A DNA stretch of 64,000 nucleotides from Leptolyngbyaceae cyanobacterium clean351 (GCA_027451865.1 DAIDHW010000002.1:124001-188000); one strand, 5' to 3'. Shown: positions 1 through 64,000, counted from the first letter of the stretch. The notes: generated by a model not told the origin, from the letters alone. A program made the numbers and translations.

Positions 1-1
1 G

Positions 2-265
2 GAACGGCAACGCTGGCAACAAGTTAGCCCCCCCGATCGCTCCCTCTGGCTCCTCGCCCAGATCGCCGCTAAGGATGCCCTGCGCCAATTTGCCCGGGAC
101 TACTTGTATCTAGATCTAGCCCCCGTTGACCTAGAGCTTACCCCCGGGGAGGGGGGAGAGGTACTATGCTCCTGCCCGGAACTGGCCTTGGTTTCCCCCT
201 TCCCCCGGGTATTCATCCATACCGCAGAGGACGGGGTGTGGGCAATTCTGAACCTCCTGGGGTAG
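2..265 (+). CDS. C-terminal fragment, phosphopantetheinyl-transferase-like domain (partial at left edge)
   Basis: An open frame enters from the left edge and ends at TAG 263-265, leaving 87 residues. The segment WLLAQIAAKDALRQ resembles the 'WLLGRIAAKDAVR' helix of the 4'-phosphopantetheinyl-transferase-like domains found at the C-terminus of some polyketide or fatty-acid synthase proteins, which would load phosphopantetheine onto carrier proteins. The motif is what I see; the family call is inference from that one helix. The start and most of the gene lie outside the window, so the full protein could be a stand-alone transferase or a large synthase. A noncoding stretch follows. Confidence 0.4.
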   Translation, partial: ERQRWQQVSPPDRSLWLLAQIAAKDALRQFARDYLYLDLAPVDLELTPGEGGEVLCSCPELALVSPFPRVFIHTAEDGVWAILNLLG

Positions 266-713
266 GAACTTGGGTAGGTAGACAGACTGGCCAGGTATTT
301 ACACTACTATATCCAATGTAGTTTAAATATATTAAATAGTACTTGGTAAACGCTATTTTGACATCAAGTAATAAGTACATTTAAACTAAATACTATAACA
401 AATAGTATGTTAGATAGCTTAGAGAGTCATCCTAAGACCGTAGCCCACGCCAGGGCGCCAAAGTAAACCAGTGCCCTGCAACCCATCTCAACCCCTGCCG
501 TCCTCAAGTCCAAGGTAAGCCTTAAACCAGCGCAGGCGTACTTACTCACCTTTCCAGTCCAGCCAGAAAGCAACCCGCCTCTACTGGAGGTCCTGCCCCA
601 CCGCTCAAGGGGCCCTCGCCACCTTTACCCATCAAAACGAGTCAACCGCTCGGCATCGGGGAGTGTCAAGCTGCACCCGGGCAGGGGGGCTCACCACCTG
701 AGGGTTGAGGGCA
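266..713. other. Noncoding stretch with AT-rich island
   Basis: About 450 bases without a credible gene. Positions 300-410 are markedly AT-rich compared with the rest of the window and contain repeated TAAATA/ATAGTA-like words, possibly a promoter or terminator zone or old insertion junction. The remainder is GC-rich with no recognisable RNA or terminator. Confidence 0.4.
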
Positions 714-3700
714 TCACTCCCGGCGCCCATTCTCTGCTAGCAACCGCGCCAACACCGCAAACCTCACCTCATCGCGCCACCGTTACCGACGCTTAACCTT
801 GCCTCCACTCTCCTCCCCGTCAGTGTTCTGTTCCCCATACTCCGGGTAAAAGTCACAGGCCGTATCCAAATCCCCCCCCCGTAAGCCTGCAATACCACCT
901 GGTCCAGCTGCCCTTGGAGCACCCTCAACCTCTCCACGTCCCCATCACGCTGACCCCAATCATGGAAACGGTTGTAAACCTTAGTCATGCCCTCATTTTT
1001 CTTCACCATCATCTAGGCCCGGTGTTGGTAGTACTCCTCCCCGATTATCCCTAGGGCTGCTTTGGCTTCCGGGGTGAGATTGGTGGGGAAGGGGAAGGTT
1101 TGAAAGCAGTCTGTAGGGGAACATCTCAAGTTATTCTTCATACTCGAACTAAAAAACCAGGCCCAGACTTCGTGAATCCGAGACTGTAAGATAGCAAAGT
1201 CTTAGTAGGACGCTAGAGGCAAAACAACGAGGGGTTTCTGCCTAGGCCATATTGCTCGGCAAAAAGGTGCAGGCCACATAGCTAGTGAATCAGTAAATGG
1301 CTAATACCCGTTCACAATTTTCCACGGACTTGAAGAGAGCGGGTGTATATCTCCCCCACAGCCACCAATGCTTCTTCCGTTGCATGCCGTCGGAATTATC
1401 CTTCAATTTCTCCCGCTCCGGCCTCACCCTCTTCTCCACAATCCCCATCAAGTCAGGCCAAGCCCGAGCTTGCTGTTCACTCATTTGGCCGAAGCGGGGG
1501 TCTTTAGCGAGGAGACGCTGCATCTACGCGATGGAGGTGGCAGCGGGATTGGTGTCATCAAAGGTGAAGCCCATCCCCAGCACCATGCTTCCCTGAAAGC
1601 TCTTCCCTTCATTGGCCCTTAAGGGTTTGGGGTCTGTGTGGCCCCCAGCGTGAAACAGGAAGGCGGGTCTACTGGTTGCCCGTCAAGGTAGCGAACCGGC
1701 GGCACTTCCCCGCCGGGACTGGGTTTGAGTATGTGGACCACGCTCACCACCACCGCTGCCTTGCCTGGCCAGGGCAAGCGTTTCAGGGCCCGGTATATCA
1801 CTCCCCCCTGTTCACAAATCCATTTCAGGCCAGTATTGCGGGTATCCCCTTGGTTGATGGTGTTCGTGGCAATCAAGCCTAGGGTACCGCCAGGCTGCAG
1901 GAGGTCCTAGGCGCAGCGGAAAAAATAGGCCGACAGGTCGGCATTGCCGTGGGATTGTGGGTACTGCTGCTTTAGGTAGAGCAAATAATCATCCCCGTTG
2001 GCATCAATGATGGTGTTTTTGCCGCCGAAGGGGGGGGTCCCCACCACCACATCAAACCCCGGAGTCTCTCCAGAAAACACCTCCGGGAACTTCCAGTCCC
2101 AATGGAAGAAGGGCGGCAGCCCCGGGGGAGTGGCGGTGGGTGAGGGCATTTAAGGCGAGGGCAGCGGCGGTTTGCAGGTCTTCCTTGCGGGCTTTGGCGC
2201 TTTTTTCCACTAAGAGGGCCCGGCTAAATTCCCTGCGCAGCTGCCGCAGCACCCCTAGGCCGCTCTCCGTATCCTTGTAAAGTTGCTCCTGTTGTTCCTG
2301 TTTGGTGTCCTCGGTCCCCTGGAGGGTCAGCCGTTCCGCCTCCACCTGGGCTAGGAGGGGGAGGTTTCCTGGGCTGGGCTTGGTTCTACCACCGAGAACT
2401 ACTCCCCCATCAGGGAGTCTCCCTGCTTTAGGCAGTGGTCCAGGAGGGTAAAGGGCTGGTCCGCCGCCATGGTCGCCAACCACAAGGAAATCTTCGCCAG
2501 GTTCACTGCGAAGGGGTTCTTATCCACTCTGTACAGACAGCGCTGGGTCACCTCCCGCATGATCCCCCGCAGGCGGTTTTCCTCCGCCTGGGCTTCTAGC
2601 ACCGTCCCCGAGTGTTGGCGCTAGGCCCACTCAAACTCCCGCCGCTCGGGGGCTGCCTGGGCCAGTTGCCGGCAGGCCTCCACTAAAAATGCCCCTGACC
2701 CCATGGCCGGGTCAGAGACCTTGAGGCTGAGGATCTGCTCTAGGGTAGGTCCCGCGCCGCCAGTCTCCCGAGCCAGACGCTGGGGCACCGGCTCCAGGCA
2801 GGCACGCACGATGGGTTCGGTGAGGGTACAGGGGGTGTAGTGACTGCCACTCTGGCTCCGTTCGGGGCCTGGCTTGAGGTAGTAGGCCCCGGGGGGGATG
2901 AAGGGGCGGGTATACTCCAACAGGCGTGGCTCTAGGGCTTCGCGCAGCTGTTCTAGGGTCTGGGTCCCCTTGATGCGCTCTAGCACCTTGCCGGATGCGG
3001 TGCCCCGGCTTGCTCCTTGAGGAACTTGGCCCGGTTAGGGGAGTGTAGGAGGTCTGCCAATTCTACTACCACCGCCTGGGACCTCAGGCCCACCGCCATC
3101 CCCCGGGCCCGCTCTACCACGAACCCCATCAGGTTCTCGTACACCGCCCCAATATCCTCCACGTCCAGGGTCCGGTAGGAAAGACGCTCCCCCTTCGGGA
3201 CCATTAGGTAGCACAGCACCCTCAGCAACACTCCATTACTGACCCGGGGGATCTGGTCGAGGAAGGGATAATCGGTAAACCGGCAGCCCGCCGGCTGCCC
3301 CTCCAAGAAGGGAAACTGGTCCGGGTCAAGGAGAACTCCGTGGCGGGCTGGCAGCCCTGTTCCCCCCTCGTAGATCCACCGCCAGGCAAACAGCAGCCGG
3401 CACCAAGCTCCGTAGCGGTGCTCCATGGTGTATGGGGTCTGGTCCGCCACCGCCTGGAGCTGCTCAAACAAAGACGTCACCCCGCAGTTGTCGGCGTAGA
3501 CCTCCTGGGGCGTGAGGGAGGGGGACTGGTCCGGGCCAGCAAGGTCATCCTCCTCACTCCCAGTCGTGGTCGGAGTGAGGTCAGGTTGGTCACCACTACG
3601 ACCCCCATTAGCCTCCTCCGGGGGGACAGGCTGCCCCTTAAAGACCAACCCCCGGTCCTCCGCGTACAGCATGAACACCAGACGAGCACCGTCACCAGGC

Positions 3701-4340
3701 GGGCATACAGCTCCTGGGGGCCTACTCCCGCCTGGTTGGGGAAACCCAGCAACAGCACCCACAACCCCCCGCCCCATCACCTCACACAGCCCCTGGACCG
3801 GAAACGTTAGATGGCCTACTAGCTCTAGGGGCGGGGCGTACACTAGGCGGATACCCTAGCCATTCACTAGCAGCCCTAGGGTGACCTTGGTCTCCCGCAG
3901 TAGGTGCTCAAACTTAGTTGTAGGCGAAGCTCGCCAGCCCTTTGTGCGCAAATCCCGCCGGTCCAGGTCCGTATTCGCCGGCAGCACCTGCACCAGCATC
4001 AACCAGGGCCCCGGCTCCCCCGGTCCCGGCGCTACCGCCCAGGTGGGGACTAATTCTTCCTCGTACTCCAGGCACCACACCCGCAACTGGGCTGGTGGCG
4101 GCTGGAGGTCTTCTTCTGCCCAGCCCAGGATATCCACTACAAACCGGCCAAAGTCACCGATACATGCGGCTTGGTCTCGGGTCTGCAGGGGCGCTGCCGG
4201 TCGCCCGCCGGAGTTAGCCGGGGAGGCTAGCCACTCAATTAACCGCTGCTGCTGAGGGCCGGCGGACAAACCACGATCCCCACCGGCTGCAGCATCCCTA
4301 GCCACTCCTGATGCCACCCCCGTGCCCAGTCGAACCCCAT
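714..4340 (-). pseudogene. Type IIG / Eco57I-like restriction-modification enzyme, multiply frameshifted
   Basis: Successive fragments on the minus strand, in alternating frames, line up end to end with the large single-chain DNA methyltransferase/endonucleases that modify and cleave DNA. In order: a start at 4340 (MGFDWARGWHQEWLGMLQ); a 'FMLYAEDRGL' segment near 3.65 kb; methyltransferase motif I (VSDPAMGSGAFLVEA) near 2.7 kb; '[19 protein letters not shown]' near 2.5 kb; motif IV as GTPPFGG near 2.05 kb (usually NPPF, so the catalytic Asn is Thr); 'IATNTINQGDTR' near 1.85 kb; 'NEGMTKVYNRFHD' near 0.97 kb; and the tail 'RWRDEV..AVLARLLAENG' ending at 714. There are several frameshifts, one near a C run around 870-880, and in-frame stops such as the TAG just upstream of 1012. 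The gene is dead. I see no intact partner or specificity gene. Confidence 0.85.
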
Positions 4341-4382
4341 AGACCTGTGTGCATAGTTACTAGAGGTGATGGTAGCATAGAG

Positions 4383-4943
4383 TTAGGGGGCCGTGCTCCG
4401 GCGCTTGTCCTTAACCTTCACAAGGCGCGGCTGCAGGTCCTGGCGACCGTTGCGCACCTGGTTGATCATTTGGGTCAGGCGTAGTTCCATCTCCTCGAGC
4501 ACTCGGTCAGCGTACAGGTTAGCATCTTGGTACAATTGCTCGCATTCCTCGAGGGTTTGGCGCTTCTTCTCTTCGATCAGTTGGTAGGTTTGTTGCTGGA
4601 TGCGCTCCATTTCCGCGAGCACCTGGGCCTGGGCAGCGGCGCACTCCTGATTGACCTGCTGGCGGATCTGTTGGGCTTCCCGCTGGGCCTGCTGGATGAT
4701 CCCCGATTCGTCGAGGATCTGGGCGGCCCGCTGCTGCGCCTGGCTGAGCATGTTGTTTACCTGGGCGTCTGCTTGGCGCAGCATTTCACTTTTGCGCCGC
4801 AAGATATCCTCCGCTGCCTGAATTGATTGAGGCAAAACCTTGCGGATCTGGTCTAGTTGGTCTAAGACGTGATCCTCATCAATCAGGGTGCGATTGCTAA
4901 AGGGGATACTCGGGCTCTCGAGAATCATCTCCTCCAGCCTCAT
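4383..4943 (-). CDS. Conserved cyanobacterial coiled-coil protein (ATP-synthase-B/DivIVA-like)
   Basis: The product is about 186 residues, dominated by a Gln/Glu/Ala-rich helix with heptad character between roughly residues 35 and 150 and a basic C-terminus. Proteins of this kind sit next to coaD in many cyanobacteria and are annotated as 'ATP synthase F0 subunit B-like' or DivIVA-domain proteins; the function is unknown. I chose the ATG at 4943 because it has CAGGAG four bases upstream and begins at the conserved 'MRLEEMILESPSIP' segment. The frame also opens further upstream (to 5033), but that would overlap the end of coaD. With this start the gap to coaD is 41 bases, consistent with a two-gene operon. 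Confidence 0.8.
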   Translation of the reverse strand: MRLEEMILESPSIPFSNRTLIDEDHVLDQLDQIRKVLPQSIQAAEDILRRKSEMLRQADAQVNNMLSQAQQRAAQILDESGIIQQAQREAQQIRQQVNQECAAAQAQVLAEMERIQQQTYQLIEEKKRQTLEECEQLYQDANLYADRVLEEMELRLTQMINQVRNGRQDLQPRLVKVKDKRRSTAP

Positions 4944-4984
4944 GAGCTCCTGGGTGACCTCAAGGTCATCCTGGTCAACTCTCT

Positions 4985-5494
4985 CTATTGCACTGACTCC
5001 GTTTTGGTTGGTGGGAAGGTTTTGCCGTAGCATTTGTGAATATCCAAAGCGACGTGGGGGGGTACAAGGTGATGAATGGGGCCGCCAAAGGAAGCGATCT
5101 CCTTAACCAAACTGCTGCTAAGAAAGCTGTACTCCGTTGAGGTAACCAGGAAAACGGTTTCGAGTTCTCCAGCGAGGGTGGCGTTTACGTGGGCCATCTG
5201 CAACTCCTTTTCAAAGTCCGACAGCACCCGCAAACCCCGCAGCACTACTCCAGCCTTCATCTGCCGAGCGTAGTCTACTGTTAGCCCTTCGAAACTATCC
5301 ACCTTGGCATTAGCCAGGTGACTAATGGAGGGGCGGATTTGGCCTAGGCGCTGTTCAACCGAGAACAGGGGGCTCTTGCTGCGATTGGGTAACACCACCA
5401 CAATCACCAACTCAAATAGTCGGCAGCCCCTTTCAATAATGTCCAGGTGCCCAAGGGTAATCGGGTCGAAACTGCCAGGATATAGAGCGATCAA
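4985..5494 (-). CDS. coaD: Phosphopantetheine adenylyltransferase
   Basis: Fourth step of coenzyme A synthesis: transfers AMP from ATP to 4'-phosphopantetheine. The N-terminal nucleotidyltransferase signature [19 protein letters not shown], with the TxGH motif, is complete, as are '[17 protein letters not shown]' and the C-terminal '[13 protein letters not shown]'. I place the start at TTG 5494 because CoaD normally begins M-I-A-x-YPGSFDP and GGGGTGG lies just upstream; an ATG at 5521 in the same frame would add nine residues not usual for the family. About 169 residues, the normal length. It is followed by the coiled-coil gene in the same direction. Confidence 0.95.
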
Positions 5495-5581
5495 CAGCGC
5501 CACCCCAGACCGGTAAACCAACAGGGGAAATAATGAGCTGATTGTGACATATTCTCAGCCAGCTGCACTTGGTTTATCTCC

Positions 5582-5629
5582 TTTTCCTAGCACAGTAGTT
5601 AGTCTTTTTCCTAGCACAGTAGTTAGTCT
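5582..5629. repeat. 24-bp tandem direct repeat, two copies
   Basis: The unit TTTTCCTAGCACAGTAGTTA followed by GTCT occurs twice in immediate succession (5582-5605 and 5606-5629) with no mismatch. It lies between divergent genes, upstream of coaD and of the small gene at 5786. It may be a binding-site pair or simple slippage; nothing in the sequence decides this. Confidence 0.9.
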
Positions 5630-5785
5630 TTGCCCATGGGGGTGGAGGTTGGTTAGGTTGTAGGGCCATGGCTCCTAGGTCAGGTTTTGTAAATTTGGGG
5701 CTCTAAACCCTCCCCTGATCCCAATTTTTTGTAAAAATAGATACAGAAAAAACTTTGGTAACTGCCAATTTATCCCTCTTTCCCC

Positions 5786-5971
5786 GTGCTCTCCCCCCTG
5801 TTAGCTGCTGCGACTGCCCTGCCTTCCCCCGAGGCCACCTGGGTGACCCTGGTCCACCCGGGGGCTAGCGGCGATGAGGCTTTGCTCCTGTGCCAGGAAT
5901 CCCCCCAACTCTGGGTGGCTTGGACCCCTGACCGGGGGGAAGTACGCCTAGGACGAGGGGACTTTATCTAG
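5786..5971 (+). CDS. Small conserved cyanobacterial protein of unknown function
   Basis: A 61-residue product from a GTG start. The block 'LCQESPQLWVAWTPDRGEVRL' is of the type I know from short cyanobacterial hypothetical proteins (E/W-V-AWIPD-GE pattern), which is why I accept this very short frame. No signal peptide, membrane segment or metal site is visible. An AT-rich stretch with poly-A around 5735-5755 lies upstream and may carry the promoter. A spurious reading frame remains possible. Confidence 0.5.
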   Translation: MLSPLLAAATALPSPEATWVTLVHPGASGDEALLLCQESPQLWVAWTPDRGEVRLGRGDFI

Positions 5972-6033
5972 GGCGGCCAATTGCCACTACTGATTTTCCG
6001 ATAATTTTCAGATTTCCCTACCCGCAGGGTGCC

Positions 6034-6327
6034 ATGAACTTCAGAATCGCAGCGGACCCACAACCGGCAGTTGACCTTAACTTGTCGGTAGACTGGACAG
6101 AACTTTTTGAATATGCTCCTGGTTCCCTAGTGGAGCTAAGGGCCTTTCCCGGTACCCTTGATACCATTGCCTTCTACGACACGATGACGGTTCCTCCGGT
6201 GTGGCTTACCCACGACCCCCAGCCCCGCTATCCCCACGAGCTAAGGATCCTCGTCCGGCAAGATGACCGGGTGTGCACCCTGAATCACCGCCTGCCTAAT
6301 CCCAGTCAGGACTTAACCGCCTCTTAA
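6034..6327 (+). CDS. Hypothetical protein, 97 residues
   Basis: Starts at ATG 6034, 62 bases after the preceding small gene and in the same direction. The composition is that of a soluble acidic protein with a Tyr/Pro/Trp-rich middle (PPVWLTHDPQPRYPHEL) and an even distribution of charged residues, so it looks like a real folded protein. I do not recognise the family. There are no cysteine clusters, membrane segments or signal peptide. The next gene starts 57 bases downstream. Confidence 0.6.
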   Translation: MNFRIAADPQPAVDLNLSVDWTELFEYAPGSLVELRAFPGTLDTIAFYDTMTVPPVWLTHDPQPRYPHELRILVRQDDRVCTLNHRLPNPSQDLTAS

Positions 6328-6384
6328 ACTCCCCTTAAAACCAGACGCCAACCCCAACCCCTACAATCTGGGTGAGGTTTCGAG

Positions 6385-6951
6385 GTGGCCGCTGTGGGCA
6401 TTATAGATCAATTATACTATAACAATAAGGGAGTGCAGATCACTGTCCGAGAGCTGACCATTGATGAGGCTGTCTGTCCTCTCCCGAGGGTTGAGACGGC
6501 CTTGGTGCGGGTAGAGAACCCAGAGCGCCTCAAGCCAATCCTCTGTATCGTCAGCGGTATTCTCCTTGCCCCCTTGATCGTCGGTCTGGTTTTGATTTGG
6601 GTTGGCTGGAGTTGGTGGCGTCGCCAGGAGCCGGTTTACTGGTTTGTAGTCAAAACCAAGGAGGGCAAAACCCTAGAGAAGCGCTCCCGCAGCCGGGAGG
6701 CCATCGAAGCTATGGTAGCAGCCCTCGAGGCGGCTCTTCACCAGCAGGGGGTACTCGCAGCCCTAGCCCAGGTGGTGCGGGAGCAGCGGGGGACCGTGAC
6801 TTTGAACGATGTGTGTACGGGCACCGGTCTGAGCGTCAATCAGGCTAAGGATCTTTTAGACCAGATGGTGGAGGAGGGCCGGGCTAGCGCCTATGCTGAC
6901 CCCCGGGTTCCCTCCCTGCGGCTGTACGAGTTTAAGCCCGACCGCGGCTAG
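6385..6951 (+). CDS. DUF6232-like membrane protein with C-terminal winged-helix-like segment
   Basis: A 188-residue product from GTG 6385, preceded by a possible TACAAT -10 element at 6362. Residues about 1-45 form a beta-rich segment (LYYNNKGVQITVRELTI); a hydrophobic pair of helices at about 50-75 ends in GWSWWRRQEPVYW; then comes a soluble alpha/beta part. The last 70 residues (RGTVTLNDVCTGTGLSVNQA) read like a small helix-turn-helix or winged-helix fold. The N-terminal half resembles DUF6232; the role is unknown. It is convergent with the DUF2996 gene, which ends two bases beyond its stop. Confidence 0.7.
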   Translation: MAAVGIIDQLYYNNKGVQITVRELTIDEAVCPLPRVETALVRVENPERLKPILCIVSGILLAPLIVGLVLIWVGWSWWRRQEPVYWFVVKTKEGKTLEKRSRSREAIEAMVAALEAALHQQGVLAALAQVVREQRGTVTLNDVCTGTGLSVNQAKDLLDQMVEEGRASAYADPRVPSLRLYEFKPDRG

Positions 6952-6953
6952 GC

Positions 6954-7361
6954 TCAGTTACCGTTGAACCACTTTTGGCCGTTGAGCCGTTGCATCACCC
7001 CGAACACCATCAGGTCTAGGGTGATTTTACGCTCGTCAATCAAAAAGGGCTCAAGGGTGTTGACACCCATGCCTAGGTGTTGGCAGGAAAAAGCCCGGCG
7101 GCCCTGGAGGTCCCGGTCTGGAAAGTAGAGGTTAAATTGCCAGGATGCCCAGGTACCGACCACCTGGGGACAGGGGACCGAGGAGCCCAGAACTGGCCGG
7201 TCTACCAAGGTTAGGGTCAGGTCTGATATCCCGCGGTGGTTAAAGGCAGCCTTGAGAGCGGGGAAGAAGTCTTGCTCAAGGAACTCCCCAAAGGGCTTAT
7301 CTTCCCGGGCAGGAGCCTTTTCCTTCTTCGGTTTAACGGTGGGCGGGGTTTCTTCTACCAT
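6954..7361 (-). CDS. DUF2996 family protein
   Basis: A 135-residue protein with a Lys/Pro-rich disordered N-terminus (about 1-22) and a conserved domain containing 'FGEFLEQDFFPALKAAF', 'WQFNLYFPDRDLQGRRAFSC', 'LEPFLIDERKITLDLMVFGV' and 'QRLNGQKWF'. These are the hallmarks of cyanobacterial/plastid DUF2996; the family has been linked to photosystem assembly work in plants but the biochemical activity is not settled. It is transcribed toward the upstream membrane-protein gene and divergently from comF, with about 70 bases between the starts. Confidence 0.9.
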   Translation of the reverse strand: MVEETPPTVKPKKEKAPAREDKPFGEFLEQDFFPALKAAFNHRGISDLTLTLVDRPVLGSSVPCPQVVGTWASWQFNLYFPDRDLQGRRAFSCQHLGMGVNTLEPFLIDERKITLDLMVFGVMQRLNGQKWFNGN

Positions 7362-7431
7362 GGGGGGGTGGGGATTTACTGCTCATTATTCTAATTCCTG
7401 GCCGCCATTTTTTCCATTGCCCTCGGCGCCG

Positions 7432-8067
7432 ATGAATACCCAAAAAGACCCTAAGGTTACAGGGATACCCCGCGGACAGCCCCTAGAAACCGGTGAGCTG
7501 AAGGACCAGTTGCGCACCTGTCGCCTCAGGGACCCCCTGCGCCTGTGGCATCCTCCCCTACCTGTCTACTCCTGGGGAGTTTATGGGGGGGCCCTGCGCG
7601 CCATGATTGCCACTTTCAAGTACGAGGGCCGGCGGGAGTGGGCGGCGCCCCTGGGGTTGGCCATGGGGCAAGCCTGGCAGCAGCTTAGGCCCCTCAGGGG
7701 TCCCCTAGTGGTGGTCCCCATCCCCCTCCACCCTAGTCGGCTGCGCCAGCGGGGCTTTAACCAGGCGGAATTGTTGGCCGGTTACTTCTGTCGGGTCACG
7801 GGCCTAGGCCTGCAACCCCAGGGGCTAGTACGGGTCCGGCCCACCCTACCCCAATGTCATCTTTGTGCCCCCGAGCGCCAGGAGAATCTGGCCGGGGCCT
7901 TTACCCCCGGGGAGCGACTCTGGTTCCCCCGAGTACTGCTCCTTGATGACATTTACACTACCGGGGCTACCGTGCGGGCGGCGGCGGCCACCCTAAAGCT
8001 CCAGGGTATCCAGGTAGAGGGGGTGGCTACCCTGGCCCAGGTAGTCCCGGAATTAACTTATGGATGA
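7432..8067 (+). CDS. comF: ComF-family phosphoribosyltransferase-like protein, zinc ribbon missing
   Basis: A type-I phosphoribosyltransferase fold related to the competence protein ComF, which takes part in DNA uptake or processing in naturally transformable bacteria. The PRPP-binding loop is clear (VLLLDDIYTTGATV, about residue 170), as are 'PIPLHPSRLRQRGFNQAELL' and 'WGVYGGALRAMIATFKYEG'. ComF normally starts with a four-cysteine zinc ribbon; here the ATG at 7432 leads into a short N-terminus with one cysteine near the domain boundary, and no CxxC pair appears upstream in frame. The ribbon therefore looks lost. The gene overlaps the next one by eight bases. Confidence 0.85.
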   Translation: MNTQKDPKVTGIPRGQPLETGELKDQLRTCRLRDPLRLWHPPLPVYSWGVYGGALRAMIATFKYEGRREWAAPLGLAMGQAWQQLRPLRGPLVVVPIPLHPSRLRQRGFNQAELLAGYFCRVTGLGLQPQGLVRVRPTLPQCHLCAPERQENLAGAFTPGERLWFPRVLLLDDIYTTGATVRAAAATLKLQGIQVEGVATLAQVVPELTYG

Positions 8068-8986
8068 GCCCTTACCCCCCCTGCGGGTCACCCAGGCGGG
8101 CCGTTTGGACGTCTACCTTGCCCGACAACTCCCCGCCCTGTCCCGCTCCCAACTGCAAAAGCTGATCGCTGCCGGTCACGTGCGCCTTAACAGTCAGGTT
8201 TGCCAAACTAAGAAAACTCCTGTCCACCCCGGGGATACCCTGGAGGTCTGGGTACCCCCGGCAGCCCCCCTTGAGGCAATCCCCCAGCCCCTCCCCCTCC
8301 ACATCCTCTATGAGGATGAACTGTTGCTAGTAGTCAATAAGCCAGCCGGCCTGGTAGTGCATCCCGCCCCGGGCCACTGGGACGGTACCCTCGTGAATGC
8401 CCTGCTAGCCCACTGTGACCACCTACCGGGTATTGGCGGCCGGCAGCGGCCAGGCATCGTCCATCGCCTTGATAAAGACACTAGCGGTGCCCTAGTGGTG
8501 GCTAAGACTGACTTTGCCCAGGCCCACCTCCAAGCCCAACTCCAGGCTAAAACCGCCCGCCGGGAGTACCTAGGGGTGGTCCACGGCACCTTCAGTCCCC
8601 CCCAGGGCACCATCGATCTCCCCCTTGGCCGTCATCCCCTCCACCGCCAGAGGATGGCAGTCCTGCCCGAGAGGGGGCGGTCAGCGGTTACCCATTGGCA
8701 GGTCCAGGAGCACCTAGGCAACTATTCCCTAGTCAGCTTTCGCCTCGAGACTGGCCGGACCCACCAGATCCGGGTCCACAGTGCCCACCTAGGACATCCC
8801 CTGGTAGGGGACCCCCTCTACGGTCCCGGACGGCCCCTAGGGGTCAACCTCACCGGACAAGTACTCCACGCCTGGCAACTGGAATTCATCCACCCGGGGC
8901 ATGGGGAACTGGTGCGCTTTGTCGCCCCCTGCCCCCAGGAATTCGTCACCCTGTTGGCGGTCCTGCGCCAGCGCCAGAAATCCTAA
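8060..8986 (+). CDS. RluA/RluD-family pseudouridine synthase
   Basis: Converts specific uridines in ribosomal or transfer RNA to pseudouridine. An N-terminal S4 RNA-binding domain (about 5-70, 'RLDVYLARQLPALSRSQLQKLI') is followed by the catalytic domain with the RluA-family signature HRLDKDTSGALVVAK (catalytic Asp near residue 138) and the C-terminal 'GRTHQIRVHSAHLGHPLVGD'. Length is 308 residues, usual for RluD-like enzymes. The exact target cannot be assigned, so I give no symbol. Its start lies eight bases inside comF, indicating translational coupling. Confidence 0.93.
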   Translation: MDEPLPPLRVTQAGRLDVYLARQLPALSRSQLQKLIAAGHVRLNSQVCQTKKTPVHPGDTLEVWVPPAAPLEAIPQPLPLHILYEDELLLVVNKPAGLVVHPAPGHWDGTLVNALLAHCDHLPGIGGRQRPGIVHRLDKDTSGALVVAKTDFAQAHLQAQLQAKTARREYLGVVHGTFSPPQGTIDLPLGRHPLHRQRMAVLPERGRSAVTHWQVQEHLGNYSLVSFRLETGRTHQIRVHSAHLGHPLVGDPLYGPGRPLGVNLTGQVLHAWQLEFIHPGHGELVRFVAPCPQEFVTLLAVLRQRQKS

Positions 8987-9475
8987 GTGTCAGCAGGGCC
9001 ATAGTCTGTTACAGAAATTAATATTCTTGGCCAACTATCCCCCCTCCGACTAGGTCTGGCCCCCCGCTTACCTTCCTAGCTAAGGCGCAATACTTAGGTA
9101 TAAATGCTTGCTAGTTTTCCTCCACCCCTCGGTCGGGTCCAATACTTATTCCCCAAAACCTAGAAACCTTGATGCGTATGAAACAGGGGAATTTTTTCAA
9201 CCTATTTGATTTAACGAAATAATTTGTAATAAAAGTGGTCCGCAGTGCTGGTGTATAAAGGGTAACTGAAGGGCAAGTGGACGGTCGCGGTCAGTTATCT
9301 GCTTAGTCCGCCCTAGCCTCTCGCTTTCTCATAAGCTCTTGGCCCCTTTCTCAGACTTCCCCAGCAAGGGTGGCTGATGAGGAAGGACGCCTAAAGGGCA
9401 GGGACCATTGAGGTAGCCTCACTCAGGTGCCCGAGGCCAAAACCAGTGATTAAAAAACAGTAGGAGAAAAGTTCC
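8987..9475 (+). promoter_or_regulatory. Leader and promoter region of the phycocyanin operon
   Basis: About 490 bases with no gene, then cpcB. An AT-rich block at 9185-9232 (TTTGATTTAACGAAATAATT and TAATAAAA) and a TATAAAG at about 9254 are plausible core promoter elements; the downstream 200 bases would be a long untranslated leader, as is common for cpc operons. AGGAG lies 9-10 bases upstream of the cpcB ATG. I could not fix the transcription start. No recognisable riboswitch or terminator was found. Confidence 0.5.
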
Positions 9476-9994
9476 ATGCTAGATGCATTCGCCAAAGTTG
9501 TCACCCAAGCCGATGCCAAGGGAGAGTTTCTTAGCTCTGCTCAGTTTGACGCTCTCACCAACATGGTTCGGGAAGGCAACAAGCGCCTAGACACCGTCAA
9601 CCGGATCACCAGCAACGCCTCCGCCATCGTCACCAGCGCTGCCCGTAGCCTCTTTGAAGAACAGCCTCAACTAATCGCCCCCGGTGGCAACGCCTACACC
9701 AACCGCCGCATGGCTGCTTGCCTGCGTGACATGGAAATCATCCTGCGCTACGTCACCTACGCCATGATGGCCGGCGACTCCAGCGTTCTGGATGACCGTT
9801 GCCTAAACGGCCTGCGCGAAACCTACCAAGCCCTGGGCGTTCCTGGTGGATCCGTCGCTGCTGGCGTTTCCAAAATGAAAGAAGCTGCCATCGGCGTTGC
9901 CAATGACCCCAACGGGATCACCAAGGGCGACTGCAGCGCTCTGATGTCTGAACTAGCTACCTACTTTGACCGTGCCGCCGCTGCGGTGGGCTAA
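9476..9994 (+). CDS. cpcB: C-phycocyanin beta subunit
   Basis: Light-harvesting subunit of phycobilisome rods; with CpcA it forms (alpha-beta)3/6 discs. The 172-residue length matches the family. Both bilin-attachment cysteines are present: Cys82 in '[14 protein letters not shown]' (CpcS/U or CpcT-type lyases act on beta sites) and Cys153 in '[10 protein letters not shown]'. Asn72 (GGNAYT), the residue usually gamma-methylated in beta subunits, is kept. It is the first gene of the operon and has a strong ribosome binding site. Codon use is strongly biased, as expected for a highly expressed gene. Confidence 0.99.
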
Positions 9995-10057
9995 TTTCCC
10001 TCGAAAAGTTTCCATTTTTCACTGTTTGCAAGCAATTTTTTAGGAGCTCCATCAATC

Positions 10058-10546
10058 ATGAAGACCCCCATCACAGAAGCCATCGCCGCCGCCGATACCC
10101 AGGGCCGTTTCCTCGGCAACGCCGAAATGCACCAAGTGTTCGGTCGCTACGAGCGGGCTGCTGCGGCTCTGGAAGCTGCTCGGGCTCTGACTAGCAATGC
10201 CCAGCGCCTAGTGGACGGGGCTGCCAATGCTGTGTACCAAAAGTACCCTTACACCACCCAGCAATCTGGTGCCAACTTCGCCGCTGACCCCCGTGGCAAG
10301 GCCAAGTGCGCTCGGGACATCGGTTACTACGTCCGCATCATCACCTACTGCTTGGTAGCTGGCGGCAGCGGTCCCCTCGACGAGTTCCTCCTCGCCGGTC
10401 TGGACGAGATCAACCGCTCCTTCGACCTATCCAACAGCTGGTACGTGGAAGCTCTCAAGTGGATCAAGAGCAACCACGGCGTCACCGGTCAAGCTGCCGT
10501 TGAAGCCAACGCCTACATCGACTACGCCATCAACGCCCTGAGCTAG
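10058..10546 (+). CDS. cpcA: C-phycocyanin alpha subunit
   Basis: Partner of CpcB, 162 residues, typical length. The phycocyanobilin site is Cys84 within '[19 protein letters not shown]'; this is the site charged by the CpcE/CpcF lyase encoded further down the same operon. The N-terminus [19 protein letters not shown] is canonical. A GGAGCTC ribosome binding site precedes the ATG, with 63 bases between cpcB and cpcA. A hairpin just after the stop probably limits read-through to the linker genes, so cpcBA message is expected to dominate. Confidence 0.99.
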
Positions 10547-10561
10547 TCTCGCGAGTCTAGC

Positions 10562-10629
10562 GGCCCGGAAGAGTGAGCGGTTGTTGGCCCTAGTGCTAGC
10601 AGTTGCTGATTTTTCCGGGCCTTGTTTTT
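10562..10629 (+). terminator. Hairpin with U-tract between cpcA and cpcC (likely attenuator)
   Basis: GGCCCGGAA (10562-10570) pairs perfectly with TTCCGGGCC (10613-10621) and is followed by TTGTTTTTA. The 42-base loop contains smaller helices. This has the form of an intrinsic terminator placed between the abundant disc subunits and the less abundant linkers; partial read-through at this position is known from other cpc operons. Strength cannot be judged from sequence alone. Confidence 0.7.
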
Positions 10630-10682
10630 ACCTGATTCATAAGATTTCTCGCATAACTTAAACTATTTGAGGGGTTTTCTCA

Positions 10683-11555
10683 ATGAGTAGTCTCACGGCA
10701 GCAAGTCTAGCCAAAGCGGACAAACTGGGTTTGTCCGCCTTTGATAACTCCTGTGTAGAACTGCGCTCCCAGCCTACTGAGGCGGATGTGCAGGCGGTCA
10801 TTCGGGCCGCCTACCGGCAGGTGCTCGGCAACGATTACGTCATGAGTTCTGAGCGGCTAGTGGAAGCTGAGTCCCAACTGCGGCAGGGGAGCATCACGGT
10901 CCGCGAGTTTGTCCGGGCGATCGCCAAGTCTGACCTGTACAAAGAAAAGTTTCTCTTTAGCAATTCCAACACCCGTTTCATTGAGCTCAACTATAAGCAC
11001 CTCCTCGGCCGGGCTCCCTATACCGAAGATGAGGTCAACTTCCACCTGAACCTCTACAACACCAAGGGCTACGATGCCGAAATCGACTCCTACATCGACA
11101 GCATGGAGTACGAGAATGGTTTTGGGGAAAATATCGTTCCCTACTACCGCGGCTTCTCTGTAGACCCCGGGGTCCGAACCACGGGCTTTACCCGCATGTT
11201 CCGCCTTTACCGGGGCTACGCCAACAGCGACCGGGCCCAAACCGAAGGTAATGCTCCCCACCTGTTCCGGGAATTAGCTCGCAACCAGGCCTCCACGATC
11301 CTGCGCCCCTCCGCCAGCGAAGGCTTCTGGGGTTATGGTCCAGCGGTCACCGACGTGCCTAAGCAAGCCTTGGGGGGCTCCTACGGAGACAGCGGCCGGA
11401 TTTACCGCCTAGAAGTAGCTGGTATTTCCCAGCCGGGTTACCCCAAGGTCCGTCGCAGCAGCACCGCCTTCCTAGTGCCCGTAGAGCAAATGCTACCCAA
11501 GATGCAGGAGATCCACCGTATGGGTGGTCGAATTATCAGTGTCACCCCCGCCTAA
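10683..11555 (+). CDS. cpcC: Phycobilisome rod linker polypeptide
   Basis: A 290-residue rod linker that sits inside phycocyanin hexamers and joins discs. The N-terminal phycobilisome linker domain (about 15-155) contains '[18 protein letters not shown]', '[20 protein letters not shown]' and '[16 protein letters not shown]'. The C-terminal CpcD-like domain (about 235-290) carries 'IYRLEVAGI' and '[15 protein letters not shown]'. Start ATG 10683 with GAGGGG upstream. It lies after the cpcA hairpin and 25 bases before cpcD. Confidence 0.97.
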
Positions 11556-11580
11556 CCTATTAAGGAGTTAATACCCATCC

Positions 11581-11808
11581 ATGTTTGGCCAAACCACCCT
11601 TGGAAAAGCTGCCCTCAGTGATGCAGCTAACCGGATGTTTCGCCTGGAAGTGGCGGGCCTGAAGCAGTCGGAAACTTCAGACCGCCTCAGCTATGCCATC
11701 CGCCGCAGTGGCAGCGTTTTCCTGACGGTGTCCTACAATCGCTTGAATGACGAGATGCAGCGGATTAACCGGCTCGGGGGCACAATCCTCAGCGTCACTC
11801 CTGTCTAG
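11581..11808 (+). CDS. cpcD: Rod-capping linker
   Basis: A 75-residue CpcD-domain protein that caps the distal end of phycocyanin rods and limits their length. The whole sequence is the domain: 'MFRLEVAGLKQSE' and the end 'MQRINRLGGTILSVTPV' match the C-terminal domain of CpcC in the same operon. Position between cpcC and cpcE is the standard one. The start ATG 11581 follows an AAGGAG ribosome site about 15 bases upstream. Confidence 0.97.
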   Translation: MFGQTTLGKAALSDAANRMFRLEVAGLKQSETSDRLSYAIRRSGSVFLTVSYNRLNDEMQRINRLGGTILSVTPV

Positions 11809-11817
11809 TCCCTGGCC

Positions 11818-12612
11818 ATGCATGACCTCCAGTCTGGTCCTGCCCTCCTGACTCCCGCCCAAGCGGTAGCCAACCTTACCCATCCTGACCTGAGCCTGCG
11901 CTACTACGCGGCTTGGTGGCTGGGGAAGTTTGGTCGAGGGGAAGCCGGGGTAGTCCCCGCCCTGGTAGCTGCCTTGGAGGATGAGGAGGACCGGACGGAG
12001 TTAGGGGGTTACCCCCTGCGGCGTAACGCTGCTCGGGCCCTAGGGCGTCTCGGTGATCGCCAGGCTGTCCCGCCCCTGATCCTGTGCCTAGATTGCCCGG
12101 ACTTCTACGTCCGGGAGGCCGCGGCCCAGTCCCTGGGGGCCCTAGGGGACTCCCGGGCGGTACCTCACCTGTTACCTCTACTAAATGGCAGTCAGCTTGT
12201 CCCCGGCCGCCCCCACCCGGCCCAGCCGGTGGAAGCGGTAATGGTAGCCCTGGCGGCCCTAGGAGTCAGGGAGGCAGCCCCCCAGATGGTGCTCTTGCTT
12301 GAACATGCTCTGCCTCGGGTCCGCCGGGCGGCTGCCCGCTCCCTCTACCAACTTACCCAGGACCCAGTTTATGGGGAGCATCTGCTTCAGGTCCTAGCCC
12401 AAGAGCCAGACCTGAAGGCCCGGCGCACCCTCCTACTAGACCTGGGGGCTAGTGGTTACCTGCCGGCAGCTGAGGCGATTGTGGCAGCAGCGGTGGAGAA
12501 CAGCTTCAAGTTCATGGCTTTAAAAAGTCTCCTCGAAACCCACCTCCAGAGACACCCAGACCTTTCCCCTGAGGGAGTCAAGGTCCTAGGGTTAATGGAC
12601 CGCTTGCTGTAG
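11818..12612 (+). CDS. cpcE: Phycocyanobilin lyase subunit CpcE
   Basis: One half of the heterodimeric lyase that attaches phycocyanobilin to Cys84 of CpcA. The 264-residue protein is built of HEAT/PBS-lyase repeats: 'LRYYAAWWLGKFGRGEAGVV', 'RRNAARALGRLGDRQAVPPL' and 'YVREAAAQSLGALGDSRAVP' are successive units. Start ATG 11818 is nine bases after the cpcD stop. cpcF follows six bases after its stop, so the two subunits are probably co-translated. Confidence 0.96.
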   Translation: MHDLQSGPALLTPAQAVANLTHPDLSLRYYAAWWLGKFGRGEAGVVPALVAALEDEEDRTELGGYPLRRNAARALGRLGDRQAVPPLILCLDCPDFYVREAAAQSLGALGDSRAVPHLLPLLNGSQLVPGRPHPAQPVEAVMVALAALGVREAAPQMVLLLEHALPRVRRAAARSLYQLTQDPVYGEHLLQVLAQEPDLKARRTLLLDLGASGYLPAAEAIVAAAVENSFKFMALKSLLETHLQRHPDLSPEGVKVLGLMDRLL

Positions 12613-12618
12613 AGTGCC

Positions 12619-13236
12619 ATGGCTGAGACCTCAGACATAATCCAGGCGGTAGAAAACGCCGACTCCCCGGCTGCCCTGAGAACGGCGGTGGCCGAGTTGG
12701 TGGCGGTGGGCAGTCCGGAGGCAGTCTCCGCTTTGATCAAGGCTCTGGGCTACAACAACCCCGAGGTGGCCAGCCTGGCCGTAGAGGGTTTGGTGCGCCT
12801 GGGGGACCTAGCAGTAAGACCGCTCCTAGAGCAGCTAGACGATTACAACTACGGGGCCCGGGCCTACTCCTTCCGAGCCCTAGCTACGATTGGTGACCCC
12901 CAAGCCCTGCCTCTGTTCCTTAAGGCCGCCCGGGAGGACTTTGCCCCGAGCGTCAGACGGGCGGCAGCTCGCGGTCTGGGGTGCCTCCGCTGGGAGGTTC
13001 TCCCCGCCACCCAACAGGCTCCTGCCCAGGACCAGGTCTTCCAAACCCTGGCCCACCTAGCGGCGGATCCAGAGTGGGGGATTCGCTACAGCGCCGTGGT
13101 GGGAATTGAGGGCTTGGGATCTGCCGCGGCTCACCTGCAGCCTGCAGTCCATGACCTCCTGAGGACCATGGCTCAACAAGACCCAGACCAAGTCGTTCGC
13201 GCTCGGGCGGCTTTGCCCCTGACTACCACTCCTTAA
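12619..13236 (+). CDS. cpcF: Phycocyanobilin lyase subunit CpcF
   Basis: Second subunit of the CpcA lyase, 205 residues of HEAT-like repeats: 'NNPEVASLAVEGLVRLGDLA', 'NYGARAYSFRALATIGDPQA' and 'SVRRAAARGLGCLRWEVLP'. It works only with CpcE, whose gene ends six bases upstream. Length and position are normal for the family. The first rod-core linker gene begins 28 bases downstream. Confidence 0.95.
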   Translation: MAETSDIIQAVENADSPAALRTAVAELVAVGSPEAVSALIKALGYNNPEVASLAVEGLVRLGDLAVRPLLEQLDDYNYGARAYSFRALATIGDPQALPLFLKAAREDFAPSVRRAAARGLGCLRWEVLPATQQAPAQDQVFQTLAHLAADPEWGIRYSAVVGIEGLGSAAAHLQPAVHDLLRTMAQQDPDQVVRARAALPLTTTP

Positions 13237-13263
13237 GTTTCCCATTCCCCTACCAGGACTACT

Positions 13264-14091
13264 ATGGCCCTCCCCCTCCTTGAGGTTACCCCCAAAACCC
13301 AGAACTTCCGGGTCCCAGGGTACGAACTTCCTACCGAAGAAACGCCTACCCCATACCGTCTTCTGCCTACTAGTTCTGCTGCTGCCCTAGAGGAAATCCT
13401 CTGGGCTGCCTACCGCCAAGTTTTCGGCGAGCACCTCATTCTCGAGCACTACCGTCAGCCTGGCCTAGAATCTCTGCTGCGCTCCCGCTCCATCTCGGTG
13501 CGGCAGTTTATCCAGGGTTTGGGTAAGTCTGAGGTCTACCGGCAACTGGTGGCGGAGACTAACTCTAACTATCGTCTGGTGGACTTGACCTTTAAGCGGT
13601 TTCTGGGACGCTCCACCTACAGTAAACAGGAGCAGATTACCTGGTCCATTGTGATTGCCACCCAAGGACTCCACGGATTCATCGAGGCAGTGATTGCCAG
13701 CGAGGAGTACGAAGTCAACTTTGGTGATCACATTGTCCCCTACCAGCGCCGGCGTCGGGAAGGTCGCCCCTTCAACCTCACCAATCCCCGCTACGACACC
13801 TACTGGTACCTACGGCAACTAGAACTCCAGGGCATGACCGCCTACACCGTAGCCCAGTACGGTAGTCAGAGCAAGTCCCGGCCGGCGGTGCGCCAAGCCA
13901 TCCCCAGCGACCTATTAGCCATGGCCCAGCAGGTCCTGCCGCCCCAGATCGATTGGCAGCGCCACGTCGCCCGCTCCCTGGCCACTAAGGTACCGGCCGC
14001 TCCCGACTCCTCAGCCACTGCTAAGCCGACGATCAAGCCCGCCCCCGTCGCTGTCCCCTACCGTTACCTTCCCAGCCAGCCTCGCGGTTGA
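13264..14091 (+). CDS. cpcG: Phycobilisome rod-core linker, paralogue 1
   Basis: Rod-core linkers fix the proximal phycocyanin hexamer of a rod to the allophycocyanin core. The 275-residue product has the short CpcG N-terminus (MALPLLEVTPKTQNFRVPGY), the linker domain (about 40-185) with 'FKRFLGRSTYSKQEQITWSI' and 'SEEYEVNFGDHIVPYQRRRR', and then a variable tail. The tail (about 230-275) is Pro/Ala/Lys-rich and differs from the other two copies; it lacks the hydrophobic C-terminal helix of thylakoid-anchored CpcG2/CpcL types. First of three adjacent cpcG genes. Confidence 0.95.
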   Translation: MALPLLEVTPKTQNFRVPGYELPTEETPTPYRLLPTSSAAALEEILWAAYRQVFGEHLILEHYRQPGLESLLRSRSISVRQFIQGLGKSEVYRQLVAETNSNYRLVDLTFKRFLGRSTYSKQEQITWSIVIATQGLHGFIEAVIASEEYEVNFGDHIVPYQRRRREGRPFNLTNPRYDTYWYLRQLELQGMTAYTVAQYGSQSKSRPAVRQAIPSDLLAMAQQVLPPQIDWQRHVARSLATKVPAAPDSSATAKPTIKPAPVAVPYRYLPSQPRG

Positions 14092-14116
14092 TCTTTGTTC
14101 CCCTAGGATATCCCCC

Positions 14117-14854
14117 ATGACCCTCCCTCTCCTCTCCTACAAGACCTCTAGCCAAAATCAACGGGTGGCCGGCTACGAGGTGCCCAGTGAAGACACCCCC
14201 CGGGTCTACCGGCGAGCCGACTGCAGCACTGAGAGTGAATTTCAGGCCCTCCTGTGGGCCGCCTACCGCCAGGTGTTTAGTGAACACGTCATCCTCAGTG
14301 CCTACCGCTCGGTAGTCCTCGAAACCCAGCTGCGCAACCGAGCCATCAGCGTCCGGGACTTCATCCGCGGCCTCGTAAAAACCGATGTGTATCGACGTCT
14401 GGTAGTTGATACCAATTCCAACTACCGGGTAGTTGAACTGACCCTGAAGCGTCTGCTCGGCCGGGCTCCCTACGACCCCACCGAGCTGATGGCCTGGTCC
14501 ACCCAGATAGCCACGGTTGGGTTTGAGGCTTTCGTGGATGCCCTGGTAGATGGGGAGGAGTACCGCAACAACTTTGGCGACCACGTGGTGCCCTACCAGC
14601 GTCGCCGCTACAAGGACCGGCCCTTCAACCTAGTTACCCCCCGCTACGATAGCTACTGGCGCGATAAGCTGGAAAGTGAGCGCTACCGTTGGGGAGCAGT
14701 GAGTAATTTTCTGGACATGGCCCGGGAACTTAAGCCCCAGGGACGGGTCCCCCTGACGGTTACTACTGCCAACTTGACAATTCCTAACTGCGAAACCGCG
14801 GCCAAGGGAGTACCTGTATCTATAAATCCCACCCCCAGCTTCCCCCTGGGCTAA
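14117..14854 (+). CDS. cpcG: Phycobilisome rod-core linker, paralogue 2
   Basis: A second CpcG of 245 residues, starting 25 bases after the first. The linker domain is highly conserved ('[20 protein letters not shown]', '[20 protein letters not shown]', '[18 protein letters not shown]'), while the tail after about residue 190 is short and different. No hydrophobic C-terminal anchor is visible, so it should be a soluble rod-core linker. Sequence identity to the neighbours is concentrated in the linker domain, which fits old tandem duplication followed by divergence of the core-binding tail. Confidence 0.95.
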
Positions 14855-14903
14855 TTTGATCCCCGTTCATAATCCTTTACAAAAGAATTCCTGGAGACAC
14901 CCC

Positions 14904-15659
14904 ATGGCCATCCCCGCCCTAGCCTACAAGCCCACCACCCAAAACCACCGGGTAGCTAGCTTTGGTCCAGCTGACCAAAACGAGGACACCCCCTACATCT
15001 ACCGCACCGAGGACGTCAGCTCCTCGAGTGAGGTGGAAGCTTTGATCTACGCCGTCTACCGGCAAGTGTTCAGTGAGCACGAAACCCTCAAGTTCAATCG
15101 TCAGATCACCCTAGAAACCCGCTTTCGCAATGGCTCTCTGACCGTGCGGGATTTTGTGCGGGAATTGTTCAAATCTGAGCGCTTCTACAACCTGGTAGTA
15201 GCCGTCAACGATAACTACCGCCTAGTGGAAGTGTGCCTCAAGCGGCTGCTCGGGCGTGCCCCCTACAACCAGGATGAGCTGATCGCCTGGTCAGTGCAGA
15301 TTGCCACTCGCGGCTTTGCCGGCTTCATTGATGCCCTCATCGATAGTCCCGAGTACCTCCAGGTCTTTGGCAACAACACAGTACCCTACCAGCGTAAACG
15401 CCTCGAAGGGCGGCCCTTTAACCTAGTCACCCCCCGCTACGGCGCCGCCTACCAGGAAGTAGCCGGTACCACCCTCCAGGACTGGCGCTTCACCCTAGAG
15501 AAGTTCTACAGCCGCAAATTCCAGGAGCGTCGTCTTCCCGAGGGGGACCCGGGTCGGTTCCGGGAGCTGGCGGCCGCCGTCAACAACCGGGGCGGCTACG
15601 CCCAGAAGTTGTCGGCCTTCGACGTTGACTACCTCAATAAGGTGCCGGTCCGGCGCTAG
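14904..15659 (+). CDS. cpcG: Phycobilisome rod-core linker, paralogue 3
   Basis: Third CpcG, 251 residues. I use ATG 14904, which has CTGGAG upstream and gives the family N-terminus [20 protein letters not shown]; a TTG 48 bases further up is in frame but would add unrelated residues. Conserved blocks are '[20 protein letters not shown]' and '[20 protein letters not shown]'. The tail contains a basic stretch ([20 protein letters not shown]) not seen in the other two. It ends the cpc cluster and is separated from the cysteine desulfurase gene by 16 bases, so read-through is likely. Confidence 0.95.
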
Positions 15660-15675
15660 GTCCCTAGGGCAACCC

Positions 15676-16851
15676 ATGCAAATCTACCTTGACTACAGCG
15701 CCACGACCCCAGTCCGCCCGGAGGCCCTAGTGGCCATGGAGCAGGCCTTCCGGTGGAGCTGGGGAAACCCCGCCAGCCTACACGAGTGGGGGCAGCGCTC
15801 GGCCGAGAGCCTCGAGCAGGCCCGGTGGCGGGTTGCCCAACTGATCAACGCTCCCCCAGAAGCCCTAGTATTTACCTCCGGGGGTACAGAGGCTGATAAT
15901 CTGGCGCTTCTGGGAGTCACCCAAGGTTACGCTAAGCCTCAACACCTGATCATCTCTGCCGTAGAGCATCCGGCCGTGGCGGCTCCTGCTCGGTGGCTAG
16001 AACAGCAGGGTTGGCAGGTGACGCGCTTGCCTGTCGACCCCCGGGGCTGGGTCAACCCCCTGGAGCTCCAGGCAGCCCTGCGCCCTGACACGGTTTTGGT
16101 CTCGATTATCTATGGGCAAAGTGAAGTCGGCACCGTGCAACCCATTCGCTCCCTAGGGGCCATTGCCCAAGCCCACGGAGCGCTATTCCATACCGATGCT
16201 GTCCAAGTTGCTGGCCGCTTGCCCCTAGATGTTCAGCAGTTACCGGTAGATCTTTTATCCCTTTCGAGTCACAAGCTCTACGGTCCCCAGGGGGCAGGAG
16301 CTCTGTACGTCCGCCCCGGTACGCCCCTAGAGCCCTGGCTGCGCGGTGGTGGCCAGGAACTACAGCTGCGCTCCGGTACCCCGGCGGTACCCTCCCTAGT
16401 GGGGTTTGGGGTGGCAGCGGAATTGGCGGCCCAGGAGATGCCCGAGGAAACCCCCCGCCTAGTGCAGTTGCGTGACCGGTTATTTGCCCTGCTAGCAGAC
16501 ACCCCGGATCTCATCCCTACGGGGGTCTGTCCCCCTGGGGTTGACCAGCGTCTACCCCACCACGCCAGCTTCTGTCTCCAGGCAGCTAACTCCACCACCT
16601 TCACGGGTAAGACCATCGTCCGGCAGATGAACCTAGCCGGTATTGGCATCAGTTCCGGGTCTGCCTGTAGCAGTGGTCAACCGACCCCTAGTGCGGTGCT
16701 GCGGGCCATGGGTTATCCGGTGCAGCAGGCTTATGGTTCCCTCCGGCTGACCCTCGGCCGTGACACCTCCCTAGCCGATGTAGAGTGGGCAGCGGCGGCC
16801 TTGCGGCAGATCCTCGAGCGGGTTGCCCCCCGCCCGGCGCAAATTTTCTGA
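15676..16851 (+). CDS. Cysteine desulfurase (NifS/IscS family)
   Basis: A PLP enzyme that takes sulfur from cysteine for Fe-S clusters, thiamine and tRNA thiolation. The start at ATG 15676 gives the canonical MQIYLDYSATTPVRPEAL. The PLP-binding lysine is in 'SLSSHKLYGPQGAGALY', the histidine in 'ISAVEHPAV', and the catalytic cysteine sits in 'GISSGSACSSGQ'. The short spacing inside the active-site loop suits a class I (IscS/NifS-like) enzyme rather than SufS. Length of 391 residues is normal. It could share transcripts with the upstream cpcG, which ends 16 bases away. Confidence 0.95.
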   Translation: MQIYLDYSATTPVRPEALVAMEQAFRWSWGNPASLHEWGQRSAESLEQARWRVAQLINAPPEALVFTSGGTEADNLALLGVTQGYAKPQHLIISAVEHPAVAAPARWLEQQGWQVTRLPVDPRGWVNPLELQAALRPDTVLVSIIYGQSEVGTVQPIRSLGAIAQAHGALFHTDAVQVAGRLPLDVQQLPVDLLSLSSHKLYGPQGAGALYVRPGTPLEPWLRGGGQELQLRSGTPAVPSLVGFGVAAELAAQEMPEETPRLVQLRDRLFALLADTPDLIPTGVCPPGVDQRLPHHASFCLQAANSTTFTGKTIVRQMNLAGIGISSGSACSSGQPTPSAVLRAMGYPVQQAYGSLRLTLGRDTSLADVEWAAAALRQILERVAPRPAQIF

Positions 16852-16854
16852 TGG

Positions 16855-16860
16855 TATAAT
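16855..16860 (+). promoter_or_regulatory. TATAAT -10 element before tatA
   Basis: A consensus TATAAT begins four bases after the desulfurase stop and 31 bases before the tatA start; a matching -35 element would fall inside the desulfurase tail and is not obvious. Suggests tatA has its own promoter. Confidence 0.45.
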
Positions 16861-16890
16861 TTTTCTCAAATCAAGCTAATAATTTAGATC

Positions 16891-17049
16891 ATGCTGAACC
16901 TAGGTTGGCTGGAGGTAGGGGTAATTTTAGGGGCGGCAATGTTGATTTTTGGCCCCCAGAAGATCACCCAGTTGGGCTCATCCCTGGGTAAAACCCTGCG
17001 CAACTTTCGCGAGGGTTGGCGCCAACCCGACACCGACGACGAAAAATAG
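16891..17049 (+). CDS. tatA: Sec-independent translocase subunit TatA/TatE-like
   Basis: A 52-residue protein with one N-terminal membrane helix (about residues 6-19), the FGP hinge in 'MLIFGPQKI', and an amphipathic helix 'LGSSLGKTLRNFREGW' followed by an acidic tail. This is the exact architecture of TatA/TatE, the pore-forming component that exports folded proteins. It is shorter at the C-terminus than many TatA proteins, which trims only the variable tail. The frame is too short for usual length cut-offs but the motif order is unmistakable. It stands alone with its own -10 element. Confidence 0.9.
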   Translation: MLNLGWLEVGVILGAAMLIFGPQKITQLGSSLGKTLRNFREGWRQPDTDDEK

Positions 17050-17130
17050 GGCTGGCCGCCGGTCACAATGTGTTTTGGTATTGATATGGTCCTCGGCATA
17101 AACCCTAAGGATTCTTAACACGCTACTGAT

Positions 17131-17165
17131 TGACATCCTCCCTGACCTGAAGGCCGGATATTCCT
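17131..17165. mobile_element. Decayed IS200/IS605-type terminal hairpin (candidate)
   Basis: The words TGACATCCTCC, CTGACCTGAAGGCCGG and ATTCCTGG occur in the order seen at ends of cyanobacterial IS200/IS605 elements, where CC-TGAA-GG forms the apex of a subterminal hairpin. The stem is imperfect here and no transposase gene is nearby, so this would be a relic. Call rests on resemblance only. Confidence 0.35.
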
Positions 17166-17181
17166 GGGGCGCTCACCTCGG

Positions 17182-17329
17182 TGGGTTCCTGGACTGAGGG
17201 CACAACCGCTAGCTCATATCTCCCAGGGTGTTACTGCCAGCATGACCTGCCGGAGGCCGCTGTAGTGGTTGCTGACAGGTTACGGCACCCAACAAACCCA
17301 CGCCATCCTTCCCTGCTGTTCAGGGCGGG
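17182..17329 (+). repeat. 148-bp noncoding repeat, copy 1 (orphan structured-RNA-like element)
   Basis: This stretch recurs at 20469-20616 in the same orientation with identical length and only scattered substitutions. Internal pairing is visible: TGGGTT near the start against AACCCA near 17296-17301, and GGAGGCC-rich small hairpins between. The pattern of conserved blocks (TATCTCCCAGGGTGTTACTG, GGTTACGGCACCCAACAAAC, GTTCAGGGCGGG) reminds me of the omega/HEARO-type RNAs that accompany IscB or TnpB genes of IS200/IS605-like elements, but no nuclease gene is adjacent. The repeat is certain; the RNA class is a guess. Confidence 0.7.
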
Positions 17330-17461
17330 GCTAGTCAAGCACCAGGGTCAAGCTGCCCAAGCAATCTTACTGTCTCTCTGCGTTTATTTAGAGTCGCGGC
17401 AATGTCCCAACGCGGTTCTATCTAAAAGGATGGGGTTGTAAACCCAATCTCGGAACCAATG
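17330..17461. other. Spacer between 148-bp repeat and Sel1 gene, hairpin present
   Basis: Noncoding. Includes a short perfect hairpin GGGTTGTAAACCC around 17428-17440 and is absent from the second repeat copy, where only 12 bases separate the 148-bp element from the Sel1 fragment. It could be the remaining 3' part of a longer element. Confidence 0.4.
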
Positions 17462-17950
17462 TTAGTGCTGATGCGAGGCCAGAAACTGGTTAATTGGCCC
17501 CGTCACTTGCTTTTCCTGCGCCATCATAGCCGCGAGCTGCTCGGCGGCATTCAGGTCTGCGGGGGAGAGCTGCTGGGCTACCTGGTCTCGAGCGGAGAGG
17601 ACAGCTTGGGATCCATTGGCTACTGCAAGGTCAAAGAGATCATAGGCAATGCGATTGTCCTGGACTACCCCTTGACCAAGGCCGTAGAGGAATCCCAGGT
17701 TGAATTGCGCGTCTGCATGCCCCTGGTGAGCAGCCTGGCGGAACCAGTAGGACCCCTGGCCTAGGGCATAGGCATAGCCAAGAACATACTCCGCGCGGGC
17801 GTTGCCGATGGATGCTTGGCTGCGCACCTCGGCCATCACGTTGGGGTCTTGGAGTTGAGTCTTGATAATGGAGCGGGTAAAGAGATCCAGATGGCCCGAC
17901 TGAGAGAAGTTGACCATCTGTTGATAGAGAAAGTCTACAGCTTGTTCCAT
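17462..17950 (-). CDS. Sel1-repeat protein lacking the signal peptide (array copy a)
   Basis: A 162-residue protein with about two recognisable Sel1 units (AEYVLGYAYALGQG, AQFNLGFLYGLGQGVVQDN), a repeat class that forms protein-binding alpha-solenoids. The upstream DNA, up to and including the ATG, matches that of copy b, but after the ATG the text goes directly to EQAVDFLYQQMV, so the roughly 30-residue signal peptide present in copies b and c is missing. The product should stay in the cytoplasm, or the gene may be a deletion derivative. It ends in the shared C-terminal block 'QVTGPINQFLAS'. Same direction as copies b and c, which lie upstream. Confidence 0.75.
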   Translation of the reverse strand: MEQAVDFLYQQMVNFSQSGHLDLFTRSIIKTQLQDPNVMAEVRSQASIGNARAEYVLGYAYALGQGSYWFRQAAHQGHADAQFNLGFLYGLGQGVVQDNRIAYDLFDLAVANGSQAVLSARDQVAQQLSPADLNAAEQLAAMMAQEKQVTGPINQFLASHQH

Positions 17951-18034
17951 AGGGCGGCTGGCGGGGGTTGATTTCTTGGGGGTGGTAATCAGACACTCTA
18001 ACAGCCGTTGACACTAATCTGAACTACCGCCGTC

Positions 18035-19012
18035 CTACGGATACGAGGCCAGAAATTGGTTAATTGGTCCAGTCACCTGATCCTCCTGCTCCATGGTGTG
18101 CGCTAGCTGCCGGGCTGCATTCAGGTCGGCTGGGGAGAGCTGCTGGGCAATTCGGTCTCGATTTGCAGCTGCTGTTTGATATCCATTCGTCACTGCAAGG
18201 TCATAGAGCGCAGAGGCAATGACATAGTTGCGGGGTACCCCCTGGCCATTGGCGTAGAGGAATCCTAGGTTGTATTGGGCATATGCATCCCCCTGGTTAG
18301 CAGCCTTGCGGAACCAGTAGGCAGCCTGGGTGTAGTCCTGGGGCACTCCCTGGCCATTGGCGTAGAGGTTTCCTAGGTTGTATTGGGCATGTGCAAGCCC
18401 CTAGTTAGCAGCCTTGCGGCACCAGTAGGCGGCCTGGGTGTAGTCCTGGGGCACCCCCTGACCTTTCGCGTAGAGGAATCCTAGGTTGTATTGGGCATAT
18501 GCAAGCCCCTGGTTAGCAGCCTTGCGGAACCAGTAGGCAGCCTGGGTGTAGTCCTGGGACACCCCTTGACCATTGGCGTAGTCAATTCCTAGGTTGTCTT
18601 CTGCACCTGCATTTCCCTGGTCAGCAGCCTTGCGGCACCAGTAGGCGGCCTGGGTGTAGTCCTGGGGCACCCTCTGGCCATTGTCGTAGAGGACTCCCAA
18701 GTTGTCTTCTGCATCTGCATACCCCTGGTCAGCAGCCTTGCGGAACCAGTAGGCAGCCTGGGTGTAGTCCCGACTCTGTAAGTAAGAGAGCCCTAGTTTG
18801 TATTGCGCCACTGCTCCCTGGACCTCGCTTATCACCTCAGGTTTTTGGAGCGTGGAGCGAATCAAGGGCACTGGCTCGCCCTGCTGCTCTGCCTTGAGGA
18901 TTTGTTGATAGAGAAGGTCTACCGTTTTGGGTGTGGGCGCCATGGTTTGGGCAAAGGCGGGCGCGGCACCAAGTAAGAAGCAAGCAATGATGGGCTTAAT
19001 GATCCGTTTCAT
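18035..19012 (-). pseudogene. Sel1-repeat protein interrupted by one TAG (array copy b)
   Basis: The start MKRIIKPIIACFLLGAAPAFAQ (ATG 19012) is a good signal peptide with an AFA cleavage site. About seven Sel1 units follow. At 18401-18403 the codon that reads CAG (Gln) in the equivalent repeats (KAANQGLAYAQ) is TAG, after which the same frame continues without further damage to the shared C-terminus 'ITGP/VTGPINQFLASYP'. So one point mutation splits an otherwise intact gene of 325 codons. A truncated secreted product of about 203 residues could still be made. Roughly 350 bases are near-identical to copy c. Confidence 0.8.
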
Positions 19013-19095
19013 AGGGCGGCTGGTGGGGGTTAATTTTTGGGGGTGGTAATCAGACACTCTAACAGCCGTTGACACTAATCTAAACTACCGCCGTC

Positions 19096-20217
19096 CTACG
19101 GATACGAGGCCAGAAATTGGTTAATTGGTCCAGTCACCTGATCCTCCTGCTCCATGGTGTGCGCTAGCTGCCGGGCTGCATTCAGGTCTGCTGGGGAGAG
19201 CTGCTGGGCAATTCGGTCTCGATTTGCAGCTGCTGTTTGATATCCATGCGTCACTGCAAAGTCATAGAGCGCAGAGGCAATGACATAGTTGCGGGGTACC
19301 CCATGGCCATTGGCGTAGAGGTTTCCTAGGTTGTATTGGGCATATGCAACCCCCTGATCGGCAGCCTTGCGGTACCAGTAGGCAGCCTGGGTGTAGTCCC
19401 GAGGCACCCCCTGGCCACCGTTGTAGAGGACTCCCAGGTTGTATTGGGCATCTGCATCCCCCTGGTTAGCAGCCTTGCGGAACCAGTAGGCAGCCTGGGT
19501 GTAGTCCTGGGGCACTCCCTGACCATGGTCGTGGAGAATTCCCAGGTTGGTTTGCGCCCTTGCATCCCCCTGGTTAGCAGCCTTGCGGTACCAGTAGGCG
19601 GCCTGGGTGTAGTCCTGGGGCACCCCCTGACCTTTGGCGTAGAGGAATCCTAGGTTGTATTGGGCATATGCAAGCCCCTGGTTAGCAGCCTTGCGGAACC
19701 AGTAAGCAGCCTGGGTGTAGTCCTGGGACACCCCTTGACCATTGGCGTAGTCAATTCCTAGGTTGTCTTCTGCACCTGCATTTCCCTGGTCAGCAGCCTT
19801 GCGGCACCAGTAGGCGGCCTGGGTGTAGTCCTGGGGCACCCCCTGGCCATTGTCGTAGAGGACTCCCAAGTTGTCTTCTGCATCTGCATACCCCTGGTCA
19901 GCAGCCTTGCGGAACCAGAAGGCAGCCTGAGTATAGTTCTGAGGTACTCCACCCCAACCCGCTGCATAGACATTACCAAGAATATCCTCGGCATCCACGT
20001 TACCGGAGGCTGCTTGGCTCTGCACCTCGGCCATCACCCGAGGGTCTTCAAGTCTGGTGTTGATGAGCCTATGCAAGGGTACCGGATTCGCTTGGTGCTC
20101 CGCCTTCAGGATTTGCTGGTAGAGGAGGTCTACAGTTTTGGATGCAGGCGCCATGGCTTGGATGAAGATGAAAGCGAGCGCCGTGTAAGGGAGGGGGGAT
20201 TGTATGATCCGCTTCAT
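19096..20217 (-). CDS. Sel1-repeat protein, intact (array copy c)
   Basis: A 373-residue protein with a short hydrophobic N-terminus (MKRIIQSPLPYTALAFIFIQ, probable signal peptide), a linker 'KTVDLLYQQILKAEHQ' and about seven 36-residue Sel1 units of the form 'AYWFRKAADQGYADAEDNLG' plus 'LYDNGQGVPQDYTQA'. Sel1 arrays act as scaffolds for protein complexes in signalling and secretion; the partner here is unknown. The 108-base DNA repeats are close enough for recombination, which explains the neighbouring broken and shortened copies. It is the most upstream and only full-length member of the array. Confidence 0.85.
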   Translation of the reverse strand: MKRIIQSPLPYTALAFIFIQAMAPASKTVDLLYQQILKAEHQANPVPLHRLINTRLEDPRVMAEVQSQAASGNVDAEDILGNVYAAGWGGVPQNYTQAAFWFRKAADQGYADAEDNLGVLYDNGQGVPQDYTQAAYWCRKAADQGNAGAEDNLGIDYANGQGVSQDYTQAAYWFRKAANQGLAYAQYNLGFLYAKGQGVPQDYTQAAYWYRKAANQGDARAQTNLGILHDHGQGVPQDYTQAAYWFRKAANQGDADAQYNLGVLYNGGQGVPRDYTQAAYWYRKAADQGVAYAQYNLGNLYANGHGVPRNYVIASALYDFAVTHGYQTAAANRDRIAQQLSPADLNAARQLAHTMEQEDQVTGPINQFLASYP

Positions 20218-20468
20218 AAAAGGGCGAGAGAGCTGGCTTCATGGTACCGCGACTAAACCAACTGAACTTGATTTCAATTATTTTAATGAGGTTTTCAACT
20301 GGAGCAGGTTTAATGAGGTTTTCAACTGGAGCAGGGGGGTTAGGGCCTACCTACGGCCCAGGTAAGTTTGAGCCCCCAGGACTAACGCGCCAGCGGTGGT
20401 TCGGCCATCAAGCCGGCTTATCTAAACATACAAATATCCTAAAGTACAGCTGTAGTCAGTCACTGCGC
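20218..20468. other. Upstream region of the Sel1 array
   Basis: Noncoding, with a 27-bp tandem duplication (listed separately) and CGGCCATCAAGCCGG, a small hairpin near 20402-20416. Probably holds the promoter of the Sel1 genes on the minus strand; no clear -10/-35 pair could be fixed. Confidence 0.35.
20282..20335. repeat. 27-bp tandem direct repeat, two copies
   Basis: TTTAATGAGGTTTTCAACTG followed by GAGCAGG is repeated perfectly at 20282-20308 and 20309-20335, upstream of Sel1 copy c. May be duplicated regulatory sequence or replication slippage. Confidence 0.9.
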
Positions 20469-20616
20469 TGGGTTCCTCGACTGAGGGCACAACTGCTAGC
20501 TCATATCTCCCAGGGTGTTACTGCCAGCATGCCCTACCGGAGGCCGCTGTGGTGATTGCTGACAGGTTACGGCACCCAACAAACCCACGCGATCCTTCCG
20601 TGCTGTTCAGGGCGGG
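20469..20616 (+). repeat. 148-bp noncoding repeat, copy 2
   Basis: Second copy of the element at 17182-17329, same orientation and length, differing by scattered substitutions. As in copy 1, a Sel1 gene 3' end follows it. The matched length without net indel, despite substitutions, suggests that the fold or the spacing is under some constraint, or that the duplication is young. Confidence 0.75.
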
Positions 20617-20628
20617 TCAGAACAAATA

Positions 20629-20691
20629 TTAGTGCTGATGCGAGGCCAGAAACTGGTTAATTGGCCCCGTCACTTGCTTTTCCTGCGCCAT
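20629..20691 (-). pseudogene. 63-bp relic of a Sel1 gene 3' end
   Basis: These 63 bases are identical to 17462-17524, the last 20 codons plus TAA of Sel1 copy a. Nothing of the gene remains upstream of this. With the adjacent 148-bp repeat it marks the far edge of a segmental duplication: the pair [148-bp element + Sel1 tail] occurs on both sides of the array. Confidence 0.85.
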
Positions 20692-20808
20692 TGGCAGTGA
20701 TGTGATCGATCCTACAGTCTGGGCAAGCTGCTGTAGGTATGTCATCTCAGTTCAGCATCGACCTCACCAAAAAATTTTCTGACCTCAAAAAGTCGCCTTG
20801 TAGTTTAA

Positions 20809-21477
20809 GTGATGATCCATTGGCATGCTCCGGCCGGCCAGGAACTAGAACCTGAAGACCTCAAAGCAGCCCTAACAAAGCAGTTTCCCGACTATCCGAC
20901 TTGCCTTCCCACGCATGGTGCCACACTCGGGCCCTCGTTAGCTATCCAGTGGAATGGATTTCGACTCGAGGACGCTCATCATCATCATGTGGCGCAATTC
21001 AATGCCGGCGGGGTTAGCTTTAGTCGCCTGAGCTCCGATGAGGAATGGTCAAGTTTTCAAGACGCAGCCCTCCAGTTCTGGCACTGTTTTCAAGAATTAG
21101 CCGAGCCAACTGTAATTCAACCCATGGGAGTGCGCTATATCAACCGCATTCTCCTAGGATACGATGAAGAGCCGTCACTCTATATTAACTCCGCTCCCTC
21201 TGGGCTTCTGGCTATGAACCTTATAGGAGAATCATTCTTCCATCAAGATCTATACCCGGTCCCTACTCACCCCTACTCTATCAATTGGATCAGGACCATC
21301 CGGCCAGACCCGCGGGCACTTATAGTTGACATTGATGTTTTCATGACAGAGCCACTACAAGTAGATCGAATAAATCAAAATCTTCTAGTACAACGACTAA
21401 GAGAGATGCGCTGGATCGAAAATGAAGCCTTCTTTAACTGCATCACAAGATTCGCCCTAGAGCAATTTGGAGCTTGA
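20809..21477 (+). CDS. TIGR04255 family protein
   Basis: A 222-residue protein of the sporadically distributed TIGR04255 family, whose function is unknown. Diagnostic parts are 'FPDYP' early, 'FSRLSSDEEWSSFQDAALQF', 'MGVRYINRI' near residue 105, 'IRPDPRALIVDIDVF' and a C-terminal 'NEAFFNCITRFALEQFGA'. The frame begins with GTG directly after an in-frame TAA; the codons before that TAA (RLVV) look like the rest of the usual first beta-strand, so about ten N-terminal residues may have been lost by a point mutation. Two further cassette genes follow in the same direction. Base composition is less GC-rich than the flanks. Confidence 0.75.
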   Translation: MMIHWHAPAGQELEPEDLKAALTKQFPDYPTCLPTHGATLGPSLAIQWNGFRLEDAHHHHVAQFNAGGVSFSRLSSDEEWSSFQDAALQFWHCFQELAEPTVIQPMGVRYINRILLGYDEEPSLYINSAPSGLLAMNLIGESFFHQDLYPVPTHPYSINWIRTIRPDPRALIVDIDVFMTEPLQVDRINQNLLVQRLREMRWIENEAFFNCITRFALEQFGA

Positions 21478-21481
21478 TCCT

Positions 21482-21990
21482 ATGAGTGTTACAATTGCCC
21501 CGCCTCTAGGGGCAAGTCGCGCTGCTGAATCCATTGACCGACTAACCGAAAGCCGCTGTCAGTATTTCGCAGCGCCGGCAACTTTTAGCCGGCAACCTGA
21601 TACCGAGTCCCGTACACCTTAAATAAGGCACTACCTTCCGCCATTAATGAGTTGATAAACACCTGGAAAGAATGTAGGGTCCCTAACTGGGATGGTTATG
21701 ATGCTTGTCCTGTCACTGAAGCAGCCTACAGGTACGCTTATGATTTCATTGAGGCCCTACCTTGGGATTATCCCCTGCCATCCGTAGGTGCGGAACCTGA
21801 CGGTCATTTAACTCTCGAGTGGTATCAAAGTCCTCACAGGACAATCTCTATTAGTGTTAGTCCTGAAGGAATGCTGTATTATGCAGCTCTCTTGGAAGAT
21901 AGGCATCCGCGAGGCTCAGCATCCTTTAGGGGAGAGATTCCTAAGGAGGTGCTGAAATTGATTCGAGAAGTTGCTCGGGTTGAGAGTTAG
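21482..21990 (+). pseudogene. Conserved hypothetical cassette protein, frameshifted
   Basis: Starts four bases after the TIGR04255 gene (MSVTIAPPLGASRAAESIDR) and stops at TAA 21620-21622. The next frame continues at once with NKALPSAINELINTWKECRV and runs to 21990, containing 'NWDGYDACPVTEAAYRYAYD', 'GAEPDGHLTLEWYQSP' and 'SISVSPEGMLYYAALL', a protein type I know as an intact conserved hypothetical in cyanobacteria. I therefore read 21482-21990 as one gene broken by a single frameshift around 21615. Alternatively the downstream part (TTG 21652, 112 residues) may be translated alone. Confidence 0.55.
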
Positions 21991-21995
21991 AGAGG

Positions 21996-22412
21996 ATGCT
22001 CGACCCCAATAACCTGCCTGAAGTGGAAGGCACTGAACTCCTAGCCCGCTATGTGGTCTACAGCAACCACTTCCGCAGTGATCTCACTCCCAAGCCTGAC
22101 CTTTTTATTCCTCATCTCCACCAGGAACTGGCCGTCACGTGCCATCGCAACGCCACTACAGCAGAAATTTGGGGTGCGGGACTGCAAGTGGCAACTCAAC
22201 GCTAGAAGACTTTGCATGGGCGGTCTGATCTACAAGCGAGTGACTGCCTGGCTCAATCCCTACGGGTAATCCCTCAGCCATTACCTAGCAATCCCAATCA
22301 TGCTGATATCGGCAGCTGGCCCCCAGCCAAACAAGACCAAAAGGCGATCGCCCAAAAGATCGCCGCCTGTGCCACCAAGGTCATCAAATACATAACCTCA
22401 GACTCCCTGTAG
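21996..22412 (+). pseudogene. Conserved hypothetical cassette protein, interrupted by one TAG
   Basis: Begins five bases after the previous frame with MLDPNNLPEVEGTELLARYV and contains 'VVYSNHFRSD' and 'KPDLFIPH'. The codon at 22203-22205 is TAG, after which the same frame runs on undamaged through 'TLHGRSDLQASD', 'PNNPNHADI'-like 'PSNPNHADIGSWPPAKQDQK' and ends at 22412. Without the stop it would be a normal member of a family found next to the preceding type of gene. It also carries one of the few HIP1-type GCGATCGC sites in the window. Function unknown. Confidence 0.6.
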
Positions 22413-22499
22413 GCGGCTAGCGTTGTCCCATAGCTCTTAACCCTTGCCGGCAAATCTAGCTAAGGTAGAGTCAGCCATGACTAATCCCCTCTCCATTCC

Positions 22500-23318
22500 A
22501 TGCCTAACAGTGTTTCTTTTGACCGGGCCTCTGACTACTACGACGCCACCCGGGGCTTACCCCCTGAGGTCTCCGAGCGGGTAACCGACTCCATCCTCCA
22601 GCTAGTGGGCGTTACCCCGGCCACGCAGTTCCTAGAGGTGGGGGTAGGTACCGGCCGGATCGCCATCCCCATCGTCAAGCGTGGCTTCACTTACACCGGC
22701 ATCGATATCTCTGACAATATGTTGGCTAAGTTGCGCCAGAACTTAGCTGACTCCTCGGAACATTTAACTCTATTAAACGCCGACGCCACCAACTTGCCTT
22801 TTCCCGCGGCTAGCTTTGACGTCGTTCTTACGGTCCACGTGCTGCACCTAATTCCGGATTGGCAGCGGGCCCTCGCCGAGATCCGGCGGGTCCTCAAGCC
22901 CGGCGGGGTTTATGTTTATAGTCACGGCAGCATCAATGCCCACCCCGCGGAAGTGCCCAAGGAGCGCAAGCGCGCCGAGATCGACCAGCAGTGGCGAGAG
23001 ATTCTCAGTCGCTATGGCTACGACCCTAAACCCCACGGGGCGAAGGCAGAAGAAGTGATGGCTAAGCTAACTGCCCAGGGCGCCAGGCTCGAGACGGTAG
23101 TGGTTGCCCAGTGGCCGGGGGATTTGACGATTGCCGAGCTCCTTTACCGCCTTGAGCACCGCCTCTACAGCAACTGCTGGCAGATCCCTGAGGAGATTTT
23201 TCGCCCGGCCTTTGGGGATTTGCGGGCCTGGGTGGAGAGCCACTACCGGGACCTAGAGCAACTGGCGGTAGACCCAGCGGAGTTTAAGGTGGTGCTGGTG
23301 CGGGATTGGGCTAGCTGA
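22500..23318 (+). CDS. Class I SAM-dependent methyltransferase
   Basis: A 272-residue methyltransferase with the Rossmann core at about residues 40-145: motif I 'FLEVGVGTGRIAIPI', the acidic residue in 'YTGIDISDNML', 'LLNADATNLPFPAASFDVV' and 'EIRRVLKPGGVYVYS'. The pattern is that of the Methyltransf_11/UbiE type acting on small molecules; the substrate cannot be told from sequence. The C-terminal 120 residues are helical and family-specific. No operon partner: the upstream cassette is decayed and a dead gene on the opposite strand follows. Confidence 0.88.
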   Translation: MPNSVSFDRASDYYDATRGLPPEVSERVTDSILQLVGVTPATQFLEVGVGTGRIAIPIVKRGFTYTGIDISDNMLAKLRQNLADSSEHLTLLNADATNLPFPAASFDVVLTVHVLHLIPDWQRALAEIRRVLKPGGVYVYSHGSINAHPAEVPKERKRAEIDQQWREILSRYGYDPKPHGAKAEEVMAKLTAQGARLETVVVAQWPGDLTIAELLYRLEHRLYSNCWQIPEEIFRPAFGDLRAWVESHYRDLEQLAVDPAEFKVVLVRDWAS

Positions 23319-23409
23319 ACCCGGCCCAGACCCCTAGTTTAAGACTCGGGGAGTCTGCGGCAAAATCCCATAACCCCCCTCAGCACGGTCATGTCCGTGT
23401 GGGCCCTAG

Positions 23410-23933
23410 CTATTGATTTAAGCAGTCTACACCAACCATCGGGAATGTCCAGCTGTAGGCAGTGCCCCCATACACTCCCTGCTCAAGCACCTGGATGTGC
23501 AGTTCACCGCGGCGGTACGGCCAGACTTCGGGCTTTACCTGATAGATGACCATCTTACTAGCGGATGAACTGGCAATATCCACCTCCACCACTAAGTCAG
23601 GAGGTAAGTTTGCAGTAGCAGGTGTTTCTATTCCCTTGGATACAGAAACAAGAGTCCGGTTCGATGGCCCGATTTAGTTCCTCCCGATTGAGGGTCACAG
23701 AACCAACCCCAATTCCATCACTAACACTGTAATTATCTTGGCCAGATTTCGTGGATCTCGCCTGGGATTCTGATGTCTAAAACTCCCCGGTCGTAGGCAA
23801 TGTTAGTTAACTGGTCTTCTCCGAGCTCCTGTATTAGCGCCATGTAGGTTTTCCAGGTCAACCCGGCAATGGTCGTGGCACTGCCGGAGGCAAGCCTAAC
23901 TTGACTGATGGGGGTAGCTATGGTGGTTGTCAT
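23410..23933 (-). pseudogene. Uma2 (DUF820) family nuclease-like protein, frameshifted
   Basis: Three pieces in different frames add up to one Uma2-family gene, a PD-(D/E)XK-like family hugely expanded in cyanobacteria. N-terminal piece from ATG 23933: 'SATTIAGLTWKTYMALIQEL' and 'IAYDRGVLDIRIPGEIHEI'. Middle: 'LNREELNRAIEPDSCFCIQG' around 23640-23690. C-terminal piece: 'VVEVDIASSSASKMVIYQ' and 'EVWPYRRGELHIQVLEQG'. At least two frameshifts separate them, so no functional product is expected. Confidence 0.8.
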
Positions 23934-23981
23934 GAGCTAGGTTTTCTGGGCAGTCCGGAAAACCCCCAAGGCTCAAAGAAA

Positions 23982-24053
<72 letters not shown>

Positions 24054-24078
24054 CTACAGGACTATCACTATAACACAC

Positions 24079-24975
24079 CTAAGCCCCAGAGCCTAGCACC
24101 TCCTCCAGGGCTGGGGTGAGGCTGGGGTAGGTGTAGGTAAAGCCACTGGCAAGGGGGCGCCGGGGCAACACCCGCTGTCCCTCCAGGACCAGTTGCGCTC
24201 CTTCCCCTAGCAGCAACTGCAGGGCTAAAGCTGGAACCGGCAACCATACGGGCCGGTGCATCACCTCTCCGAGGGCGTGGCTAAGGGTAGACATGGTCAC
24301 GGGCTCGGGAGCGGTGGCGTTATAGACTCCTGACCACTGGCTATCCTCGAGGGCCCTGAGGATGAGGCGCACCACATCCTGGCGGTGAATCCAGGACACC
24401 CACTGCTGGCCGCTGCCAATTGGCCCCCCGGCAAAGGCCCGGAATACCGGCACCATCTTCCCCAAGGCTCCCCCGGGCCCTAGAACAATTCCCAGGCGCA
24501 GGACCACTACTCGGGTAGTGGCCGGGGCTTGGGCTGCTGCCTCCCAGGCCTGACAAACCTGAGCTAGGAAGTCTCCCCCGGGAGGACTAGTTTCGTCGTA
24601 GGTAGCCGACTCACTAGTGCCGTAGTAGCCCACTGCTGAGGCGCTCACGAGGACTGGGGGTGTGGGATCAGCCTGGGTGAGGGCTGCTACCAATTTAGCG
24701 GTGCCCAGCTGACGGCTCTCGAGGATCAGCCGCCGGCGCTGGGGAGTCCAGCGGCCCTCGGCAATCGGTTCCCCGGCCAGATTGACTACCCCTGTGCAGC
24801 CTCCCAGGTGCTCGCTCCAGGGGGTGTAGTAGTCCACCAGCTGTACCCCGGGAAACTGGGCAGCGGCCCGCTCCGGCTGGCGGGTGAACAGGACTACCTG
24901 ATGGTTAAGGTCCAAGAGAGTTGAGACCAGAGCCCGGCCCACAAAGCCAGTGCCCCCAGTAATGGCAATTTTCAC
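24079..24975 (-). CDS. TIGR01777 family epimerase-like oxidoreductase
   Basis: An extended short-chain-dehydrogenase fold: the NAD(P)-binding motif GGTGFVGRAL at residues 7-16, 'GVVNLAGEPIAEGRWTPQRR' and 'SASAVGYYGTSESATYDE' are typical of TIGR01777 proteins (YfcH/SulA-like). Of the usual catalytic set, the tyrosine of 'YYG' is present. In plastids and cyanobacteria relatives are linked to cell division, but the reaction is unknown. The 298-residue length is normal. Starts 26 bases from the tRNA's 5' side, in the same direction. Confidence 0.92.
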   Translation of the reverse strand: MKIAITGGTGFVGRALVSTLLDLNHQVVLFTRQPERAAAQFPGVQLVDYYTPWSEHLGGCTGVVNLAGEPIAEGRWTPQRRRLILESRQLGTAKLVAALTQADPTPPVLVSASAVGYYGTSESATYDETSPPGGDFLAQVCQAWEAAAQAPATTRVVVLRLGIVLGPGGALGKMVPVFRAFAGGPIGSGQQWVSWIHRQDVVRLILRALEDSQWSGVYNATAPEPVTMSTLSHALGEVMHRPVWLPVPALALQLLLGEGAQLVLEGQRVLPRRPLASGFTYTYPSLTPALEEVLGSGA

Positions 24976-25083
24976 TAAAGTTACTTGATTTGGCTGAAGA
25001 TCTAGGGCGCCCCCTGATCTTAGCCCACGGACGGACCGGGTGAAGATAGGGATAGAATGGGCTCGTAGTGCACCTCAACACCC

Positions 25084-25725
25084 ATGACTGGATCTGACCA
25101 GGCCCGTGAGCTCCTCCGGGCCGCCTACGAAAACCGCTACACCTGGGACGCTAATTTCCCGGGCTACCACGCCGATGTCATCCTTACCCACGGTGCCGAG
25201 TGTCACCGGGCTAAGGTCCGCCTAGGACCTGACCTAAAGTTTGCTGTCACCGAGGCTAGCGACCCCGCCGCCGCAGAGCAAATCCGCAACCAGATGTGGG
25301 AAATTGCCGTCCACCGGGTGCGGCGGCCCTTTGAGGAAACCCACGCCCAGAACATCTTCAGTCTCGGGGAAACCGACCAGACCGGGGCGGTGGAAATTTT
25401 AGTGGGAGGTAAGGGGGCCGGGGACCGCTACAAGGTGCGTGACCGGGAAGTGTGTATGGTCCACCGCCACATCCACGGGGTGGTAGTAACCATCCACACC
25501 TTTAGCAGCCACCACACCCCCGAAGGGTATCTCTCCCACCGTTACGACTCCGTCTACCACGACCCCCAAACCGGGGCCCAAAAGGGGGAGCGCAGCGAGT
25601 TCACCGACCTGTTTACTCAGGTGGGGGGGTACTACATCCTCACCCAGCGCACCATCCGCACGGAAACTCAACTCACCCAGTTTAGCTTTGAGAATGTGGA
25701 AGTCCTAGAACCAGTCCCCGTCTAA
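25084..25725 (+). CDS. DUF3386 family protein
   Basis: A 213-residue soluble protein. 'ARELLRAAYENRYTWDANFP', 'HRRPFEETHAQNIFSLGETD'-like 'VRRPFEETHAQNIFSLGE' and 'SHRYDSVYHDPQTGAQKGER' are characteristic of the cyanobacterial DUF3386 family. No catalytic motif, membrane helix or signal peptide. The stop overlaps the stop of the convergent SDR gene by four bases. Function unknown in the family. Confidence 0.88.
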   Translation: MTGSDQARELLRAAYENRYTWDANFPGYHADVILTHGAECHRAKVRLGPDLKFAVTEASDPAAAEQIRNQMWEIAVHRVRRPFEETHAQNIFSLGETDQTGAVEILVGGKGAGDRYKVRDREVCMVHRHIHGVVVTIHTFSSHHTPEGYLSHRYDSVYHDPQTGAQKGERSEFTDLFTQVGGYYILTQRTIRTETQLTQFSFENVEVLEPVPV

Positions 25726-26426
25726 AAGAACACGTGGCTTTCCGGCTGGATGTTCACCTCGAGGGGGATGGCCTGGGGTTCTGCTTCCAGGGCAAACCGG
25801 ATCGCCTGGGCGGCCATGGCCGGGGTGAGCATCTTCGTCCGGTCCACCTTCAGAGCCACTGTGTCCCAAAACCCCGTGTCCACCCCCCCCAAATAAAACA
25901 GGGTCAGCTTAATCCCGTAGCGGCGCACCTCCTCCGCTAGGCACTTACTAAACCCCACTACTCCAAACTTAGCTGCACAGTAGGCAGCAGCCAGGGGCAT
26001 GGTGTGCTTACCTAGGATCCCCACCAGGTTGCACAGATGTCCCCGACGCTGCTCCTGCATCCGGCGGGCAGCAGCTTGACAGGTGTAAAAGCTCCCCTGC
26101 AAATTCACCTCCAGCATTGCCTGCAGGTCTCCTGGTTCAAGTTTCTGCCAGGGCTTCATTACTCCTGCCCCGGCCGCATTTACCAGTACATCTAGGCGGC
26201 CAAACCGCTCTAGGGTCTGGTCCATCAGCCTTTCCACCTGGGCTGGTTGGGTGATATCCGTCGGCACGGTCAGGGTCTCGGTAGGTAGGCTAGCTGCCAA
26301 GGCCTCGAGCCGAGGCAAGGAGCGAGCCGCCAGCACCAGCTTAGTCCTCTGGGCCCCCAGTTGGTGGGCTAGGGCACTGCCAATCCCGCCGGTGGCCCCG
26401 GCGATCACCACTACCCGGTCCTGCAT
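25722..26426 (-). CDS. Short-chain dehydrogenase/reductase
   Basis: A 234-residue classical SDR: cofactor motif GATGGIGSAL (residues 10-19), 'NAAGAG' near residue 85, and the active-site pair in 'YCAAKFG' (YxxxK). The serine that usually precedes the tyrosine by 13 positions corresponds to the 'LVGILGKHTMPLAAAY' region, where no serine is visible; activity should be checked. A basic residue follows the glycine loop (AARS), suggesting NADP use. Substrate unknown. Convergent with DUF3386. Confidence 0.85.
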   Translation of the reverse strand: MQDRVVVIAGATGGIGSALAHQLGAQRTKLVLAARSLPRLEALAASLPTETLTVPTDITQPAQVERLMDQTLERFGRLDVLVNAAGAGVMKPWQKLEPGDLQAMLEVNLQGSFYTCQAAARRMQEQRRGHLCNLVGILGKHTMPLAAAYCAAKFGVVGFSKCLAEEVRRYGIKLTLFYLGGVDTGFWDTVALKVDRTKMLTPAMAAQAIRFALEAEPQAIPLEVNIQPESHVFF

Positions 26427-26480
26427 ACTTTACAATCCTTAAGGATATCCCCATTGTGCCACACCCAAGGCCCCGGGGAA

Positions 26481-27413
26481 TCACTCTATACTCAGGCCCC
26501 GGGACTGCCGGCTAGCTAGGTCGTAGATCATCAGAGGACTAGGGGGCTGAGGCTGCAGCTGGTCTTGGGCAATCACCGTCCCTAGGGCCACAATGTGTAC
26601 CAGCAAGTCTTGGTAGTGGGTGTCGTTGAGCTCGTACTCAATTTCCTCCACCTCTATCTTAAGGTTCATGCCCACCACCCCGTCCCCGCCGTGCTTGCGG
26701 ATGTCCTGGCGCAGGCGAGTGCAGGCCAGGTGGCGAGCTTCGTTAAACCCGTGGGTGTACTGACGCACCTCTTGGTTCTGGCTGCTGCCTTGGCCCAGCA
26801 GGCCACCGCGAGTCAGGGCGGCAGTGCCCCAGTCCGTGTGAATGTAGTAGGAGCACAGCCCCAGGGCCACCCCCCGAGGGTAGTAGCCCGCCTGATGAAG
26901 CTGCCAAAATTCCTGGCCGCTCAGATCACTGGTAAAGGGGACTGGTTCCGGGTCCCGGCCGGGGATCCGGATCGCCGTCCCCACCGCCGTGAACTCCACG
27001 GTTTGGGAGCTCCATTCGTAGGCGCGCAACTGCAGCCGGACTCCCACCACCCCGTGGGCTCCCAGGAGAACTGCCTCCTGCTGCATCCGGTGTAAGGCTA
27101 GTTCTCGGGCGGCCAACTGGGCGGCCGTCACAGCAGTAAGCTCACCAGTGTAGGTTTGGTAGCCGCGGAAAAACCCCCAAAAGCTTACCCGATAAAAGCA
27201 AGTTCCCATCACTAGGCCCAGGGGCTGGTAGCCTGCCGCTTCTGTCACCAGGTACTCGTTTACCGTCAGGTCACTGGTGAAAAAACCCCTCTGGTTCTGC
27301 AGACGTTGGCGGGCCTGGCGGGGCAGCTGACCCTGACTGAGGGCCTGGCGGGTAAGTGCCTGATCTCCAGAATCAACCATGGGGAGGTGCGGGGAGTTGA
27401 GAGATACCCTCAT
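26481..27413 (-). CDS. Tandem YbjQ-like (heavy-metal-binding-domain) protein
   Basis: A 310-residue protein containing two related domains. Each has the YbjQ/PF01906-like pattern: domain 1 (about 45-155) 'VTEAAGYQPLGLVMGTCFYR' then 'LGAHGVVGVRLQL'; domain 2 (about 165-285) 'LHQAGYYPRGVALGLCSYYI' then 'HGGDGVVGMNLKIEV'. The repeat indicates internal duplication. Family members are annotated as metal-binding on weak grounds; conserved cysteines are single (CFY, CSY). No membrane segments. It lies downstream of dnaK1's direction of transcription, 37 bases away from its stop. Confidence 0.75.
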   Translation of the reverse strand: MRVSLNSPHLPMVDSGDQALTRQALSQGQLPRQARQRLQNQRGFFTSDLTVNEYLVTEAAGYQPLGLVMGTCFYRVSFWGFFRGYQTYTGELTAVTAAQLAARELALHRMQQEAVLLGAHGVVGVRLQLRAYEWSSQTVEFTAVGTAIRIPGRDPEPVPFTSDLSGQEFWQLHQAGYYPRGVALGLCSYYIHTDWGTAALTRGGLLGQGSSQNQEVRQYTHGFNEARHLACTRLRQDIRKHGGDGVVGMNLKIEVEEIEYELNDTHYQDLLVHIVALGTVIAQDQLQPQPPSPLMIYDLASRQSRGLSIE

Positions 27414-27449
27414 CTTGGCACAGGAGCCTGGAGGTGAGCAAGCTAGCCC

Positions 27450-29447
27450 CTAGAACCACTCGTCGTCCTCGTCTTTCCAGCGTCGAGGATAGTCCGTATC
27501 CCGGCGCGACTCGCGATTGGGTTCTCTAAAGGGGGGATACTCCCGGGCCCGGGAGCGCTCAGAACGGGGGTTGTCCCCGGCTAGGCGGCGCTTCACCGAG
27601 TCAATAATGCTCTCTTCTTCCTCCTCGTCTTCGTAGCGGCGGTCAATTTCTCGCTTGATGTCGTAGAGCAAGTCCTGGAGACTCGATTGGGTGCGGTCCA
27701 TCCCGGCATCGTCCCCCTGGGCAACGCTGTCGCGCAGACTTTTGACTAGGGGTTCGATCCGGCTGCGGTAGCGGGCGGCAAACTGCATTCCGTAATCTAG
27801 GGCGATTTCCCGCAGCTTGAGTTCTGCTTCGTTGGCCAGAGCCTCCGCCTGGTTGCGCCGCTCGATCCGCTGCCGCTGCTGCCGGTCGGTCTTGGCGTGC
27901 TTTTCGGCTGCCTGGAGCATCGATTGCACTTCCTGCTCACTCAGGGTGGAGGCTCCCTGCACGGTGATACTTTGTTCCCGTCCGGTCATGCGGTCCATGG
28001 CCGTGACCTGCAGGATACCGTTGGCATCGATATCAAAGGAGACTTGGATCTGGGGCACGCCCCGGGGGGCCAAGGGGATCCCAGCTAACTTGAAGCGGCC
28101 CAGGGACTTGTTATCGATCGCCATCTCCCGTTCCCCCTGCAGCACGTGCACCTCAACGGTGGTTTGGTTATCGCTGGCGGTGGAAAACACGTCTGAGCGG
28201 CGCACGGGGATAGTAGTGTTGCGGGGAATCAGTTTTTTGGTTACTCCGCCACTGGTCTCTAGACCCAGGGAGAGGGGAGTGACATCTAGCAGCAGCACGT
28301 CCTTGAGGTCACCGGCTAGAATCGCCCCCTGGATCGCTGCTCCTACCGCCACCACCTCATCGGGGTTGACGTGTTGGTTAGGCTCACGGTTGACCAGGGA
28401 GCGCACCAGTTGCTGGACGAAGGGAATCCGGGTTGACCCCCCCACCAGGACTACCTCGTCGATCTGGTCGGGGGTGAGGCGGGCATCTGCCAGGGCCCGT
28501 TTGACCGGCTGGCGCAGTCGACTCACCAGATCACCACACAGACCCTCCAGCTGGGACCGGGTGAGTCGGGTTTCCAGGTGTAAGGGGCCGTCCTCCGTAG
28601 CGTCGATGAAGGGGAGGCTAATATCAGTCACCATTACCCCCGACAGTTCAATTTTGGCTTTCTCGGCTGCCTCCGTCAGCCGCTGGAGGGCTTGGCGGTT
28701 GCGGCGCAGGTCAACCCCCTGCTCCTGTAAAAACTGCTCCGCTAGGTAGTCGACGATCTTGTTATCAAAGTCGCTCCCTCCTAACTGACTGTCGCCACTG
28801 GTGGCCCGCACCTCAAACATGCGCTCTCCCACCTCGAGAATGCTCACGTCGAAGGTACCGCCTCCCAGGTCAAACACCAGAATAGTTTGATTATCTTGGC
28901 GTTCTAGACCGTAGGCTAGGGCCGCCGCCGTGGGTTCGTTGAGGATCCGCTTCACCTGCAGGCCGGCGATCCGCCCGGCGTCTCGGGTAGCCTGGCGCTG
29001 GGAGTCGTTGAAGTAGGCAGGCACGGTGATCACCGCCTCGGTGACCGGCTCCCCTAGGTGGCGACTAGCCTCCTCCGCTAGCTTGCGCAGGACCATAGCT
29101 GAGAGCTCCTCGGGGGCAAAGTCACGCCGCAGGCGGGGGCACTTAATGCGAATGTTATCCTCCTCGTCACGGCGGATGGTGTAAGGGACCCGTTTAGACT
29201 CGGGGGACAGTTCCGAGTACTTGCGGCCGATGAAGCGCTTAATCCAATAGAAAGTATTTTGGGGATTGAGCACCCCCTGGCGCCGGGCCATCTGCCCTAC
29301 CAGACGCTCCTCATCCTTGGTGAAGGCGACCACGGAGGGGGTAGTGCGCGTCCCCTCTGCGTTGGCAATAACTACCGGCTTCCCCCCTTCCATTACCGCC
29401 ACAACTGAGTTAGTTGTGCCTAGGTCAATGCCGACAATTTTGCCCAT
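27450..29447 (-). CDS. dnaK1: Hsp70 chaperone DnaK (DnaK1-type)
   Basis: A 665-residue Hsp70. I start at ATG 29447, giving the canonical [20 protein letters not shown]; longer starts add unrelated residues. ATPase motifs are complete: phosphate 1 'GIDLGTTNS', phosphate 2 '[17 protein letters not shown]', adenosine '[13 protein letters not shown]'. The linker and substrate domain follow ('[16 protein letters not shown]'). The tail is a long charged stretch ([20 protein letters not shown] onward) ending DDEWF, the DnaK1 style, unlike the EEVD/VIDAEY-type tail of the second copy at 60 kb. No CIRCE element seen upstream. Confidence 0.95.
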
Positions 29448-29562
29448 GGACAGCCGTTTGCTCCACCGAGATAACCTGGTTTGGTTGGCCTGGACACCGG
29501 ACTCCCAGCTCAACCACTGTGGTGACAATTGTAACGAATGAATGCGCTCGTGGGTAGGGCCC

Positions 29563-31239
29563 CTAGGGGTTGCTCCAGCGGCTGGCAATGGGCATCCGCC
29601 AGCCAGTACCGAAGGCCCGGTCCGTGACCTTTAAACCCGGCGGGGCCTGGCGGCGCTTGAATTCCGCGCGGGCCACCAGTTTAGCCACCTCACCTACTAC
29701 CCCGGCTGGGTAGCCCTCGGCCACGATCTGGGCCGGGGATTGGTGCTCCTGGATCAGGCGCTCAAGGATACCGTCGAGCAGCTCGTACTCAGGCAGGCTG
29801 TCTTGGTCTAACTGCCCGGGGCGCAGCTCGGCGCTGGGGGGCTTGGTGAGTACGGCGGCGGGAATTACGCTCCCCGGTTGGTGGTGCAGCCAATGGCTCA
29901 GGGCGTATACCTGGGTCTTGGGTAGGTCGGCAATCACTGCCAGGCCGCCGCTCATGTCCCCGTAGAGGGTGCAGTAGCCCACCGCCAGCTCCGATTTATT
30001 ACCAGTAGATAGCAGCAGGTGGCCAAACTTATTGGCGATGGCCATCAGTAGATTACCCCGGATTCGCGACTGGATGTTTTCCTCAGCAATCCCTGCCGGC
30101 AGACCGTGAAATAGAGGTTCTAGGGTTTGGGCGTAGGCGCTCATCAGCTCACCAATCGCCAGGGTAGTAGTTTCAATCCCCAGGCGCCGGCCAAGCTCGA
30201 GGGCATCCCGGATCGAGTGGTCAGAACTGAAGGGGGAGGGCATGAGCACCCCTAGCACCCGCTCTGGCCCCAAGGCCGCCTGGGCGATCACCGCCACCAG
30301 GGAGGAGTCGATCCCGCCGCTAAGACCCACCAGGGCCCGCTCGAAACCACACTTGCGGCTGTAGTCACGCACCCCGAGCACCAGAGCTGCCCAGAGCTCA
30401 GCCTCGGCGGCAGGGGGTTGAAAGGCCCGATGCCCCCAGCGAAAGTCCCGGGTCTGGAGGTCAAAATCCACCAGCAGTAGGTCCGTCTCAAAGGCTTTGC
30501 CCTGGGCCACTAGTTCCCCCTGACGATTGAAGACTAGGGTCCGGCCATCAAAAATCAAGTCGTCATTGCCCCCTACCTGGTTGATGTACGCCAAGGGGTA
30601 GCCGTGGCGCCGCACGCCGTGGGCGAGCATCCGCTCCCGCAGCTGGGGTTTACCGAGGGTGTAGGGAGAGGCGGCAGTGTTGACCACCAAGTCTACTCCC
30701 CGGCTGACCAGCTCCGCCACCGGGTCAGTGCTGTAGTGGCGCTGACCCCAGAACTCCTCATCATTCCAGAGGTCTTCACAGATGGTCACACCCACCTGTA
30801 CCTGGGAATCTAGGAGGGTAAACACGTTCACCATCGTCCCGGGCTGGAAGTAGCGCCCTTCGTCAAAGACGTCGTAGGTGGGTAGGAGGCGCTTGGGAAA
30901 GTACTGGTGTACAGATTGGTCTTGAATTAGGGCCATGGTGTTGAACAGAGGCTTCCCCCCCTCTTGGGGCTGTTCGAGGCGCCATTGCACCGTACCGACT
31001 AACACCGTGAGGGGGGCCGGTACCTGCCGGGCTAATTCCCGGAGCACCTGGTCCATCCAGGCTACAAATCCTGGCCCGAGCAACAGGTCCCGGGGGGGAT
31101 AGCCACACAGGGATAGTTCCGGGGTGATCATCAGGGTGGCCCCAGCTGCCACGGCCTGCCGGGCCGCCTGGAGGATCCCAGCGGCGTTACCCTCTAGGTC
31201 ACCGATGGTCGGGTTCAGCTGGGCGAGGGCTACTTTCAT
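29563..31239 (-). CDS. nadE: Glutamine-dependent NAD+ synthetase
   Basis: Last step of NAD synthesis: amidates deamido-NAD using glutamine ammonia. N-terminal nitrilase-like glutaminase (about 1-250) has the triad in '[13 protein letters not shown]' (Glu41), '[15 protein letters not shown]' (Lys) and '[11 protein letters not shown]' (Cys). The C-terminal synthetase (about 280-558) has the PP-loop '[15 protein letters not shown]', '[19 protein letters not shown]' and '[11 protein letters not shown]'. 558 residues, normal. Its start overlaps the preceding membrane-protein gene by 41 bases, suggesting translational coupling. Confidence 0.97.
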
Positions 31240-31864
31240 GGAGAGGAGGGCGCAGGCAAAGGTAAACTAGGGGTCCTAAAAGCGGCACTAGGCTCACTGC
31301 CCAGAACACCACCGGCGACCTGAGTCCCCGGCGAGCTAGATCGTCCCCTAGCAAGACAGGAAACAGCACTGCCAGCAGTACGAAGTCTAGCCCCATCACG
31401 TGAATGAACCGACTTGTCAGCCACTGGTGGCTAAAGTCTGCCCAGTCTCCCCCCCCCAGGCCATACCTCCCTAAGGCCAGGGCTCCGAGGGTGAGGGCCA
31501 CCCCCGTCCAGCGGGAGTCTAGACAACGCAGTAGGGGAGTCACAGGCCCCACAAACTGGGGCTGGGGTTGGCGCAGACCCAGGTAGGGGAGCAGGGCAAA
31601 GGAGCCTACCGCCATGGCCCCTAGGGTAAAGGGCCAGGCAGGGACCCGTTGGCCCCGACCGTCAGCCAGGGTCACACAGGCGTAAACCAGGGGCCACACT
31701 CCCATCAAGTTGAACAGAGCCACTACCAGGGGGTTAATTCCCTGCCACTGGCCCTGGGCTAAGCGCTGGATCAAAGCCCAAGTGTCCCCTTGGTCTGGGG
31801 GCGCAAAGCCAAAGGCATAGACCCCCAGGCCTACCCAGAGCACCCAGTAAAAAAGGCGGGGCAT
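31199..31864 (-). CDS. Multi-pass membrane protein of unknown function
   Basis: A 221-residue protein with five to six predicted membrane helices, e.g. 'LFYWVLWVGLGVYAFGF', 'FNLMGVWPLVYACVTLA', 'FTLGAMAVGSFALLPYLGL', 'FVLLAVLFPVLLG' and 'VVFWAVSLVPLLGPLVYLCL'. This matches cyanobacterial/plastid membrane proteins of unknown role. Its ATG overlaps the chlP stop (TGATG) and its end overlaps the nadE start by 41 bases, so three genes form one translationally packed unit. Confidence 0.8.
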   Translation of the reverse strand: MPRLFYWVLWVGLGVYAFGFAPPDQGDTWALIQRLAQGQWQGINPLVVALFNLMGVWPLVYACVTLADGRGQRVPAWPFTLGAMAVGSFALLPYLGLRQPQPQFVGPVTPLLRCLDSRWTGVALTLGALALGRYGLGGGDWADFSHQWLTSRFIHVMGLDFVLLAVLFPVLLGDDLARRGLRSPVVFWAVSLVPLLGPLVYLCLRPPLHESSPRPAEPDHR

Positions 31865-33084
31865 CAGGGAGCGAGGGCGTGGCCCCGCAGGAGGCTGCCG
31901 AGAGTCTTGGCGGTGATCTTCAGCTGCACTAGGGGGTTAGCCGGAACTACGGTTTTGTACAGGTAGCTTTCGAAGGTCAGCCGCTGTACATCTAGGTCCG
32001 AACACATCTCCACAAAGGCTTCCCGGGTAGCATCGGACCGGTAGAACACCGTCTGCAGCAGGTCTAGGACTTTGTAGGTCAGTCCGTACTGGCGGTCCCA
32101 CTGCTGGAGATACTGCTTCAGCTGAGCCTCGGTGGGAATTCGCCGCCCTTGATCCGAGACCCGGGCAATGGTCTCGGCACACATGCGAGCCGACTTAGCA
32201 GCAAAGTAAATTCCCTCACCGGAGGACTTGGTAACGGTGCCAGCGGCGTCTCCCACTAGGGCGACCCGACCCACTACCCGCCGCGGCCGGGGGTGTTCTG
32301 GGATCGGGTGCGCTTCGATCTTGATTATCTTGCCCCCCCGCAGCTTGGCGGCCGCCCGGGCCCGGATCCCGGCCTGGAATTTCTTGATATCAGCCTTGTA
32401 GCGCTGCATGGTGCCGGTGCCCACCGCGACGTGGTCGTACTTGGGGAATACCCAGGCGTAGAAGTCGGGGGAAACATCATTACCCACGTACATTTCCGCT
32501 AGGTCTTCGTAGTAGTTCATCTTGTCTTCGGGGAGGCGGATGCGTTCCTGGAAGGCGATGGCGTAGTTGTAGTCCCCCGCGTCGATGGCCTTGGCCACCC
32601 GGGAGTTTGCCCCGTCTGCCCCGATCACCACGTCTACCTGAAGACTTTGGGCTGTCCCCTCCACACTCCCATCGCCGTGGTCAGCGTAGTGGAGGGTGTA
32701 GGCGCCGGTCTGACTAGTGGGTAACTCGAGACTATAGACAGTGCCGTTAATCAAATGGGCCCCCAGGTCTACGGCCCGCTGGCGCAAAAAGCCGTCTAGG
32801 ACTTCCCGCCGACACATACCAATGTATTCTTCTTCCCGGGTCAGATTAATGTCTACCTCCACGTTGGAGGGGGAGATCATTTTCATCTTCCGCACCCGCC
32901 GGTCAATGATCTGGGGAGGCAGATCAAACTCCGAGACCATACACAGGGGGATGGCTCCGCCGCAGGGCTTGACGTTGTCTAACTTGCGTTCGAAAAGGTA
33001 GGTTTCAATACCTGCTTTCACTAGGGTCTCAGCGGCAGAAGAGCCTGCCGGACCTGCCCCTACTACTGCCACTCGTAGTGCCAA
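31864..33084 (-). CDS. chlP: Geranylgeranyl reductase
   Basis: Reduces geranylgeranyl diphosphate (or geranylgeranyl-chlorophyll) to the phytyl form for chlorophyll, tocopherol and phylloquinone. The FAD-binding loop VAVVGAGPAGSSAAETL is at residues 5-21; 'LFERKLDNVKPCGGAIP' and 'GDAAGTVTKSSGEGIYFAAK' are ChlP signatures. 406 residues, normal. First gene of a minus-strand unit with the membrane protein and nadE; divergent from ispD with about 190 bases between. Confidence 0.97.
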   Translation of the reverse strand: MALRVAVVGAGPAGSSAAETLVKAGIETYLFERKLDNVKPCGGAIPLCMVSEFDLPPQIIDRRVRKMKMISPSNVEVDINLTREEEYIGMCRREVLDGFLRQRAVDLGAHLINGTVYSLELPTSQTGAYTLHYADHGDGSVEGTAQSLQVDVVIGADGANSRVAKAIDAGDYNYAIAFQERIRLPEDKMNYYEDLAEMYVGNDVSPDFYAWVFPKYDHVAVGTGTMQRYKADIKKFQAGIRARAAAKLRGGKIIKIEAHPIPEHPRPRRVVGRVALVGDAAGTVTKSSGEGIYFAAKSARMCAETIARVSDQGRRIPTEAQLKQYLQQWDRQYGLTYKVLDLLQTVFYRSDATREAFVEMCSDLDVQRLTFESYLYKTVVPANPLVQLKITAKTLGSLLRGHALAP

Positions 33085-33273
33085 AGGTTGCTCTCCGCGC
33101 TTATCTATTCAGGATGCATGGTATCACATGGGCCCGGGGGCCGCAGAGGCAGAGGGCCCGGAGCTTAGGGAAGTGCAACTTAACGTTGCGGATCTTAACA
33201 ACTCCCCTCGGGGCCCCGGAGGCGTCAGAACCGGTGATAATTATCTGTCGTAACCTCATACTGCTTTCCCTTG

Positions 33274-33960
33274 GTGCACTTACTAATTGCTGCTGCCGGG
33301 CAGGGCCGCCGGATGGGCAGTCAGCGCAACAAACTCCTGCTGCCCCTTGGTGGAGTGCCCCTGATTACCTGGACTCTGCGAGCGGTGGCGGCGGCACACC
33401 AGATCGAGTGGCTAGGGATCATTAGCCAAGCCGAAGACTGGCCTGATCTTCGGGAAATTCTGGCCCTGGTGCCCCTGGCAGTCCCGGTCCAATTAATTTT
33501 GGGGGGAGCTACCCGGCAAGAGTCGGTTTGGCGGGGATTGGCTGCTCTCCCCCTTGCTGCCGAGCGGGTGCTGATCCATGACGGGGCCCGGGCCCTGGCT
33601 ACTCCTGAACTGCTTGACCAGTGTGCCCTGGCCCTTGAAAGTACCTCTGCCCTGGTAGCGGCCGTCCCTGTCAAGGACACCATCAAAGTCGCCGACCCGG
33701 CGGGCCAGTGGATCGAGAGTACCCCAGACCGTCAGCGCCTCTGGGCGGCCCAAACCCCCCAGGGTTTCCAAGTAGAGTGCCTCAAGGGGTGTCACCAGCA
33801 GGCCCAGGCCGAGGGGTGGGAGGTCACGGATGATGCGGCTTTGTTGGAGCGCTGTGGGTTACCCGTGCAGATTGTTATGGGGGAAGAGAGCAATCTCAAG
33901 GTTACTACCCCCTTTGATTTGGCGGTGGCCGAGCTGATCCTAAGTCGCCGCCACCCCTAG
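33274..33960 (+). CDS. ispD: 2-C-methyl-D-erythritol 4-phosphate cytidylyltransferase
   Basis: Third step of the MEP isoprenoid pathway. The nucleotide-binding loop AAAGQGRRMGSQRNKLLLPL is at the N-terminus, 'VLIHDGARALATPEL' in the middle and 'VTDDAALLERCGL' near the C-terminus. GTG 33274 gives the family start (VHLLIAAAG); a TTG one codon upstream is possible. About 228 residues, normal. Divergent from chlP, which also serves isoprenoid metabolism, so a shared control region is plausible. Ends in a four-base overlap with the convergent DUF1400 gene. Confidence 0.95.
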   Translation: MHLLIAAAGQGRRMGSQRNKLLLPLGGVPLITWTLRAVAAAHQIEWLGIISQAEDWPDLREILALVPLAVPVQLILGGATRQESVWRGLAALPLAAERVLIHDGARALATPELLDQCALALESTSALVAAVPVKDTIKVADPAGQWIESTPDRQRLWAAQTPQGFQVECLKGCHQQAQAEGWEVTDDAALLERCGLPVQIVMGEESNLKVTTPFDLAVAELILSRRHP

Positions 33961-34487
33961 GGCGTGGGAGTGGTCCCCATTAGGTCCTTAAGGGAGCCGT
34001 CCCGGGCAATCTTGACTAGCTTAGCCACGTTGATGCTGACATTAGAGCCCGGGTAAGCCTCGAGGAAACTCACTAAACCTAAGCCTCCCGGCTGGAGGGT
34101 AGCCAACACCAGGGCAGCGCGCAGGGCAGTCACCCCAGCATCATCGGGCCGGATGAATATGGGGGACACCCGCTCGAGCAGCTTCGTACCCAAGGGCGAA
34201 TAGACTAAATCTGAGACCTTGACAGTACTTAGGGGGAAGGTGGTCTTGAGGGTTATTTGCAATCCAGCGCGGTCCTTGGGCTTCACCATGTCTAAAAAGC
34301 CTCGCAGGTCTGGGGAGACCTGGCCAGTGGTGATGTACTGACGCAGATCGGCAACGGAAATGGAGCGTTCAAAGGGACCATACCAGAAGGAGACGGTTTG
34401 GGCTGCCCGGGCTGGGGTGGCTAGGCCTAGGGCTGCTCCCGCCGCCAATCCCAATCCCACGAGCAGGCCAGGCAATTTTTTCATCAT
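33957..34487 (-). CDS. DUF1400-type secreted protein (alpha/beta hydrolase N-domain family)
   Basis: A 176-residue exported protein: signal peptide at about 1-28 (LLVGLGLAAGAALGLATPARA, cut after ARA), then a DUF1400 domain with 'VSFWYGPFERSISVADLRQY' and 'FPLSTVKVSDLVYSPLGTKL'. In longer cyanobacterial proteins DUF1400 precedes an alpha/beta hydrolase domain; here only the N-domain is encoded. Next comes a degraded region, so this may be a natural short form or a truncated relic. Confidence 0.8.
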   Translation of the reverse strand: MMKKLPGLLVGLGLAAGAALGLATPARAAQTVSFWYGPFERSISVADLRQYITTGQVSPDLRGFLDMVKPKDRAGLQITLKTTFPLSTVKVSDLVYSPLGTKLLERVSPIFIRPDDAGVTALRAALVLATLQPGGLGLVSFLEAYPGSNVSINVAKLVKIARDGSLKDLMGTTPTP

Positions 34488-34929
34488 GGCGGGTAGCCCC
34501 CTGGACTAAGTTAGGACCAATCACACCCGATCTTATCAAAGTTTTGCGGGGTTAGACCCCCCCTAGCTCTGGTCTGGTTAGTTAGGACGGGGAAAAGCTG
34601 ACCCCATAATCAAAAAGAAAATCAGCAATAAACCATGAATAAAGGTTTGAATTTGATCTAATTCACTGCGGCACCAAAAACTTTTAATTGTTTTCTAACC
34701 TGCTACTCGCTAGTGAAACTATGAAGCTACATCGTCCAGTGCGAGATGTTATCAATAATTTCACGGGCAGACGAATCTCGACCTTTCGCTTCAGTTTCCC
34801 CTACCTCTGGAATTGTTGGCAATTTCCATTTTAGGATTGGGTAGCGTGGCAGTTTGGGCAGGCTGGCAAAGTGCTGGAAACTGCCGCACCCATCCAGGGG
34901 AACCAGATAAATTGGAATTTGAAGTCTGG
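34488..34929. other. Degraded intergenic sequence, possible sensor-kinase fragment
   Basis: No intact gene. In the plus strand around 34803-34870 a short frame reads LPLELLAISILGLGSVAVWA, a hydrophobic segment of the kind found in sensor kinases; placed before a response-regulator fragment it hints at a lost two-component pair. The AT content is higher than in neighbouring core genes. Confidence 0.3.
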
Positions 34930-35202
34930 TATTAAGTCATCTCACCCGTGAAGTTTACCGGTGTAACCAACTAATTAACTGCCAAAGAATTTGACCTATT
35001 AGAGTTTCTTCTACGTCATCTCTACCAGGTCATTACCCGTGATCAGATTCTTAAAAAGATGTGGGGCTACGACTTTATGGGTGAATCAAATATCATTGAT
35101 GTCTATGCCCGTCCCCTACGTATCAAGTTAGAAGCAAGCAATCCAAAACGCTTGCTATATACTGTTCGAGGAGTTGGTTATGTTCTACGCGAGCATGCTT
35201 AG
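34930..35202 (+). pseudogene. OmpR/PhoB-type response regulator, C-terminal DNA-binding domain only
   Basis: From 34975 the frame reads '[20 protein letters not shown]', '[13 protein letters not shown]', '[14 protein letters not shown]' and ends '[14 protein letters not shown]', which is the winged-helix output domain of OmpR-family regulators. Just upstream '[13 protein letters not shown]' continues the match in another frame, so there is a frameshift near 34975. The receiver domain is gone. Not functional. Confidence 0.8.
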
Positions 35203-35592
35203 GGTCTTTTCCGTAAGTAGATGCTAAACTGCCCACAAACAAATATTGACCGAGAAGCGCTGATTTTAGAGGTGTTTTCAAAACCTTCTCCAAAATCTCG
35301 ATCTGCCAGTGGTAAGGAGTAGGATACTCTTCTCTGGTCTCTTTTTTCTGCCTTAAGCTTTCTTGCGGCACGTCTGTCCCATAAGGCAGTAGCATTGTCG
35401 CTACAGGAGGGCTATCCCGAATGGGAAGCCGAGGGTTTACCCGCTCACTGCCGAGTGTCTGTTTCGACCGACTGACACTCACTTCTTGAATTTCCCCGTT
35501 CTATCGAGACAAGATCCGCGATGACTGAAGACACGCCCCTGGCACAATAACCTTTGATTCGGTCTGTTTGCTTTTTCTGCACCTTAGAAATT
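35203..35592. other. Unassigned degraded sequence
   Basis: About 390 bases between two gene remnants. A minus-strand frame over 35123-35482 gives 119 residues without a family resemblance I can name, and it overlaps the response-regulator relic, so I do not call it. Nothing else supported. Confidence 0.3.
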
Positions 35593-35922
35593 ATGTCCTT
35601 CTGGGAAAGACTGTCTCCTAGTCGCCACCCGTCAGTGTCCAAGCTACTACGGTGGGGCAGTAATTTAGGGCTAGTGGCCCTGAATAAGCTGCTACTGCGG
35701 ACTATCTTCCTCCTAGCGGCGGTAGGGTTTGCGGCAATCACCACTGCCACCGCTATATTTAGTCACGGGAATGTCAGCTTATCTCGCCCCATTGATCCTC
35801 TGCTGCGCTGCTTCATCGTTACTCCCGATATGCATCGGATTCATCATTCGGTAGTTATTCAAGAAACCAATAGCAACTACGGATTTAACCTCCCCTGGTG
35901 GGACTACCTGTTCGACACCTAA
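35593..35922 (+). pseudogene. Sterol desaturase family protein, internally deleted
   Basis: The segment 'SKLLRWGSNLGLVALNKLLL' matches the N-terminal part of sterol desaturase/fatty-acid hydroxylase family membrane proteins and 'FIVTPDMHRIHHSVV' plus 'NSNYGFNLPWWDYLFDT' the C-terminal di-iron histidine motif (HxxHH). Between them roughly 110 residues, including the first histidine clusters, are missing in frame. With iron ligands lost the product cannot be an active oxygenase. Confidence 0.75.
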
Positions 35923-36149
35923 CTGAACCAGAAGTGCTGCAAGAAAGCTTAAGGTGGATCCCCATTGATCAAAACCCTTTTACCAAGAGTACTATTACTG
36001 CCAAGTATTGCCAAATTTCTTGAAGAAACTATCACTGAATGACGACCTAGTTTTGAACACACGCTTGTTTTTGCGAGGTCTGGTTAACCTTCGTACTTGA
36101 TAGGAGTTTAACGGGCAACGGAATATCTAATTGCCAAGAACCTAAATGG
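35923..36149. other. Unassigned degraded sequence
   Basis: No gene or RNA recognised. The first bases still encode weak traces of the desaturase tail; the rest is spacer up to the transposase fragment. Confidence 0.3.
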
Positions 36150-36435
36150 TATGACCCCCGAAAATGGAGTCGGGGCTATGGATTGAGGCTTTGCAAGTTG
36201 GGAATTTCTCGACGAATTAAGCGTCATCCAAACCCGATTTGTTCTGCGTATTAGAGACAATATAAAAACCGAATTAGAGCATGGGAGCTATCGGGTTGTT
36301 GGGTTTTGTGGCCTAGAGCATTGCAGTGAATTTCGGCTGGCAACTAATTTACGGCAACTGACTAATGAAGAGATTGGTGAGGTTTATCATAACCGCACTT
36401 ATAAACAAGGTTCTGCTGGGCTTAATCCTTCCTGA
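36150..36435 (+). pseudogene. IS4-type transposase fragment
   Basis: The frame reads 'GAMD-stop-GFASWEFLDELS', 'TRFVLRIRDNIKTELEHGSY' and 'EFRLATNLRQLTNEEIGEVY', i.e. the part of an IS4-family DDE transposase from the second catalytic Asp (MDRGF, with the Arg codon now TGA) to the start of the Y-(2)R-(3)E-(6)K signature, which is broken after 'YHNRTY'. N-terminal half and terminal inverted repeats are not visible. Relic of an insertion sequence and a likely agent of the local gene damage. Confidence 0.7.
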
Positions 36436-36480
36436 AGTGCCCGGCCTTTGATGTCCCCCTAGCTCATGGTGTCTAGCTCC

Positions 36481-37509
36481 TCAATCCTCTACATGTACCA
36501 TCTCCAGTAGGGCCGTTTTCATTTCCTCCTGGCTAGTTGTAGCGGTGCCGAAGTGCCGCACTACTAAACTGGCAGCTAGGTTACCTAACACTGCCGCCTC
36601 CCAAAAGGAGCCCCCTGCACACAAAGCCAGGGTGAGGGCTGCCACTACGGTGTCCCCAGCTCCGGTCACATCAAACACCTCGCGCCGATTAAAGGCGGGG
36701 ATTTGGTCTTCCCCTGACCCCAACTCAAACATGCTCATGCCCTCCTCGCCGCGGGTGATGAGGATTTTTTGCGCTCCGGTCAGCTGCAGCAGGTCCTGGC
36801 CAGCCTGGGAAAGGGAGACGCCTGCCAAGGAATAACCTACTGCCCCTTCTGCTTCCGGTAAGTTAGGGGTGAACAGGAGGGCGCCGTGGTATCGCTGCAA
36901 GCCACTTTGGGCATCGACAATTGTCCGGGGGTGGGAGAGGGCGGCCTGGATCACCGGAGCCGTAAACACTCCGTCTCCGTAGTCAGAACAAATCACCGCG
37001 TCCACGTGGGGTAGATGGTCTTGGATGTAGGCAGCCAAAACCTCCTGCAGGCCGGGAGTCGGCAACAGGTCAGACTTGCGGTCCACCCGGACAATTTGTT
37101 GGGTGACAGACTGGCGGGAGTGGCCAGAGATGCGGGTCTTAGTCACTGTAGGCCGGTCTGGGTCGACAAAAATGCCCGTAGTATCAATCCCCACCTGCCG
37201 AAACATCTTTCTAATTACCTCTCCCTGGGGGTCATTCCCCACCAAGCCCACAGCTCTAGTTTTGGCCCCTAGTTTTGCCAGGTTGTAAACTGCGTTGGCA
37301 CCCCCCCCGGGGAGCTGCTGGGTATACTCATGGCGCAGGATCAGAACCGGGGCTTCCCGGGAAACTCGCTCCACTTGGCCCGTGAGAAACTCGTCCAGGG
37401 TAAGATCACCAATTGCCAAGACCCGCGCCTGACCGAAGCGCTCGAGGATTTGCAGCAGTCGGTCCTGGGAGGCCCGCAACCGGGCAACAAAACTGGGGGA
37501 AAATTCCAT
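36481..37509 (-). CDS. PfkB-family carbohydrate kinase, RfaE/HldE domain-I-like
   Basis: A 342-residue ribokinase-fold enzyme. 'LAIGDLTLDEFLTGQVERVS', 'REAPVLILRHEYTQQLPGGG' and 'ANAVYNLAKLGAKTRAVGLV' match the ADP-heptose pathway kinase (RfaE domain I, phosphorylating heptose 7-phosphate), and 'DVTGAGDTVVAALTLA' is the PfkB anion hole with the catalytic Asp. No nucleotidyltransferase domain follows, so this is the kinase-only form. Three bases separate it from the hydrolase gene upstream, placing it in the five-gene minus-strand cluster. Confidence 0.85.
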   Translation of the reverse strand: MEFSPSFVARLRASQDRLLQILERFGQARVLAIGDLTLDEFLTGQVERVSREAPVLILRHEYTQQLPGGGANAVYNLAKLGAKTRAVGLVGNDPQGEVIRKMFRQVGIDTTGIFVDPDRPTVTKTRISGHSRQSVTQQIVRVDRKSDLLPTPGLQEVLAAYIQDHLPHVDAVICSDYGDGVFTAPVIQAALSHPRTIVDAQSGLQRYHGALLFTPNLPEAEGAVGYSLAGVSLSQAGQDLLQLTGAQKILITRGEEGMSMFELGSGEDQIPAFNRREVFDVTGAGDTVVAALTLALCAGGSFWEAAVLGNLAASLVVRHFGTATTSQEEMKTALLEMVHVED

Positions 37510-37512
37510 AGC

Positions 37513-39396
37513 CTACCTGGTGGATGACGGCCGGCGGGGCCAGAGGCCCTTGAGGCGAGTTTGGCGTAGGAGCCCCCGTAGCCCGAACCTCACCACTAGT
37601 AGTAAACCCCCCCAAGGACCGTAGGCGAACGGCGTGCCGCGCAGGGAAGCCCGGGGCCGCAAACCATCAACGTAGATCCATTCCATGGCGGCAGCCGGAG
37701 AGAGCAACTGACAGTAGTGAAAACCTGCCGCTGCCGGAATGAAGTAGTCAATGGGAGTTTTCATCGTGGTGGCGCACACCCGGTAGACGGGCTGTTCAGG
37801 CAGGTCTAGGTGTTTGTATTGATGGCTTAAGTACTGGTAGTGGGGGTAATTCCAGATCCACAAGGGGCCCGCCGCCACCGGGGGAAGTATATCAGGTCCC
37901 ATAGCCAAGGGCACCCCCTGAGCCTCGAAGTAGTCCCGAGCAGCGGGGGCTGCGTGCTCTAGGGCCCAATCGTAGGCCTGTTGATTGATTTGGCTGCCCC
38001 GAGAGGGACCGTCGGTTTGCTGAAAGTCCGGGTTCACTACTCCCGCATGGCTCCAGAAGTTCTGGCGGGAGTTGAGCTTTGAGCGCAGGGAAAAGGCTGC
38101 CACGGGAAAGAAACCAGTATCGAAGCTATCTAGGAGGCTATAGAGGGCCTCGGTGACACTGGTTACCTCCAGGGTACAAGGGGCACTGCCCGAGCAGGAG
38201 TTGCGGATCTCCGGAATGTGGACGTGGGGCAGATGGAAAGGGTCATAGGTGGCTGAACGGTGGAAGTTATCCAGAACTTCCAAGTCGAAGGGAACCGGCG
38301 CCTCATGGCTCCCAGCCATAATTTGGTTAGCATACTCTTCGACCCAGGGTGAACCAGGGGTACAACTCGGGTCATGGCGGGGGTTATCCTCGGCCCGGGC
38401 GTAGCACGCGGGCTTGAAACCGTTATAACCCTCCAAGGTCAGGGCCTTGAGTAGCGGCTGCAGCAACAGATGCGTTTTTCGTTCTTGCTCAGCCCAGAAG
38501 GCCACTTCCTCCGGCCCCCCCCCCAAGGTCTGGTCCATGAAAGCCTTTACCAAGTCTCCCACTTGCTGATGGGCCTCAGCTTCGCTCACCCGGGGTATTA
38601 GGTCAAAATCTGCCACAAACCCAGTGGCGGGCCCCGAGGCAAACTGGATGTGACTCACCCCATCTAGGGCCACCACGGGAAACCTTAAGGCCATTTGGGG
38701 GGAGGCCTGGTTAATCTGCTGATGCCAAAAGGCAACGGCGATTCTGGTGATCCGGGCTAGGCCATCTAGGGTGCCGCCAATGGTCAGGGTCGAGACCGGG
38801 TAGTTGGTGACGCTTTGGCCCTGGGGATTTAGGGTAGCTACCCGGGACCGAGTGAGAAAAGACCCCAGGAGGATCTGAGCATGGGCCAGGTGGGAATAGC
38901 TGGAGAGGTATTTTTGGAGCGCTACCCCCCCCTCGGAGTGGGCAATAAAAAAGGCCTGCGGGGGGGCGAAACCAGCCTGAGCCATCTGCCGCCGCACAGC
39001 GCTGACGGCTAAATCCATCTCCCGCGGGATGGGGGCATCACCGATAAACTGAGGGATGCCCACCCATAACCCAGGGTAAAGGGCTTGGATGGTCTGGGCT
39101 AGGGGTCGATAGCGCTCGATGGGGATTCCTTCCCCCTGAATCAAAATCAAGGCCTGGGGTGCTTCGCTGGCAACAGGAGGCGGCAGTACTAGGGGCGCTC
39201 CTGCCCAGTTGTAGCGGTAGCTAAGCTGGATTAGCCCCACACAGACCAAAAAAAATCCCGTCAAACTCGCCCCCACCACGGTCAGGAGGGCCCCCCCTGT
39301 CAGGAGGACTCCCCCTAGCCAGGCGGCCAACACCAGAGCCAAGAAAACCGTTAAGTTCAGGCTTAGCCAAGCCATACTAGCAAAAAACTTACCCAT
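37513..39396 (-). CDS. Large membrane-anchored alpha/beta hydrolase
   Basis: A 627-residue protein. Two hydrophobic helices at about 8-58 anchor the N-terminus. Residues about 80-290 form a lipase-like alpha/beta domain: nucleophile elbow 'IAHSEGG' (Ser154), Asp211 in 'GGTLDG' and His249 in 'DGVSHIQF' give a plausible triad. The following 330 residues, rich in Trp/Tyr/Pro with paired cysteines (PACYARAEDNPRHDPSC, RNSCSGSAPC), form a domain I cannot name. The family assignment beyond 'hydrolase' is open. It lies in a cluster with membrane and TonB-like genes, five bases from the next. Confidence 0.75.
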   Translation of the reverse strand: MGKFFASMAWLSLNLTVFLALVLAAWLGGVLLTGGALLTVVGASLTGFFLVCVGLIQLSYRYNWAGAPLVLPPPVASEAPQALILIQGEGIPIERYRPLAQTIQALYPGLWVGIPQFIGDAPIPREMDLAVSAVRRQMAQAGFAPPQAFFIAHSEGGVALQKYLSSYSHLAHAQILLGSFLTRSRVATLNPQGQSVTNYPVSTLTIGGTLDGLARITRIAVAFWHQQINQASPQMALRFPVVALDGVSHIQFASGPATGFVADFDLIPRVSEAEAHQQVGDLVKAFMDQTLGGGPEEVAFWAEQERKTHLLLQPLLKALTLEGYNGFKPACYARAEDNPRHDPSCTPGSPWVEEYANQIMAGSHEAPVPFDLEVLDNFHRSATYDPFHLPHVHIPEIRNSCSGSAPCTLEVTSVTEALYSLLDSFDTGFFPVAAFSLRSKLNSRQNFWSHAGVVNPDFQQTDGPSRGSQINQQAYDWALEHAAPAARDYFEAQGVPLAMGPDILPPVAAGPLWIWNYPHYQYLSHQYKHLDLPEQPVYRVCATTMKTPIDYFIPAAAGFHYCQLLSPAAAMEWIYVDGLRPRASLRGTPFAYGPWGGLLLVVRFGLRGLLRQTRLKGLWPRRPSSTR

Positions 39397-39401
39397 GGGG
39401 T

Positions 39402-39833
39402 TTAACTCCGGGGAGCAGGGGTGGATTGAGCTGAGGGGGCGACTAGTTTACGCAATAGTAGAATACTTGTCACCAATAAAACTGGTCCAGTCCACCCCCC
39501 CGGGAAGTAATGGCGTAAGTACAACCAAGCCCCGAGGTGAAAGAGGCCATTGAGCAACTCAACTACTGCCCAAACCCAGATCCAGGTAAGAACCAGGCGC
39601 GAATTTTTGACTATCCCCGGCCAGGGTCCCAGCAGCAAGGACACTAGGAGAATATTCAAAATAGCGAACCAGTCGGCGCTGAGGCTAATCACGGGGACCC
39701 AGGGAAAATACTGGTGTAGAGCTTGGCTCATGGGGGCGAACCAAAGATACAGCTGGGTATAGGTCTCCTCAAGGCTGTGGAGGACCTGAAGTAGCCCTAT
39801 AACCCAGTAGAGCGCAATTATAGGTATATCCAT
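39402..39833 (-). CDS. HXXEE-domain membrane protein
   Basis: Start ATG 39833 overlaps the upstream gene's TGA (TGATG), so I prefer it to an earlier in-frame ATG. The 143 residues hold four hydrophobic helices. 'LHSLEETYTQ' is the HxxEE motif and 'NGLFHLGAWLYLRHYFPGGW' the second His-containing motif of the HXXEE family, which is of unknown function but proposed on motif grounds to be a membrane enzyme. It sits five bases ahead of the large hydrolase gene. Confidence 0.8.
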   Translation of the reverse strand: MDIPIIALYWVIGLLQVLHSLEETYTQLYLWFAPMSQALHQYFPWVPVISLSADWFAILNILLVSLLLGPWPGIVKNSRLVLTWIWVWAVVELLNGLFHLGAWLYLRHYFPGGWTGPVLLVTSILLLRKLVAPSAQSTPAPRS

Positions 39834-40696
39834 CACCACAGGAGGGAGAAGAAGTAGAACTGGCAGAGAATCCCTAAGTTTAGGAAGATGACCGCGATAA
39901 AGTGCCACCACTGGTTAAAGGTCGATTCGGCAATCACCCCCTCCACAACCCCCCCAATCATTAGCAAAGCCGGAGCTAAACCGGCCAAAATCCCAGCTTG
40001 CCCTGCGGCCGTTAAGGGGGACACAAACAGGTAGAAATAAGCCCCGAAGTTGACTAAGGCATTGAGGACAAAAACAACTGTTAGCCACAGACTGAGGGGA
40101 AATACAGGCTGATGGTGGAAATTAAAAGTTACCTTGGGATTTTGCGGCAGGAAAAATGCGCCGAGGAAGCTGACCAAAGCCAGGGCTAGGGTATACCGAT
40201 TAACACCAAAGACTCCGAGAGAGAAACACAACAAGCCCGCCCCCTGGAGGATGAACAGGAGTTTGTAGGCCACCTCCCGGAGCCATTCATTGTTAGAGTT
40301 GGTCAGCGGGAACTGGGTGTCGAGGGGATTTTGGAAGTAGACTACTTGCCAACCCTCGTACTCGTGCATGGTAATGCCCATCAGGCCGCCAAAGGTCTGC
40401 ACCAAAGGGCTAGCCAACAGAAAAAACACCTGCAGGTCCGAGGGAAGCACAGGTTTGAGGTCCCCAGCGTGGTGAAAGATCACGTAGGCCAAACCAAAGG
40501 CCGGGATAAAGGGAGTCCAGTGGATCAGCTGCACAAGATTGAGGATCCAAGGCTGGGCGTACTGGTCTAGGTGGTGTTCCTGAAGATAGGTTTTGGGGCT
40601 GGGCTTTTGCCATCCCCATCCGGGAGATGGGTAGTAGCCTTGACTAGGATCAGAAGCTGGGGGGAGGTTGGGAACTGGGCGGGCTGGAGTTTCCAT
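39833..40696 (-). CDS. Multi-pass membrane protein of unknown function
   Basis: A 287-residue protein from ATG 40696 (METPARPVPN); the frame is open further upstream but that part overlaps the TonB-like gene. After a Pro-rich N-terminus come about seven hydrophobic helices with conserved-looking 'ITMHEYEGWQVVYFQNP', 'NSNNEWLREVAYKLLFILQG' and 'ESTFNQWWHFIAVIFLNLG'. Histidines and acids inside helices suggest a membrane enzyme or cofactor site, but I do not recognise the family. Coupled to the HXXEE gene by TGATG and overlapping the upstream gene by 47 bases. Confidence 0.75.
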   Translation of the reverse strand: METPARPVPNLPPASDPSQGYYPSPGWGWQKPSPKTYLQEHHLDQYAQPWILNLVQLIHWTPFIPAFGLAYVIFHHAGDLKPVLPSDLQVFFLLASPLVQTFGGLMGITMHEYEGWQVVYFQNPLDTQFPLTNSNNEWLREVAYKLLFILQGAGLLCFSLGVFGVNRYTLALALVSFLGAFFLPQNPKVTFNFHHQPVFPLSLWLTVVFVLNALVNFGAYFYLFVSPLTAAGQAGILAGLAPALLMIGGVVEGVIAESTFNQWWHFIAVIFLNLGILCQFYFFSLLW

Positions 40697-41411
40697 GGTT
40701 TTGGCCGTTGAGGGTGGGTGTAGCCACGGGACTGGGAACAGCAGAGGGCGAGCTTGTAGGGGCCGGAGAGGAAGAACTACAGGAAGAGGGGGCCACAAAA
40801 TCAAAGGCTACCAGGAAAAGTTGATAGGCGCCGGTAGCTGAGAATTCATAATGCCTGACCGCAGCAAGAGCAGCCTGATTGAGAATATCGTAGCCACTAC
40901 TCTGGATGATTTGGGGACCAAAGCTGCTGCTATCTACAAGATGACCCTGGGGGTCCACCGCAACTCCTAGGATCACCTTACCGCCCAGGGGACAAGCCAG
41001 GAGTGGGTATGGAGCTGGAATATCTCGTTTAATTGTCCAGGCTAAGCCTCCCTGACCTGTAGCCGCCTGGGCAGCACTCAGCCAGGCAGCGGTACGAGCG
41101 GTGGCCTCTATCGGGCTGGTGTCTGTAGGGTTGTAGGTGAGGTCAGGCTCAGGAGTAGCTGAGGCGCTGGGGGTGACCGGTGGGGTGCTGGGAGTGACCG
41201 GTGGGGCGCTGGGGGTGACCGGTGGGGCGCTGGGGGTGACCGGTGGGGTCGGGTGAGCTTTCGGGAGGGGAGTCAGTTGGACCAACTTCACTGGCCCTGG
41301 GGGTAGGGGCAATGGTACGGGAGGATAACTGCGCCATATCCAGACCAGGACTGCGCCATGGATTCCCAAGGAGAGAATAACCCAGGGAGCACTCCTGGTG
41401 GCCGATGACAT
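40650..41411 (-). CDS. TonB-like periplasm-spanning protein with Pro-Thr repeats
   Basis: A 253-residue protein: one N-terminal membrane helix (about 9-27, WVILSLGIHGAVLVWIW), then a Pro-rich spacer with four 'PPVTPSA/T' units at about 55-85 encoded by a 21-base tandem repeat (about 41168-41251), then a globular part with 'GGKVILGVAVDPQGHLVDSS' and 'LNQAALAAVRHYEFSATG' that matches the TonB C-terminal pattern. A Ser/Pro-rich tail follows. TonB-like proteins pass inner-membrane energy to outer-membrane partners; no ExbB/D or receptor gene is in the window. Confidence 0.75.
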   Translation of the reverse strand: MSSATRSAPWVILSLGIHGAVLVWIWRSYPPVPLPLPPGPVKLVQLTPLPKAHPTPPVTPSAPPVTPSAPPVTPSTPPVTPSASATPEPDLTYNPTDTSPIEATARTAAWLSAAQAATGQGGLAWTIKRDIPAPYPLLACPLGGKVILGVAVDPQGHLVDSSSFGPQIIQSSGYDILNQAALAAVRHYEFSATGAYQLFLVAFDFVAPSSCSSSSPAPTSSPSAVPSPVATPTLNGQNHGNSSPPSSQPPPSF

Positions 41412-41423
41412 TCCGGATACTGC

Positions 41424-43217
41424 TTAGGCGCTGGCCAAGGGGTGGTCTGGCAGTCCTAACATTTGGGAGTTGCTTTTACCGGGGGCGACCATGGGGTAGC
41501 AGTTTTCATCCCGCTTCACCCGGACGTCTAGAACTACCGGTCCTTCGTGGGCCAGCATTACCGCCACTGTGTCCGCTAGGTCACCGGGGCGCTCTAGGAC
41601 CATGCCTTTAACCCCAAAGGCTGTGGCCAACAATTCAAAGTTGGGCATGCCAGGCACCATGTCCGAGGCCGAGTAGCGCTGACCATAGAAGGTCTCCTGC
41701 CACTGCCGGACCATACCCTGCCAGCCGTTGTTGATAATGACGGTCTTCACGGGGATTTGGTACTGGGCGAGGGTTGCAAGTTCTTGGAGGTTCATTTGGA
41801 AGCTAGCATCCCCACTGACGCAGACGACCGTCTCTCCGGGCAGGGCAATCTGCGCCCCTAGGGCCGCCGGTAGGCCGTAGCCCATAGTACCCAAACCAGC
41901 ACTGGAGATCCACCGCCGGGGGCCGGTTTTGAGAAACTGAGCTGCCCACATCTGGTGCTGGCCCACATCAGTGGTGTAGTAGGCCTGGGGAGCCTGCCGG
42001 TCTAGTTCGGCAATCACCTCTTGAGGGGAGAGGGCATCAGCATAGTGAGGAACTACGAGGGGATAGGTCTGGCGCCAACTTTGAATCCGTTCCCGCCAGG
42101 GCCGGGTCTGCTCCGAGGCTAGGGCAGTGTCCTCCGGGTCGAGACACTCTAGCAGAGTCTCGAGTACCTGACGCACGTCGCCGACGATCGGCACTTGGGG
42201 GGTGCGATTCTTGCCGACCTCCGCCGGGTCAATGTCGATATGGATCACCTGGGCCCGGGAAGCGAATTCGTCTAATTTACCAGTCACTCGGTCGTCAAAA
42301 CGGGCTCCCACGGCGATCAGTAAGTCGCACTCGCTGACCGCAAAATTGGCGTAGGCTGTACCGTGCATTCCTAGCATCCCTACTGCCAGGGGGTGACTTT
42401 CATCAAAGGCCCCCTTACCCATCAGGGTAGTGGTGACGGGAATTTGAAACCGCTCCGCTAGTTCGCAGATCTGCCGATGGGCGCCGGCAGTGACCGCCCC
42501 CCCGCCCACGTAAAGGAGAGGCCGGTGAGCCTGACGAATCAGATGAATGGCCTGGTGGATTTCGCACCGGTCCCCCTGCCGCTGGGGCCGGTAACCTGGC
42601 AACTTGATCGATCCAGGTTCTACGGGCACGTAATCAAATACTTCCTGGCCCACATCCTTGGGAATGTCCACTAGAACTGGACCGGGACGGCCAGTGGCGG
42701 CGATGTAAAAAGCCTCGGCAATGACGCGGGCCATGTCTTGGGGGTCGCGGACTACGTAGGAGTGTTTGACGATGGGCAGGGTGATTCCAAAAATGTCGGT
42801 TTCTTGAAAAGCATCAGTACCAATTGCCGGCCGGGCCACTTGACCGGTAATCACTACCATGGGTACGGAATCCATGTGGGCAGTGGCAATCCCAGTCACC
42901 AGGTTAGTAGCCCCTGGCCCCGAGGTAGCAAAACATACTCCCACCTGCCCAGTAGCCCGAGCGTAGCCATCGGCAGCGTGGGCCGCCCCCTGCTCGTGGC
43001 GGACGAGAATGTGCTGCAGCAGCCCGGCCGCCTCTGCCCGGTAGAGTTCATCGTAGATGGGCAGGATAGCCCCGCCGGGGTAGCCAAAGATGTGCTTTAC
43101 CCCGTGACGACAAAGACTGTCTAGGAGGGCCAAGGCACCCGAGGCCCGCTGGGAGGAAAGGGGGGCTGCGACGAAGGGGGAGATGACCGACGGGGGGGGG
43201 GCGGAGTGGGAACCCAT
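41424..43217 (-). CDS. ilvB: Acetolactate synthase large subunit
   Basis: First common step of branched-chain amino-acid synthesis, ThDP-dependent. 597 residues. The N-domain carries '[18 protein letters not shown]' and the catalytic Glu in '[18 protein letters not shown]'; the ThDP motif is '[19 protein letters not shown]'; '[16 protein letters not shown]' contains the Arg/Trp region known as the herbicide site. The first 25 residues are variable. No small-subunit (ilvH) gene is adjacent, as is usual in cyanobacteria. Upstream is thiS on the other strand. Confidence 0.97.
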
Positions 43218-43285
43218 GGTACTGGAGATAAACCTTTAACCCACTTTAGCATCTAGATTAGAGTCGTTCTATCACGTGCCAAATT

Positions 43286-43501
43286 GTGGCCACTCCCCTG
43301 ATTCCAGTCCAGGTTAATGGGGCCCCCCGGGCCTGCCCCCCCGACACCCTCCTGCCAGACTTTTTAACTCAGCTCGGCCTTGACCCTCGGCTGGTGGCGG
43401 TCGAATACAATGGCGAGATTCTCCACCGTCAATTTTGGGCTCAAACCCGGCTGCAGCCCCAAGACCGTTTAGAGGTGGTGACGATCGTCGGCGGCGGTTA
43501 A
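43286..43501 (+). CDS. thiS: Sulfur carrier protein ThiS
   Basis: A 71-residue ubiquitin-like protein ending in GGG (VVTIVGGG), whose C-terminal glycine is adenylated and thiocarboxylated to deliver sulfur for the thiazole of thiamine. 'IPVQVNGAPRACPPDTLLPD' and 'VAVEYNGEILHR' are ThiS blocks. Translation starts at GTG. In many cyanobacteria thiS is fused behind thiE; here it is free-standing, divergent from ilvB and convergent with the TIGR02652 gene (20 bases apart). Confidence 0.92.
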   Translation: MATPLIPVQVNGAPRACPPDTLLPDFLTQLGLDPRLVAVEYNGEILHRQFWAQTRLQPQDRLEVVTIVGGG

Positions 43502-43521
43502 CTCTTGGCTAAATCAAATAC

Positions 43522-44028
43522 TCACTCGAAGAGACGAAAGGGGTAGCGCACGGGGGTGCCCACCTCCTTTTCCAGATCGAAATTTACTACTCCCCAGCGG
43601 GGTTCGGTTTGGGGGTCAGGGCTAAATTCTACCGGTAACCCGCACAGGCGCGGCCGATGCCCCTCTTGATTGGCCCGCCCTGGACCGCCCCGCTCCAGGT
43701 AGCCGCCGATCATATCCTCGTAGCGCCGGGAGATAATCACCCGGGTGACTCGGTAACCTTGTGCGTATAGACGATCTAGAGCTTCGTGGATCTCAAACCT
43801 GATTCCGTCCGGGTGGCTGTGCCGCCGATACCACTCATTATCCCAGCATCGCCAGTACCGCCCCGACTGCAAATGTACTAGTTCTCCGGTCTTGGGGTCT
43901 GACTCGAAGGCCCCGTGACGTTGACAAAGATAACTATCGGTGAGAGTGAGGGCGGGAATGGGCTGCCGGCAGTGGGGACACGGGATCTCAGGACCAAAGA
44001 CAGGATATTGAGAACCTGAGCTCGACAT
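43522..44028 (-). CDS. TIGR02652 family protein
   Basis: A 168-residue cyanobacteria-specific protein. It opens with a zinc-ribbon-like 'CPHCRQPIPALTLTDSYLC' and carries 'SGRYWRCWDNEWYRRHSHPD', 'RFEIHEALDRLYAQGYRVTR' and 'VNFDLEKEVGTPVRYPFRLF', all matching TIGR02652. Function unknown; the ribbon suggests nucleic-acid or protein binding. The eda gene ends 26 bases upstream in the same direction. Confidence 0.9.
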   Translation of the reverse strand: MSSSGSQYPVFGPEIPCPHCRQPIPALTLTDSYLCQRHGAFESDPKTGELVHLQSGRYWRCWDNEWYRRHSHPDGIRFEIHEALDRLYAQGYRVTRVIISRRYEDMIGGYLERGGPGRANQEGHRPRLCGLPVEFSPDPQTEPRWGVVNFDLEKEVGTPVRYPFRLFE

Positions 44029-44054
44029 GGATCATGGGGTTGGCGCTTACACCC

Positions 44055-44729
44055 TCAAATATACTCCATACCTGAGTAGACAGCCCGAACCAGGCGCCGG
44101 GACTGTTCCTCAACCCGATCCCAAGCCCCTGCGGTCACCATCTCGCGGGGGAATAATTCACTGGCCAGGCCTACCCCTTGAGCCCCGGCGCGCACAAATG
44201 CAGATGCGTTCTCCAGGGTAACCCCCCCGGTGGGAATAAGGCTAACCTGGGGAAACACCTGCGCCAAGCTGCGGATGTAGGCTGGCCCCCCCAGGCTGTG
44301 GATGGGAAACACCTTGATACTGGTGGCGCCGGCCTCCCAAGCCGCCATAATCTCAGTCGGGGAGAAGGCCCCCGGGATAACCGGCACCCCTAGTTCCCGA
44401 GCTGCCTGGAGGATTTGGAAGTTTGTATGGGGAGTGAAGTAAAATTGCGCCCCAGACTGGCTAGCAGTCCGAAAGTGCTCCGGGGTCAGAAGGGTGCCAG
44501 CCCCAACCCACACCTGGGGGAAATCTTGGCGCAGGCGACCCACTAGGGCGGCCGCCCCCTGGGTCAGCCAAGAGACTTCGATCAGCTGCAGGCCCCCGGC
44601 AATGGCCGCCCGAGCCATGGCGTAGGCTTGGTCAGCTTGGTCACTGCGTACCACTGCCACAATGCGGGTCAGGCGGAGAATCTCAAGCCACCCTTCGGGG
44701 GTCATAACAGCTTCACTAATAGTTTCCAT
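44055..44729 (-). CDS. eda: KDPG / 4-hydroxy-2-oxoglutarate aldolase
   Basis: Cleaves 2-keto-3-deoxy-6-phosphogluconate to pyruvate and glyceraldehyde 3-phosphate (Entner-Doudoroff pathway). The TIM-barrel motifs are in order: 'RIVAVVRSDQADQAYAMARA', catalytic Glu in 'LQLIEVSWLTQGA', 'WVGAGTLLTPEHF', the Schiff-base Lys in 'ATSIKVFPIHSLGG', and 'LIPTGGVTLENA'. 224 residues, slightly longer than the bacterial standard. Presence of eda fits the Entner-Doudoroff route described for cyanobacteria; the dehydratase gene is not in the window. Confidence 0.92.
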   Translation of the reverse strand: METISEAVMTPEGWLEILRLTRIVAVVRSDQADQAYAMARAAIAGGLQLIEVSWLTQGAAALVGRLRQDFPQVWVGAGTLLTPEHFRTASQSGAQFYFTPHTNFQILQAARELGVPVIPGAFSPTEIMAAWEAGATSIKVFPIHSLGGPAYIRSLAQVFPQVSLIPTGGVTLENASAFVRAGAQGVGLASELFPREMVTAGAWDRVEEQSRRLVRAVYSGMEYI

Positions 44730-45031
44730 GTCACCTACGGATCTTGTCAGCGCAAACCCAGGTCTTGCCCCAGGAAGGGCTAGCCATAGACAAACTAGCT
44801 ACGATCTTAAGACCTAGGAGGGTAGCCGCAAAGGGATGGCCAAACCCAGTCCCGGACCGCTTGGAGCTCCGGGAGCACTCCCCCTAACCTCTCTGGGGGT
44901 GTTCCCCTAGGCAAGAGCCAGCAAGAGTAACCCAACTTGGCTGCCGGTGTAGGGTATCCTGGGGGGGACTATTCAGGTAACTCTTAAAGCATCGAGAAAT
45001 TTGCCAAGGTATTCACTGGGAAACAGTACTT
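44730..45031. promoter_or_regulatory. Intergenic region with strong hairpin, upstream of phosphatase gene
   Basis: About 300 bases between divergent genes. A 12-pair hairpin spans 44871-44906 (GGGAGCACTCCCC against GGGGTGTTCCC, two G-U pairs) and is not followed by a T-run, so it is not an intrinsic terminator. It may be a folded leader. No known riboswitch class recognised. Confidence 0.4.
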
Positions 45032-45967
45032 ATGGGTCTTAAACGTCGCCAGTTTTTGTTTCTAGGTGCCTTGGGTAGTCTAGAACTTCCCCTGCTCTGG
45101 CAATTCCTCCGGGATGGAAGTGGCTCCCAGGTTCTTGCCCCCGTCGATCTAGCCGGGGCCGCCAGCTCGATCCAGGCTAGTGCTTCCCCGGGAGGCACTC
45201 CCCAACTGCGCTTTGTGGCAGTGGCAGACACCGGTACCGGCGATCGAGCACAGTACCAGGTAGCCGATGCCATGGCCGATTACCACCGCACCCATCCCTT
45301 TGCAACAGTGATTCTGGCGGGCGATAACATCTACAACAATGGCGAAATCGGCAAGGTCACAGCCGTCTTTGAAGAGCCCTACAAACCTTTACTGCAGAAG
45401 GATGTGCGATTTTTTGCCTGTCTGGGAAATCATGACATTCGTACTGACAATGGCGAACCCCAGGTCCGCTATCCCGGTTTTAATATGAAGGGTCGTTATT
45501 ACACCTTTCGCCAGGGACCGGTGCAGTTTTTCACCCTCGATACCAATGGCAACGCTGATTGGCCAAATCAGCTGACCTGGCTAGAGCAGGAACTCAAACG
45601 CAGTGATGCTCCCTGGAAAGTAGTCTATGGCCACCATCCCATCTATTCTTCCGGCCTCTACGGGGTTAATCAGGCCTTTGTACGGATCTTCACCCCTTTG
45701 TTTGAACGCTACGGGGTACAACTCTATATCAACGGCCATGACCACGACTACGAACGCACCCAGGTGATTAGGGGTACTACCTACCTAGTTTGTGGAGCCG
45801 GAGCAGGGCAGCGACCTGTAGGACACTCCTCCTGGACGGCTTGTTCTGCGGATAGACTGAGTTTTGCAGCTCTAGAGGTTTATCCGGACCGCCTGGAGAT
45901 CTCAGGCATTGGCACTGACTATCAGGTCTTTGATCGGGGAACAGTACCCCTAAGGTCAATAAGTTAA
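45032..45967 (+). CDS. Exported metallophosphoesterase (purple-acid-phosphatase-like)
   Basis: A 311-residue calcineurin-like phosphoesterase. All metal-ligand motifs are present in order: 'VAVADTGTGD', 'LAGDNIYNNG', 'CLGNHDIR', 'VYGHHPIYS' and 'NGHDHDYERTQ', so a binuclear centre should form. The N-terminus MGLKRRQFLFLGALGSLELP has a twin-arginine and hydrophobic core, i.e. a Tat signal, consistent with export of a metal-loaded folded enzyme; tatA is encoded at 16.9 kb. Likely role is phosphate scavenging; no Pho box was identified. Confidence 0.92.
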   Translation: MGLKRRQFLFLGALGSLELPLLWQFLRDGSGSQVLAPVDLAGAASSIQASASPGGTPQLRFVAVADTGTGDRAQYQVADAMADYHRTHPFATVILAGDNIYNNGEIGKVTAVFEEPYKPLLQKDVRFFACLGNHDIRTDNGEPQVRYPGFNMKGRYYTFRQGPVQFFTLDTNGNADWPNQLTWLEQELKRSDAPWKVVYGHHPIYSSGLYGVNQAFVRIFTPLFERYGVQLYINGHDHDYERTQVIRGTTYLVCGAGAGQRPVGHSSWTACSADRLSFAALEVYPDRLEISGIGTDYQVFDRGTVPLRSIS

Positions 45968-46352
45968 GCAGGATAGGTGACAGGTATAAAAATCTCCACA
46001 TCCCTACTCCTCTGGACCCCCCTTCAGGCAATGGGTCAGCCGGACCCTGGTTTTACGGCAGTCGGGAGTTTTTTAGTATAAAAAACTATCTTTTGGCTCT
46101 ATCTTCACTAGGGGGATTAACTCAAAACTAGCGGAAAATCTCCCCCACGGCAGAAATGCCACCTATGTACATTTAGGGTGGTTGGTGAAGATGAGGATTG
46201 CCGTGCCCAACTAACCTGGATCTAGCCCCGGGATGATGAGGCACTAAACCGGCTATGCAGTTGTGAATTAATCAGGTCCAAATTTTGTAGTACTCTTAAA
46301 CCAAGACGTCTCGAGGAGCTGATGGTATAATCTTGGACATACACTCCCGCTG
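45968..46352. other. Intergenic region with AT-rich perfect hairpin
   Basis: Holds a perfect nine-pair inverted repeat AGTTTTTTA-GTA-TAAAAAACT at 46067-46087, possibly terminator-like for the phosphatase gene in either direction, and the promoter listed at 46326. No gene seen. Confidence 0.45.
46326..46331 (+). promoter_or_regulatory. TATAAT -10 element
   Basis: Consensus TATAAT 22 bases before the GTG start at 46353, leaving a very short leader. No convincing -35 box at the expected distance, so an activator or extended -10 (TGGTATAAT) arrangement is possible. Confidence 0.5.
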
Positions 46353-46736
46353 GTGCAGGCAGGCACTGTGTACTCGCATAACCAATCCCTATTTCCCCTC
46401 CGGTTCCCCCGCGTTCTAGTTTGGCTGGGAGTCTTTTTGGTCCTGGCTTATATTGGCCTAGGGTGGCTGATCAAATCCCTCTTGATCTTAATAGCTCTTC
46501 TGTTAGTAGCTCCCTTCCTTGCTTTAGTAGCGGTCCGTTGGTGGCTGCAGCGCCATCTCATTCAAGGAGAGTGCCCCGTTTGCCACACTAGCCTGACGGC
46601 GGTGGGACCGCAGGACTTGGTTTGCCCAGCTTGTCGGGAGCCTCTCCAGGTACAATCCGGAAAGTTCGTTCGCTTGGCACCGACCAACACCATAGATGTT
46701 CAAGCCGTAGAAGTCCAGCCTCCTAATCATTTCTAG
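46353..46736 (+). CDS. Small membrane protein with C-terminal zinc ribbon
   Basis: A 127-residue protein from GTG 46353. Two hydrophobic helices (about 22-55, 'VLVWLGVFLVLAYIGLGWLI' and 'LLILIALLLVAPFLALVAV') are followed by a basic loop and a four-cysteine ribbon 'CPVCHTSLTAVGPQDLVCPA' continuing to a second CxxC. Membrane-tethered zinc-ribbon proteins of this shape occur across cyanobacteria without a known role. Eleven bases separate it from the next gene. Confidence 0.8.
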   Translation: MQAGTVYSHNQSLFPLRFPRVLVWLGVFLVLAYIGLGWLIKSLLILIALLLVAPFLALVAVRWWLQRHLIQGECPVCHTSLTAVGPQDLVCPACREPLQVQSGKFVRLAPTNTIDVQAVEVQPPNHF

Positions 46737-46747
46737 GTTGAGTTTCC

Positions 46748-47116
46748 TTGAAAGTTCCTGAATTTGGACTCCTGCTTAGTTCCGTAACCATGAGTGCTGC
46801 TGGTCAATTCTTCCTCAAGTTAGGAGCTCTCAAACTAGGTCGGGTCAGTAGTGACAATTTGGTCGGCCACCTCAGGGCGATCCTCACTACCCCCGAGTTG
46901 TTGGCAGGGCTTTCTTGCTACGCTCTGGGGGCCTTGGCTTACATCTTGCTGCTCACCCGAATTAAGTTGAGTGTTGCCGGCCCGGCGGCTTCTCTAATAT
47001 ACTTGTTCTCAGTAGGTCTAGGGTACTTTTTTTTCCATGAATCTATTCCCCTGAGTCGCTTTCTTGGCCTATCCTTGATTTTGATGGGGGTAGCTCTAGT
47101 AGTATGGAAGTCCTAA
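46748..47116 (+). CDS. EamA/SMR-like small multidrug-type membrane protein
   Basis: A 122-residue protein from TTG 46748 with four membrane helices: 'FGLLLSSVTMSAAGQFFLKL', 'AGLSCYALGALAYILLL', 'AASLIYLFSVGLGYFFF' and 'RFLGLSLILMGVALVVW'. Size and topology match single EamA/DMT-half transporters that work as dimers. 'AGPAASLIY' and 'ESIPLSRFLGLSLI' are typical helix-3/4 motifs. Substrate unknown. An ATG inside helix 1 (about residue 15) would delete half that helix, so I keep TTG. Confidence 0.8.
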   Translation: MKVPEFGLLLSSVTMSAAGQFFLKLGALKLGRVSSDNLVGHLRAILTTPELLAGLSCYALGALAYILLLTRIKLSVAGPAASLIYLFSVGLGYFFFHESIPLSRFLGLSLILMGVALVVWKS

Positions 47117-47173
47117 ATAGTTTCCCCATCGATAATTGGCTAGCACCTAATCAATCCTAGAAGGCTCCAGACC

Positions 47174-47530
47174 ATGTCTACTCTCATTGATCCTGAACTG
47201 CACCTCCAAGCTCCTTTTCAAGTCCCCCTGCCCCAGGTGCGGGGGGGAGCCCTACTCCTCGTCCGGCCTGCCCCCCATGGGAGTGCCACCTATCTGGCTT
47301 GGCTTGCCATGGTAGTCGGGCTAGGCTTTCTCGGCTGGCCCTTTGTGACCGTAATTCTGACGGTGTTGCGGGAGGTGAACTCTGTGCCCCTGCTAGCCCC
47401 CGCCTTCACTCTTGTGGGGTTTTCAGTCAGTCTGTGGTTCAGTTGCCGCCACCTCCTGTGGGCTGAGGAACGGCAAGCCCTAGGCCAACGGCTGCGGAAT
47501 TTTTGGCGGCGGGTCAGTTTGATTGAGTAG
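47174..47530 (+). CDS. Hypothetical membrane protein, 118 residues
   Basis: ATG 47174. Two hydrophobic helices in the middle ('LAWLAMVVGLGFLGWPFVTV' and 'LLAPAFTLVGFSVSLWFSC') with a soluble 38-residue N-terminus and a basic C-terminal tail (RQALGQRLRNFWRR). I do not recognise a family. It lies between the EamA-like gene and the peroxiredoxin gene, 51 bases before the latter, all in one direction. Confidence 0.65.
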   Translation: MSTLIDPELHLQAPFQVPLPQVRGGALLLVRPAPHGSATYLAWLAMVVGLGFLGWPFVTVILTVLREVNSVPLLAPAFTLVGFSVSLWFSCRHLLWAEERQALGQRLRNFWRRVSLIE

Positions 47531-47581
47531 GGGGGCCATACACCCCCTCGGGTCTTAGTTTAACTTCCAGGGAACCTCCTT

Positions 47582-48208
47582 ATGCCTAACCACTTCGACA
47601 GCTTGCGGGTTGGTCAACCTGCCCCAGAATTTGTGGCCACCGCGGTAATTAATCAAGAGTTTAAAAGAATCAGACTCCTAGATTACCGCGGCCGGTATGT
47701 AGTGCTTTTTTTCTATCCCCTGGATTTTACCTTTGTATGCCCAACGGAAATTACGGCTTTTAGTGACCGCTATCAAGAGTTTAAGGTCCTCAACACTGAA
47801 GTCTTAGCTATGTCTGTAGACAGTGAGTTCTCCCACCTAGCCTGGGTGCTGACAGAACGCACGGCGGGGGGGATTGGCGAAATTGCCTACCCCTTGGTGT
47901 CGGACCTCAAAAAAGAAATCAGCCTCGCCTACAATGTTCTAGACCCGGAATCGGGGGTAGCCCTGCGGGGGCTGTTTATCATTGACAGGGAAGGCATTCT
48001 CCAGCACAGCACCATTAACAATCTTTCCTTCGGCCGTAGTGTTGACGAAACTCTCCGAGTCCTCAAGGCCATTCAGCACGTCCAAACCCATCCCGATGAA
48101 GTGTGTCCCGTAGACTGGCATCCAGGTGACCCAACTATGAACCCTGACCCAGTCAAGTCTAAGATTTACTTTGCTCCCCCGGTGAGCACAGCTGTACCAA
48201 GTCCATAA
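47582..48208 (+). CDS. Typical 2-Cys peroxiredoxin
   Basis: Reduces hydrogen peroxide and alkyl peroxides using thioredoxin. The peroxidatic cysteine is Cys53 in '[14 protein letters not shown]' and the resolving one Cys175 in '[12 protein letters not shown]', making this the AhpC/Prx1 type. 208 residues; the tail 'KIYFAPPVS' extends slightly beyond the usual YF motif. AGGG/GGAACC ribosome-site-like bases lie upstream. Its 3' end overlaps the convergent holB gene by about 50 bases. Confidence 0.96.
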
Positions 48209-49046
48209 GGGTTACTTCCCACACTAGCCGGGGTTGGGCCAAGGCCTCGAGGGCCCGTCGGCCCTCCTCCAACCGGCGTAAAACCGGCAAAGCCTCGGGG
48301 AGGGCGGTCCGCCAGCGGTACTGTAGGTAACTTAGTAGCCACAGTTGGCCATCCGCGTCCACCTCAGCAGTAATTTGGCGGGCTAACTTTAGGGCGGCCC
48401 GCATGGTGGTTAACCCCTCAAACCCAGTCATCACCGCTCCGGGGATTGCCTGGAGATTTTGGTAGTGCCGTAGGGCGGCTCCAGCACTACCCTCTGCCAG
48501 GGCCATGACCAGCTGGTTTTCCAGGACCTGAGGGTGGCCAGTCTGGATAATTACTTGAGCCAAGGTCTGGGGGTCCAAGCTCCGAAAAGGAATGCGCTGG
48601 CAACGGGAGACCAGGGTAGGCAGGAGGACCTCGGGACCGGGGGCAATCAAAATCAAAGTTGTCTGGCCTGGTTCTTCCAGGGTCTTAAGCAGCCCATTGG
48701 CTGCCTCTTCGCCCATTGATTCAGCCTGGTCCACAATTACCCCCAAGCCCGGATTATCCTGTACAGTCCTGCGTAGTTGGCGGATCTGGTCTAGGCGGAT
48801 TTGGGGACGGGCTGGGCGCTTTGCCCCTTGGGCTTGGGGGTAGTTAGGTTCTACTCGGTAGGGCTGGCTATTCTGGATGCACTGGGCGAGAAACCAACTA
48901 GCAGTCAAACTGCGGCCAACACCAGTTGGGCCTGTAAATAGGTAAGCGGGAGCAACGCGGCCCCGATCCAAGGCTCGTCTCAACAAGCCTAGGGCCGTAG
49001 CCTGACCTAGGGGCTCTGTTAACACTCCCCCGCCAGACGCCAGCAC
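48159..49046 (-). CDS. holB: DNA polymerase III delta-prime subunit
   Basis: Clamp-loader subunit, 295 residues. The AAA+ core shows '[19 protein letters not shown]', where the Walker A lysine is Arg as expected for a delta-prime that does not hydrolyse ATP, '[20 protein letters not shown]' (Walker B region), '[18 protein letters not shown]' and the SRC motif '[11 protein letters not shown]'. The zinc module cysteines between helices are absent. The start overlaps the end of ackA by 28 bases. Confidence 0.92.
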
Positions 49047-50233
49047 TCCTGGGCTATGGCCCAGTCCTCCTCGGTTTTGATCACCAGAACCCGGACTCGC
49101 GAGCTTGGGTCGGCTACATCCTGGTCGGTCTGGGCCTGGTCGTTGGCAGCATCATCCAAGCGCAACCCCAGACATTCCCAGGGCTGACAGCACTGCTGGC
49201 GCACCCAAGGGGAGTGCTCTCCTACTCCGGCAGTAAAAACCAGGACATCCAATCCCCCCAAAGAGCCCACCATGGCCCCAATTCCCGCCCGAATTCTGTG
49301 CACGTACGCCTGTAGGGCCAGGTGAGCACGCTCGTGTCCAGCCTCCCGCGCCGCTAGCAACCGCCGCAGGTCCGCTGATATTCCCGATACCCCCAACAAC
49401 CCAGATTCCTGGCTGAGAACCCGCTCCAGAGTGGCTGCATCCAGGGTGCCAGTGCGCAGGAGATACAGGAGGATACCTGGATCGACGCTGCCGGAGCGAG
49501 TTCCCATCATCAGCCCTTCTAGGGGAGTAAAACCCATAGTGGTGTCGACGCTGCGGCCCTGGGCAACGGCACTAAGGGAGCAACCATTACCCAAATGACA
49601 GATCACCAGGCGCAGGGAGGCTAGGTCTTGACCGAGGAGCTGGGCTGCCCGCTGAGCACAGTACTGGTGACTGATGCCGTGGAAGCCGTAACGGCGAATC
49701 CCTTGCTCCCACCACTGGTAAGGACCGGGATACAGAGCCGCGGTCTGGGGTAGATGGGCATGGAAGGCCGTATCAAAAACGGCTACCTGGGGCCGGGCGC
49801 CAAAACAGGTGGTCACCGCCTCGATACCCTCAACAATAGCCGGATGGTGGAGGGGAGCAAAGGCTGTCAAGTCTCGGATCCGATCAAGCACCGGGCCATC
49901 GATGGGCACACTCTGGGAAAAGTAGGGTCCCCCGTGCACAACCCGATGCCCTACAACGGCGATCTCCTCGGGGGTACTGAGGACCTGGGTAGGACCGCTG
50001 GTGAGGGCCGCTAGGAGTCGACCCACCACTGCTGCCCGGGAGAGGTGCTCACACACCTCCTGTAGGCGTTCCCCTCGGCTAGTGGACACTAGGAGCTCCG
50101 CCGCCCCGGCCTGATGGGTCCAGTCCACCTGGCCAGACCATAGGGGGGGACTGCTGGTAAGCGGGGGGGTCATCCAATCGTAGAGGGCAGCCTTCTGGCT
50201 ACTAGAGCCGGCGTTAAGAACCAGGATCTTCAT
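49019..50233 (-). CDS. ackA: Acetate kinase
   Basis: Interconverts acetyl phosphate/ADP and acetate/ATP. 404 residues. 'MKILVLNAGSSSQKAALYD' is the N-terminal phosphate loop, 'VAVFDTAFHAHLP' has the catalytic Asp-His set, 'CHLGNGCSLSAVAQGRSVDT' and 'GLMMGTRSGSVDPG' are the adenosine/phosphate loops, and 'FTAGVGEHSPWVR' closes the list. No phosphotransacetylase gene is adjacent. Overlaps holB downstream (28 bases) and ftn2 upstream (20 bases). Confidence 0.96.
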   Translation of the reverse strand: MKILVLNAGSSSQKAALYDWMTPPLTSSPPLWSGQVDWTHQAGAAELLVSTSRGERLQEVCEHLSRAAVVGRLLAALTSGPTQVLSTPEEIAVVGHRVVHGGPYFSQSVPIDGPVLDRIRDLTAFAPLHHPAIVEGIEAVTTCFGARPQVAVFDTAFHAHLPQTAALYPGPYQWWEQGIRRYGFHGISHQYCAQRAAQLLGQDLASLRLVICHLGNGCSLSAVAQGRSVDTTMGFTPLEGLMMGTRSGSVDPGILLYLLRTGTLDAATLERVLSQESGLLGVSGISADLRRLLAAREAGHERAHLALQAYVHRIRAGIGAMVGSLGGLDVLVFTAGVGEHSPWVRQQCCQPWECLGLRLDDAANDQAQTDQDVADPSSRVRVLVIKTEEDWAIAQECWRLAGEC

Positions 50234-52062
50234 GGAGAATATTCATGTTTTGAATTCGCCACTGACACCCAGTCAGGGCCAGAGTATAGCGCACCCACAG
50301 GCTTTGATCATAGGTATGGAGGGGTTGGACCTGGCCAAGCTGGTAGAGCTGACCAGTTTCTTGGATCTTGGCTTCTACTTGGGGGTGGGGGGAACGCAAC
50401 TGGTTGAAATGGAGGTAATTGGCATCTAGGTGGTGTTGATACTCCCAATACCATTCCTGCTCTTGAGCTTGCTGGGCTTGGGCCTGCCACTGAGGGAGGG
50501 CAGGAGGGATTAAGATGCTCGATAATTGCTGCCAACGGTGACCCGGACCAAAGACAGCACCCTTGACGGCTAGCCAGGTGGTAATCACCCTGCACGCTGC
50601 GCGCTATTCCCGGGGTCAAGGGGGGTGTGGGGAGGGGCAAGGGGGGTGTAGTCAGCCGCAGAAACAGCCGCTCACTTTTAGCTGCCGGTGGGGGAGTGGG
50701 GTGGAGCTGGTTGTAAACCCGCATCAACAGCACTCCCCCAACTATGGCCATCAGGAAACCAGTTAGTATCAGTCGCCACCGCCGGGAGGGGTGCGGTCGC
50801 CGCCGCTTTCGACGGCGGGGGACAACCGCTGCGGGAGCAGCCGGGAGGGGATCGGCAGGGGGCTGGGGGGCCGGGCTACTAGAGGTTGGCAGTGCCTCGA
50901 TGTATTCCTGGACTCGCCGGTCAGCAAAGTAAGGGTTTAAGGAAGCCGGATGAGCTTGAAGGTCTCGAAAGTAGGGTAGGACTTCGGTTTGTAGCCAGGC
51001 TTGGGTATAGGCACACAGACCCGGGATGAGGTCCCCTGAATCCTCAGAGTGCTGATGGATAAACTTGATCGCCTCCTCTTCCTGGCACAGGGCAAGGTGG
51101 TCACCGGCCGCTTCTAGTTGCCCCAACAATAGGTAACAGATGGCAGTTTCTAGTTGCACATCCTGACGGGGTTGGAGATAGGTGAGAAATTCCTGGGCTT
51201 GGAGAATCAACTCTGGTTGATGACGAGCAAATCCCTGGCCTACCAGGGTGTAGACTGCCAGGTAAGCTCCTGCGGCCGAAGGCCTTTGGACTTCAGTGAC
51301 AAATAAGCGCTGTTGTTCATCGCAGGTGAGGTAGGCGCGCAGCTGCTGGATAAAGTGTAAAAAATCCTCCCGGCCTAGACCAGAGCGGTCATTACCTAAG
51401 CCATCAATGCCGCCCCGTTCCTTGAGCATTTTGGCTAGCAATTCCAATCCCTGGCTGCGTTCGGCTTCTGCCGTTAGGGGCAAAGCTAGTAGCTCGAGAA
51501 TCTGGTAGGGCTGCAGCTTAGCCAGGTCGGCGCGAATTTCCTGTTGGACCTGTAAAAATGCTCCCTGACTAGTGAGCACCGTCAACCCAGTCTCCAAGTG
51601 GGCAGCAGCATCTTGGTAATGCTGCTGCTGCCACTGCTCCCGGCCCAATTCTAGGCAGGCCAAAGCGACCATCAGGACCATATCGAGCATGGCTAGGGCG
51701 GAGAGCGTCTGAGGATAGGAGCGGCTCAACTCTACAACCAGTTCGTATTCTCCCAGCTCAAGTAGCACCAGCAATGCCCCAAGAAACTCAGGATCTTCGA
51801 TCTCAATTACCGCCTCTAGGGCTGCATCAGCCGATTCCCCCGGGCGACCGAAGAAGTTAGCATCGTAGACCTGGCGCTGCTGGGGGTCAGACAAGACCGC
51901 AAAGGCCCGGTCTAACAAAGCCCTGCGAGCACTGAGCGCCTGCTCAGAGTAGTCGCGGCGCGGTAGCTGGGCAGCCCGGTCACGGTAGGCCTGCTTTAGT
52001 TGCTCCTGATTGGCTTGGACTGCTAGGCCGAGAATGCGGTAGTAGTCTAGGGGGATTTGCAC
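50214..52062 (-). pseudogene. ftn2: Cell-division protein Ftn2/ZipN/ARC6-like, single-base frameshift
   Basis: Organiser of the FtsZ ring in cyanobacteria (ARC6 in plastids). From 52062: a DnaJ-like N-terminus (DYYRILGLAVQANQEQLKQA), a long helical domain (about 90-400), a basic stretch and one membrane helix ('LILTGFLMAIVGGVLLMRVY', about 445). After 'TPGIARSVQ' the frame goes wrong; one extra G in GGG (plus-strand CCC 50588-50590) explains it, because removing it joins directly to 'VITTWLAVKGAVFGPGHR' and 'ALPQWQ', the periplasmic IMS domain, ending at 50214. Corrected length is 615 residues. Since the gene is important for division, sequencing error is as likely as a real mutation. Confidence 0.85.
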
Positions 52063-52570
52063 CGTTTGAGAGAGCTAGTTTAACTGGAATAGGCCATTAA
52101 ACAAGGTGCCGCCATACTGACCGCCGCGAGGAGGACCTTAGGTGGGAAAATCGATTTACCTCCTTCCCGGGCATCGCCTAGGGATCCAGCCTGAGAGTAG
52201 GCAGGTTTCCATCGGGTTCTGAAACGCTCTCATCACCATCTTTGATTGCCGCGGTTTTGTGCCTGAGATGTGAAATGACTGATTTGGGCAGACAGTTGGT
52301 CAGGGTTACTTAGCAACGCCTGGCACTAATTTCCGTGCAGATATCCTGTTTTCTCACTCTTTAACATCGAAGTTCATCCCCGGACCAGTCGGATCCCCGA
52401 CCGCTAACACCCGGCCAATGGTAACATGGTTCGGGTGAAAGGTCTACAGCTGCCCGCCCGGTGAACAGCCGGTAAGGGGCACGCCCGGACAACAACGAGT
52501 ACCCCCCTAGCTGGGATAATATTAAAGCCTAACTAAAAACACGCAATTTATCCAGGAGTCTTCCTGCCCC
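52063..52570. other. 508-bp intergenic region before pdhA
   Basis: No gene seen. Several GC-rich helices are possible around 52440-52490 (GCCCGGTGAACAGCCGG). The 3' end contains the pdhA promoter candidate. It may hide a small RNA, but I cannot match it to a known class. Confidence 0.4.
52517..52522 (+). promoter_or_regulatory. TAATAT -10-like element before pdhA
   Basis: TAATAT about 50 bases upstream of the pdhA start, in the AT-rich stretch TGGGATAATATTAAAGCC. No good -35 hexamer at 17 bases. Confidence 0.4.
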
Positions 52571-53599
52571 ATGGTCCAAGAACGCACGCTGCCAGAGTAT
52601 CACTCTGCTGCCACTAGCCTAACCCGAGCCGATGGGCTGCGTCTCTACGAAGATATGGTCCTCGGCCGAGAGTTTGAAGATAAATGCGCGGAGATGTACT
52701 ATCGGGGTCGGATGTTTGGCTTTGTGCACTTGTACAACGGTCAGGAAGCCGTAGCCTCAGGGGTGATCAAGGCTCTGGAGCCTACAGACTACGTCTGCAG
52801 TACTTACCGTGACCACGTCCACGCCCTCAGTGCTGGGGTGCCGGCCCGGGAAGTGATGGCGGAGCTATTCGGTAAGGTCACAGGTTGCAGTAAAGGCCGG
52901 GGTGGTTCTATGCACCTGTTTTCGGCTCAACATCACTTGCTAGGAGGCTTCGCCTTCGTAGCGGAGGGGATTCCGGTGGCCCTAGGAGCTGCCTTTCAAG
53001 CTCGCTACCGCCAGGAGGCGATGGGTGAGAGTGGCCCAATGCAGGTGACCGCCTGCTTCTTTGGGGATGGGGCCTGCAACAACGGCCAGTTTTTTGAATG
53101 CCTTAACATGGCTTCCTTATGGCGGCTGCCGATTATTTTTGTCGTTGAGAATAACAAGTGGGCGATCGGCATGGCCCACGAGCGAGCCACTTCCCAGCCG
53201 GAAATCTATCAAAAGGCAGCCGCCTTCGGCATGCCGGGAGTAGAGGTAGACGGGATGAATGTGGTGGCTGTCTGGGATGTTGCTCAAACTGCCCTCCAGC
53301 GAGCTCGGGCGGGGGAGGGTCCGACCTTAATTGAAGCTCTCACCTACCGCTTCCGGGGTCACTCCCTAGCGGACCCTGATGAGCTGCGCTCCAAGGAAGA
53401 AAAAGAGTACTGGTTACCCCAGGACCCAATCAAGCAGTTTGCTGCCTATCTACTCACCCACAACCTAGCTCAAGAGGCTGAATTGGCAGCCATTCACCAG
53501 GAGATTCGGGCGCGGGTGGAAGACGCGGTTGCCTTTGCAGAGGAAAGCCCAGAACCAGACCCACGAGACTTGCGGCGCTATATCTATGCCGAAGACTAG
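52571..53599 (+). CDS. pdhA: Pyruvate dehydrogenase E1 component alpha subunit
   Basis: ThDP-dependent decarboxylation of pyruvate to feed acetyl-CoA synthesis. 342 residues. '[20 protein letters not shown]' and '[20 protein letters not shown]' shape the active site; the ThDP-binding motif runs from '[17 protein letters not shown]' to '[11 protein letters not shown]'; '[19 protein letters not shown]' is the conserved loop that is phosphorylated in eukaryotes. A GGAG ribosome site precedes ATG 52571. The beta subunit gene is elsewhere, as usual in cyanobacteria. Confidence 0.97.
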
Positions 53600-53608
53600 G
53601 ATGCCCCT

Positions 53609-54400
53609 ATGCCTGGTGGTCCCAACCTGATTCTGTTGAGCTTTGATGTGGAGGAATTTGATCTGCCTCTAGAGTACGGCATCAGTATTCCCTTCGAGGA
53701 GCAGATTGCCACCACCTGGGAAGGTTTGGGGTTGATTTTGGAATTGCTTGAACAGCTGCAACTACGCTCCACTCTGTTTGTGACCGCTAACTATGCCCTG
53801 CACGCCCCCGATCAAATTCGCGCAGCTGCTACCCGGCACGAAATCGCCTCCCATGGGTTCTACCACTGCCGATTTCAGGTAGCGGACCTGGTCACCTCCA
53901 AGCAGACCCTAGAGGGGATTACTCACGCCCCAGTCCAGGGATTCCGCATGGCGCGACTGCAGAGTGTAGAGCATGCAGACCTACTAAGTGCAGGCTACAG
54001 CTATAACTCTTCCCTCAACCCCACCTACATCCCTGGCCGCTACAATCATCTCACCAAACCGCGTCAGCCCCACTACCAAGGCCCCCTGCTCCAGGTGCCC
54101 GTATCCGTCACCCCCCTGGTGCGCTTTCCCCTATTTTGGTTGAGCTTCAAAAACTTTCCCTTAGGACTAATCAAAGGGGCTACCCAATTTACCCTTGCCT
54201 GGGACCACTGGTTGAGTCTTTACTATCACCCATGGGAATTTGCAGACTTAAGCGCGTTTCCTGTGCCTAATTACCTCAGGTATCCCTGTGGTCCCCTACT
54301 GGTGGCCAAACTCCGGCGTTATCTAATCTGGCTGAAGCAGCGGGGGGAATTCATCTCCTACGGCGACTACTACTCTCTGGCACAACTGGAGCAAACCTAG
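53609..54400 (+). CDS. Polysaccharide deacetylase (NodB-like)
   Basis: A 263-residue carbohydrate esterase family 4-type protein. 'LLSFDVEEFDLPLEYG' contains the general-base Asp, 'RSTLFVTANYA' and 'HEIASHGFYHC' carry the metal-binding HxxxH-like motif, and 'GFRMARLQSVEHADLL' the Arg. 'YYHPWEF' near the end matches the DUF3473-type extension seen in exopolysaccharide gene clusters. No signal peptide, so it may act on lipid-linked or cytoplasmic precursors. It begins nine bases after pdhA and its last base is shared with the next start. Confidence 0.88.
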   Translation: MPGGPNLILLSFDVEEFDLPLEYGISIPFEEQIATTWEGLGLILELLEQLQLRSTLFVTANYALHAPDQIRAAATRHEIASHGFYHCRFQVADLVTSKQTLEGITHAPVQGFRMARLQSVEHADLLSAGYSYNSSLNPTYIPGRYNHLTKPRQPHYQGPLLQVPVSVTPLVRFPLFWLSFKNFPLGLIKGATQFTLAWDHWLSLYYHPWEFADLSAFPVPNYLRYPCGPLLVAKLRRYLIWLKQRGEFISYGDYYSLAQLEQT

Positions 54401-54879
54401 TGAATAAGTTCCCCCAGATTCTCTGCTTGAGCGCCATCCTCGGACTGGGGGGAGTCAGTCCTATGCCGAGGACAGCGCAACCGGTCCTAGCTCAAGGGCT
54501 AGTTGATATTTCTTCCACCCAGGCCGCCGAGCAGGTTTACCAGATGTTGCCTTACCTACCCAAGGACAATACCTACGTCAGCCGACAAACCGGACAGGTA
54601 GACCCTAACAACACCCTCATCAGTCGCCTGATTCGCTACCATATCGCCGTCAAGGGCCGATCTCCCCTCAGTCGCTTCGACTGGCTGTTGACCTTAGCTG
54701 ACTACCTAGGAGCAAATGAGCCCTTTGAGATCTATCAGTACCCCAGTGGTCATGCCCTCACCCAAAATCCAGCCTTAGCGGACCAGGCCGCCATCCAGAA
54801 ACTGGACCTAGCCCAACGTCATGCCCTGGTTCGAGCCCTGCTAGAGGTTTTTGAACGGGCTGCCCGACTCGGCGGCTAA
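54400..54879 (+). CDS. Secreted hypothetical protein
   Basis: Starts at GTG 54400 overlapping the previous TAG by one base (TAGTG), a coupled arrangement. 159 residues with a signal peptide (CLSAILGLGGVSPMPRTAQP, probable cut near VLAQ). The mature part has 'YQMLPYLPKDNTYVSRQTGQ', 'NTLISRLIRYHIAVKGRSPL' and 'RFDWLLTLADYLGANEPFEI', a pattern conserved in cyanobacterial hypothetical proteins. Its link to the upstream deacetylase suggests a cell-envelope role, but this is inference. Confidence 0.8.
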   Translation: MNKFPQILCLSAILGLGGVSPMPRTAQPVLAQGLVDISSTQAAEQVYQMLPYLPKDNTYVSRQTGQVDPNNTLISRLIRYHIAVKGRSPLSRFDWLLTLADYLGANEPFEIYQYPSGHALTQNPALADQAAIQKLDLAQRHALVRALLEVFERAARLGG

Positions 54880-55004
54880 ACCAGACTACCAGAGTTCCCA
54901 GGACAGGCAAACTCTCCCCCGCCCCTCCAGCTCAGTCAACTAGAAGCCAGCTTTGCTGCCCACCTCGGATCCGGGTAGACCAACTCACTCACCAGCTGTC
55001 ACTC

Positions 55005-56684
55005 ATGCCCCCTTATTCCAGGGTCAAGAAAGTCGTTCGGGTCGGGTCTGTTGCCTGGTTACTCATCCTTTGGCTCTCCGTTGCCTCCCAGGCCAGCTCC
55101 CCCCCGCCCCCTGCTCCCGTCACCCTTGGTGACGATACTCTCTTCAATATCCAAGCGGGGGTTGCTTCCTTTTCTCCGCAGTTCCGGGCGCAGGTTATCT
55201 CCCAGCGGATCAATAGCCTGGCTAACAATTACGACCTCAACCTCAATACTCTGAAGGTCGTCGACCACCAGGACTACTCCACTACCGATATCCAAGCTGG
55301 TGATCAAGTACTGATGACAATTGCCGGGGTTGATGCGGCGGCGGCCGGAGTGCCCAGAGACCAGCTGGCTCGTCAATACCTCCGGATTATCCGCCAGGCA
55401 GTCAGCGAGTTCCGGGCAGCCCACAGCCTTCCAAATATTTTGCGCGGACTCCTGTTGACTCTACTCTTGACGGCTATCCTGATCGCCAGTCAGGTTACGA
55501 TTACCAGATCTGTTCCTTTAGTCTACAGCCAGTTACACCGCTGGCAAGACACCCGCATCCCCGCCTTGAGAATTTTGGGAGTTAGAATTCTCTCGGCCAG
55601 GCGGGTCGTAGACCTGATTTGTGAGGTGATTAAACTCCTTCAGCTTGCCCTGAGCTTGGGACTTATCTACCTCTACGCCAACCTGGTTTTAAGCTTATTT
55701 CCCTGGACAGAAGGTCTCTCCCGGACCTTATTCAACTACGTTTTGACAGCCATTGACACTCTGGGGTCAGGCGTTATTTCCTACCTCCCTAACCTGTTTT
55801 ATTTAGCCCTAATTTCCTTTGCCACTTCTTACCTATTGAAAATATTCCGGTTTATATTTACGGAGATTAGACACGGCCACACCTCCTTCTCTTGGTTTGA
55901 CCCTGACTGGGCCCAACCAACTTATAAGTTAGTCCAGTTCGTAGTTTTGGCTCTGGCATTAACGGTGGCTTTCCCCTACCTACCCGGTGCCGGCACGCCC
56001 GCCTTTCAGGGGGTCTCAGTATTTCTGGGGGTGCTATTATCCCTTGGCTCCTCCTCGGCCATTGCCAACGTGGTGGCAGGAGTAATTCTGACCTATACTC
56101 GAGGCTTTAAGGTGGGGGACCGGGTGCAAATCACTGACACTACTGGGGATGTCACCGAAAAAACTCTCTTTGTCACCCGTCTTCGCACCATCAAAAACGT
56201 GGTGATCACTATCCCCAACTCGGCTGTGTTGAGCAGCCACATCATCAACTACAGCGCCGCCGCCAACAATCCCACTGCCCCACCCCTGATCCTGCACACC
56301 ACCATCACCCTGGGCTATGACATCCCTTGGCGGCAGGTACATAAGGCTTTGATTGAGGCAGCCTTAGCCACCCCCGAGGTTCTAGAGCAACCCCCACCCT
56401 TCGTTTTACAAACGAGTCTGGATGACTTCTACGTCAGCTACCAGCTCAACGCCTATACTCATCGCCCAACCAGAATGGCCCAAATCTATTCCGACCTTCA
56501 TCAAAATATCCAAGACAAATGTAACGAAGCTCAGATTGAGATCCTCTCCCCCCACTACCGGTCAGTGCGGGATGGCAACGAAACGTCAATCCCCGCCGAC
56601 TACCTGCCTAAGGACTACCAAGCCCCCCCATTTCGGGTTGTCACCCGGCCCTATCCCCAGGAACCGAAAGCCAGCGGACCCTAA
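55005..56684 (+). CDS. MscS-family mechanosensitive channel
   Basis: A 559-residue protein. After a signal peptide (about 1-30) comes a periplasmic domain (about 45-130, '[20 protein letters not shown]'), then four to five membrane helices (about 145-345). The MscS core follows: pore helix '[20 protein letters not shown]', beta domain '[20 protein letters not shown]' and '[17 protein letters not shown]'. Opens under membrane tension to release solutes on hypo-osmotic shock; larger forms like this may have added sensing roles. Ends in a four-base overlap with the convergent hisIE. Confidence 0.93.
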
Positions 56685-57304
56685 CCCCGCCGCTGCTGGA
56701 GTTGCCGATAGACTTGGCGCAGGTCTACCCGGTGATGCGCCAGGGCTACCAAGGCGTGATAAAACAGGTCGGCCATCTCGGCGGCGATAGCCTGGGGGTC
56801 ATCGTCTTTGCAGGCCATCACCACCTCGGCGGTTTCTTCACCTAATTTTTTCAGGATGCGGTTATCCCCATCCGCTAGTAGCTTACAGGTATAGGAATTC
56901 GGCTGGGGCTGGGCCTGGCGGTCCTGAATCACCGCAAACACCTGGGAGAGAGTGTCGGCGGGGGGGGCGACTACCTGCGCCCCTTGGCGGTGAAAGCAAC
57001 TACGCTCCCCCGTATGGCAAGCAATGTCCCCTACCTGCTCTACCCCCACTAGTAGGGCATCAGCATCGCAATCGTAGCGTAGGGAGCGGAGGTTTTGGAC
57101 ATGCCCCGAGGTGCTGCCCTTGGGCCAAAGTTGCGCCCGAGAGCGGCTCCAGAACCAAGTCTGGCCGGTAGAGAGGGTTTTCTCTAGGGATTCCCGGTTC
57201 ATCCAGGCCAGCATCAGTACTGTGCCGTCTAGGTAGTCTTGGACAATGGCGGGCACAAGGCCCCGTTCATCGAAATGAATCTGGTCAGGGGAGAGAGAGT
57301 GCAT
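56681..57304 (-). CDS. hisIE: Bifunctional phosphoribosyl-AMP cyclohydrolase / phosphoribosyl-ATP pyrophosphatase
   Basis: Second and third steps of histidine synthesis in one protein of 207 residues. N-terminal HisI (about 1-115): '[20 protein letters not shown]', '[14 protein letters not shown]' with the metal-binding Asp/Cys set, and '[12 protein letters not shown]'. C-terminal HisE (about 118-205): '[20 protein letters not shown]' and '[16 protein letters not shown]'. Fusion is the common bacterial form. Divergent from thrC with about 150 bases between. Confidence 0.96.
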
Positions 57305-57378
57305 GACCGGGTCAGTGTTTGCTGTCTGAATGTCAATTCTGGCACTAAAGTGGGGGGCGAGAGGGACTGGAATTAATC

Positions 57379-57395
57379 CGGACTAAATTAGTCCG
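57379..57395. promoter_or_regulatory. 17-bp perfect palindrome upstream of thrC (operator candidate)
   Basis: CGGACTAA-A-TTAGTCCG is a perfect eight-base inverted repeat around one central base. It ends six bases before a TTGACA (57402-57407), so a bound dimeric regulator would touch the -35 region. The palindrome also lies in the hisIE upstream region and could act on both amino-acid genes. Confidence 0.6.
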
Positions 57396-57401
57396 ATATA
57401 G

Positions 57402-57431
57402 TTGACATAAATTACGAGACCGTGCTAACTT
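57402..57431 (+). promoter_or_regulatory. thrC promoter: TTGACA / TAACTT
   Basis: Consensus -35 TTGACA at 57402-57407 with TAACTT at 57426-57431, an 18-base spacer. A perfect TATAAT also begins at 57431 but would need a 23-base spacer. ATG is at 57459, giving a short leader. Confidence 0.55.
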
Positions 57432-57458
57432 ATAATTCAGTCACCTTACACCCCCGCC

Positions 57459-58751
57459 ATGACCCAGGTAACTAGCTCTTCCACCGCCACCTTCCGGGCC
57501 CTCAAGTGTAAAGAGTGTGGTGAAGAGTACGAATTGGCAGCTCTCCACGTGTGTGAATTTTGCTTTGGGCCCCTCGAGGTGGTTTATGACCTGAGCTCCC
57601 TGCGTGGCCGCGTGACCCGGGAGAGCATTCAAGAGGGTCCCCACTCGATCTGGCGCTACCGGCCTTTCCTCCCCGTTGCTACTGAGAACCCAATCGATGT
57701 GGGTACAGGTATGACCCCCCTGGTCCGGGCTAACCGCCTAGCTCGCCGTCTGGGGTTAAAGAATTTACTCATCAAAAATGACGCGGTCAACATGCCCACC
57801 CTCAGCTTCAAAGACCGGGTGGTCTCGGTGGCCCTGACCCGTGCCCGGGAACTGGGGTTCACTACTGTTTCCTGTGCTAGCACCGGTAACCTAGCCAACT
57901 CCACCGCCGCGATTGCCGCCCACGCAGGTTTGGACTGTTGCGTGTTTATTCCTGCGGATCTAGAGGCTGGTAAGGTCCTGGGTACCCTGATCTATGGACC
58001 GACGGTGATTGCTGTCCAGGGCAATTACGACCAGGTAAATCGTCTCTGTTCCGAGGTGGCTAACACCCACCCCTGGGGATTTGTCAATATCAACCTGCGC
58101 CCCTACTACTCAGAGGGGTCCAAGACCCTGGGCTATGAGGTAGCTGAGCAACTAGGATGGCAACTGCCCGACCATGTGGTCGCCCCCTTAGCTTCAGGTT
58201 CTCTGTTCACCAAGATCTACAAAGGCTTTCAGGACTTCATTCAGGTGGGTTTGGTCGAAGACAAGGTGGTGCGCTTCAGCGGTGCCCAGGCGGAAGGTTG
58301 CTCCCCCATCGCCCAAGCCTTTGCCGAGGAGCGCGACTTTATCACCCCCGTCAAACCCAGCACCATTGCCAAGTCAATTGCCATTGGCAATCCAGCCGAC
58401 GGGGTCTACGCCCTAGAGATTGCCCGCAAAACTGGTGGTAACATCAGTGCCGTCAGTGACGCCGAAATTGTTGAAGGCATGAAGCTACTCGCCGAGACTG
58501 AGGGGATCTTCACCGAGACCGCCGGCGGTACCACCATTGCCGTACTGCAAAAGCTGGTGGCGGCGGGGAAAATCGACCCCGAGGAAACTACTGTGGCCTA
58601 TATTACCGGTAACGGCTTGAAAACCCAGGAGGCAGTCCAGGGGTATATCGGTGAACCCCTCACCATTCAACCTAACCTAGAGGGCTTCGAGCGGGCTCTA
58701 GAGCGCTCTAAGACCCTCCACCGGCTAGAGTGGCAGCCAGTCCTGGTCTAG
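57459..58751 (+). CDS. thrC: Threonine synthase
   Basis: PLP enzyme that makes threonine from O-phosphohomoserine. 430 residues. A zinc-ribbon-like N-terminus (CKEC at 17-20 and CEFC at 32-35) precedes the fold-type II core; the PLP lysine is Lys118 in 'MPTLSFKDRVVSVALT', with 'CASTGNLANSTAAIAAHAGL' binding the cofactor phosphate and 'YITGNGLKTQEAVQGYIG' near the end. The ribbon-bearing form is typical of cyanobacteria and actinobacteria. A ThiS/MoaD-like gene follows in the same direction. Confidence 0.96.
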   Translation: MTQVTSSSTATFRALKCKECGEEYELAALHVCEFCFGPLEVVYDLSSLRGRVTRESIQEGPHSIWRYRPFLPVATENPIDVGTGMTPLVRANRLARRLGLKNLLIKNDAVNMPTLSFKDRVVSVALTRARELGFTTVSCASTGNLANSTAAIAAHAGLDCCVFIPADLEAGKVLGTLIYGPTVIAVQGNYDQVNRLCSEVANTHPWGFVNINLRPYYSEGSKTLGYEVAEQLGWQLPDHVVAPLASGSLFTKIYKGFQDFIQVGLVEDKVVRFSGAQAEGCSPIAQAFAEERDFITPVKPSTIAKSIAIGNPADGVYALEIARKTGGNISAVSDAEIVEGMKLLAETEGIFTETAGGTTIAVLQKLVAAGKIDPEETTVAYITGNGLKTQEAVQGYIGEPLTIQPNLEGFERALERSKTLHRLEWQPVLV

Positions 58752-58799
58752 GCGCCGCGGAAGGTTACGAATTTCAGTTGCAGTCCCACCCTTACCCCC

Positions 58800-59075
58800 A
58801 TGAGTGTAAAAGTTCTTATTCCCACCACCCTCCAGAAGTTCACCAATAATCAAGCTACGGTTTTGTGTGATGGTTCTGACGTGGCTAACCTCCTCGAATC
58901 CCTCGACCAATCCTGCCCGGGTATCAAGGCGCGTCTGTGCGATGAGAAGGGTCAGCCCCGGCGCTTCTTGAACCTCTACGTCAACAGTGAGGACATCCGC
59001 TTCTTGGCGGGAGTGAACACACCCCTCCAGGATGGCGACGAGGTGAGCATTGTGCCAGCAGTAGCTGGGGGCTGA
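58800..59075 (+). CDS. ThiS/MoaD-like sulfur carrier protein (CysO-like)
   Basis: A 91-residue ubiquitin-fold protein ending in AVAGG, the activatable di-glycine. '[20 protein letters not shown]' and '[20 protein letters not shown]' match the CysO branch, which in actinobacteria supplies sulfide as protein thiocarboxylate for cysteine synthesis. Cyanobacteria often carry it right after thrC, as here (48 bases), suggesting the sulfur is used for homocysteine/methionine or cysteine formation around the aspartate branch; that use is inference. A terminator follows. Confidence 0.88.
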
Positions 59076-59101
59076 TTACCCCCTAGTTTCTGGCCAGACC
59101 T

Positions 59102-59133
59102 TAGCTAGCGGGACTGCCGCTAGCTATTTTTTT
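59102..59133 (+). terminator. Intrinsic terminator after the thrC / carrier-protein pair
   Basis: TAGCTAGCGG (59102-59111), loop GACTG, CCGCTAGCTA (59117-59126), then seven T. A perfect ten-pair stem and U-tract. Confidence 0.9.
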
Positions 59134-59143
59134 GGGCGGTCCG

Positions 59144-59938
59144 CTACTTACTGCCGGGAAAGTGACGGATCTGGGCAAAGCCACTAAACACCAGCTGATT
59201 AGCCCTAGTCTCTAGGCGATTAATGCGCAGTTCAATGCCGTCCAAGTCAAATCGGTCCAGGTCAACCATGGTGTTCAGGATTTGACCAAACACCCTGGTC
59301 AACTCACCGGCGAGGGATTGCTGATCCGTAGGCACCTCCTCGGCACAGAACTGGGGATTTTGGAAAACTATCCGCCGCCGGCGCTCTACTCCTAGGGTCG
59401 CCCGCAGGCTAATCGGCACCCCAGGGTGACCAGGGAGATCAACCTTGGCTTGGATCTTGACCTGGTTATGAGGTAAGAGAGCGAGGCTGACGTCTTGGAA
59501 GGAGACTGGCTGCCCTCCGGCTAACGGGTCTAGTTCCGGCAGGGTTAGGTTAGTCAGACGGCGGGTTACCAGCTCAGCCTTAAAAGCCTGATTGATAGCC
59601 GACTCGGTTAGCACCACCTCGGCGGTGGCCTGGGTAGGCTGACGCAGGCGGAGGCTGCCCCCTAGAAGCGCACGGCCATCGACGGCCACCGCATCAGTCT
59701 GGAAGGACATTTTCTCGACTAGGAAGTCGCGCCGAATCACTAACCCGCGACCTTGCATCTGGAAGCTATCAATCATCCCTTGCAACAGCTTGAAGGAAGG
59801 AAAACACCGCACCAAGACTTCTATGGATTCGCTGCGAGTAAACAGATGACGAAGGGATTGGGCAGCAACTGCATTGATCATCTGTTCCCCGAAGTCCGTG
59901 CCGGGTGGTTCTGTCAGTTCAGTTAGGCCACCGAACAT
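59144..59938 (-). CDS. DUF2993 (LmeA-like) family protein
   Basis: A 264-residue protein with the DUF2993 pattern: 'VRCFPSFKLLQGMIDSFQMQ', 'RRDFLVEKMSFQTDAVAVDG', 'TEVVLTESAINQAFKAEL'-like 'AEVVLTESAINQAFKAELV', and a C-terminal 'LDGIELRINRLETRANQLVF'. Beta-rich lipid-binding-type folds are predicted for this family; in mycobacteria a member (LmeA) acts on lipoglycan mannose. No signal peptide here. Faces the thrC terminator at its 3' end and follows dnaK2's terminator. Confidence 0.85.
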   Translation of the reverse strand: MFGGLTELTEPPGTDFGEQMINAVAAQSLRHLFTRSESIEVLVRCFPSFKLLQGMIDSFQMQGRGLVIRRDFLVEKMSFQTDAVAVDGRALLGGSLRLRQPTQATAEVVLTESAINQAFKAELVTRRLTNLTLPELDPLAGGQPVSFQDVSLALLPHNQVKIQAKVDLPGHPGVPISLRATLGVERRRRIVFQNPQFCAEEVPTDQQSLAGELTRVFGQILNTMVDLDRFDLDGIELRINRLETRANQLVFSGFAQIRHFPGSK

Positions 59939-60040
59939 ACTGCCTCCAGAAAACTAACGTCTCTCTCCATTTGTAACAGAAAGTAAAGATAGTCGCCAAT
60001 CGGGTTTACTTTTAGGAGGGATTAGCTTAGGTAATTGGCT

Positions 60041-60075
60041 TAAATAAGAAGCCCCCCGGGGGAGGGCCGGGGGGC
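60041..60075 (-). terminator. Intrinsic terminator of dnaK2
   Basis: On the minus strand, GCCCCCCGG pairs with CCGGGGGGC across a short loop and is followed by TTCTTATTTA. Begins 17 bases after the dnaK2 stop. Confidence 0.85.
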
Positions 60076-60091
60076 AAATGGGGGTTAACCT

Positions 60092-61969
60092 CTACTTAGT
60101 TTCTGAGTATTCGGCGTCAATGACATCGTCGTCCCCAGGGGGGGTGGTGCCGCCAGCGGTGGTGTCCTCTTGCTGTTGGTATAAAGAACTGCTGACACTA
60201 TAGAGGGCTTGCTGCAGTTCAGTAATTAGGGTCTTCATCCGGGCATCATCATCCTGGGCAATTGCTTGCTTTAGGTCTTTGATCAATCCTTCGACCTTAG
60301 CGCGCTCAGCCCCGGGGACCTTATCTCCCAATTCGTTCAGCTGCTTTTCCGTTTGGGAGACTAGAGAATCAGCCTGGTTGCGGTGTTCTACTCGCTCTCG
60401 CTTGGCCTTGTCGGCGGCGGCGTTCTCCTCCGCCTGCCGCACTAAACGCTCTACTTCCTCTTTGGGAAGGGTGGAAGCCCCAGTGATGGTGATAGACTGC
60501 TCCTTACCAGTACCCTTGTCCTTAGCAGTCACGTTAAGGATGCCGTTGGCGTCAATGTCAAAGGTAACCTCGATCTGGGGCACCCCCCGAGGAGCGCTAG
60601 GGATACCATCTAGGCGGAATGTCCCCAGGCGCTTGTTGTCGGTGGCCATTTCCCGCTCTCCTTGCAGGACTTGGATTTCCACGTTAGTCTGCCCATCTAC
60701 AGCGGTGGAGAACACCTCCGACTTTTTGGTGGGCACGGTGGTGTTGCGGGGGATGATCTTGGTCATCACCCCCCCGAGAGTTTCCAACCCTAGGGACAAG
60801 GGGGTGACATCTAGGAGGAGAATATCCTTAACTTCACCCCCAAGGACCCCGGCTTGGATGGCTGCGCCTACCGCCACCACTTCGTCAGGGTTGACCGTTT
60901 GATTAGGCTCCTTGCCTAGGAGGCGGCGCACCAACTCTTGCACAGCGGGGATCCGCGTCGACCCGCCGACCAGGACCACCTCATCAATTTTCTCCTTGTC
61001 AATCTTGGCATCGCGCAGGGCGTTTTCCACCGGTACGCGGCAGCGGTCAAAAAGATCAGCACACAGCTCCTCAAACTTAGCCCGGGTCAGGGTGATGTCC
61101 AAATGCTTAGGCCCATCCTGGGTGGCCGTGATGAAGGGGAGGTTGATGTCGGACTGACTGACACTGGAAAGTTCGATTTTAGCTTTTTCGGCCGCTTCAG
61201 TCAGCCGTTGGAGAGCCTGCTTGTCCTTGCGCAGGTCAATTCCCTCCTGAGCCTTGAAGGTTTCTGCCAGGTAGTCCACGATCTTCTTATCGAAGTCGTC
61301 ACCCCCTAGGTGAGTATCCCCAGAGGTGGAGAGTACTTCAAATACCCCATCCCCTACTTCCAGGATCGAGACGTCAAAGGTACCCCCCCCTAAGTCAAAG
61401 ACTATGATGGTCTCGTTGCTCTTACGGTCCAAACCGTAGGCTAAGGAAGCAGCGGTGGGCTCATTGATAATCCGCAACACCTCGACTCCCGCTATCCGCC
61501 CGGCATCCTTGGTGGCTTGGCGCTGGGAGTCATTGAAGTAGGCCGGCACAGTAATCACGGCCTGGGTTACCTTTTCCCCTAGGTACTTGCTGGCATCCTC
61601 CACTAGTTTGCGGAGGACTTGGGCAGAAATTTCCTCGGGAGCAAACTGTTTGCCAGCACTGCTGCAGTCTAGCTTTACGTTGCCACCGACGTTGAGGACT
61701 TTATAGGAAACCTCCGTAGCCTCGTGGGTCACTTCGTCAAACCGGCGCCCGATAAACCGCTTCACGGAGTAAAAGGTGTTCTCAGGGTTCATCACCGCTT
61801 GGCGCTTGGCAATTTGACCAACCAAGCGGTCCCCATTCTTCGCGTAGGCAACTACGGAGGGGGTAGTCCGGAACCCCTCGGCATTGGCGATTACTGTTGG
61901 TTTCCCCCCTTCCATCACCGCCACTACTGAATTAGTGGTACCCAAGTCAATTCCTACAATTTTAGCCAT
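60092..61969 (-). CDS. dnaK2: Hsp70 chaperone DnaK (DnaK2-type, principal)
   Basis: A 625-residue Hsp70 beginning [20 protein letters not shown] at ATG 61969; six in-frame codons upstream are excluded because the family starts here. Motifs: '[20 protein letters not shown]', '[20 protein letters not shown]', linker '[20 protein letters not shown]'. The tail ends '[14 protein letters not shown]', the standard bacterial DnaK ending, unlike the DDEWF tail of the copy at 27 kb. DnaK2 is the stress-responsive, essential DnaK in cyanobacteria studied so far. No grpE or dnaJ next to it. Confidence 0.97.
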
Positions 61970-62065
61970 AGGGCTTTGCGCCTCCAATTCAACATCAAGA
62001 AATCTGCTGGCAGTTCGGCAACAGCAGGAGTCGACACCCGCTGGTCCAGGAACACCACGGGACCT

Positions 62066-62135
62066 ATGACTTCTATACTGAAGGGTGACCCTCCTCTTTT
62101 GAAGGGGGATTTACCGAACTACCTTAGGGCGGTTT
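62066..62135. repeat. Short dispersed-repeat-like segment
   Basis: TACTGAAGGGTGACCCTCCT followed by TTTGAAGGGGGATTT looks like the CCCCT-TTTGAAGGGGG palindromic dispersed repeats of cyanobacteria. A frame through it would read [11 protein letters not shown], a common spurious translation of such repeats. Lies between dnaK2 and the divergent membrane protein. Confidence 0.5.
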
Positions 62136-62170
62136 GCCGGGCCCGGGGCATTTCCGCCAGACCTTTCCTA

Positions 62171-63907
62171 ATGACTAACCTTAAAACCATCGACCCCCAA
62201 CCCGAAGCTTTGCCCCTATGGCTGCTGTGCCTAGGCTATGGTCTACCCCTAGTCTTCTTGGGGTGGTTTGTGGTCAGATTTAGTGTGAATGTGCCCTACG
62301 AGGACCAGTGGGAATTAATCAATAACCTGTTTATCCCCTTGGCTCAACACCCCTGGCAGTGGCAAGACTTTGTCCTGCGCCAAAATGAGCACCTCTTGGT
62401 GTTCCCCTCAATGATCTTTGCTGGGTTGGCTTTTCTTTCCCACTGGAATGTGCAATGGGAGATGAGCGTCAGTTTAGGTTTGGCCGTGGCCACCGCCTGG
62501 CTGTTGGCTAGGTTGAGCTATTCTCAGGGCCTGGCGCCCTGGGCTAGCCTGATTGCTGGCGTCCTGGTGTTTGGCCTAGGTCAGTGGGAAAACTGGCTGT
62601 GGGGATTTCAGCTAGCCTGGTTTTTGATTAATTTTTGCCTAGTGGCTGCCCTAGTCTGTTTGGCCCGCCCTGACTATGGTTGGGGAGGTTTGGGAGGAGC
62701 CGTAATCTTGGGGGTAGTCGCTAGTTTCTCTTCCGCCCAAGGGCTCCTGGTAGCCCTGGCACTGGTGCCTCTGGTCTTTACCCACGGACCCGGCAAGACC
62801 TGGGTCAGGCTAGGTCTGTGGGGGGCTAGTTGGGCCGTGTGCCTGGGTCTATTTATGTGGCACTACCCCTCTGGTAACCTTGGGGTCCCGCCGATTTCCT
62901 GGTGGCCTAATCCCTGGCCTGTAGGCCACTACTTTTTCATTCTGCTAGGAACACCCCTGAGTGCCGACCTGGGCACCGCCGCCTACGTGGGGGGGGTCGG
63001 GTTATGTCTGTTCCTGCTTGGAGCAGGCTATACCTTGGGCTTTGCCTCTCTTCGGGTGCGCCGCCTAGGCTTACCATGGCTGTGCCTAGGCCTATTCGCC
63101 CTGCTGTTTGCGGTCCTGACCACCCTAGGTCGAGCCGGTTTAGGAATAGAGCAAGCTACCTCCTCGCGCTACACAACCACCTCGGGGCTGCTGTTTGTAA
63201 GTTTGGTATATCTAGCATACTTGTGCCCTCTAGAAGAGTTCTTAGCCCATCGACGGCCCTGGCGATATACCCCAGGGGTGGTGGCAGGGCTGATTTTGTT
63301 TGCTGGGATCGACCAGTCCTTCCATGCCCTTGGGGCTGGCCAGCAGCAGTGGTTAAACCGCCAGGTGGGCAGAGCCTGCCTACAACTGGTCCAAGTCCTA
63401 GCCCATAATTCCCTAAGCGACCCTTGTTTAGATAACCTCTACCCTGATGCCCAGACTGTGCGCCAACGGGCCCTTCTCCTGGCCCACCTAGGCTGGCGGC
63501 ACCTAGTGGCTCCCCAAGAGTTAAGTTTTGACCCGGATCCAGGGATTGACTACGGTCACATCGATACTCCGGTTACCTCGCCAGTTCCCCTACCCTTGAC
63601 TTCCCCCGGTCAAGTGACAGTGGCAGGTTGGGCAGTCTTGCCGGGGCGGAGTCAGCCGACGGTGGCCCTGTTGAGTACTAAGGCTGCCCTGCCCCTGCTG
63701 GTGGCGGTGCCTGCTGACCTCCCCAGTCCGGATGTGGCGCGCACCTCCGGCTTGCGGCGCTACAGCTTTGCCCGGTGGTCTATTAGTCTACCCACTCAAG
63801 CCCTCCCCTCCGGAGTGAGTACCCTACAGGCCTGGGTGTACGACCAGCCTAATCCCCATTTAGCCCGACTCCAAGGAAAACCCCTGGTTGACATAACTCC
63901 TCCGTAA
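62171..63907 (+). CDS. Large multi-pass membrane protein (glycosyltransferase-like topology)
   Basis: A 578-residue protein from ATG 62171 (MTNLKTIDPQPEALPLWLLC). Earlier in-frame starts would include the dispersed repeat and are rejected. Ten or more membrane helices fill residues 15-400; an early loop 'VNVPYEDQWELINNLF' with acidic residues and 'RQNEHLLVFPSMIF' resembles the first periplasmic loop of GT-C membrane glycosyltransferases, where a D/E pair is catalytic. The last 150 residues are soluble and beta-rich ('SPGQVTVAGWAVLPGRSQPT'). Activity and substrate are not shown; the GT-C link is inference from topology. Confidence 0.75.
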   Translation: MTNLKTIDPQPEALPLWLLCLGYGLPLVFLGWFVVRFSVNVPYEDQWELINNLFIPLAQHPWQWQDFVLRQNEHLLVFPSMIFAGLAFLSHWNVQWEMSVSLGLAVATAWLLARLSYSQGLAPWASLIAGVLVFGLGQWENWLWGFQLAWFLINFCLVAALVCLARPDYGWGGLGGAVILGVVASFSSAQGLLVALALVPLVFTHGPGKTWVRLGLWGASWAVCLGLFMWHYPSGNLGVPPISWWPNPWPVGHYFFILLGTPLSADLGTAAYVGGVGLCLFLLGAGYTLGFASLRVRRLGLPWLCLGLFALLFAVLTTLGRAGLGIEQATSSRYTTTSGLLFVSLVYLAYLCPLEEFLAHRRPWRYTPGVVAGLILFAGIDQSFHALGAGQQQWLNRQVGRACLQLVQVLAHNSLSDPCLDNLYPDAQTVRQRALLLAHLGWRHLVAPQELSFDPDPGIDYGHIDTPVTSPVPLPLTSPGQVTVAGWAVLPGRSQPTVALLSTKAALPLLVAVPADLPSPDVARTSGLRRYSFARWSISLPTQALPSGVSTLQAWVYDQPNPHLARLQGKPLVDITPP

Positions 63908-64000
63908 AGGTGGAGGTTTAAAAGTTTTCCCGGGAACCTGGGAATGGCCCGGGGAACTTTGCGGCAATCAAGCCACTCTTGGATCGAATCTAGACGGCTT
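63908..64000. other. Right-edge noncoding sequence
   Basis: No gene recognised. TTCCCGGGAA is a ten-base palindrome just after the last stop codon; no T-run follows. Confidence 0.3.

What the first reader, a model, noticed from the sequence alone, without database searches (positions are those of the whole stretch)
17182..20691. Orphan 148-bp structured element plus Sel1 gene tail occurs on both sides of the Sel1 array
The segment 17182-17329 recurs at 20469-20616, same strand, same length, with scattered substitutions. Each copy is followed by the same 63-base Sel1 3' end (17462-17524 and 20629-20691, identical). So a unit [element + Sel1 gene] has duplicated. The element has long-range TGGGTT/AACCCA pairing and conserved blocks reminiscent of omega/HEARO RNAs of IscB/TnpB-type transposons, and a decayed IS605-like hairpin sits just upstream of copy 1, yet no nuclease or transposase gene is present. 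It could be a non-autonomous mobile RNA element or a domesticated guide-like RNA.
Basis: partly seen in the sequence, partly recalled or inferred. Interest (0 to 1): 0.65.

Follow-up and report, generated by a model that had tools for sequence, protein, structure and literature searches.

The report
Fossil transposon carrying only guide RNA
The repeated segment is the decayed remains of a small jumping element that kept the two ends and guide-RNA part of an IS605-type transposon but lost its protein genes; it inserted once beside a Sel1 gene and was later copied with that gene's tail, and its family lives as protein-less elements in cyanobacteria and proteobacteria.

Summary
In detail: 17182-17329 recurs at 20469-20616 (95% identity), each next to an identical 63-base Sel1 tail. 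Coordinates and strand need correcting. The feature is on the minus strand, 17346 to 17130: an IS200/IS605-type element without protein genes (left end after a TTGAC target motif, remnant of the tnpB 3' tail, right end with the IS605 hairpin and terminal TCAA). The "decayed IS605-like hairpin just upstream" is this element's own right end. Copy 2 is a truncated segmental duplicate, not a second insertion.

The genome's only tnpB has homologous ends and scaffold but is frameshifted; no TnpA was found. A third copy lies on another contig. Relatives with the same architecture, different flanks and no adjacent TnpB occur in three cyanobacterial families and in beta- and gammaproteobacteria. They show strong base-pair covariation and a TATAAT box ahead of the scaffold; one sister genome also has a complete tnpA+tnpB element with matching ends. 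The window copies have lost the TATAAT and one helix, so they look like fossils.

Known kind: PATE-like IS605 derivative.

The parts
17130..17346 (-). Copy 1: protein-less IS200/IS605-type element (left end, tnpB 3'-tail remnant, right end), 217 bp
   Evidence: Homology of both ends to the C1 tnpB element and to relatives; R1 model 138.4 bits (copy 1 was in the training set)
17347..17351 (-). TTGAC target motif (putative TAM) at the left end
   Evidence: TTGAC/TTGAT/CTGAC at the same place in most relatives; ISDra2 uses TTGAT (PMC8612924)
17310..17331 (-). Left-end palindrome
   Evidence: Alignment with left ends of relatives and of complete tnpB elements
17139..17160 (-). Right-end hairpin (H5), followed by GGATGTCAA
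   Evidence: Covarying helix across the family; same end in complete tnpB elements
17110..17129 (-). Flank that would act as the guide sequence (inferred)
   Evidence: Position after TCAA, as in IS200/IS605 TnpB systems (PMC8612924); no other genomic site within 3 mismatches of TTGAC+guide
20460..20616 (-). Copy 2: truncated duplicate of the element, without target motif, left tip or recognisable right-end hairpin
   Evidence: 93% over 157 nt; R1 91.7 bits over 20423-20566
17462..17950 (-). Sel1 gene whose 3' tail adjoins copy 1
   Evidence: ORF of 162 aa; Pfam Sel1
20629..20691 (-). Duplicated 63-nt Sel1 tail adjoining copy 2
   Evidence: Identical to 17462-17524

Best explanation
Copy 1 is a decayed, non-autonomous IS200/IS605 (tnpB-type) element of about 217 bp on the minus strand: a left end inserted 3' of TTGAC, a short remnant of the tnpB 3' region, and a right end. 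The last two make up the TnpB guide-RNA (omega/reRNA) scaffold, whose guide would be the flanking DNA after TCAA. Such elements would move when a TnpA from a related complete element recognises their ends in trans (inferred); while intact they could also be transcribed and lend their scaffold to a TnpB supplied in trans (inferred). It inserted once next to a Sel1 gene; a later segmental duplication copied Sel1 tail plus element to the other side of the Sel1 array, and copy 2 then eroded (inferred from anatomy). In this genome no TnpA is found and the single tnpB is frameshifted, so both copies are now most likely immobile fossils.
For: Both ends match the only tnpB element of the genome. A third, dispersed full-length copy lies on contig C3. 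Relatives have the same two ends, a TTGAC-like motif, TCAA end and unrelated flanks. 27 of 29 strong model hits have no TnpB within 2 kb upstream (some of these hits trained the model). A sister genome has a complete tnpA+tnpB element whose left and right ends match a well-preserved orphan at 94.6% and 86.8%, with no match in between. Covariation in helices H1, H2, H4, H5 exceeds all 500 shuffles. No Y1 TnpA in the own genome. Copy 1 and copy 2 share the Sel1 flank and derived changes.
Against: No empty site is available, because no other genome of the order is held, so insertion is inferred from anatomy. The assembly is a 48-contig draft: TnpA could be missing and the tnpB frameshift could be a sequencing error. 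The TTGAC motif is not perfect in every relative.
Confidence: 0.92

Rival explanations
1. The window copy arose locally by internal deletion of a complete tnpB element at this site, rather than arriving as an already protein-less element.
For: Ends and tnpB tail are homologous to the C1 tnpB element; PATEs can arise by repeat-mediated core deletion (PMC3119063).
Against: The internal segment (H1-H2 region) is shared with tnpB-less elements in other genomes and phyla and with the C3 copy, so the protein-less form predates this insertion.
Confidence: 0.06
2. The window copies make a domesticated guide-like RNA used by the host, for example with the genome's TnpB.
For: The scaffold is homologous to that of the own tnpB; relatives show covariation.
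Against: Copy 1 has lost the TATAAT box, all of H4 and half of H1 and does not fold better than shuffles. Copy 2 lacks a recognisable right end. No second target for the guide in the genome. The only tnpB is frameshifted.
Confidence: 0.03
3. An IscB-type HEARO RNA element.
For: Superficial likeness: a structured element near an IS605-like hairpin.
Against: No Rfam HEARO match at E up to 10; sequence homology is to the 3' end of tnpB.
Confidence: 0.01
4. Ordinary duplicated spacer DNA with no mobile origin.
For: The two window copies did arise by segmental duplication.
Against: A third dispersed copy, IS605-type ends, and many relatives with unrelated flanks.
Confidence: 0.01

Closest known systems
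PATE-like IS605 element of Halanaerobium hydrogeniformans (PMC7290912)
   Same: About 270 nt; left-end hairpin, no tnpA, last 58 nt of tnpB, whole right end.
   Different: Described as one copy in one genome; here a multi-copy family shared by cyanobacteria and proteobacteria, with covariation measured.
PATEs of Haloquadratum walsbyi (PMC3119063)
   Same: Protein-less elements with near-terminal palindromes related to IS605-type transposons, no target duplication, target oligonucleotide at one end.
   Different: Archaeal and unrelated in sequence as far as tested by anatomy only; guide-RNA content was not considered in that paper's passages read here.
ISDra2 TnpB-reRNA system (PMC8612924)
   Same: The own tnpB is most similar among natural solved proteins to ISDra2 TnpB; reRNA from tnpB 3' end plus right end with guide from the flank; TAM TTGAT against TTGAC here.
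   Different: The window element has no tnpB or tnpA of its own.
HEARO (IscB omega RNA)
   Same: Guide RNA of a transposon-encoded nuclease, next to IS605-like ends (general knowledge).
   Different: No model match; the homologous nuclease is TnpB, with the scaffold at its 3' end.

Membership tests
PATE / non-autonomous IS200/IS605 element | Near-terminal palindromes homologous to those of complete IS605-type elements | tested here: met
   Ends match the C1 tnpB element and, in the family, complete tnpA+tnpB elements
PATE / non-autonomous IS200/IS605 element | No transposase gene within the element | tested here: met
   217 bp without tnpA or tnpB body; only OrfB_IS605 gene of the genome is on C1
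PATE / non-autonomous IS200/IS605 element | Dispersed copies with unrelated flanks, no target duplication, target motif at one end | tested here: met
   C3 copy and relatives; for the window pair alone, duplication explains the two copies
PATE / non-autonomous IS200/IS605 element | Mobilised by a TnpA in trans | not testable with these tools
   Matching ends in a genome with intact TnpA make it plausible; needs an excision assay
TnpB guide RNA (omega/reRNA) | Scaffold homologous to tnpB 3' end plus right end | tested here: met
   Homology to the C1 tnpB right end
TnpB guide RNA (omega/reRNA) | Conserved secondary structure | tested here: inconclusive
   Met for the family (H1, H2, H4, H5); window copy 1 lacks H4 and half of H1
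TnpB guide RNA (omega/reRNA) | Transcribed and bound by TnpB | not testable with these tools
   No expression data; TATAAT lost in window copies
HEARO (IscB omega RNA) | Match to the Rfam HEARO covariance model | tested here: not met
   None at gathering threshold over the window or at E up to 10 at either copy

The most novel reading that the evidence does not exclude
The window copies are fossils of a long-lived, horizontally spreading lineage of 'guide-RNA-only' transposons in cyanobacteria and proteobacteria. These elements carry no protein genes but keep a promoter-like box and a structurally selected TnpB guide-RNA scaffold, and so borrow both TnpA (to move) and TnpB (to cut the emptied donor site and restore themselves) from complete elements in trans.
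Probability: 0.35. Interest if true: 0.65.

Novelty: new member of a known kind. Interest (0 to 1): 0.36.

Why it matters
For the window, it settles an apparent orphan RNA as an IS605-derived fossil plus a segmental duplication. For the field, the wider family offers natural elements that kept the TnpB guide-RNA part after losing the nuclease gene, with covariation and a TATAAT box next to the scaffold. They allow a direct test of whether TnpB guide RNAs act in trans to retain non-autonomous elements.

Tried and rejected
- HEARO or another Rfam family: only sub-threshold, chance-like matches.
- Single-sequence folding as evidence of structure: no better than shuffles on either strand.
- TGGGTT/AACCCA long-range pairing: not conserved in the family.
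- Automatic RNAalifold on the 27-element alignment gave only two short helices, so the helices were drawn by hand from members; two hand-drawn helices (H3, H4b) did not beat the shuffles clearly.
- Sigma-70 scan: no full promoter in a well-preserved relative or in the window; the promoter claim for relatives rests on the TATAAT box alone.
- Exact 22-mer from copy 1 in genome contigs: nothing; a degenerate 30-mer from the family worked.
- Phage collection: no match with the window copy. Most plasmid and all E. coli matches are right ends only, several annotated as TnpB elements.
- Literature: no paper found in the held library describing this orphan family; subscription papers are mostly not held, so this is weak evidence of novelty.

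Full report
Observation. The 148-nt segment 17182-17329 recurs on the same strand at 20469-20616 with 95% identity, and the ungapped match extends to 157 nt at 93%. The 63 bases 17462-17524 and 20629-20691 are identical. The spacing between element and Sel1 tail is 132 nt at copy 1 but 12 nt at copy 2. At copy 1 the tail belongs to a whole Sel1 ORF (17462-17950, minus strand; Pfam Sel1); at copy 2 only the tail remains.

Own genome. A search with the minus-strand segment 17129-17331 gave five places: the two window copies, a full-length gapped match on contig C3 (67%), and two adjacent matches at the 3' end of a tnpB on contig C1. The C1 locus also shows a left-end palindrome upstream of tnpB. 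This is the only OrfB_IS605 gene in the genome. It is split by an apparent frameshift (overlapping ORFs L003 324-764 and 557-1588). Its C-terminal part has the OrfB_IS605 and Cas12f1-like TNB domains, and among natural proteins its best solved relative is TnpB of entry 8bf8/8h1j, which I identify from general knowledge as ISDra2 TnpB. No Y1 TnpA was found, although control genomes rang.

Anatomy on the minus strand. From 17351: TTGAC, then the left end with its palindrome (GCCCCGCCCTGAACAGCAGGGAAGG), an internal part, AGGAACCCACCG, and the right-end hairpin (TATCCGGCCTTCAGGTCAGGGA), ending GGATGTCAA at 17130. In ISDra2 the reRNA derives from the tnpB 3' end plus right end, with a guide of about 16 nt from the flanking DNA (PMC8612924). 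The guide position would therefore be minus-strand 17129-17110 (inference).

Family. In 390 genomes of the class, 16 matched by DNA similarity. Aligned, the relatives share both ends, a TTGAC-like 5' motif, TCAA at the 3' end, and unrelated flanks. A covariance model (R1) found 29 places with at least 90 bits in six genomes of three families; nine of its sequences trained the model. Upstream sequence was fetched and compared with the own TnpB. TnpBs as distant as 31% identity were detected elsewhere in this test, yet 27 of the 29 strong places have no TnpB body within about 2 kb upstream. One is the own tnpB element and one lies too near a contig end to judge. A degenerate 30-mer from the internal part hit a Thermosynechococcus MAG, several betaproteobacteria (Yanghanlia, Thiomonas, Tepidimonas, Aquaspirillum, Uliginosibacterium, two Alcaligenaceae MAGs) and one contig of the viral collection. 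Plasmids of Allochromatium tepidum (90%) and Paenalcaligenes faecalis (96%) carry the element too. Next to the loci tested, only the tnpB tail and not the body was found. Protein-less elements are thus a shared architecture, not a local accident.

Partner elements. One sister genome (G111) with seven similar orphan copies also has a 142-aa TnpA and six TnpB matches. Its complete element (L155) matches a well-preserved orphan at the left end (94.6% over 56 nt) and at the right end (86.8% over 91 nt), with nothing matching in between. This is what mobilisation in trans requires, but the movement itself is inferred.

Structure. Across 27 distinct elements, helices H1 (90% of cells paired, 23 double changes), H2 (95%, 3), H4 (93%, 12) and H5 (91%, 11) exceed all 500 column shuffles, and exceed slid pairings in percentage paired. 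I drew these helices from members of the alignment and the rows are related, so the control is not a probability; RNAalifold alone recovered little on this gappy alignment. The double changes in H1 and H4 are nevertheless hard to explain without selection on pairing, either in orphans or in their ancestors. In most relatives a TATAAT-like box lies just before H1, though a full sigma-70 scan found no -35 match. Copy 1 has lost the TATAAT, all of H4 and half of the H1 pairs, and does not fold better than shuffles. It reads as a fossil.

History of the locus. Copy 1 keeps the target motif and both ends. Copy 2 lacks the target motif and left tip and has no recognisable right-end hairpin. Both share derived changes against the family and the same Sel1 flank. 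The simplest history is one insertion beside a Sel1 gene, then a segmental duplication of [Sel1 tail + element], then erosion of copy 2. This order is inferred.

Comparison. PATEs were described in Haloquadratum (PMC3119063). A PATE-like sequence of the same make-up (28 nt of left end, last 58 nt of tnpB, whole right end, 271 nt) was described in Halanaerobium (PMC7290912). The window element belongs with these. HEARO is excluded by the Rfam tests and by the tnpB homology. I did not find, in the held library, a description of a guide-RNA-bearing orphan lineage shared across phyla. Whether those RNAs work with TnpB in trans is the open, testable question. Interest for the window copies alone is low; the family raises it somewhat.

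Noticed in passing
window 18035-19075 (-): The middle Sel1 gene is split by one in-frame stop (TAG where neighbouring repeats read CAG, near 18402), leaving a pseudogene between two Sel1 ORFs.
   Followed up: partly
window 20282-20335: Perfect 27-nt tandem duplication upstream of the large Sel1 gene.
   Followed up: no
L085-L112, L163-L174 (relatives): In most relatives a palindrome such as GGACGGCGCAGCCGTCC lies directly before the TATAAT box; it also occurs in the left end of a complete tnpA+tnpB element (L110/L156), so it may be an operator or another end feature.
   Followed up: no
G000:C1:488395-488520 (L084, L123): A fifth, weak match to the guide-RNA model (39 bits) about 3-4 kb from the tnpB element, with no TnpB found next to it; possibly another decayed right end.
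   Followed up: partly
window 17330-17461: The spacer between copy 1 and the Sel1 tail (132 nt) is missing from copy 2; it contains a short hairpin GGGTTTACAACCC followed by T-rich sequence that scans as a weak terminator on the minus strand, as expected after a Sel1 gene.
   Followed up: no
window 20809-21477 (+): ORF of 222 aa next to copy 2 with no Pfam match.
   Followed up: partly
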